Below, piece by piece: positions 1-32,750 of a stretch of 32,750 nucleotides of DNA; position 1 is the first letter of the stretch; each line of letters begins with the position of its first letter. The translations under genes and the position numbers were made by a program. Origin of the DNA: Desulfobulbaceae bacterium (GTDB taxonomy: Bacteria; Desulfobacterota; Desulfobulbia; Desulfobulbales; Desulfobulbaceae); NCBI GenBank assembly GCA_015489765.1, contig WFZC01000210.1, forward strand, positions 1 to 32,750, written 5' to 3'. The notes under the pieces are model-generated. The model ran no database searches and was not told where the DNA came from. It saw only the letters and a list, made by a program, of their open reading frames with translations.

Positions 1-2
1 AG

Positions 3-809
3 GTTACCTTTACCGGTGGGAATCCCCTCTTGTATCCCCATTTCAATGAACTCTATAAGGAGGCGGCAGACCGCGGTTTTTTGACGGCAGTTCTGGGTAA
101 TCCCATGCCCAGGCATCGGATTGAAGAAATGATTGCCATTCAAAAACCTGAATTTTACCAGGTAAGCCTGGAGGGGCTTGCCGACCATGATGATTATATT
201 CGCGGTTCCGGACATTTTGACCGAACGCTCCGGTTTTTAGACTTGCTTGCCGAACTGGATATCTATTCCATGGTCATGTTGACTCTCACCCGGGACAACA
301 TGGGCGAGGTTCTTGAACTGGCTGAACTCCTTCGAGAGCGGGTGGATCTGTTTACCTTCAACAGGCTGGCCATGGTCGGGGAAGGTGCTGACCTGGCCTC
401 TGTTCAGCCCGGGGATTTCCCCGCCTTTCTTGAGCGTTACATGGTGGCAGCCGCACATAATCCCTGTATGCGATTAAAAGACAATTTTTTTAATCTGGTA
501 CGTCACAGGAAATCCTTGCCCTATACAGGCGGATGCGCAGGCTATGGCTGTGGTGCCGCCTTTAATTTTGTCTCTCTTCTTCCCGACGGTGAGGTGCATG
601 CCTGTCGTAAACTCCCCTCCCCCATTGGTAATATCCGCACCCAGACTTTTTCTGAAATTTATCGCAGTGATATTGCCCGGCAATATCGAGCCGGTTCCTC
701 TGCCTGCAGGGATTGTGAAATCAGACCGGTCTGCGGCGGCTGTCTTGCGGTTGCTCATGGATTTGGAAAGGATATTTTCACAGAACTAGATCCCTACTGC
801 TTTCGTTGA
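3..809 (+). CDS. SPASM-domain radical SAM peptide maturase (SbtM/selenobiotic type), 5'-truncated
   Basis: The frame is open from base 3, so the gene begins upstream of the window and 268 C-terminal residues are visible. The radical SAM CxxxCxxC cluster must lie outside. The visible part starts just before a GGNPLLYP segment, the position of the SAM-binding GGEP-like motif. The C-terminal third carries a SPASM-type cysteine set: CAGYGCG, a Cys in HACRK, then CRDCEIRPVCGGC and a last Cys three residues before the stop. Such enzymes bind auxiliary Fe-S clusters and modify ribosomally made peptides. From memory, the wording around GGNPLLYP and FNFVSLLPDGEVHACRK resembles the thio(seleno)oxazole/selenobiotic maturases of Desulfobacterota; this subfamily call is an inference. 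The substrate peptide would be expected upstream, outside the window. rsmE follows 2 nt after the stop, so the two are probably cotranscribed. Confidence 0.72.
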   Translation, partial: VTFTGGNPLLYPHFNELYKEAADRGFLTAVLGNPMPRHRIEEMIAIQKPEFYQVSLEGLADHDDYIRGSGHFDRTLRFLDLLAELDIYSMVMLTLTRDNMGEVLELAELLRERVDLFTFNRLAMVGEGADLASVQPGDFPAFLERYMVAAAHNPCMRLKDNFFNLVRHRKSLPYTGGCAGYGCGAAFNFVSLLPDGEVHACRKLPSPIGNIRTQTFSEIYRSDIARQYRAGSSACRDCEIRPVCGGCLAVAHGFGKDIFTELDPYCFR

Positions 810-811
810 TC

Positions 812-1549
812 ATGCGACGCTTTTTTGTTTCCCCTGATCAGATCAAGGGGCTGGACATTACCCTGACCGGGGCCCAGGCCCATCACATCTTTTCGGTTTT
901 ACGTCTCCAACCTGGTGGGGTTATCGAATTTTTTGACGGCTCCGGGGCCGTGTATCAGTCCGAAATTTTGCAGGTTCGATCAAATTTGATCAAGGCACGG
1001 ATCATTCGCCAATATATTGCCCGCCTTGATGATCCCTATCCTCTGACCCTTGCCCAGGTTGTGCTCAAGGGAAAAAAAATGGATGTAGTTGTGCAAAAGG
1101 CGACCGAGCTTGGTGTGAACATTCTGATCCCGGTTATCAGCCGATACTGTGAAGGGAGAAAAGCTAACAGTGACCGAATCAATCGCTGGCAACGGATTGT
1201 AATAGAGGCCTGTAAACAGAGCGGTCGCAGCGTGCCAATGCGCATTGCGCCTGTAACCGCGCTGGATGAATTGCCCATAGCTGATTATCGTTATTCCATC
1301 TGTTGTTGGGAAAAGGAGCAAAAAAAACTTTTACTGCCAACTCACTTTGAAGAAGCTGGTGAGATACTGCTTCTCATCGGCCCCGAAGGCGGCTTGCACG
1401 AAAAGGAAATAGCCTGGGCGCAGGCCAATGATTTTCACATCATCACCCTTGGGCCCTATGTCCTTCGTGCCGAAACTGCGGCCCTTGCCGCAGTCAGCAT
1501 AGTCAACTATGTCGGTTCGCTTGCCATGACCGGTTGTCCTGCTCCATAA
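812..1549 (+). CDS. rsmE: 16S rRNA m3U1498 methyltransferase RsmE
   Basis: A 245-residue protein of normal RsmE length. It methylates N3 of U1498 in the decoding region of 16S rRNA using SAM. The N-terminal PUA-like half begins MRRFFVSPDQI. The C-terminal SPOUT-knot half shows GPEGGLHEKE and LGPYVLRAETAALAA, the SAM-binding trefoil-knot signatures of the family. I chose the ATG at 812 rather than the in-frame TTG at 806, because the TTG overlaps the stop of the preceding gene and MRRFF is the usual family start. The gene lies 2 nt downstream of the radical SAM gene, which suggests cotranscription, although no functional link is evident. Confidence 0.93.
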   Translation: MRRFFVSPDQIKGLDITLTGAQAHHIFSVLRLQPGGVIEFFDGSGAVYQSEILQVRSNLIKARIIRQYIARLDDPYPLTLAQVVLKGKKMDVVVQKATELGVNILIPVISRYCEGRKANSDRINRWQRIVIEACKQSGRSVPMRIAPVTALDELPIADYRYSICCWEKEQKKLLLPTHFEEAGEILLLIGPEGGLHEKEIAWAQANDFHIITLGPYVLRAETAALAAVSIVNYVGSLAMTGCPAP

Positions 1550-1588
1550 CCATTCCATTGCCTGCCTGGGTAATCATGCAGCAACTTC

Positions 1589-1616
1589 TTGACAGTTTTG
1601 CTATACTTCTTACTAT
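1589..1616 (+). promoter_or_regulatory. Sigma-70-type promoter of the rubredoxin gene
   Basis: A perfect TTGACA (1589-1594) is followed after 16 bp by TACTAT (1611-1616, 4 of 6 matches). It lies 50 bp upstream of the rubredoxin ATG in the gap after rsmE, so rubredoxin probably has its own transcript. Confidence 0.5.
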
Positions 1617-1666
1617 TGAGGCAATAGTCTTTCCTTTTGTCACTGATTTTTCCAAGGAGGTTTATC

Positions 1667-1825
1667 ATGCAGAAATGGGAATGCCCCTGCGGCTATATTT
1701 ACGATCCCGAAGAAGGCGATTATGAGCACGGTGTTGATCCAGGCACACCCTGGGAAGAGGTTCCCGAAGACTGGGTCTGCCCCAAATGTGGTGCTGCCAA
1801 GGAAGATTTCTGGGAAGCCGATTAA
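1667..1825 (+). CDS. Rubredoxin with a shortened first Cys motif
   Basis: A 52-residue rubredoxin, a cytoplasmic one-electron carrier with a mononuclear Fe(Cys)4 centre, commonly serving oxygen or superoxide detoxification in anaerobes. The ATG at 1667 is preceded by a strong AAGGAGG (1654-1660). The second half of the metal site is canonical, with DWVCPKCGA and an acidic C-terminus. The first half reads [11 protein letters not shown], so its two cysteines are separated by one residue (C-x-C-G) rather than the usual two (C-x2-C-G). The rest of the fold signature ([22 protein letters not shown]) is intact. The gene looks monocistronic, with a promoter at 1589 and a weak terminator-like hairpin downstream. 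No rubrerythrin or desulfoferrodoxin gene is nearby to name a partner. Confidence 0.92.
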
Positions 1826-1841
1826 AAATTATTATCAATCA

Positions 1842-1878
1842 ACAGGAAAGCGGTCCTCTTCAGCGATCGCTTTTCTGT
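1842..1878 (+). terminator. Weak terminator-like hairpin after rubredoxin
   Basis: Arms 1842-1852 and 1868-1878 pair over 11 positions with one G-T wobble and enclose a 15-nt loop. A T-rich stretch follows only after several other bases, so this is a poor intrinsic terminator. Confidence 0.3.
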
Positions 1879-1925
1879 TGCCCAGTTGTTTTTGTTTCCT
1901 TTTTTTGCCTCTCTATTTTCCCTTT

Positions 1926-2375
1926 ATGCGTGCCGTCATCCAACGTGTCAGCCGGGCTGAAGTAAAGGTTGAAGGAAAGATAACCGGCGCCATCAAGAGC
2001 GGGTTGGTGGTATTGCTCGGGGTCCACAATGATGATAGCGCCGATGATGTCGCCTGGCTTGGGGACAAAATTGTACACCTGCGTATTTTTGACGACCCCC
2101 AGGGCAAAATGAACCTGTCCCTTCTTGATACCAGCGGCGCTATGCTTGTTGTTTCCCAGTTTACCCTGCTTGGCGATTGTCGGAAAGGGCGTCGGCCTTC
2201 CTGGTCACATGCCGCCCGCCCAGCCCTTGCCGAGCAGCTCTATCACGACTTTATTGCCCGGGTCCGTCAACATGGTATCGATGTGCATACCGGCCGATTT
2301 CAGGCCATGATGAAGGTCGATCTGACCAATGATGGACCCGTTACCCTGTTGCTTGATTCCCACAAACAATTCTGA
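1926..2375 (+). CDS. dtd: D-aminoacyl-tRNA deacylase
   Basis: A 149-residue protein that hydrolyses D-amino acids wrongly attached to tRNA, a homodimeric cytoplasmic proofreading enzyme. It opens with [11 protein letters not shown], carries the SQFTL active-site motif and ends near NDGPVTLLL, the family's Gly-cisPro region. Length and both motifs match DTD. The frame is open further upstream, but the ATG at 1926 gives the standard N-terminus; no clear Shine-Dalgarno precedes it. The M16 protease gene begins 15 nt after its stop, so the two are likely cotranscribed. Confidence 0.95.
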
Positions 2376-2390
2376 TTTTCCGGTTCCCTT

Positions 2391-5321
2391 ATGACAGATT
2401 TTCACTGCGGCTCCACCTATCACGGGTTTGTTCTTGCGAGAAAAGAATTCATCGGCGAGATCGATTCCACGGTCTACCTCTTTGAACATGCAATATTGGG
2501 CACACCGGCCCTGGCGATTAAGAACAGTGATCCCAACAAGACATTCTGTATAGCCTTTCAGACTGTTCCCAAGGATTCCACCGGCGTTGCCCATATTCTT
2601 GAACATTCCGTGCTTATGGGTTCACGAAAATACCCGGTCAGAGATGTTTTCGGCGAGATCAACAAGGGCGGCCTGATGACCTTTTTAAACGCCATGACCG
2701 GGTCTGATACCACCATGTATCCGTTTGCCACCCGTAACATGACTGAATATTTTAACATCATGGACGTTTACTGTGATGTAACCCTCAACCCGCTCCTTGA
2801 ACGATCCACCTTTGAGCAGGAAGGCTGGCATTATCACCTTGAAGAGATTGACCAGCCGTTACAATACCAGGGCGTTGTCTACAACGAGATGAAAGGAGCA
2901 TTCTCCGACCCATTTAGGCATCTTTTTCATCATACCATTACCGCGCTCATGCCCGGTTCAACCTATGCCCATGAATCCGGCGGCGATCCGGCTGTAATCC
3001 CCCAGCTTTCCTATGAACAGTTTGTCGACTTTCACCGGAGCCACTATCATCCTTCCAACAGCACCCTGTTTTTTTATGGCGATGCCGAGCTTGAGGATGA
3101 GCTCGCCTTTGTTCAGGACAACTTTTTCAGTCAATATTCCACCGCCGGCCACAGGGCTTCCATCCAGGAGGGTGAATCGGTTCAGGGGCCGGTTTTTGTC
3201 CGTGAGCATTATGGGGTCCAACCTGGAAGTGATACCGGGGGCAAGTCCTTTCTGGCCGTCGGTTCCCTGACCGGTACCGTCCTTGAGCGAAAGCGCAATA
3301 TTGCCCTGCAGGTTCTTGCAAATATTCTCTATAATTCCGATGCTTCCCCCTTAAAGAATGCGATAATTCAGGCCGGGCTCTGTCGTGATTTCGGTGGTTT
3401 TTTTGTTACCTCCTCTTCTTTCAAGACCTTCATGCTCACCTATTTGATCGGCTGTGACCAGGACGGAAGGGACGAGTTTCTTGCGGTGTATAATCGCTGC
3501 CTGACCGACATGGCCGCCACCGGGCTGGATCATGCCCTGGTGTTGTCGGAGTTAAACAAGTATGAATTTTCCGTCCGCGAAGAACTCAACAAGGCCCAGC
3601 GCGGCCTGGCCCTCATCGGCAAGGCCCTGCCCGCCCTGAAATATGGGGCCGACCCCTTTGAGGCCCTGCAGATAGATCAACTCTTTGCCGAAATACGAAA
3701 GGCGGCCCTGGAAGGCGGTTATTTTGAAGAAATTATCCGGGAGTCCCTTCTTGAGCTGGGCAATTCTGCCGTGGTCAGCCTTGTTCCCGATCCTGAAATG
3801 ATGGAAAAAACGCTGAAGGCCGAGCAGGCCGCCCTTGCCGCCTACGCTGAAAAGATCGGTCCGGATGGCCTGCGCAGGATTGTCGAGCATACCAGGGAGT
3901 TGCTCCGGTTGCAGACAATGGCCAATGATGACCGGACCCTGGCCCTGCTCCCTTCTCTCTCCCTCGATGACCTGGACCCTTGTCCCGATTTTGCCCAAGC
4001 GGTTTCCGAACCTGTTGTCGACAGGCCATTTATCCAGTGTGAGCTGGAAACCAATGGTATTTCCTATATTGATATCGGTTTTGACTGTACCGGTCTGCCT
4101 GCGGATATGCTTGTATATCTTGACCTGTTTGGGACGATTACGACGGAAATCGGCACCAATGACATTGATTACCGCGATTTTGCCACCCGTCTCAACATCT
4201 GCACGGGCAGCTTCAGCCATTCCTTTGCCAGCTATACCAGGCATGGTGATTCCAGAGCGGTTACGCCGATACTATGGTTTGAAGTAAAGGCCCTGTCCCA
4301 TTATCTTGAAGATGCCCTTGCCCTGGTCAGGGATGTGCTGGCCAATGTCTCCTTTCATGACCGCGCCAGAATTCGTGAAATCGTACAGCGGGAATTTGCC
4401 TGGGCCGAGCATTCAATTCAGAGCGAGGGCTACGGGCTCGCTTCGACCAGGGTTTTCTCTCATCTCAGTCTTGCCGGCAAGTATAACGAACAGGTAACCG
4501 GGGCAACGGCCTACCTGGCTCTGAAAAATCTTGTCAGCGATTACGAAAATCATGAGGATAATTTTCTCAATACCTTAAATACGTTAAAGAGGACCCTACT
4601 GGTTGAAAGCCGTCTTGTCACCGCTGTCACCAGCAGAAAAGATGATCTGGATCGCTGCAAAGAGCAGATAGCTGATATTCTTGCCGACAGACCGGGTTCG
4701 CCGGCATCCGATGCATCATCTTGTCCCTCTTTTCCTGAATATCCCACCAGGCAGGCATTTTGCACCTCTGCCGAGGTCCTTTTTAATGTTCAGGGCTGCA
4801 GGCTGTTTCCCGATCCGGATGCATATAACGGCTCTTTTGAGGTCCTGAAGACGTGGCTGTCGCGGGACTATCTCTGGAATACCGTTCGTCAGCTTGGTGG
4901 CGCCTACGGCTGTTTTGTTCAATTTAACCAGCGGACCGGCAACCTGGCCATGGTCAGCTACCGGGACCCGCAGATTGAGAAGACCTTTGGTGCCTATGAC
5001 CACGCCTGGAAAGAAGTTGAGGGTATTGAGCTTTCAGATTCGGCCCTGCGCCAGGTGATTATCGGAACCTATGGTTCCTTTGTCCCCCATCAGGGGCCGG
5101 GAACCCGTGGCGCTGCCGCCCGCAATGAGTATCTTCTCGGCATCACCCCGGCCTTTAAAAGAAGGCGGCTTGGAGAGATTATCGGGACACAGGATGCGGA
5201 CCTGCGATCATTTTCGCCCTTTCTAAAAAATCTTGCTGAGGAAAAATATATCGCCACCATCGGTAATGGTGTCAAGATTCATGCCCATAGCGAGTTTTAC
5301 GACGATATCATTGATCTGTAA
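2391..5321 (+). CDS. M16C (PreP-like) zinc metalloprotease
   Basis: A 976-residue single-chain member of the insulinase/pitrilysin clan, closest in layout to presequence protease (M16C). These enzymes close two halves around a chamber and degrade short unfolded peptides. The inverted zinc motif H-I-L-E-H lies at residues 68-72, with His68, Glu71 as base and His72. A distal glutamate in NEMKG at 166 is spaced about as in PreP. The sequence after the zinc motif (PVRDVFGEI, then LNAMTG) is typical of the family. An M16C-associated middle domain and a catalytically inactive second half follow. There is no signal peptide, so a cytoplasmic role in peptide turnover is likely. The gene converges on the DUF1992 gene with a 3-nt gap, and I see no terminator there. 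Confidence 0.93.
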   Translation: MTDFHCGSTYHGFVLARKEFIGEIDSTVYLFEHAILGTPALAIKNSDPNKTFCIAFQTVPKDSTGVAHILEHSVLMGSRKYPVRDVFGEINKGGLMTFLNAMTGSDTTMYPFATRNMTEYFNIMDVYCDVTLNPLLERSTFEQEGWHYHLEEIDQPLQYQGVVYNEMKGAFSDPFRHLFHHTITALMPGSTYAHESGGDPAVIPQLSYEQFVDFHRSHYHPSNSTLFFYGDAELEDELAFVQDNFFSQYSTAGHRASIQEGESVQGPVFVREHYGVQPGSDTGGKSFLAVGSLTGTVLERKRNIALQVLANILYNSDASPLKNAIIQAGLCRDFGGFFVTSSSFKTFMLTYLIGCDQDGRDEFLAVYNRCLTDMAATGLDHALVLSELNKYEFSVREELNKAQRGLALIGKALPALKYGADPFEALQIDQLFAEIRKAALEGGYFEEIIRESLLELGNSAVVSLVPDPEMMEKTLKAEQAALAAYAEKIGPDGLRRIVEHTRELLRLQTMANDDRTLALLPSLSLDDLDPCPDFAQAVSEPVVDRPFIQCELETNGISYIDIGFDCTGLPADMLVYLDLFGTITTEIGTNDIDYRDFATRLNICTGSFSHSFASYTRHGDSRAVTPILWFEVKALSHYLEDALALVRDVLANVSFHDRARIREIVQREFAWAEHSIQSEGYGLASTRVFSHLSLAGKYNEQVTGATAYLALKNLVSDYENHEDNFLNTLNTLKRTLLVESRLVTAVTSRKDDLDRCKEQIADILADRPGSPASDASSCPSFPEYPTRQAFCTSAEVLFNVQGCRLFPDPDAYNGSFEVLKTWLSRDYLWNTVRQLGGAYGCFVQFNQRTGNLAMVSYRDPQIEKTFGAYDHAWKEVEGIELSDSALRQVIIGTYGSFVPHQGPGTRGAAARNEYLLGITPAFKRRRLGEIIGTQDADLRSFSPFLKNLAEEKYIATIGNGVKIHAHSEFYDDIIDL

Positions 5322-5324
5322 GCG

Positions 5325-5696
5325 CTATTTGACCCTGTCAACGATCTTGCCATAATATGGAGATTCCTCGTCAATATACAAAGGACGGCCACGGTTGCAC
5401 TCCAGTTTGAACTTCAGGTAATTGAGCTTTTTCAACTGCCTGTACTTTTCCTGTTCATCCGTGGCCCGGGTGAGTAATTCTTCGGTCCTGACAATCTCCT
5501 TGTGTAGGGCAAGGTCTTCAGGTATATAGCCGGAATTTTTAAGTATTTTGTAGGCCATCCTCAGGTCTGCCGGTACATTTTTCATGTCGTCTTCCGGCAG
5601 GGGCTTGTTCTTCCAATGGCTGAGGTCAGGTCCCCTGCCCTCGGCGATGGCCCGTTCAATTTTCTGTTCGGCAATTTTGTGCAAGGCGGTCAACAT
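5325..5696 (-). CDS. DUF1992 / DnaJ-associated family protein
   Basis: A 123-residue protein with the DUF1992 signature also found in DNAJC28-like proteins: an N-terminal helix with AEQKIERAIAEG, then a DLSHWKNKPLP segment, and MAYKILKNSGYIPEDL. The molecular role is not established. An upstream in-frame extension exists, but the ATG at 5696 gives the normal family start. It follows nadB by 65 nt on the same strand and is probably in its transcript. There is no J-domain HPD motif, so it is not itself a DnaJ. Confidence 0.85.
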   Translation of the reverse strand: MLTALHKIAEQKIERAIAEGRGPDLSHWKNKPLPEDDMKNVPADLRMAYKILKNSGYIPEDLALHKEIVRTEELLTRATDEQEKYRQLKKLNYLKFKLECNRGRPLYIDEESPYYGKIVDRVK

Positions 5697-5761
5697 GGTT
5701 CTTATTCTCGTTGTCTGTGGATATTGCGGCCGGCAAAGTCTGCCCACCTGTTCTGCTGGGG

Positions 5762-7375
5762 TTAGATCCGGTTCGTCTTTTTTGACAACAGGGTGTCCTT
5801 GCGGAAATTTGTATCATCTCTCTTGGGATAGTCAATTATATAATGCAGCCCCCTTGATTCCTTCCGTTTACCGGCGCTGGTAATGATCAAATCGGCAATA
5901 ACGGCCAGGTTGCGTAGTTCCACCAGATCCGGGGTCAACAGGTAATCATCGAAATGCTCCTTGATTTCCGTCAGTATCGGTGTGATTCGCCTTCTGGCCA
6001 ACAGCAATCTTTTTTCTCTGCGGACAATCCCCACATAGTTCCACATCAGCCGCCGAATCTGGTCCCAGTTGTGACTGATAAGTACATTTTCCTCGATGGA
6101 TCCGGCGGCACCATCCCGCCAGGTTCCAGTTGTTGCAAATGGCTTTTGGTTGTATTCCGGCCATAATTCCTTTAGCCTGCGGGCCGCCCGGTCCGCAAAA
6201 ACAACCGCCTCCAGCAGTGAATTGCTTGCCAGCCTATTGGCCCCGTGCAGGCCGGTACATGCGGTTTCCCCAAGGGCGAACAGGTTTTTCAACGTTGTTT
6301 CACCCCATGTGTCGACCTTTACGCCGCCGCACATATAATGGGCAGCAGGCACCACGGGAATTGGTTCTCTTGTGATATCAATACCATATTTTTTACAGGT
6401 GGTATAGATGGTAGGGAAGCGGTTACGAATGAAATCAGGCTGCCTGTGGGTAATGTCCAGATACACGCAATCGGCGCCGCTGGTTTTCATTTCAGCATCT
6501 ATGCCGCGGGCAACGCTATCCCTGGTTGCCAGGTCGCCACGCCTGTCATGTTTGCGCATAAATGGGTCACCCTTGGCATTGACCAACACTCCGCCCTCAC
6601 CACGCACGGCCTCGGAGATGAGAAAATTTTTTATCCGGGGATTATAAAAACAGGTCGGGTGAAATTGGATAAACTCGAGGTTGGCAACCTGGGCCCCAGC
6701 CCTGTAGGCCATGGCAACGCCATCACCGGTTGCAATGTCCGGGTTGGTGGTGTAGAGATATACTTTGCCACAGCCGCCGGTACACAGCACCGTTGCCTTG
6801 CTGAGCCTGGTCTCCACCTTTCCTGTTATTCGATCCAGAACATATGCGCCAATACACTTATCTTTATCCGGCGGCATTTTCCCCGCCGATGCCTTGGAGG
6901 CGATAAGGAGATCGATGGCGAGGTGGTTTTCCAGGATTTCAACATTTGGCCGCTGGCTTATTTTTTCCAGCAGGGCTCGTTCTATTTCATGGCCAGTGAG
7001 GTCAAAGGCATGGGCAACCCGCCGATGCGAATGTCCACCCTCCATACCTAGATCGAATTCCTCCCCATCCTTGCCTTGCTGGAAGCGTACCCCCAGGTCA
7101 ATCAATTCCCGAACCCGTTCTTCACCATTTTCAACTACCAGGCGCACGACTTCTTCGTTACAGAGACCATCCCCTGACACCAGGGTGTCTTTCACGTGAT
7201 GGTCAAAATTGTCATCTTTGGACAGCACCGCTGCTATCCCTCCCTGGGCCAGATTTGTCGCCGTATCGGTTCTTTCCTTTTTTGTTACAAGGGTTACCGA
7301 GCAAAAAGAGGAAACCTTGAGGGCAAATGACAGCCCTGCGATCCCGCTCCCGATAACCAGCACGTCGCTTTGCAT
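5762..7375 (-). CDS. nadB: L-aspartate oxidase NadB
   Basis: A 537-residue flavoprotein that oxidises L-aspartate to iminoaspartate, the first step of de novo NAD synthesis; in anaerobes fumarate can replace oxygen as electron acceptor. The FAD-binding GSGIAGL lies at residues 9-15, followed by NLAQGGIAAV, the substrate-site segment GGHSHRRVAHA, and a C-terminal GANRLASNSLLEAVVF typical of NadB. The C-terminal helical domain resembles that of succinate dehydrogenase flavoproteins. Partners NadA and NadC are not in the window. It is transcribed divergently from parA across the parS site. Confidence 0.95.
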   Translation of the reverse strand: MQSDVLVIGSGIAGLSFALKVSSFCSVTLVTKKERTDTATNLAQGGIAAVLSKDDNFDHHVKDTLVSGDGLCNEEVVRLVVENGEERVRELIDLGVRFQQGKDGEEFDLGMEGGHSHRRVAHAFDLTGHEIERALLEKISQRPNVEILENHLAIDLLIASKASAGKMPPDKDKCIGAYVLDRITGKVETRLSKATVLCTGGCGKVYLYTTNPDIATGDGVAMAYRAGAQVANLEFIQFHPTCFYNPRIKNFLISEAVRGEGGVLVNAKGDPFMRKHDRRGDLATRDSVARGIDAEMKTSGADCVYLDITHRQPDFIRNRFPTIYTTCKKYGIDITREPIPVVPAAHYMCGGVKVDTWGETTLKNLFALGETACTGLHGANRLASNSLLEAVVFADRAARRLKELWPEYNQKPFATTGTWRDGAAGSIEENVLISHNWDQIRRLMWNYVGIVRREKRLLLARRRITPILTEIKEHFDDYLLTPDLVELRNLAVIADLIITSAGKRKESRGLHYIIDYPKRDDTNFRKDTLLSKKTNRI

Positions 7376-7415
7376 TATCGCACACCATGGGTAAAATTAT
7401 TATGAAAAGGGAAAA

Positions 7416-7431
7416 TGTTTCACGTGAAACA
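7416..7431. promoter_or_regulatory. parS centromere site
   Basis: TGTTTCACGTGAAACA is a perfect 16-bp palindrome and matches the widely conserved bacterial chromosomal parS consensus exactly; the palindrome extends one base each side. It lies 73 bp upstream of the parA start, between nadB and parA. ParB is expected to load and spread from here. A TATACT hexamer at 7464-7469 may be the parA -10, which would put parS near the parA promoter. Confidence 0.95.
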
Positions 7432-7503
7432 TGAAAACAGTTCTCCCGAATGAAGGTTTGTAGTATACTCCTGATCATTTATTCCAACAAGGTGAGACAG
7501 CAT

Positions 7504-8283
7504 ATGAAAAATATGAAGGCCAAGGTGGTAGTTCTGGCAAATCAGAAAGGTGGGGTCGGTAAGACAACAACAGCGTTAAACCTTGCGGCAGTGCTGGCGT
7601 CAAAAGGGAAAAAGGTGCTGCTTGTCGACTCCGACCCCCAGGGAAATGCCTCCAGTGGTGTTGGTATGTTTCAGGCCTCCAGGGAAAAGAACATCTATCA
7701 ATGTTATATGGGGGCGATGGATGCTGCTGGCTGTGTTCAGGAGACCAATGTAAAAAATCTCAGTATTCTTCCCGCATCCATTGATCTTGTTGGTGTGGAG
7801 GTGGAGTTAATTTCGCTTGAGGACCGGGAAAAGCGGTTACGCTCTATTTTGCATCCGGTGCGAAAGCAGTTTCAATATATTATAATTGATTGTCCGCCAT
7901 CTTTGGGCCTGTTGACCATTAACGGTTTGACTACAGCCGATTCAGTCCTTATTCCGTTACAGTGTGAATATTTCGCCCTTGAAGGGTTGGCTCTGCTTGT
8001 TAATACTATCCGCAGGGTCAAAAAAACACTGAACCATGGTTTGTATATCGAGGGGTTGCTGTTGACCATGTATGACCGCAGGAATCGCCTAACCCATCAG
8101 GTCGCTGACGAGATCAGGGGTCATTTTGGGGAGCAGGTCTATAAAACGGTCATTCCGAGAAATGTGCGATTAAGCGAAAGTCCAAGTCATGGCAAAACTA
8201 TTCTTGAGTATGATAAAAACAGCACGGGCGCCAAGGCGTATGTACGGTTTGGCAATGAATTTCTTCGCAGGGTAAAGGTGTAG
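7504..8283 (+). CDS. parA: Chromosome-partitioning ATPase ParA (Soj)
   Basis: A 259-residue MinD/ParA-type ATPase that binds nucleoid DNA as an ATP dimer and moves ParB-parS complexes. The deviant Walker A KGGVGKTT with its signature lysine lies at about residues 15-22, Walker A' is LLVDSDPQGNAS, and Walker B is IIDCPPSLG. The frame is open to 7450, but the ATG at 7504 is preceded by AAGGTGAG and gives a normal N-terminus. There is no N-terminal HTH, so it is the chromosomal (Soj) rather than the P1 plasmid type. parB follows 3 nt after its stop. Confidence 0.96.
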   Translation: MKNMKAKVVVLANQKGGVGKTTTALNLAAVLASKGKKVLLVDSDPQGNASSGVGMFQASREKNIYQCYMGAMDAAGCVQETNVKNLSILPASIDLVGVEVELISLEDREKRLRSILHPVRKQFQYIIIDCPPSLGLLTINGLTTADSVLIPLQCEYFALEGLALLVNTIRRVKKTLNHGLYIEGLLLTMYDRRNRLTHQVADEIRGHFGEQVYKTVIPRNVRLSESPSHGKTILEYDKNSTGAKAYVRFGNEFLRRVKV

Positions 8284-8286
8284 ACA

Positions 8287-9174
8287 ATGGCAGCAAAGAG
8301 CGTGTTGGGCAGGGGCGTAGGTGCGTTATTGCCCGATGATTTAGAGGTTGATGGCAAAGAAAAATTTTTTCTTTGTGATATCGACAGAATAGAGCCAAAC
8401 CCGCAGCAACCGCGCAGCTATTTTGATCCAGAGAAACTGCGGGAACTGTCTGAGTCCATCCGTCAGCGGGGAGTTATTCAGCCGTTGCTGGTAACCCGGG
8501 CCCAGGGGAACCGGTACCATCTCATAGCCGGAGAGCGGCGTTTACGGGCCGCAAAAATGGCGCAATTAGACGAGGTTCCGGTGGTTGTCATGGATGAGGC
8601 CTCGACCAATGAGCGGCTGGAGTTGGCACTTATCGAAAATATTCAACGGCATGACTTAAATGCCATTGAAGAGGCGATGGCCTATGCTCGCCTGATCGAA
8701 GAGTTTAACCTGACCCAGGAGGAGGTCGCCGACAAAGTTGGAAAAAAACGATCGACAATAACCAATACCCTGCGTCTTCTGAAATTACCTGAACCCATTC
8801 GGGATGATGTGATTGAACAACGTATGAGCGAGGGCCATGCCAGGGTCCTGTTACGTCTGCATGGGGATCGGAAGGCCATGCTTGCGGTCAGGGACAGGAT
8901 TATCAATGATAAACTCTCGGTCCGGCAGGCGGAAAAGTTGTGCAGGGCAGGGCACAGCAAGGCTTCTTCAGGAAAAAAACCGGCGTCTGTCCAAAGCCAG
9001 GATTCAGAACTCCCGATCTCATACTGCAAGGCCATAATCAATCAACTGACCAATGCCCTGAACACCAAGGTCAGAATCCAGCAGAACGGGGGGCGGGGAC
9101 GGCTTGAAATCGACTACTACTCTGCCGATGATCTTGATAGACTGGTCAATCTGTTGACGATGGGCAAGGAATAG
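8287..9174 (+). CDS. parB: Chromosome-partitioning protein ParB (Spo0J)
   Basis: A 295-residue CTP-dependent DNA clamp that loads at parS. The N-terminal domain shows PNPQQPR, the CTP-binding GERRLRAAKMA and ENIQRHDLNAIEEA. The central HTH region is TQEEVADKVGKKRSTITNTLRLLKLP, and a short C-terminal dimerisation domain follows a basic linker. N-terminal KSVLGRGVGALLP is the usual ParA-interacting peptide. A perfect parS lies 0.87 kb upstream. The gene forms a unit with parA, and the next gene starts 7 nt after its stop. Confidence 0.96.
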   Translation: MAAKSVLGRGVGALLPDDLEVDGKEKFFLCDIDRIEPNPQQPRSYFDPEKLRELSESIRQRGVIQPLLVTRAQGNRYHLIAGERRLRAAKMAQLDEVPVVVMDEASTNERLELALIENIQRHDLNAIEEAMAYARLIEEFNLTQEEVADKVGKKRSTITNTLRLLKLPEPIRDDVIEQRMSEGHARVLLRLHGDRKAMLAVRDRIINDKLSVRQAEKLCRAGHSKASSGKKPASVQSQDSELPISYCKAIINQLTNALNTKVRIQQNGGRGRLEIDYYSADDLDRLVNLLTMGKE

Positions 9175-9181
9175 GTGTAGC

Positions 9182-9490
9182 ATGGCATTGATGCAGATAA
9201 CAATAATCCCCATTGGTACCGGCTCAACCAGTGTCGGTGATTATGTGGCCGGTGTGCAGAAGTTGTTGCAGAAGAGAGGGTGTTCATTTGAGCTTGCTGA
9301 CATGGGGACGGTCGTGTATGGGGCAGCATCGGAACTGTTGCAAATAGCCGCGGATATCCATGAATACCCATTTGGCTGCGGCGCGCAGCGGGTGGTAACG
9401 AATATTGTCCTCGATGATCGGCGTGATAAAGAGCAGGCCATTGGAGATAAGCGGCGCGCCGTCCGGGCTCGTCTTGGAGGAGGTACATGA
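9182..9490 (+). CDS. MTH1187/YkoF-like thiamine-binding family protein
   Basis: A 102-residue protein of the small ferredoxin-fold family formerly called DUF77, whose members bind thiamine or related pyrimidines in some structures. The SVGDYVAGVQKLL segment and the following ELADMGTVVYG are the family's recognisable parts. It starts 7 nt after parB, and its TGA overlaps the ATG of the following microprotein gene (ATGA), which implies translational coupling. No thiamine biosynthesis gene is nearby, so here it may serve the membrane redox module encoded next rather than vitamin supply; that is inference. Confidence 0.8.
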   Translation: MALMQITIIPIGTGSTSVGDYVAGVQKLLQKRGCSFELADMGTVVYGAASELLQIAADIHEYPFGCGAQRVVTNIVLDDRRDKEQAIGDKRRAVRARLGGGT

Positions 9491-9630
9491 AGAGAAAGTT
9501 ACGGAAAACACCCTTTATTCTTTTGGGATTTTTTCTTCTTCTCTGGCTGGTAGGAATATCGCTGGGAGAGCCAACACGGGTTCTTGAACAGGCTAAATCC
9601 ATCTGCCTTGAATGTATAGGAATAGGGTAG
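9487..9630 (+). CDS. 47-residue membrane microprotein with C-terminal CxxC (CD1871A-like)
   Basis: A very short gene whose ATG overlaps the stop of the thiamine-binding gene. GAGG (9478-9481) lies just upstream. The product has a basic N-terminus (MKRKLRKTP), one hydrophobic segment at about residues 10-27, a short polar stretch, and the C-terminus ICLECIGIG with a CxxC. Size, single membrane segment and terminal CxxC match the tiny proteins annotated as the CD1871A family, which I recall often sitting beside 4Fe-4S membrane proteins. With positive charges before the segment, the CxxC is predicted to face the periplasm. The polyferredoxin gene starts 3 nt downstream. The function is unknown; a redox partner or assembly factor for that protein is a reasonable guess. 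Confidence 0.8.
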   Translation: MKRKLRKTPFILLGFFLLLWLVGISLGEPTRVLEQAKSICLECIGIG

Positions 9631-9633
9631 GGG

Positions 9634-10530
9634 ATGCAAACCATACGAAAGCTGGTTCAGGCGGTCTGGATATTTTTGATCAATGGGTTCTGGGGGTTCC
9701 CGATTACAGGGAATTTGTATCAGGGGCCCCTCAAAATTATCTGTTCACCCGGCTTGAATTGTTATTCCTGTCCGGCGGCAACAACCTACTGTCCGATAGG
9801 GAGCCTACAGCAGTTATTGCTCAGTGTGCGTTTTTCCCTCCAGACCGGCCATTATTATATTGGGACCTTTGTCCTGGGCAGTATGGGGTTGTTGGGGGCG
9901 AGTTTTGGTCGTTTTATCTGCGGCTGGGCATGTCCCTTTGGCTTGATTCAGGAACTATTGCATAAAATTCCTTCTAAAAAATATTCCATTCCCCCTTTAC
10001 TTAACAGGTGTAAGTATGGGGTTCTTCTTGTTTTTGTTGTTGTTTTACCCCTTCTTGTGGTTGACCAGTTTGGGTTGGGAAAACCGTGGTTCTGTAAATA
10101 TATCTGTCCGGCCGGTACTCTGGAAGCAGGCATTCCAATGGTTTTCCTGATTCCGGATTTACGGACAACTATTGGATTTATTTATCTTAATAAGATCTGC
10201 ATTCTGACAGGCGTGATCATCTGGAGCGTGCTGGCATCGAGGCCGTTTTGCCGTACCATGTGTCCGCTTGGCGCATTTTACGCGCTGTTTAACAGGGTCA
10301 GCCTGATAAAACTCGATTTGGATAAAGAGGCCTGTACAAATTGCAAGGCCTGTCATAAGGTATGCCCTGTCGAAATCCGGTTTAACGAGACCCCGGGCAG
10401 CGGCGAATGTATTAACTGTATGAAATGCATGACCGATGCCTGTGATTTTGAGGCCATTTTTGTAAATGTAGCAGGATACCGTCTGGCCCGGACAGGGAAA
10501 AGCCGACCGGTTTCCGCTCGCCAATCATAA
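9634..10530 (+). CDS. NapH/YccM-like membrane polyferredoxin
   Basis: A 298-residue integral membrane iron-sulfur protein with about five hydrophobic segments. The N-terminal part has a Cys-rich CSPGLNCYSCPAATTYCP stretch. Two CxxxCP motifs follow membrane segments (CGWACPFG and CRTMCPLG), the NapH/NosR/CcoG-type signature for electron transfer across the membrane. The C-terminus holds two ferredoxin-like sites, CTNCKACHKVCP and CINCMKCMTDAC; the second has four residues before its last Cys instead of the usual three. It probably transfers electrons between cytoplasm and periplasm. Coupling to the CxxC microprotein suggests a dedicated two-protein module. No nap, nos or cco genes are nearby, so the acceptor cannot be named. 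Confidence 0.85.
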   Translation: MQTIRKLVQAVWIFLINGFWGFPITGNLYQGPLKIICSPGLNCYSCPAATTYCPIGSLQQLLLSVRFSLQTGHYYIGTFVLGSMGLLGASFGRFICGWACPFGLIQELLHKIPSKKYSIPPLLNRCKYGVLLVFVVVLPLLVVDQFGLGKPWFCKYICPAGTLEAGIPMVFLIPDLRTTIGFIYLNKICILTGVIIWSVLASRPFCRTMCPLGAFYALFNRVSLIKLDLDKEACTNCKACHKVCPVEIRFNETPGSGECINCMKCMTDACDFEAIFVNVAGYRLARTGKSRPVSARQS

Positions 10531-10541
10531 TATATTTTTCT

Positions 10542-11006
10542 ATGAAAACATGTAAAACATTTCTTGTTGTCCTGTTGGTTATTGGTTGTGTATGCCAGGC
10601 GTCGGCGGCCTTTGCCCAAATGGTTTCCATTGCCGGCAATAATATTAACATGCGGTCCGGCCCTGGAACCCGTTACAAGGTTCTCTGGAAACTGGGGTCA
10701 GGGTTTCCCCTGAAGGTTTTAAAGAGGAAGGGCAACTGGATACGGGTGCAGGATTTCGAAGGCTCCATAGGCTGGGTGAACCGGAAAGTCGTCAACAGGG
10801 TGCCACATATGATCGTCAAGGTCCACAGAAAATCGAAAAAACGGATCAATGTTCGCAGCGGTCCGGGAACAAGAAACAGGATCGTGGCCAAGGCCCATTA
10901 TGGAGTGGTTTTTCAGACTCTGAAAAAGAAAAACGGGTGGGTGAAGGTCCACCACCGGAAAGGCGTAACAGGGTGGGTAAAGCGCAGCCTGCTTTGGGGG
11001 TATTGA
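10542..11006 (+). CDS. Secreted protein with two bacterial SH3 domains
   Basis: A 154-residue protein with an N-terminal signal peptide (hydrophobic LVVLLVIGCV, probable cleavage after ASAAFA). Two SH3b repeats follow, at about residues 27-85 and 92-152. Each contains the N-(M/V)-R-S-G-P-G-T-R signature, a later NW(I/V)(R/K)V or GWVKV strand, and a terminal GWV(N/K)R. Such domains bind cell-wall or peptide ligands in the periplasm. It is very basic and has no catalytic domain, so it is probably a binding or adaptor protein. It starts 12 nt after the polyferredoxin gene without an obvious Shine-Dalgarno. Confidence 0.88.
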   Translation: MKTCKTFLVVLLVIGCVCQASAAFAQMVSIAGNNINMRSGPGTRYKVLWKLGSGFPLKVLKRKGNWIRVQDFEGSIGWVNRKVVNRVPHMIVKVHRKSKKRINVRSGPGTRNRIVAKAHYGVVFQTLKKKNGWVKVHHRKGVTGWVKRSLLWGY

Positions 11007-11030
11007 CAGATTGATAATCAGGAAAAAAGG

Positions 11031-11124
11031 TGGCGGAGAGAGAGGGATTCGAACCCTCGGTGGAAGTATAACCCCCACACTCGCTTAGCAGGCGAGCACC
11101 ATCGGCCAACTCGGTCATCTCTCC
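11031..11124 (-). tRNA. tRNA-Ser (anticodon GCU)
   Basis: A class II tRNA of 94 nt with a long variable arm. The 5' GGAGAGA (ending at 11124) pairs fully with TCTCTCC near the 3' end, followed by discriminator G and an encoded CCA (11031-11033). The anticodon loop contains CTGCTAA, giving GCU, and the T arm carries GGTTCGAATCC. It reads AGC/AGU serine codons. It lies 13 nt downstream of tRNA-Ser(UGA) on the same strand, followed by a short T6 run. Confidence 0.96.
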
Positions 11125-11137
11125 GCGTTCGGTTGTA

Positions 11138-11223
11138 TGGCGGAGGGAGTAGGATTCGAACCCACGGTACTTTCGTACAACGGTTTTCAAGACCGCCGCC
11201 TTAAACCACTCGGCCATCCCTCC
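11138..11223 (-). tRNA. tRNA-Ser (anticodon UGA)
   Basis: A class II tRNA of about 86 nt. The 5' GGAGGGA pairs with TCCCTCC, followed by G and an encoded CCA (11138-11140). The anticodon loop CTTGAAA gives UGA, reading UCN serine codons, and the variable arm and GGTTCGAATCC T loop are present. It is the promoter-proximal member of a tandem serine tRNA pair. Confidence 0.96.
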
Positions 11224-11233
11224 GGCACGCAAG

Positions 11234-11262
11234 GTATTACCATTTCGCACAGATACTGTCAA
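11234..11262 (-). promoter_or_regulatory. Promoter of the tRNA-Ser pair
   Basis: On the minus strand a perfect TTGACA (11262-11257) is followed after exactly 17 bp by TAATAC (11239-11234), a weak -10. The tRNA-Ser(UGA) 5' end lies 11 bp further on, as expected for a stable-RNA promoter. Confidence 0.55.
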
Positions 11263-11282
11263 TAATTCCTCACATTCGATTT

Positions 11283-12857
11283 ATGACCACAGAGAAAAAT
11301 ATCTCCTTGTCAACATCGGACATCGAAAAAGAAAACGTAAGCTGTTTGTACAGGATTACGAAAAATCTTGCCTCATCCGCCAACCTGCAGCATTCACTTG
11401 GCAGGATTGTCGCGATTCTCAGTGAAGAAAAAGAGATGGATAACGGGACGATAACCATTGTCAATCCGATGACCGGAGAGCTGGAGATAGAGGTTGCGCA
11501 TGGTATCAGCGCCGAAGCGAGAAGGAGAGGGCGGTATAGAGTGGGGGAAGGGATTACCGGTAAGGTTGTTTCCACGGGAGAGCCCATTTTGGTGCCACAG
11601 ATCGGCGAGGAACCACTTTTTTTGAATCGGACCAGGACCAGGGGCGACAAACGCAAGAAGGAAAGCTCCTTTCTCTGTGTACCGATCAAGGCGGGCAGTC
11701 AATGTATCGGCGCCCTGTCGGTTGACCGCAATTATCAGGATAATCTGGGCGTACAGTCGGAACAGGACCTGCGTTTCCTTACCGTGGTTTCCGGCCTGAT
11801 TTCCCAGACTGTTCAGCGGGTACAGAAGGCAAACGAGGAAAAGGAGGCCCTGCGCAGAGAAAATTCCCAGTTGCGCAGAGAGTTGAGTTCAAAAAACCGG
11901 ATCCGCGACATAATCGGCACGTCCTCGCGCATGCAGGAAGTCTTTGAAATGATACATCGGGTTGCCGATTCCAATGCCACCGTTCTTCTGCGGGGAGAAT
12001 CCGGGACCGGCAAGACACTGGTGGCAAAAGCCCTGCATTATAAATCGCACCGGGCCGATGGTCCCTTTGTGGTCGTCAACTGTTCGGCCCTGCCGGAGAC
12101 CCTGCTGGAAAGCGAACTGTTCGGCCATGAAAAGGGATCATTTACCGGCGCCAGTGAGAGAAAAAAGGGGCGTTTTGAACAGGCCAGGGGCGGCACCCTG
12201 TTTCTTGATGAGATCGGGGAAATAAGTCCGGCTGTGCAGATAAAACTGCTTAATGTGATCCAGGAACGGACTTTTCAGCGGTTGGGGGGCACCGAGACCA
12301 TCAAGGCGGATATTCGCCTGGTGGCGGCAACAAACCGGGATCTGGAAACCGCGGTCAGTGAAATGCATTTCAGGGAAGACCTCTATTACCGGCTCAACGT
12401 CTTTCCGGTTTATCTGCCGCCGCTCAGGGAGCGCAGGACAGATATTCTGCTGCTTGCTGAATATTTTCTGGAAAAGTACTGCAAGGAAAATAAAAAGCAG
12501 ATTCGGCGCATATCCACCTCGGCCATTGACCTGCTCACCCAGTATCACTGGCCAGGCAATGTCCGTGAATTGCAAAACTGCATGGAACGGGCAGTGTTGA
12601 TCTGTGATTCCGACTCAATCGGCGCCGTCCATTTGCCGCCAACCCTGCAAAGTCCCGATTCCATCCACGCGGGCGGCAATCTGTCACTGGCGGTTGCGGT
12701 GGAGAATTTCGAGCGCGACATGATCATTGACGCCCTCAAGCACACCCGGGGCAACCAGACCAAGGCGGCCAAATACCTTGATACCAGTCTGCGCATCATA
12801 AATTACAAGATTCACGGTTACGGCATTGACCCCAAGCAGTATAAGGTGAAAAAATGA
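11283..12857 (+). CDS. NifA-like sigma-54-dependent activator (GAF-AAA+-Fis HTH)
   Basis: A 524-residue enhancer-binding protein. Residues about 20-190 form a GAF sensor domain. The AAA+ core shows Walker [24 protein letters not shown] (the sigma-54 contact loop, with Ser where GAFTGA has Ala), Walker [11 protein letters not shown], and [21 protein letters not shown]. The Fis-type HTH is at the C-terminus, with [10 protein letters not shown] and [14 protein letters not shown]. This GAF-AAA-Fis layout is that of NifA and related regulators. No nif genes are in the window, so the nitrogen-fixation role is not supported here. There is no receiver domain, so GAF ligand binding rather than phosphorylation should control it. 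Its stop overlaps the queH start. Confidence 0.9.
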
Positions 12858-13435
12858 AGATCCTGCTTCATGTCTGCTGCGGGCCCTGCACCGTATATCC
12901 CCTGCAAGTGCTGCGGGCTGAGTCCTTTGAGGTGACCGGATATTTTTATAACCCGAATATCCATCCGTATCGGGAGTTTAAGCGGCGGATCGCCGCACTG
13001 GTTACCTTTGCAGAGAAAAAAAAGTTTGCCCTGGAGATTGATCGTAATTATGGATTAACCGAGTACCTGCGCAGGGTGGTCCATCATGAGGATAAACGAT
13101 GTTCTATCTGCTACGACATGCGCCTTGGAAGGGCAGCGGCAAGGGCTGCGGAGCTGGGGTTGGACGGTTTTTCGACAACGCTTTTGTATTCAAAGTATCA
13201 GAATCATACCCTGCTTAAGGAAAAATGCGCCCGGCTGGCCCAAAAGCATGGGCTGCAGTTTGTCTATCGTGATTTCAGGGAAGGCTGGCAGCAGGGGATT
13301 GATCAATCCATAGCCATGGACCTTTACCGCCAGCCCTATTGCGGCTGTATCTACTCCGAGCAGGAGCGTTATGATAAAAAATTACGCAAACAGCTTCGCC
13401 GTGCCCGTGAAAATGAAATGAAGAACAAAGCCTGA
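12854..13435 (+). CDS. queH: Epoxyqueuosine reductase QueH
   Basis: A 193-residue member of the former DUF208 family, the Fe-S epoxyqueuosine reductase that completes queuosine in tRNA and replaces QueG in many anaerobes. The signature HVCCGPC lies at residues 6-12, followed by [11 protein letters not shown], the Cys pair in [11 protein letters not shown] and a C-terminal PYCGCIYSE. These cysteines hold a 4Fe-4S cluster and an adjacent iron. The ATG overlaps the end of the upstream regulator gene. The earlier pathway enzyme Tgt is encoded at 25.7 kb. Confidence 0.95.
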
Positions 13436-13485
13436 ACCCCATACAGAGAACAGGACCGAAACGTGGTCTTTATGAGAGGAAAAAA

Positions 13486-14169
13486 ATGTATAATATCATT
13501 GTGCTGGCAACCGGCAATAAAAACAAGGTAAAGGAATTTCAAAATATTTTACAGGACACCCCTGTGCAAATCAAATGTCTGCGGGATTATGGTCCCCTGC
13601 CAGAGGCCGTCGAGGACGGCGAGACCTTTGATGACAATGCCTACAAAAAGGCCCTGCATTATGCCCGGGTCCTGGGACTGCCCTGCCTGGCTGATGATTC
13701 GGGCCTTGTTGTTGACGCGCTTGACGGCAGGCCGGGCGTGTATTCGGCCCGCTATGCCGGTGAGGACGCAACGGACAGGGAGAACTGTGACAAGCTGTTG
13801 CAAGAGCTTGAGGGTGAGGATAACAGAAAAGCGCATTTTGAATGTGTTCTCTCCCTGGCAACACCCGGTGGCCCTGCCTTGACCTGGGAGGGACGTTGCG
13901 ATGGTGAAATAACTACCTCAAGACGAGGCGAGTCGGGTTTTGGATATGATCCGGTTTTTTTCTATCCGGAGCTTGGTAAAACCTTTGCCGAGATATCAAT
14001 GGAAGAAAAGGCCAGGGTCAGCCATCGGGGAAAGGCCCTGGCTGAATTTGCAGCGGAAATCGACAAGGTGCTCATCTGGGTGAAACAGCGAATGGAAGAG
14101 ATAAAGCCGCCCAAGCCGGACCACAAGGAATTTGAGCACAACGACTGGTCGCAGGAACGAATGGTATAA
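13486..14169 (+). CDS. rdgB: Non-canonical purine NTP pyrophosphatase (RdgB/HAM1)
   Basis: A 227-residue enzyme that hydrolyses ITP, dITP and XTP to monophosphates, keeping deaminated purines out of nucleic acids. N-terminal VLATGNKNKVKEF, the LADDSGLVVDALDGRPGVYSAR block, FGYDPVF and VSHRGKAL are the conserved active-site segments. GAGAGGA (13472-13478) precedes the ATG. It is about 30 residues longer than the usual ~200, owing to a charged tail after the canonical end (from about KQRMEEIKPPKP) with no recognised domain. It probably shares a transcript with queH, 50 nt upstream. Confidence 0.94.
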   Translation: MYNIIVLATGNKNKVKEFQNILQDTPVQIKCLRDYGPLPEAVEDGETFDDNAYKKALHYARVLGLPCLADDSGLVVDALDGRPGVYSARYAGEDATDRENCDKLLQELEGEDNRKAHFECVLSLATPGGPALTWEGRCDGEITTSRRGESGFGYDPVFFYPELGKTFAEISMEEKARVSHRGKALAEFAAEIDKVLIWVKQRMEEIKPPKPDHKEFEHNDWSQERMV

Positions 14170-14343
14170 CAGCCTTTGTTCCCTTGCCCATTTAAGCTGA
14201 AGCCCGCAGCGGCCCGCGCACACCGATACACCACTGCTGTGCCGGCTGCACGAATTTCTTCCTTGCTATGCCGACAGTACAACAGTGCCTGTCTCATGGC
14301 TTTGCCAGGCCAGACAGGATGTCTGTGACCAGGCCATGCCGGC

Positions 14344-15282
14344 TCATCCGTGCAACGCCTTGGGCGAGAAGAGATTGCGCTCCATGTGTTTGATCTCGTC
14401 AATGCCGGAGATAACGATGGCCGGGTCCGGTTGGAGATCTGGTGCCGGCAGCTTGTCTTCATATTCCAGATTGCTGAGCAGATATTTCATGCAGTTGATC
14501 CGCGCTTTTTTCTTGCAGTCCGATCTGATGATTGTCCACGGCGAAAGGGTGCGGTTGGATTCATTGAGCATCTGAAATTTTTTCACACTGTACTTGTCCC
14601 ATAATTTCTGGGCCAGGTTGTCCACCGGCGAGAGCTTGTACTGTTTGAGCGGATCAGTTTTGCGAGCAGCAAAGCGTTTTGCCTGTTCATTTTTGGAAAC
14701 GGAAAAATAAAACTTGAACAGTTTGATCCCGTCCTTGACCAGCATCTCTTCAAACAGCGGCACGTCCTTTAAAAAGCGCTTGTGCTGTTCATCGGTACAG
14801 AAGTTCATCACCGGCTCTACCATGGCGCGATTGTACCAGGAGCGGTCAAAGAGGACCAGTTCTCCGGCGGCCGGCAGATGGGGCACATATCGCTGAAAAT
14901 ACCACTGGGTCATTTCCGTGTCACTTGGTTTGGAAAGGGCAATGACCTTGGTCAGGCGGGGATTGAGAAAGGCGGTGATTCTCTTGATGGTCCCGCCTTT
15001 ACCTGCCGCGTCCCGTCCCTCGAAAATTGCCAGCACCCGCATGCCGGTAGCCTTCATGTGATTCTGCAGCTTCATCAGTTCGATCTGCAGTGTTTTCAAC
15101 TCGATTTCATACTCGAGATGACTCTTTTTTATCCACAGCTTTCGTGTCTCCCTGGAAGGTTTGATCTTCTTATATTTGAGGGGACTGCCCTCGAGAAGAC
15201 GGATGCTGTATTCGTTATCCTGTGCAGATTCCTTTGTTTTCCTGTTGGGTTTGTGCTTTCTTGCACTGCTGCCGCCAGCCAT
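14344..15282 (-). CDS. ppk2: Polyphosphate kinase 2 (PPK2), second in tandem
   Basis: A 312-residue PPK2 that transfers phosphate between polyphosphate and nucleotides, usually favouring NDP or NMP phosphorylation. Walker A is GRDAAGKGGTIKR, the Walker B region is LFDRSWYNRA, and the lid module has RKTDPLKQYKLSP, all standard. The N-terminal ~60 residues are basic and low in complexity. It lies 85 nt downstream of the other PPK2 gene on the same strand, so they are probably cotranscribed. The two proteins are clearly related but strongly diverged, which suggests an old duplication with different nucleotide preference. Confidence 0.92.
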   Translation of the reverse strand: MAGGSSARKHKPNRKTKESAQDNEYSIRLLEGSPLKYKKIKPSRETRKLWIKKSHLEYEIELKTLQIELMKLQNHMKATGMRVLAIFEGRDAAGKGGTIKRITAFLNPRLTKVIALSKPSDTEMTQWYFQRYVPHLPAAGELVLFDRSWYNRAMVEPVMNFCTDEQHKRFLKDVPLFEEMLVKDGIKLFKFYFSVSKNEQAKRFAARKTDPLKQYKLSPVDNLAQKLWDKYSVKKFQMLNESNRTLSPWTIIRSDCKKKARINCMKYLLSNLEYEDKLPAPDLQPDPAIVISGIDEIKHMERNLFSPKALHG

Positions 15283-15367
15283 GGGCTACTCCTTTTTCCG
15301 GTTTATTGCTGTTTGCGTTCTCGGTTTCATGCGAGGATACGGGTGATTATGAACGGGCAGAAGGCGC

Positions 15368-16471
15368 CTATCCGACAAAACTGCCCAGATTGATGCGTTG
15401 GGCATCCATAAGTTCTTTTTCCCTGGCCCCGGATATGACGATTTTGGGATCAGGGACAAAGTTGAGATCGGGATTGCCCCGTTCATAGGGAACGGCATTG
15501 AGGATAACCCTCATCGCGTTTAACCGGGCAAGGTGCTTGTTGTTGGACCGGATAATGGTCCAGGGGGCGATATTGGTATGGGTTTTTTTCAGCATTTCAT
15601 ATTTCTGGGTGGTAAAATCGTCCCAGCGGTCCTGGGCCTGGACATCGATTTCCGAAAGTTTCCATTGCCTGAGCGGGTCTGTTTTGCGCCGCTCAAATCG
15701 TTTTGCCTGTTCTTCCTTGGTGACGGAAAAGTATAATTTGACCAGGGTTGTTCCCTGGCGGACCAGGTCTTTTTCAAAGCCGATGACCCCGCGCATGAAA
15801 TTCTTATACTCTTCGTTGGTGCAGAAGCCGAAGACCTTTTCGACAACGGCCCGGTTGTACCAGGAGCGGTCAAAGAGTACGACCTCGCCACCGCGGGGAA
15901 ACTGGGCCACGTAGCGCTGGAAAAACCATTGGGTTTTTTCGTGTTCGGTCGGTTTGCTCAGGGCGACCACCCGGTAATGTTTTTCATTCATATAGCGGGT
16001 AACCCGGCGAATGGTACCGCCCTTGCCGGCGGCATCACGCCCTTCAAAGAGGATGATCATGCGCCGCTTGTTGTTCTCGAGGCATTTCTGCATGCGGATC
16101 AACTCGGCCTGGTAGGGTTTCAGCGCCTCTTCCTTGTGATAACGGCGAATCGCCTTTTTCTGATATTTATTGAGGCAGGGCTCGCCTTTTTTCAGCTGCT
16201 TGTATTCCTTCAACAGCGCTTTGAGCTTGATCTCCTTTTTACCCACCAGCACTGTTTCCGGGTTGGTGACCACTTTTTTTGCCGCCTTTTTCCTTTTTTC
16301 TTTTTTGCCTGCTTTTTTATCGGCGGCCACTGTTTTATCCTTTTTTGCCACTGAATTATCGGTATGTTTGGCTGTCTTTGAAGATGTGGCGCTTTTTCCT
16401 GTCTTGCTCTTTTTTGTTTTTTCTGGCTGCGAATTTGATGGGGTGGAGTTTTGTTTCTTCCGTGTTGCCAT
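15368..16471 (-). CDS. ppk2: Polyphosphate kinase 2 (PPK2) with Lys-rich N-terminal tail
   Basis: A 367-residue PPK2. The catalytic core starts at about residue 120, with GRDAAGKGGTIRR, LFDRSWYNRA and RRKTDPLRQWKLS. The first ~75 residues are a low-complexity tail of Lys, Ser, Ala and Thr, with clusters such as KKAGKKEKRKKAAKK. This resembles histone-like tails and could bind polyphosphate or nucleic acid. I chose the ATG at 16471, which has AAGGAG at 7-nt spacing, over one seven codons upstream. It is the promoter-proximal gene of the pair; I could not identify a convincing promoter. Confidence 0.92.
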   Translation of the reverse strand: MATRKKQNSTPSNSQPEKTKKSKTGKSATSSKTAKHTDNSVAKKDKTVAADKKAGKKEKRKKAAKKVVTNPETVLVGKKEIKLKALLKEYKQLKKGEPCLNKYQKKAIRRYHKEEALKPYQAELIRMQKCLENNKRRMIILFEGRDAAGKGGTIRRVTRYMNEKHYRVVALSKPTEHEKTQWFFQRYVAQFPRGGEVVLFDRSWYNRAVVEKVFGFCTNEEYKNFMRGVIGFEKDLVRQGTTLVKLYFSVTKEEQAKRFERRKTDPLRQWKLSEIDVQAQDRWDDFTTQKYEMLKKTHTNIAPWTIIRSNNKHLARLNAMRVILNAVPYERGNPDLNFVPDPKIVISGAREKELMDAQRINLGSFVG

Positions 16472-16952
16472 GCTTGCTCTCCTTGTGCCCATGTTCTACC
16501 TGATGACCACAAAAGCCAGGCGCCTATTTTTACCGAAGCAGGGATATCCTGTCTCGCCGCCGGACAATGGTGGTAATCAAATTGTTTTCTGGTGAGGGAC
16601 CATCGCACACCGTCTGTTGCAGTTGCGCTGGAAAGACCCTGATGAATGGGCATTAATTTTCCTTAAAACAGGGAAGAAGTCAATGCGGGAAAAATATATA
16701 AAAAATGCGTAGCCAATTACCGTACTTTATAAATGGGTATCAGCAGATGTGGGCGGCCAAAGCAGGTGTCTTTATCCAAAAATTACCCACGGAGGACATG
16801 GCTGCCCATGCCGGAGTCGAAGATTTTCATTGTTCGTTGTGGCCGGCCAATCTGGTCCAACCATGCTGGTTTATCTGAAAATAAGGTTACGCAGGTTTTT
16901 TAGCGTAACATCTTGATTTTCATGGTTTGTTGTGCCGTTAAGGCATGCTGGT
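16472..16952. other. 481-bp intergenic region carrying dispersed repeats
   Basis: No plausible gene. The part near the PPK2 gene (16493-16760) is AT-rich in places, and I see no clear promoter. From about 16766 to the 3' end of the CBS-PAS-LuxR gene it contains degenerate units of a repeat family that recurs at 27842-27973. Confidence 0.6.
16853..16897 (+). repeat. Dispersed intergenic repeat, copy 1 core
   Basis: These 45 bases match 27924-27968 at 43 positions; the mismatches are at 16860 and 16876. The core contains CATGCTGGTTTATC and ends in GGTTACGCAGGTT. Upstream, a shared ATTTTCAT-TTCGTTGTGG block (from 16823 here, 27888 there) shows that the homology is longer, with indels. A short AACCA-TGC-TGGTT stem could form inside it. 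Confidence 0.8.
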
Positions 16953-16968
16953 TTATTTGGAAAAATGG
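16915..16968 (+). repeat. Degenerate second unit of the dispersed repeat
   Basis: A GATTTTCAT block, a TTTGTTGTG block and GGCATGCTGGTTTAT recur in the same order about 80 bp after the copy-1 unit, with more mismatches. The unit runs into the last codons of the CBS-PAS-LuxR gene, which ends at 16953 on the minus strand. Confidence 0.55.
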
Positions 16969-18977
16969 GTCGAGAGATAGGTGCGCAGGGAGATTTTCCG
17001 GTTATTGATACCAAGCTTTTTCCGAAGGTTATTGCGGTAGGTTTCCACGGTCCTTACGGAAATACCGATAATGGTGGCAATATCCTTGCTAGTTTTGCCC
17101 TGGGTTACCAGGTCGGCGATCAGGGATTCCCGGGGTGAGAGGCCCAGGAGGATTTCCTTGCTTTTTGGGGAGAAGGAGCCGGCAATGGAGTTGATATGGG
17201 CGGTAATGATATTGATGGTTTCCACCTGTTGCTCACTGGTTGCCGACTGGCGGAGCAGATCGAGATAGGGCGTGACCAGGGTTTTCAGGCGCACCGAAAT
17301 ATGTTCTTCGATTGTTTCCCTGGTTTTGGTGTGCTGGTCGAGCATGACCCGCAGGGCAATGTTTGCCTCTTCAATTTGCTGTTTTTTCTTTTCTATTTCG
17401 CCAAAGGCCTTTTTAAGGCCGGTAATATCGTTACCGAGAATAAGCGTTTCCCGGGGAGAACCCTTGTCCTCGAACCGGGTGACCGAGCTCCAGGATATGT
17501 TACGCCGGCTTCCGTCCCTGGTTATTAGTTCAACCTCCAGTCCGCGCACATCTTTTTTCTGGAATTCATGCAACAGGTCCGGGTCGGTATCCGGGCTCTG
17601 GCTCCTGTGAAAATAATCCTGCCAGTTTTTATTGAGTAACTCCTCGGTGGAGTAGCCGGTCAGCTTTTCTCCGGCAGGGTTGATAAAACGGATGGTTCCG
17701 TCCTGGGCAATACTGCAGATAATGGACGGGGCGGCATCGATAATTTTTCGCGAGAAATCGCGTTCGGCCTGCAGGGACAGCTCATGCTGCTTCTGGCTGG
17801 TGATATCAAGGGCAATCAGTCCAAAGCCGGTATCCTTTTTCTGCCGGTCATGGATGGAAAACAGGGTTGTTGCCAGGTAATGGACCTGGTTGTCGCGTAA
17901 CTGTTCAAGGACAAATTCACATTTGCCGTTTTCCCTGGCATCTGCAAGGGCCCTGGTAAAGGGGGCAAGCATGCCGCCATTGCGAAGGAAAATGGCCCCG
18001 TTTTGGCCGGTAAGATCATCGACATCAGCACCAAAAAAACGAACAGCCGCCTGGTTATGGAGAATGATATGAAAATCAGGGTCCATGATGGCAATGGCGA
18101 TTTCGCCTGCCGACTGCAGCATGCTGTCGAGGATTTCCGCCTCCCGCATCTGTTTTCTGGCCCTTTGCAGTTGCCTGGCCTGATGATTGATAACCTCTTT
18201 CAGGTGATCGGTGTAGCTCGTTCGTAAACCCTTGATCAGATCGGTTTCCGTGATTATACCGACACACCTGCCGCTGGAATTGATGACGACCAAGCGGCGC
18301 AGGCCCTTTTCCAGCAGGATCTTTGCGGCCCGGTGGCAGGAGACATCGGAAAAGATGGTCTGTAGTGGTTGGCTCATGACCTGCTGCAGTTGGACCTTAG
18401 GCAATGGTGTTCTTGAGCGTATCAGGCGTAACAGGTCTCTTTCGGTTACTATCCCTACCGGCATGCAGTTGTCTTCAATCACCAGCGAGCTGACCCTGCG
18501 GTCATGCATCAGTTTCATGGCCGTAAAAGCGGTTGCCGAGGGGGCAAGGCTTAAAACATCGCGCATCATCACCTGGCCGACACTTTTAAACTCCATGAAA
18601 TATTCAAGTCCAAGATGGGTGAGAAAATCGGTGCCAGTGATAATACCGACAAGATTTCCAGGGGAATCGGTCACCACCAGGTGGCGGATGCGGTGATTAA
18701 GCAGCAACTGGTACGCCTCCCGGTAGTCCATGTTGACCGGAGCGGTGAAGGGAGGACTGCTCATGACCTGGTGAATGGGCCGGGTGTAATCAATATCGTC
18801 CCGGACCCGCAGCTGGATAAGTGCCCGTTCGGTGAAAATGCCCAAAGGTTTTTGATTTTTTTCCACTACCAGGGAGCTGATTTTTTCATGTTCCATAATC
18901 TCCAGGGCCTTGCTTATCGGTGCGTCTGGAGAAATGGTAATCACCGGGGCGGTCATTACGTCCTGCAGGGTGTTCAT
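16953..18977 (-). CDS. CBS(x4)-PAS(x2)-LuxR HTH transcriptional regulator
   Basis: A 674-residue soluble regulator with no membrane segment. Four CBS motifs occupy about residues 1-260; each repeats a V-M-(S/T/R)-x-P/D-like start and a (G)I(I/V/F)T(E/G)xDL-like end. Such pairs bind adenine nucleotides. Two PAS domains follow, the second with FINPAGEKLTGYSTEELLNK and ILGNDITGLKKA. A coiled-coil/helical linker and a LuxR/GerE HTH (LSPRESLIADLVTQGKTSKDIA, then SVRTVETYRNNLRKKLG) finish the protein. There is no kinase or receiver domain, so it is a one-component factor. The ATG at 18977 has AAGGAG at 7 nt. Its target is unknown; the neighbouring genes (polyphosphate kinases, glucokinase) suggest energy status, which is speculative. 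Confidence 0.88.
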   Translation of the reverse strand: MNTLQDVMTAPVITISPDAPISKALEIMEHEKISSLVVEKNQKPLGIFTERALIQLRVRDDIDYTRPIHQVMSSPPFTAPVNMDYREAYQLLLNHRIRHLVVTDSPGNLVGIITGTDFLTHLGLEYFMEFKSVGQVMMRDVLSLAPSATAFTAMKLMHDRRVSSLVIEDNCMPVGIVTERDLLRLIRSRTPLPKVQLQQVMSQPLQTIFSDVSCHRAAKILLEKGLRRLVVINSSGRCVGIITETDLIKGLRTSYTDHLKEVINHQARQLQRARKQMREAEILDSMLQSAGEIAIAIMDPDFHIILHNQAAVRFFGADVDDLTGQNGAIFLRNGGMLAPFTRALADARENGKCEFVLEQLRDNQVHYLATTLFSIHDRQKKDTGFGLIALDITSQKQHELSLQAERDFSRKIIDAAPSIICSIAQDGTIRFINPAGEKLTGYSTEELLNKNWQDYFHRSQSPDTDPDLLHEFQKKDVRGLEVELITRDGSRRNISWSSVTRFEDKGSPRETLILGNDITGLKKAFGEIEKKKQQIEEANIALRVMLDQHTKTRETIEEHISVRLKTLVTPYLDLLRQSATSEQQVETINIITAHINSIAGSFSPKSKEILLGLSPRESLIADLVTQGKTSKDIATIIGISVRTVETYRNNLRKKLGINNRKISLRTYLSTHFSK

Positions 18978-19321
18978 CAAGCGCTCCTTGTGGATAGCCG
19001 GCTATAAAAAGTTTAAGGGAAACAGGTCCGATCGGACAGAATGGTAACGACCGAAAACAGGAATGGCAAGTATCCAGGCAGAGAAAGTGTTGTCGGTAAA
19101 ATCAGCGGATGCCGGTGTGACACTACCGGGCAGTTTTCGGCCTTCGTCGGGGCGCCATGTTTTGCTTTGTCTTCCATCACGGCTGCGGTATAGTGCAGGC
19201 AACCAGCTATCATGGATCATTTGGAGGCGGGCGTTATACCGGCGGACCGGCCCATGGACAAAGGATCATAGCTGGAAAATATTGCTAACCCGGAAAAGAA
19301 AAATCACACCAATGGCCACCC
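18978..19321. other. 344-bp divergent intergenic region
   Basis: This separates the CBS-PAS-LuxR gene (minus) from glucokinase (plus) and must hold promoters for both. I see no convincing -35/-10 pair, no terminator and no repeat. A short CCGATCGG palindrome lies near 19029. Confidence 0.4.
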
Positions 19322-20323
19322 ATGAGCAACCATGATTTGATTCTTGCCGGTGATATCGGGGCGACAAAAACCAATCTGGCCCTGTTTGAACGTGCTTCGT
19401 TTCCAGGTGGAGCGTTGCGGGAACGGAAGTACAAAAACAGGGAATTTGGCGGTATTACGGATATTGTTGCCTCTTTTCTCAAGGAGGTCCGGGAAAAACC
19501 GACCCTTGCCTGCTTCGGGGTGGCCGGCCCGATCCGCGATAACCGGGTGCGAATGACCAATCTGGACTGGCTCATTGACGGCCGTCAGCTCTCCCGGCGC
19601 CTGAAGATAGAAAAAATTGTTCTCATCAATGATCTGGTGGCCACGGCCAAGGGCGCCCCTTTACTCGGGGAAGATGAGCTCTTTCAGATTAATGGGGGCA
19701 AAAAAGACCCCAAGGGTAATATGGCCGTCATTGCACCCGGAACAGGCCTGGGAAAGGCCTTTCTTGTGCGCAAGAACAAACATCTTCTCCCGGTTGCCTC
19801 GGAGGGCGGGCATGGGGATTTTGCGCCTCGCAACCGGCAGCAACTTGCCCTGCTTGATTTTCTATGGCAGCGTGAAAAGCATGTTTCCGTTGAAAAGGTC
19901 TGTTCCGGGATCGGCCTGGTCAACATCCATGACTTTTTTACCTCTTCTTTGAATGCTGAAGATCCCGCTGTAACGTCCACTGCACCTGCCGAGCGGACAC
20001 CAATAATTGTCCAGACGGCGCTGGCGGCTCTTCAAGCCGGGAACAAGACCGCTATATCCCTGCGTACGCTGGCTCTTTTCTGGGATATCCTGGCGGCGGA
20101 GGCGGCAAACGTCGCCCTCGATGTCCTGGCCACGGGCGGTATCTATATCGGGGGCGGCCTCTGTCCACGCATGCTGCCGGTTTGTGTGAAGGATCGTTTT
20201 ATGGATATTTTTATCCGGGGCGTGTACCGGGAAATGCTTTCCGATATTCCCGTTTATATCATCCTCAACCCAAAAACCGCCCTCCTTGGCGCTGGAGCCT
20301 GTGGCCTGGAGTTGAGCCAATAG
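19322..20323 (+). CDS. glk: Glucokinase
   Basis: A 333-residue ROK-independent (E. coli-type) glucokinase that phosphorylates glucose with ATP. The N-terminal phosphate loop is GDIGATKTNLALF, the putative catalytic Asp104 lies in LINDLVATAKG, IAPGTGLGKAFL forms the nucleotide-binding segment, and ASEGGHGDFAPRN the glucose-binding site. The C-terminal IYIGGGLCPRM is also typical. Length is normal. The ATG at 19322 has a weak ribosome site. The gene stands alone, divergent from the CBS-PAS-LuxR gene and convergent with the small-protein pair. Confidence 0.94.
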   Translation: MSNHDLILAGDIGATKTNLALFERASFPGGALRERKYKNREFGGITDIVASFLKEVREKPTLACFGVAGPIRDNRVRMTNLDWLIDGRQLSRRLKIEKIVLINDLVATAKGAPLLGEDELFQINGGKKDPKGNMAVIAPGTGLGKAFLVRKNKHLLPVASEGGHGDFAPRNRQQLALLDFLWQREKHVSVEKVCSGIGLVNIHDFFTSSLNAEDPAVTSTAPAERTPIIVQTALAALQAGNKTAISLRTLALFWDILAAEAANVALDVLATGGIYIGGGLCPRMLPVCVKDRFMDIFIRGVYREMLSDIPVYIILNPKTALLGAGACGLELSQ

Positions 20324-20340
20324 AGAATGCGCTGTAACAG

Positions 20341-20616
20341 TCAGCTGGTTTGCTGTTTCCCGGCCGCCCGAATACTCTCCAAAAGAGAAATTATTTTTGG
20401 CCGACCGGGATTTTCAAAGACCTCCTTCCACTCCTCTTCCGACAGTTCCCGACGGAGATAGCCGGCAACATCGAAATAGGCAAACCAGCAGTCAAGAATT
20501 TTGAAGCAGGGCAACCCCATGTTTTCCTGTCGGCAATAGGAAAAATAGATCTCGTGGCCAAGGCGCGGGCACCTGATGAGCAGGCTGTTGTCCGGTGGCG
20601 AGGTGGAATCTTTCAT
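20341..20616 (-). CDS. Small Cys-containing conserved-type hypothetical protein
   Basis: A 91-residue soluble protein of unknown function. The N-terminal half has a cysteine set in the order CPRLGHEIYFSYCR, then LPCFKILDCW, four Cys that could bind a metal. The C-terminal half is charged and helical (LRRELSEEEWKEVF). From memory, similar short proteins occur in other sulfate reducers, but I cannot name a family. The start at 20616 lies 1 nt after the stop of the upstream small gene, so translation is probably coupled; an in-frame extension to 20709 would overlap that gene and is unlikely. Confidence 0.72.
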   Translation of the reverse strand: MKDSTSPPDNSLLIRCPRLGHEIYFSYCRQENMGLPCFKILDCWFAYFDVAGYLRRELSEEEWKEVFENPGRPKIISLLESIRAAGKQQTS

Positions 20617-20617
20617 A

Positions 20618-20812
20618 TCAGCTCTGTCCCTTGCCGGTGGTAAACAGTTCAAACATTTTTTCAAAGACCACCGGAATGGCCGATGCCTGGGCGCCTGCCG
20701 AGCCGGCATAGGTCCTGGTCAGCTCAAATGCTCGTTCAAAGGCCTCACTGTACGGGGAATCTTCGGGATATTGGACCACTTTGATCAGTTCCTGGGCCAT
20801 TTTGTCGTCCAT
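20618..20812 (-). CDS. 64-residue hypothetical protein, first of a two-gene unit
   Basis: The start ATG at 20812 has a good AAGGAGAG upstream. The product is short, mostly helical and acidic (MDDKMAQELIKVV, then YPEDSPYSEAFERAFELTRTYAG), with no Cys, signal or membrane segment. The frame stays open upstream to 20944, but that part looks non-coding and contains the promoter. The stop is 1 nt from the start of the Cys-containing protein, so the two proteins are likely made together. Function unknown. Confidence 0.7.
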   Translation of the reverse strand: MDDKMAQELIKVVQYPEDSPYSEAFERAFELTRTYAGSAGAQASAIPVVFEKMFELFTTGKGQS

Positions 20813-20882
20813 GGGGGCTCTCCTTGGAAAACTGTTGTTGTATCTACGTGTTCGCTGGGATTTTTTTAGCGCTGGCACGAAA

Positions 20883-20911
20883 AATATATCATGCCCAACC
20901 GCTTGACTCAA
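20883..20911 (-). promoter_or_regulatory. Sigma-70-type promoter for the two small genes
   Basis: On the minus strand TTGAGT (20911-20906) and TATATT (20888-20883) are separated by exactly 17 bp, matching consensus at 9 of 12 positions. The distance to the ATG at 20812 leaves a leader of about 65 nt. Confidence 0.55.
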
Positions 20912-20976
20912 GGAGCTTTCATGTTGACACAAGACCTTGGCCAATGCAAGAAAATAGGCCCCTGGTCAATTCGTTG

Positions 20977-21009
20977 CCAGTTTCTGGGTAAAAATTACCC
21001 AGAAACTGG
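20977..21009. repeat. Perfect inverted repeat with 15-bp arms
   Basis: Arms 20977-20991 and 20995-21009 are fully complementary with a 3-nt AAA spacer. The next plus-strand T-run begins about 12 nt later, so it is not a canonical terminator in either direction. It lies between two divergent promoters. Confidence 0.85.
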
Positions 21010-21119
21010 ACCATGGCGGGTATTTTTTTTACGGTCTTGTTTTTTTCGTCCATCAATGAAAAAAGGTAATGGTATTAAAGTGGCGGTTTTTCAGTGTGAT
21101 AATTTTTTTTTAAATAAAT

Positions 21120-21148
21120 TTCACATATGGCATGGTCTTGGCTATAAT
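21120..21148 (+). promoter_or_regulatory. Near-consensus sigma-70 promoter for a non-coding transcript
   Basis: TTCACA (21120-21125, 5 of 6), a 17-bp spacer, and TATAAT (21143-21148, 6 of 6). This is the best promoter by eye in the window, and it has no gene directly downstream before a terminator. Confidence 0.75.
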
Positions 21149-21154
21149 AGAGGC

Positions 21155-21280
21155 AAATGGCAACTACAAGCGGATGGCAGAAAAGTACAATCTGCTGGGT
21201 TATGTTGGCATTTTGTTGTAACATTTCTTCCTTTTCCCCGGCAGGTTCCTCCCCTCCTTTTCCTGTCGGGGTTTTTTTTT
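21155..21280 (+). ncRNA. Candidate small RNA (about 125 nt)
   Basis: A near-consensus promoter ends at 21148 and a strong intrinsic terminator ends at 21280, with no ribosome-site-supported gene between. A start about 7 nt after the -10 gives a transcript of about 125 nt. Its 5' part can form a small GCAGA/TCTGC hairpin (near 21178-21196), followed by a U-rich single-stranded segment before the terminator stem, a layout common in base-pairing sRNAs. I do not recognise it as 6S, tmRNA, SRP or RNase P RNA. A short frame beginning at the ATG at 21157 lacks a ribosome site and runs through the terminator. Confidence 0.5.
21236..21280 (+). terminator. Rho-independent terminator
   Basis: A 10-bp stem (21236-21245 with 21262-21271, one G-T pair) of CCCCGGCAGG and CCTGTCGGGG has a 16-nt loop and is followed by nine T's. 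It has no gene directly upstream and ends the candidate sRNA. Confidence 0.85.
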
Positions 21281-21460
21281 ATGTTTTTTCAGAAATAAAT
21301 AATCGTAACTGGTCACTTACAAATAATCAGCCGCCATGCCTTGACGAAGGCGTGCGGAGGTATAATTGTACAAGTTATGATCATTGCCTGGAAAAATCCG
21401 GACCGGAATTTGAAGATTTGTCATCAATATGGTGAATTTGAACATTGATTGGAGAAAGTC

Positions 21461-22918
21461 ATGAACAGAGTATCAAGGTCAATAGTGTATTCCATGACCG
21501 CATTATTTGTGTTTTCAGTGTTGCTGTTTTCAACCGCGGCCGGCGCCCTGGCAGGGAATGATGAAAATATCGCTCTGCTCGATAAAACCGGCAAGGCCTT
21601 TGCCGCTGTAGTCAAAAAGGCAAAACCGGCGGTGGTCTACATTGGTGTTGAAAAATCAATCCATGCGGCCGGAGGCCCAAACCCCTATGATTTTTTCAAT
21701 GATCCCTTTTTTGAACGGTTTTTCGGGCCCCAGTTCCGCCATCCCCGCATGCCCCATCGGCGCGAGTTTAAACAGAGGGGTGCGGGCTCCGGTTTTATTA
21801 TCGCCAAGGACGGCTATATTCTGACCAATAATCATGTGGTTGCGGATGCCGATAAAATAACCGTGCGACTGTCCGATGGCCGTGAGTTCAAGGCCAAGGT
21901 CGTGGGTACGGATCCGCAGTCCGATGTCGCCCTGATCAAGATTGACGGTAACAACCTGCCCGTTCTTCCCCTTGGAAATTCCGACAAGATCCAGGTCGGG
22001 GAATGGGTCATTGCCATCGGCAACCCCTTTGAACTGATGCAGACCGTCACCGTTGGTGTTGTTAGCGCCAAGGGCCGCAACCGGATGGGCATCAGCGAGT
22101 ATGAAAATTATATTCAGACCGATGCCGCCATCAATCCCGGCAATTCCGGCGGTCCCCTGCTCAACATTCATGGCGAGGCCATTGGCATCAACAGCGCTAT
22201 CTTTTCAAAAAGTGGGGGCTACATGGGGATCGGGTTCGCCATTCCCATTAACATGGCCAAAAATATAGAGCAGCAGCTTCTCAAGCACGGCAAGGTCACC
22301 CGGGGCTGGCTCGGAGTTATCATTCAGGACATGAATGAGGATCTTGCCCGCTCTTTTAATTTGAAGACCGACAAGGGCGTGTTGATCTCCGAGGTCAGCA
22401 AGGACTCTCCGGCGGACAAAGCCGGACTCAAGCAGGGTGATGTTGTCCTGGCCATTGACGGTAAGGCCGTGGAGAATGTGGGTGCTTTGCGCAATACCAT
22501 TGCCATGACCGCACCCGGAACCAAGCTGGTTCTCAAGGTCATCCGTGACGGCAAGACCTACTCCATTCCCGTGACCATCGGCAGGCAGCCCGCTGATTTT
22601 GAATCAATGGCCAAATCGGCAGGAGTCTCACCGCTGGCAAAGATGGGCCTGACCCTGCAGAACCTGACCCCGGAGCTGGCCGATCAGTTCGGATATCAGA
22701 AGGGACAAGGCGTTTTGATCGCCGGAGTTGATCCCGACAGTCCGGCCGGCCGGGTCGGTCTGCAGGCAGGACAACTGATCGAGGAGGTCAACAAGATCAG
22801 GGTCCATAATCTCAGGGAGCTGAAAAAGGCGCTTCGACGGACAAAGAATAAAAAACAGGTCCTGCTCAGGGTACGTGCCGGTGAATACAGCCAGTATGTA
22901 GTACTTAGGGCCGAATAA
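21461..22918 (+). CDS. degP: Periplasmic serine protease HtrA/DegP family (Do-type)
   Basis: A 485-residue secreted protease/chaperone for misfolded envelope proteins. A signal peptide is visible (hydrophobic residues about 9-30, likely cleavage near AAGALA). The trypsin-like triad is His125 in TNNHVV, Asp155 in SDVAL and Ser229 in GNSGGPL. Two PDZ domains follow, at about residues 285-375 and 390-480, so it is DegP/DegQ-type rather than DegS. A flexible Pro/Phe/Arg-rich LA-like loop lies before the catalytic His. The ATG at 21461 has GGAG at 21451. A perfect terminator follows the stop. The gene could equally be called mucD or degQ. Confidence 0.95.
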   Translation: MNRVSRSIVYSMTALFVFSVLLFSTAAGALAGNDENIALLDKTGKAFAAVVKKAKPAVVYIGVEKSIHAAGGPNPYDFFNDPFFERFFGPQFRHPRMPHRREFKQRGAGSGFIIAKDGYILTNNHVVADADKITVRLSDGREFKAKVVGTDPQSDVALIKIDGNNLPVLPLGNSDKIQVGEWVIAIGNPFELMQTVTVGVVSAKGRNRMGISEYENYIQTDAAINPGNSGGPLLNIHGEAIGINSAIFSKSGGYMGIGFAIPINMAKNIEQQLLKHGKVTRGWLGVIIQDMNEDLARSFNLKTDKGVLISEVSKDSPADKAGLKQGDVVLAIDGKAVENVGALRNTIAMTAPGTKLVLKVIRDGKTYSIPVTIGRQPADFESMAKSAGVSPLAKMGLTLQNLTPELADQFGYQKGQGVLIAGVDPDSPAGRVGLQAGQLIEEVNKIRVHNLRELKKALRRTKNKKQVLLRVRAGEYSQYVVLRAE

Positions 22919-22937
22919 ATTATAAACAATTTTTCCC

Positions 22938-22972
22938 GCTCCGGCGCTCTCTTGGCGCCGGAGCTTTTTTTT
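22938..22972 (+). terminator. Rho-independent terminator of htrA
   Basis: A perfect 10-bp GC-rich stem (22938-22947 with 22955-22964) has a 7-nt loop and is followed by eight T's. It ends only 17 bp before the ATG of the next gene. Confidence 0.92.
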
Positions 22973-22988
22973 ATTGTCTCCTCTGCCC

Positions 22989-23351
22989 ATGTCCGATTCC
23001 ATATCCTCTCTGCTGAGTTCTGTTCGCTTATTTGCCGATGCGCGCAACTGGGAGCAGTTTCACAGTCCGAAAAACCTGGCCATGGCGCTCATTGTCGAGG
23101 CGGGTGAGCTGGTCGAGCATTTTCAATGGCTGAGCGAGCAGGAGAGCTGTGCTCTGAGTTCGTCTCAACGGGAAGAGGTTGCCCTGGAGATGGCGGACGT
23201 TCTTATCTATCTCTGTCGGCTCAGTGACCGCCTGGATATTGATCTTTTGGCGGCGGCGCGGAAAAAGATGCGCATAAACGAAGAAAAGTATCCGGTTAAG
23301 CGCGCCCGCAACAGCCGAACAAAATATACCGCCTGGCGGGAAGAGGAGTGA
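22989..23351 (+). CDS. MazG-like nucleotide pyrophosphohydrolase
   Basis: A 120-residue all-alpha NTP pyrophosphatase of the small MazG/dCTPase (RS21-C6) type, which cleaves (d)NTPs to NMP and PPi for housecleaning. The metal-binding pattern is EAGELVEHFQW near residue 36, then EVALEMADVLIYL. I chose the ATG at 22989 over a TTG five codons upstream, which lies next to the htrA terminator T-run. Neither start has a good ribosome site. The leader is almost absent because the htrA terminator stands directly in front, so transcription must come from read-through or a cryptic promoter. The stop overlaps the GTG start of the next gene. Confidence 0.88.
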   Translation: MSDSISSLLSSVRLFADARNWEQFHSPKNLAMALIVEAGELVEHFQWLSEQESCALSSSQREEVALEMADVLIYLCRLSDRLDIDLLAAARKKMRINEEKYPVKRARNSRTKYTAWREEE

Positions 23352-24454
23352 AGGCTGCCCGCTTGGCCCTTGCCTTTTTCCTTCCCTGTCACCGGGTCAG
23401 CGAACTTGCGCCCGTTGGCGGCGGCAATGTCAATGATTCTTTCCAGGTCCGGCTTTTGTCCGGCCGCAGGTATATTCTCCAGAAGCTCAACCCTGCAGTC
23501 TTTTCGCATCCGGAACAGGTCATCGCCAACCTGTCGACAGTGACCGACTATCTTGACCGGGCCGGGAAAGAACAGCGGCGATGTTTGCTTCGCGTTCCCC
23601 GTCTCATCCGATCTCCAGCCGGAGAACCCGCTTTTGTCGATTCCAGGGGACATTACTGGCGGCTGCTCACCTGGATTGAACATACCCGCACCATGGCGAC
23701 TATCGGTTCCTGTGAGCAGGGGAGGGGGGTCGGGCGGCTGCTTGGCTGTTTCCACCATCTGTTAAGGGAGCTTCCCGCAGACAAACTGTATGATCCCCTG
23801 CCCGGATTCCATCATACGCCAACCTACCTGCACAGGTATGATCAGGTTGCCGGATCACGGTCAGCGGGTGTATTTTCCGGTGCGCGGGAACAGCGGTGTG
23901 CGGCCTTTATTGATGAGTACCGCAACCGGGCCGGTATCATCGAAGAACATCGGCAAGTCCTGTCTTCCTCTATTATCCACGGGGATCCCAAGGTGGGAAA
24001 TTTTCTCTTTGACGCCGGCGGTGAGCAGGCCGTCAGTCTCATTGATCTTGATACGGTCATGCCCGGCCTTCTGCTTCATGATCTCGGTGACTGCCTGCGC
24101 TCCTGCTGTAATCCCGCAGGCGAGGAAGTCGATTCCCCGGAACGTATCGTCTTTGACCGCAGTCTTTTTGCGGCTGTCATGGCAGGGTACTGTGAAAATG
24201 CCGGAGATATTCTGGGAAAAATTGACAGGGATTTGCTGATTGACGCGGTCTTTGTCATCAGTTTTGAGCTGGGACTCCGCTTTTTTACCGATTATCTGGC
24301 CGGTAATACCTATTTCAAGGTAAAGCGGCCGGAGCAGAACCTGCAACGGGCGCTGGTCCAGTTTTATCTCGCGGCCTCCATTGACAACCAGAGGAGAATT
24401 CTTGACCTTTTATGGCAGCAGAGTATTATGGCAGCCGATATTTCTTGTAGATAA
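23348..24454 (+). CDS. APH-fold sugar kinase-like phosphotransferase (NahK-like)
   Basis: A 368-residue protein of the aminoglycoside phosphotransferase/choline kinase fold. N-terminal GGGNVNDSFQV and YILQKLNPAVF resemble the nucleotide loop of N-acetylhexosamine 1-kinases. The catalytic loop is HGDPKVGNFLFD, with the expected Asp and Asn, and the metal motif is LIDLDTVMPG, followed by HDLGDCLRS. It probably phosphorylates a sugar or amino-sugar at C1; the substrate is not certain. The start is a GTG whose GTGA overlaps the mazG stop, preceded by GAGGA. Cotranscription with mazG is therefore likely. Confidence 0.8.
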   Translation: MKAARLALAFFLPCHRVSELAPVGGGNVNDSFQVRLLSGRRYILQKLNPAVFSHPEQVIANLSTVTDYLDRAGKEQRRCLLRVPRLIRSPAGEPAFVDSRGHYWRLLTWIEHTRTMATIGSCEQGRGVGRLLGCFHHLLRELPADKLYDPLPGFHHTPTYLHRYDQVAGSRSAGVFSGAREQRCAAFIDEYRNRAGIIEEHRQVLSSSIIHGDPKVGNFLFDAGGEQAVSLIDLDTVMPGLLLHDLGDCLRSCCNPAGEEVDSPERIVFDRSLFAAVMAGYCENAGDILGKIDRDLLIDAVFVISFELGLRFFTDYLAGNTYFKVKRPEQNLQRALVQFYLAASIDNQRRILDLLWQQSIMAADISCR

Positions 24455-24467
24455 GAAAAAATAATCT

Positions 24468-24526
24468 GGTTACCATCAATTGTTCAGAAACAAGGGATAC
24501 TGCTTTGCAGAGCTTTGATGGTAATC
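24468..24526 (+). promoter_or_regulatory. Structured three-way-junction leader before lysE
   Basis: Arms 24468-24479 and 24515-24526 pair over 12 bp with one G-T wobble. Inside are two hairpins: TTGTT (24480-24484) with AACAA (24489-24493) on a CAGA loop, and CTGC (24500-24503) with GCAG (24507-24510) on a TTT loop. The only purine-rich ribosome-site candidate, GGGA at 24527-24530, touches the base of the outer stem, 10 nt before the exporter ATG. The fold could control translation of that gene. No known riboswitch class is recognised. Confidence 0.5.
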
Positions 24527-24540
24527 GGGACAAATAATTT

Positions 24541-25179
24541 ATGCATCCCTATCTCAGCCAGTTTATCACTGTTGCCGCTGTTCACCTCGTGGCAGTTGCC
24601 AGTCCGGGTCCTGATTTTGCCGTTGTTGTCCGGCAGTCGATTACCCATGGCCGCAATACGGCCCTGTGGACCAGCCTTGGGATAGGCAGCGGCATTCTGA
24701 TTCATGTCTCCTATTCCCTGCTTGGCCTTGGCCTGCTTATCTCCCGTTCTCTTGTTGTTTTCAGTGTTATGAAAATGCTCTGTGCCCTGTATCTCATTTA
24801 TCTCGGCATCAGTGCGGTCCGGACCCGGCCGATGCAGAAAAGCGACATACCTGTCGTAGACAAACCGGTAATTCGTCCCGGAGCCTGGCAGGCCTTTCGC
24901 ACCGGTTTTTTTACCAACGGCCTGAATCCCAAGGCCACTCTGTTTTTTCTCTCCCTGTTCACCGTTATCATTGATCCCGCCACTCCGCTTGGTATCCAGG
25001 CAGGATACGGGCTGTACATGGCCCTGGCCACAGCGCTCTGGTTTTCCGGCCTCTCCTTTTTTTTCGGGCATCATGCGGTCCGGCGGCTGTTTTATCGGAT
25101 CGGTCACTGGTTTGATCGTTTGACCGGGGTCGTTCTGATCGGGCTTGGCCTGCAATTTGCATTCAGCAGGCACAGCTGA
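24541..25179 (+). CDS. LysE/RhtB-family amino acid exporter
   Basis: A 212-residue inner-membrane protein with about six hydrophobic segments, of normal family length. The N-terminal VAVASPGPDFAVVVRQS is the LysE signature, and FRTGFFTNGLNPKATLFFLSLF is the second conserved block. Members export amino acids such as lysine, threonine or homoserine, or related metabolites; the substrate cannot be read from sequence. There is only a weak GGGA ribosome site, adjacent to the structured leader at 24468-24526. No LysR or Lrp regulator gene is next to it, which makes leader-based control more attractive. Confidence 0.93.
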   Translation: MHPYLSQFITVAAVHLVAVASPGPDFAVVVRQSITHGRNTALWTSLGIGSGILIHVSYSLLGLGLLISRSLVVFSVMKMLCALYLIYLGISAVRTRPMQKSDIPVVDKPVIRPGAWQAFRTGFFTNGLNPKATLFFLSLFTVIIDPATPLGIQAGYGLYMALATALWFSGLSFFFGHHAVRRLFYRIGHWFDRLTGVVLIGLGLQFAFSRHS

Positions 25180-25243
25180 CAGGGTGTTGCCTGCCAAACG
25201 TATCAGACACCATTTTTATGAATCTATTGACGAGGAAACAGAT

Positions 25244-26787
<1,544 letters not shown>

Positions 26788-26835
26788 TTAGACAGTAATG
26801 AGACCAACACTTTTACTTTAACAGGAGAATCCTCA

Positions 26836-27177
26836 ATGACCGGAATTGCCTATGCAGCGGGTGGCGCCCCGGCCGCCGGAGCCGCCGGCGGTATTGCATC
26901 TTTTGTCCCTCTTATCCTTATCTTTGTCGTCTTTTATTTTCTGCTCATTCGACCGCAGCAGAAAAAGGCCAAGGAACACCAGACCTATCTCAATAACCTG
27001 AAAAAGGGTGAACGGGTCATCACCAACGGCGGCCTTTATGGCCGTGTTACCGGCCTGACCGATGCGGCCGTTACCCTGGAAATAGCAGATAACGTGACCG
27101 TTAAAGTGGCGCGGAATGCGATCATGGGCCCTGCTGTTACCGGTGACAAAAAGGCCCCGGCCAAGGGTGGCGCCTGA
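26836..27177 (+). CDS. yajC: Preprotein translocase subunit YajC
   Basis: A 113-residue single-span membrane protein associated with SecDF. A small Ala/Gly-rich N-terminus precedes the hydrophobic segment ending FYFLLIRPQQKKAKEH, the family signature. The conserved LKKGERVITNGGLYGRV domain follows. ACAGGAG precedes the ATG at 26836. The usual neighbours secD and secF do not follow; instead a strong terminator lies 45 bp after the stop. tgt directly upstream is the common arrangement. Confidence 0.95.
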   Translation: MTGIAYAAGGAPAAGAAGGIASFVPLILIFVVFYFLLIRPQQKKAKEHQTYLNNLKKGERVITNGGLYGRVTGLTDAAVTLEIADNVTVKVARNAIMGPAVTGDKKAPAKGGA

Positions 27178-27222
27178 GGAATAGGCGGTTGCTGATATTC
27201 TTCATCGTGCATGAAGACTGAC

Positions 27223-27269
27223 ACGGCCGGCAGACTGAAATCATCAGTCTGCCGGCCGTTTGTTTTTTT
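27223..27269 (+). terminator. Rho-independent terminator of yajC
   Basis: A perfect 16-bp stem (27223-27238 with 27244-27259) with a 5-nt loop is followed by TTGTTTTTTT. It lies between convergent yajC and uspA; the minus side lacks a T-run. Confidence 0.92.
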
Positions 27270-27283
27270 GTGTAGTAGGCCTA

Positions 27284-27727
27284 TTATTTGAACGGATTAA
27301 AAATCAGAACCGGGCATGGGGCATTCTTGACCACCCGTTCGGCCGTGGAACCCATCAGGATTCTTTCCAGTCCCTTGACGCCGTGGGTGCCGATAATGAT
27401 CATGTCGGCGTTCTCTTTCTGGGCGTATTTGATTATTTCTTCAGCGGCATCACCAATCGCCACTCCACCCCCGACCCCATATTGCCGGTCCTTATAATCT
27501 TTTACCAGGGCATCTATTCGATCTTTCGATTCCTTTTCCAGGTCCTTGGTCATGCCGATGAATGATGGATGAACCAGCATCATGTCATACCCCTGGAAGT
27601 CGTTGATTGCGTGAAAAAACAGGACTTCGGCCTCAAGTTTGTCGGCAACCGACATCGCATAGTCAACGACCTTGTCAGTGGTACTGGAAAAATCAACCGG
27701 AACAACTACCTTTTTTATTTCTGCCAT
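27284..27727 (-). CDS. Universal stress protein UspA family
   Basis: A 147-residue single-domain USP with a Rossmann-like fold. KKVVVPVDFSS is the N-terminal strand and nucleotide-contact region. The C-terminal ATP motif is visible as GTHGVKGLERILMGSTAERVVKNAPCPVL, the G-x2-G-x9-G-S/T pattern of ATP-binding members. I chose the ATG at 27727 with AGGAGG upstream, five codons inside a longer frame. A short inverted repeat (27754-27777) lies in its leader. Stress or energy-starvation signalling is the family role; the partner is unknown. Confidence 0.93.
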   Translation of the reverse strand: MAEIKKVVVPVDFSSTTDKVVDYAMSVADKLEAEVLFFHAINDFQGYDMMLVHPSFIGMTKDLEKESKDRIDALVKDYKDRQYGVGGGVAIGDAAEEIIKYAQKENADMIIIGTHGVKGLERILMGSTAERVVKNAPCPVLIFNPFK

Positions 27728-27753
27728 TGTATACCTCCTCAATAGTAATAATG

Positions 27754-27777
27754 TACCCGGAAAACTTACTCCGGGTA
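27754..27777. promoter_or_regulatory. Inverted repeat in the uspA leader
   Basis: TACCCGGA (27754-27761) and TCCGGGTA (27770-27777) are perfectly complementary around an 8-nt spacer, 27 nt upstream of the uspA ATG. It could be an operator or an mRNA hairpin. Confidence 0.45.
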
Positions 27778-27841
27778 ACTCCTCTTTCTGAAAAAAATTG
27801 GTCGGATTATGAAAAATGTCAATGACGGCAAACAGTTTTTC

Positions 27842-27875
27842 CGGTGTTTATCCGAAAATAGCCCGCGTAGTTGTG
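27842..27875 (+). repeat. Degenerate partial unit of the dispersed repeat
   Basis: GGTGTTTATCCGAAAATAG and a following GCGTAGTTGTG resemble the core of the full copy at 27924-27968 and a weaker block at 16766-16793, in the same order relative to the full copies. Confidence 0.45.
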
Positions 27876-27923
27876 TCCTTTCGGGATATTTTCATCATTC
27901 GTTGTGGCTGGGACGGTAAATTA

Positions 27924-27968
27924 TGGTCCAGCCATGCTGGTTTATCCGAAAATAAGGTTACGCAGGTT
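27924..27968 (+). repeat. Dispersed intergenic repeat, copy 2 core
   Basis: Matches 16853-16897 at 43 of 45 positions. It carries a CCAGC-CAT-GCTGG mini-palindrome where copy 1 has AACCA-TGC-TGGTT. It ends 12 bp before the REPIN. Confidence 0.8.
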
Positions 27969-27980
27969 GTTGCATGTGCT

Positions 27981-28065
27981 ATAGGAGCGGATTTATCCGC
28001 GAATAGAGCTCTTCCCGATTACCTGGATAACCATGAAAATTTCGCGGCTGAAGCCGCTCCTACGG
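27981..28065. repeat. REPIN: inverted pair of REP-like elements
   Basis: The left unit (27981-28003) reads TAGGAGCGG, a 5-nt centre, then CCGCGAA. The right unit (28041-28062) is the same motif inverted: TTCGCGG, centre, CCGCTCCTA. Each is itself a small palindrome, and 37 nt separate them. The motif matches the GTAGGAGCGG...CCGCGAA REP class known from Pseudomonas and relatives. It sits 9 bp past the dapL stop codon. Confidence 0.85.
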
Positions 28066-28071
28066 GCCTGG

Positions 28072-29292
28072 TTATAAGGCCTGCCGTATTCGCTCCATGG
28101 CCCGTTCAACATTTTCATAGGAATTAAAGGCCGAAAGCCGGATATAACCCCGGCCGCATTTGCCGAAGCCCGCCCCCGGCGTGCAGACGACCCCGGCCCT
28201 GGTCAGCAGCATATCAAAAAATTCCCAGGAATCCCTGTCACTGCGGATCCAGATATAGGGTGAATTGTCACCGCCCACATAATCAAACCCGAGCTCGCCG
28301 ATAACCCTGGCGATCAGGTCACCGTTTTTCAGGTAGGAGCCGACAAGCTCACGGACCTGGGCCTTGCCCTCATCGGAATAAACGGCCTCGGCCGCCCGTT
28401 GTACCGGATAGGACACTCCGTTGAATTTGGTGCAGTGGCGCCGGTTCCACAGCGGATGCACGGGCTGCCTGTTACCCGCCGAATCATAGGCCACACATTC
28501 TTTGGGGACAACGGTGTAGGCGCAACGGGTACCTGTGAACCCGGCATTCTTGGAAAAACTGCGAAACTCGATGGCCACTTCCCGGGCGCCCTCGACTTCA
28601 TAAATGGAATGGGGCAGGGAGTCATCGCGGATAAAGGCCTCATAGGCGGCATCAAAGAGGATAAGGGCCTTATTTTCCTTTGCGTAATCCACCCAGATTT
28701 TCAACTGTTCCTTACTGATTGTTGAGCCGGTAGGGTTATTGGGAAAACAGAGGTAGATCAGGTCGACCGGCTCGGCGGGCAGCTCCGGAACATAGCTGTT
28801 TTCATGGGTGGAATCGAGATAGGTGATTCCCTGGTAGCGGCCATCAGCAAAGGTGCCGGTGCGGCCGGCCATGACATTGGTATCGAGATAGACTGGATAG
28901 ACCGGATCGGGAATGGCTACTCGCGCGTCTATGGAAAAAAGCTCCTGGATATTGCCGGTATCACATTTGGCGCCGTCGGAGACAAAGATTTCGTCGGCCG
29001 TAATTTTTGCGCCCCTGGCCTGGAAATCATTGTCGGCAATGGCCTGGCGCAGGAATTCATAGCCCTGTTCCGGGCCGTATCCATGAAAACCGCTCTCCGT
29101 GCCCATCTCATCAACCGCTGCATGGAAGGCCTTGATGCAGGCGTCGGGCAGGGGCCTGGTTACGTCACCAATGCCCAGCTTGATGACGTCCATGTCCGGA
29201 TGCTGCTCCTGGAACGAGGCCACCTTTCTGGCAATATCGGAAAAGAGGTAGGAGGCCTGCAGCTTGAGATAATTTTCATTGATTTTCAGCAT
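28072..29292 (-). CDS. dapL: LL-diaminopimelate aminotransferase
   Basis: A 406-residue PLP enzyme converting tetrahydrodipicolinate directly to LL-diaminopimelate with glutamate, the short lysine/peptidoglycan route of many anaerobes. N-terminal [17 protein letters not shown] and [12 protein letters not shown] are DapL hallmarks. [23 protein letters not shown] and the PLP lysine Lys248 in [10 protein letters not shown] complete the active site. Full length. It follows lptC by 67 nt on the same strand and may be read from the upstream operon. A REPIN follows the stop. Confidence 0.96.
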
Positions 29293-29359
29293 TTTTCTTC
29301 TAATTGTTCAGAGTTGATTATTTTGCAAAAGGAATGTTGCCGTTTCAGTGCGATGAAGA

Positions 29360-29920
29360 CTACAGCTCAACAATAACGCCCTGGCTGAATTCATAGCCGT
29401 CGGTGGTCAGGTCATAGTCCATTCGGCCCGCCTGGAGAGTAAAGGTCGGGGTTTTGATATCCACATCCACGGGACTGATCAGCATTTTGGTGGCATCATA
29501 GTAATGGAGAAGATCGGTGTACAGGGTTTCCCCGGCCTGGGGTTTACGGATAACCACATTGTCAATCAGGATCAGATGCCGTTCATCTAAGTAATAGGTT
29601 CCGCGGTTACTGGTAATGGTGATCGGCTGATCTTTCCCCTTATACAGGGCATCCACATCGATCATCCCCAATTCCCGGTCCGTTTTGCCGGTAAAGGCCC
29701 GCCGGGCGTTGATGATCCATTCCTCCTTGCCCTTGGTCGTCAGGGTAAGGGTGAGGGAATCCATGATAAAATTCTGCTGCACCCGGGCTGCTGCAGCCGC
29801 CAGTTTCGGGTCATATCCTCCCCGCGGCCTGAGAAAGTCGGTGACAGCACCCTTCCACAGGGGGCTGGTGATCAGCAGGGCAAGGGGAACCACCCAGAGG
29901 AGATTACGCAGATTCTTCAT
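29360..29920 (-). CDS. lptC: LPS export periplasmic protein LptC
   Basis: A 186-residue membrane-anchored periplasmic protein that passes LPS from LptBFG to LptA. One N-terminal membrane segment (NLLWVVPLALLI) is followed by a beta-jellyroll; VDALYKGKDQPITITSNRGTYYLDERHLILIDNV and an NPTF-like DIKTPTFTLQAGRMDY are typical. Its ATG overlaps the kdsC stop (ATGA). lptA and lptB, usual next genes, are absent; dapL follows instead. Confidence 0.88.
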   Translation of the reverse strand: MKNLRNLLWVVPLALLITSPLWKGAVTDFLRPRGGYDPKLAAAAARVQQNFIMDSLTLTLTTKGKEEWIINARRAFTGKTDRELGMIDVDALYKGKDQPITITSNRGTYYLDERHLILIDNVVIRKPQAGETLYTDLLHYYDATKMLISPVDVDIKTPTFTLQAGRMDYDLTTDGYEFSQGVIVEL

Positions 29921-30556
29921 GGGCCGCTATATTTCATAAGCAGTGGTGCAAGATCGCCCCTAGCCTCGAGGATAAGGTCGCATATTTCGCGTACCGCGCC
30001 GTGGCCGCCGTTTTGCCTGCAGACATAATTGACCCGCTGGCGTACCTCGGGGGTGGCATCGGCCGGAGCTGCCGCCAGGCCGACCCGGCCCAGCAGGGGC
30101 AGATCAAGCCAGTCGTCACCCATGTAGGCGGTGTGCAGGGGACGCAGACCGGTGGCCTGCAGGATTTCTTCATAGACCCGGTTTTTGTCCTTGCGTCCCT
30201 GGTACACATGGGCAAAGCCAAGATCCCCTGCCCGGCGCCGGACCGCCTCCGAGGTTCGGGCTGTGATAAGGCCGACATCCACGCCGCTGTCCTGGAGCAT
30301 GCGCAGGCCAAATCCGTCTTTGGTATTAAAGCCCTTTGATTCGCCCCCGTCCTCGGTGTACACGATGGTACCGTCGGTGAGAACACCGTCAACGTCCAGT
30401 AATAACAGTTTAATCAGTTTTGCCCTGGGGAGAAGCTCCTGCCACTCCTTGCTGCGCTCAACAGGTCGGTCCCGCTCCATGGCCCGCTGACGCAGGGCCT
30501 GGGTAAGTTCACAGTCTGAGGGATACACTCCAGGACCGGAAACCGAACAACCGTTG

Positions 30557-30564
<8 letters not shown>
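29917..30564 (-). CDS. kdsC: KDO-8-phosphate phosphatase KdsC
   Basis: A 215-residue HAD-superfamily phosphatase releasing Kdo from Kdo-8-phosphate. HAD motif I is [12 protein letters not shown] with the nucleophilic and acid Asp. [28 protein letters not shown] covers motif II, and [24 protein letters not shown] motif IV. I chose the ATG at 30564, which overlaps the kdsA end (ATGAATGA) by 8 nt; a longer frame reads into kdsA. Compared with the usual ~180 residues, there is an N-terminal extension of about 45 residues, mostly charged and rich in Arg. Confidence 0.94.

Positions 30565-32750
<2,186 letters not shown>

Follow-up and report, generated by a model that had tools for sequence, protein, structure and literature searches.

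Among described small RNAs (sRNAs), several resemble the locus studied here in design. The LhrC1-5 RNAs of Listeria are under envelope-stress two-component control (LisRK) and are multicopy; they have UCCC or CU-rich loops, one of them in the terminator, and a CU-rich linker, and it is through UCCC loops that they bind the Shine-Dalgarno site of a target (PMC4132741). In Enterobacteriaceae, CpxQ is the 3' UTR sRNA of cpxP. Its promoter is that of an envelope-stress two-component system, and the mRNA to which it is tied encodes a periplasmic chaperone of the Spy/CpxP/ZraP class (PMC4817254). The stress-induced CcsR1-4 RNAs of Rhodobacter arise by processing of the 3' UTR of an mRNA for a small protein (PMC8625941). 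GlmY, GlmZ and other sigma-54 sRNAs are intergenic and have a -24/-12 promoter with an overlapping sigma-70-like promoter; Salmonella zraP is also up-regulated via sigma-54, by the activator ZraR (PMC3844500). In E. coli, ZraR has been tied to the envelope-stress response (PMC8249747).

The locus that we describe lies in a stretch of 32,750 nucleotides, the whole of which was analysed and is called the window. It has likenesses to each of these sRNAs and also differs from each. GlmY and GlmZ are unlike it in sequence, activator sites and lineage, and Hfq was not found in the genus studied here. CpxQ belongs to Cpx and cpxP, whereas here we find sigma-54 and zraP; moreover, the RNA described here is often stand-alone with its own promoter, and its sequence is unrelated. 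The CcsR RNAs, which have CCUCCUCCC loops and a tandem order, are found in Alphaproteobacteria downstream of another gene, while up to 16 copies occur here in a cable bacterium. LhrC1-5 belong to a Gram-positive host, and we know of no sigma-54 promoter for LhrC. Our literature search found no sRNA work for sulfate reducers and cable bacteria.

The predicted small RNA gene and its conservation

The predicted sRNA gene occupies positions 21154-21280 on the + strand. Its transcript would be approximately 127 nt long given the predicted start at about 21154, which agrees with the length of about 125 nt that had been proposed in an earlier, sequence-only reading. The 5' end would form a stem-loop (21155-21213, +) in which AAATG-GCAAC pairs with GTTGGCATT, with an inner stem of GCGGAT and ATCTGC. 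A single-stranded CU-rich linker, ATTTCTTCCTTTT, follows (21215-21235, +) and leads to a terminator hairpin with a C-rich anti-Shine-Dalgarno loop, TTCCTCCCCTCCTTTT, and a tail of nine T (21236-21280, +). The G+C-rich hairpin itself has 10 bp, formed by CCCCGGCAGG and CCTGTCGGGG with 16 nt between them (21236-21271), and the nine T come next (21272-21280). The strong intrinsic terminator of the sequence-only reading is thus found. Our terminator scan missed this hairpin because the scan admits only loops of at most 8 nt.

The terminator stem is completely paired in all eight homologues. For the structure as a whole, 97.8% of cells in the proposed stems are paired, as compared to 29-51% when the stems are slid, and two base pairs exhibit changes on both sides. 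Because the genus sequences are mostly close, compensatory changes are few and covariation is fair, not strong. Folding is somewhat better than for shuffled sequences, with z scores of -1.9 for the window's RNA and -1.9 to -4.5 for eight relatives; in two sequences (L005 and L006), the minimum-energy fold departs from the consensus 5' stem.

A small coding gene was rejected, since its reading frame is not kept among relatives. The frame that starts at the sole conserved ATG has 92, 13, 13, 16, 46 and 10 amino acids in six relatives, and this range of 10-92 bears out the view that 21155-21280 contains no credible gene. With no conserved frame, the conservation of the locus is not limited to coding sequence. 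Rfam was searched with the whole window and yielded no family at its gathering score except two tRNAs elsewhere. No family therefore matches the locus, in keeping with its proposed undescribed status. The best weak match was LhrC (RF00616), with 21 bits versus a gathering score of 110 (E 0.99), and membership in LhrC was rejected on a score so far under the gathering score.

We built a covariance model from this locus, called R1, whose own match in the window scores 143 bits (E 4e-29). By DNA search, most of the genus genomes contain the locus; R1 found full-length copies in seven of the eight, with second copies in three of them (G001, G002 and G007). Two of these second copies (L141:2030-3926 in G002:C429, and L140 in G007:C300) are each upstream of an htrA paralogue. 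Not all copies retain the C-rich loop: one paralogous RNA lacks it where read (L017). Weaker R1 matches occur in 38 of the 74 Desulfobulbaceae genomes, distributed over 12 of 14 genera. The RNA is almost confined to this family, with one match outside it: at an E-value of 0.001, 34 genomes match among the 243 of the order, and 33 of these are within Desulfobulbaceae. An exact pattern scan of genomes of 84,980 species matched 18 stretches, of which 17 belong to Desulfobulbaceae or to unplaced Deltaproteobacteria records, including Candidatus Electrothrix and Desulfogranum mediterraneum. The remaining stretch, in Latescibacterota, looks like a chance match, and none of the surrounding features is present there.

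The proposal of an undescribed stand-alone sRNA gene is therefore well supported by conservation in relatives. On these comparative grounds, we predict that 21154-21280 is a real, conserved and undescribed small RNA gene. We infer its transcription, the regulator that binds, the mechanism of pairing and the targets.

The promoter and its proposed relationship to Zra-type regulation

The sequence-only reading had assigned the RNA a near-consensus sigma-70 promoter. Such a promoter is present (21120-21148, +): TTCACA (21120-21125) and TATAAT (21143-21148), with a 17-nt spacer, match the consensus at 11 of 12 positions. This is the best among six promoter-like sites in 2.5 kb, for which shuffles lead us to expect 2.2 +/- 1.5 sites. 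However, this promoter is not conserved in the genus; the boxes of a sigma-54 promoter that it overlaps, TGGCATG-GTCT-TGGCT (GG-N10-GC; 21128-21143, +), are conserved instead, together with two upstream activator sites. In six aligned genomes of the genus, the mean majority is 0.11 and 0.61 for the -35 and -10 hexamers of sigma-70, respectively, and 0.93 and 0.89 for the sigma-54 boxes. The activator palindromes reach 0.98 and 0.94, and the spacers around these boxes and palindromes have 0.58-0.62. The loss of the hexamers in this alignment rules out sigma-70 as the conserved promoter. The pattern TGGCAYGN4TKGCW has a single match in the window, where 0.03 are expected, and RpoN is encoded in all eight genus genomes.

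Activator site 1, GGGTAAAAATTACCC (20986-21000), forms the centre of a perfect inverted repeat of 15+15 bp (20977-21009); among the six genus genomes, 13 of the site's 15 positions do not vary. Site 2, GGGTATTTTTTTTAC (21018-21032), has 12 of 15 positions invariant. The two sites are 32 bp apart, i.e., three helical turns. Judged by these patterns of conservation, the conserved promoter is of the sigma-54 class, which is activator-dependent, and not of the sigma-70 class.

It is nonetheless conceivable, if rather unlikely, that the sigma-70 promoter drives the sRNA in the source species, perhaps in competition with sigma-54. Since TATAAT overlaps the -12 box, the consensus match may have arisen by chance, or it may be a real overlapping promoter. 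The near-perfect hexamers at 17-bp spacing favor the latter, and sigma-70 and sigma-54 promoters do overlap fully at Salmonella glmY and glmZ (PMC3844500). However, the hexamers are gone in most of the relatives that retain the sigma-54 boxes and sites.

The conserved sigma-54 arrangement is shared with zraP. Site 1 also precedes zraP in other genera, and the zraP promoters are built on this sigma-54 plan, their activator sites placed about 113 and 146 bp upstream. When 30 sRNA and zraP promoters were compared, most had paired sites 32-33 bp apart, and the site scores of 12.5-13.5 that are common at these promoters were reached in none of 1800 shuffled windows. GG-N10-GC is present at 30 of 30, but partly by construction, because the promoters were picked partly by their sigma-54 score. 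This score is home-made, with a threshold set by eye; the six-genome genus alignment is free of selection by it.

In many of the family genomes examined, priA, a zraP-like gene and the gene for a ZraS-like kinase stand in a row. A ZraP model matches three of the zraP-like genes with E-values of 9e-11, 4e-7 and 4e-4, all under the curated cut-off. ZraS is likewise the best model for the kinase of one genome (G008), under its curated cut-off, and for the source-genome kinase the AtoS model is marginally better than ZraS, with both below curated cut-offs. The best match to the ZraR model in the source genome is an orphan response regulator (G000:C335:4869-6179), which is a candidate only.

ResB-like genes at two loci (L084 in G016:C46 and L098 in G038:C80) are likewise preceded by the activator palindrome together with a sigma-54 promoter, which suggests a wider regulon. 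Such a site and promoter are found before a Spy-like gene in G015 (these genes were all named by eye). Palindrome matches in the source genome with two mismatches allowed are mostly chance. There, one GGGTATTTTTTACCC site near a contig end (L022, G000:C34:4653-4667) adjoins an apparent RND-type exporter gene, and no sigma-54 promoter was seen with it. No matching motif was found in the text of a paper on response regulators of D. vulgaris.

We consider it probable that the locus is a stand-alone sRNA gene of a Zra-type envelope-stress regulon, that it is driven by sigma-54, and that its RNA has an anti-Shine-Dalgarno loop and acts free of Hfq. The link to envelope stress that was previously suggested by the nearby htrA gene is supported, but the route to it is the shared Zra-type promoter and not htrA alone. 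We propose that periplasmic or metal stress would cause the ZraS-like kinase to phosphorylate an NtrC-type regulator. This regulator would bind the two GGGTAA-N3-TTACCC sites and activate sigma-54 RNA polymerase at 21128-21143. The resulting RNA, from about 21154 to 21280, would present its 5' stem-loop, the CU-rich linker and a terminator hairpin with an exposed loop.

Possible functions of the C-rich hairpin

The terminator loop, UUCCUCCCCUCCUUUU, contains the core CCUCC of the 16S anti-Shine-Dalgarno sequence, and loop and linker are rich in C and U. The exposed loop may base-pair with target mRNAs at purine-rich ribosome-binding sites and so prevent their translation, with no need for Hfq. 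Neither Hfq nor ProQ was found in any of the eight genus genomes, some of which are incomplete; both families were detected in control genomes.

Our target search yielded no conserved target. When genomes were searched for the loop's complement, it was modestly more frequent than the reversed pattern in some of them, and not in G003. The hits at ribosome-binding sites were single ones, at rpsL (G000) and at a carbonic anhydrase gene (G006), both named by eye, and we do not put these genes forward as targets. As a target, htrA was rejected, given its low-to-middle rank in duplex energy among genes of the window, although this test was crude.

The lack of a conserved target is in line with another explanation, in which the C-rich hairpin mainly binds a protein, or serves as a terminator or stabilizer, and is not an antisense loop. 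A cable bacterium (G087), of the same genus as the Candidatus Electrothrix records, provides a further point in its favor. Adjoining priA in this genome (L136:1864-3410; G087:C1, about 432863-434409), a sigma-54 promoter leads into 16 near-identical tandem C-rich hairpins in units of 85-88 nt, and a separate terminator closes the array. So many near-identical hairpins would suit the titration of a binding partner. However, most members keep the anti-Shine-Dalgarno core while the length of the loop varies, and LhrC provides a proven case of such pairing (PMC4132741). We thus regard a hairpin of this other kind as improbable, and an antisense loop as the preferred reading.

Association with zraP and htrA

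In four genomes (G008, G009, G016 and G017), the C-rich hairpin is directly 3' of a zraP-like gene. This is the position of a Spy/CpxP/ZraP-type 3' UTR, while the window's RNA has its own promoter. A zraP gene with the hairpin in its 3' UTR is also the arrangement of Desulfogranum mediterraneum DSM 13871. In two other genomes (G012 and G024), priA is flanked by the RNA, which has a sigma-54 promoter of its own, and zraP is absent there; in the first of these, the kinase gene comes next after the RNA. In the source genome and G002, priA adjoins the kinase gene, zraP is missing from its slot, and the RNA is retained at htrA; a Metal_resist-family gene is found elsewhere in the source genome, in another setting. 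The RNA and the 3' UTR of the zraP mRNA are probably related by descent.

The htrA gene of the window (21461-22918, +) encodes an htrA/degP-like periplasmic serine protease of 485 amino acids (TIGR02037, E 3e-161, above the cut-off). In genomes of the genus, the RNA is upstream of htrA wherever the contig extends to htrA. The earlier description of the RNA as just upstream of this gene thus applies to the genus, but not to other genera, which have the RNA beside priA without htrA. This proximity might indicate a cis-acting leader of htrA that starts at about 21154, with stress causing read-through of a hairpin attenuator into htrA. Consistent with this idea, htrA could plausibly belong to an envelope-stress regulon, and the second copies in G002 and G007 also precede htrA paralogues, which implies that the pair of RNA and htrA was duplicated as a unit. 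However, the leader is the least likely of the alternatives: the terminator is strong, with its nine T, htrA has a conserved promoter-like element of its own (CTTGACG...TATAATTGTAC; 21340-21371, +), and no htrA is downstream of the RNA in G012, G024 or cable bacteria. The terminator, the separate element and the settings free of htrA argue against a leader as the main role of the RNA. The promoter-like element has 19 of 32 positions invariant and lies between two poorly conserved spacers. Its spacing of 14 nt is unusually short for sigma-70, and it is possibly a heat-shock-type promoter.

As to the family as a whole, we can offer a tentative hypothesis that goes further than the stand-alone sRNA gene. 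The Desulfobulbaceae RNAs, in zraP 3' UTR and stand-alone forms, might be an undescribed family that outlives zraP and mimics the 16S anti-Shine-Dalgarno sequence free of Hfq and ProQ, and that, with the 16-hairpin array of the cable bacterium, could act as a broad brake on translation during envelope stress.

If our reading is true, an envelope-stress sRNA would be added to the lineage of sulfate reducers and cable bacteria. Moreover, a pairing of periplasmic chaperone and regulatory RNA like that of cpxP and CpxQ would have arisen independently and under another sigma factor. The genomes that have lost zraP but kept the RNA, and those with the RNA in the slot of zraP, would then represent a natural series that leads from an mRNA 3' end to an sRNA gene. 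The array of 16 hairpins would make Hfq-free anti-Shine-Dalgarno regulation directly testable in a Gram-negative bacterium.
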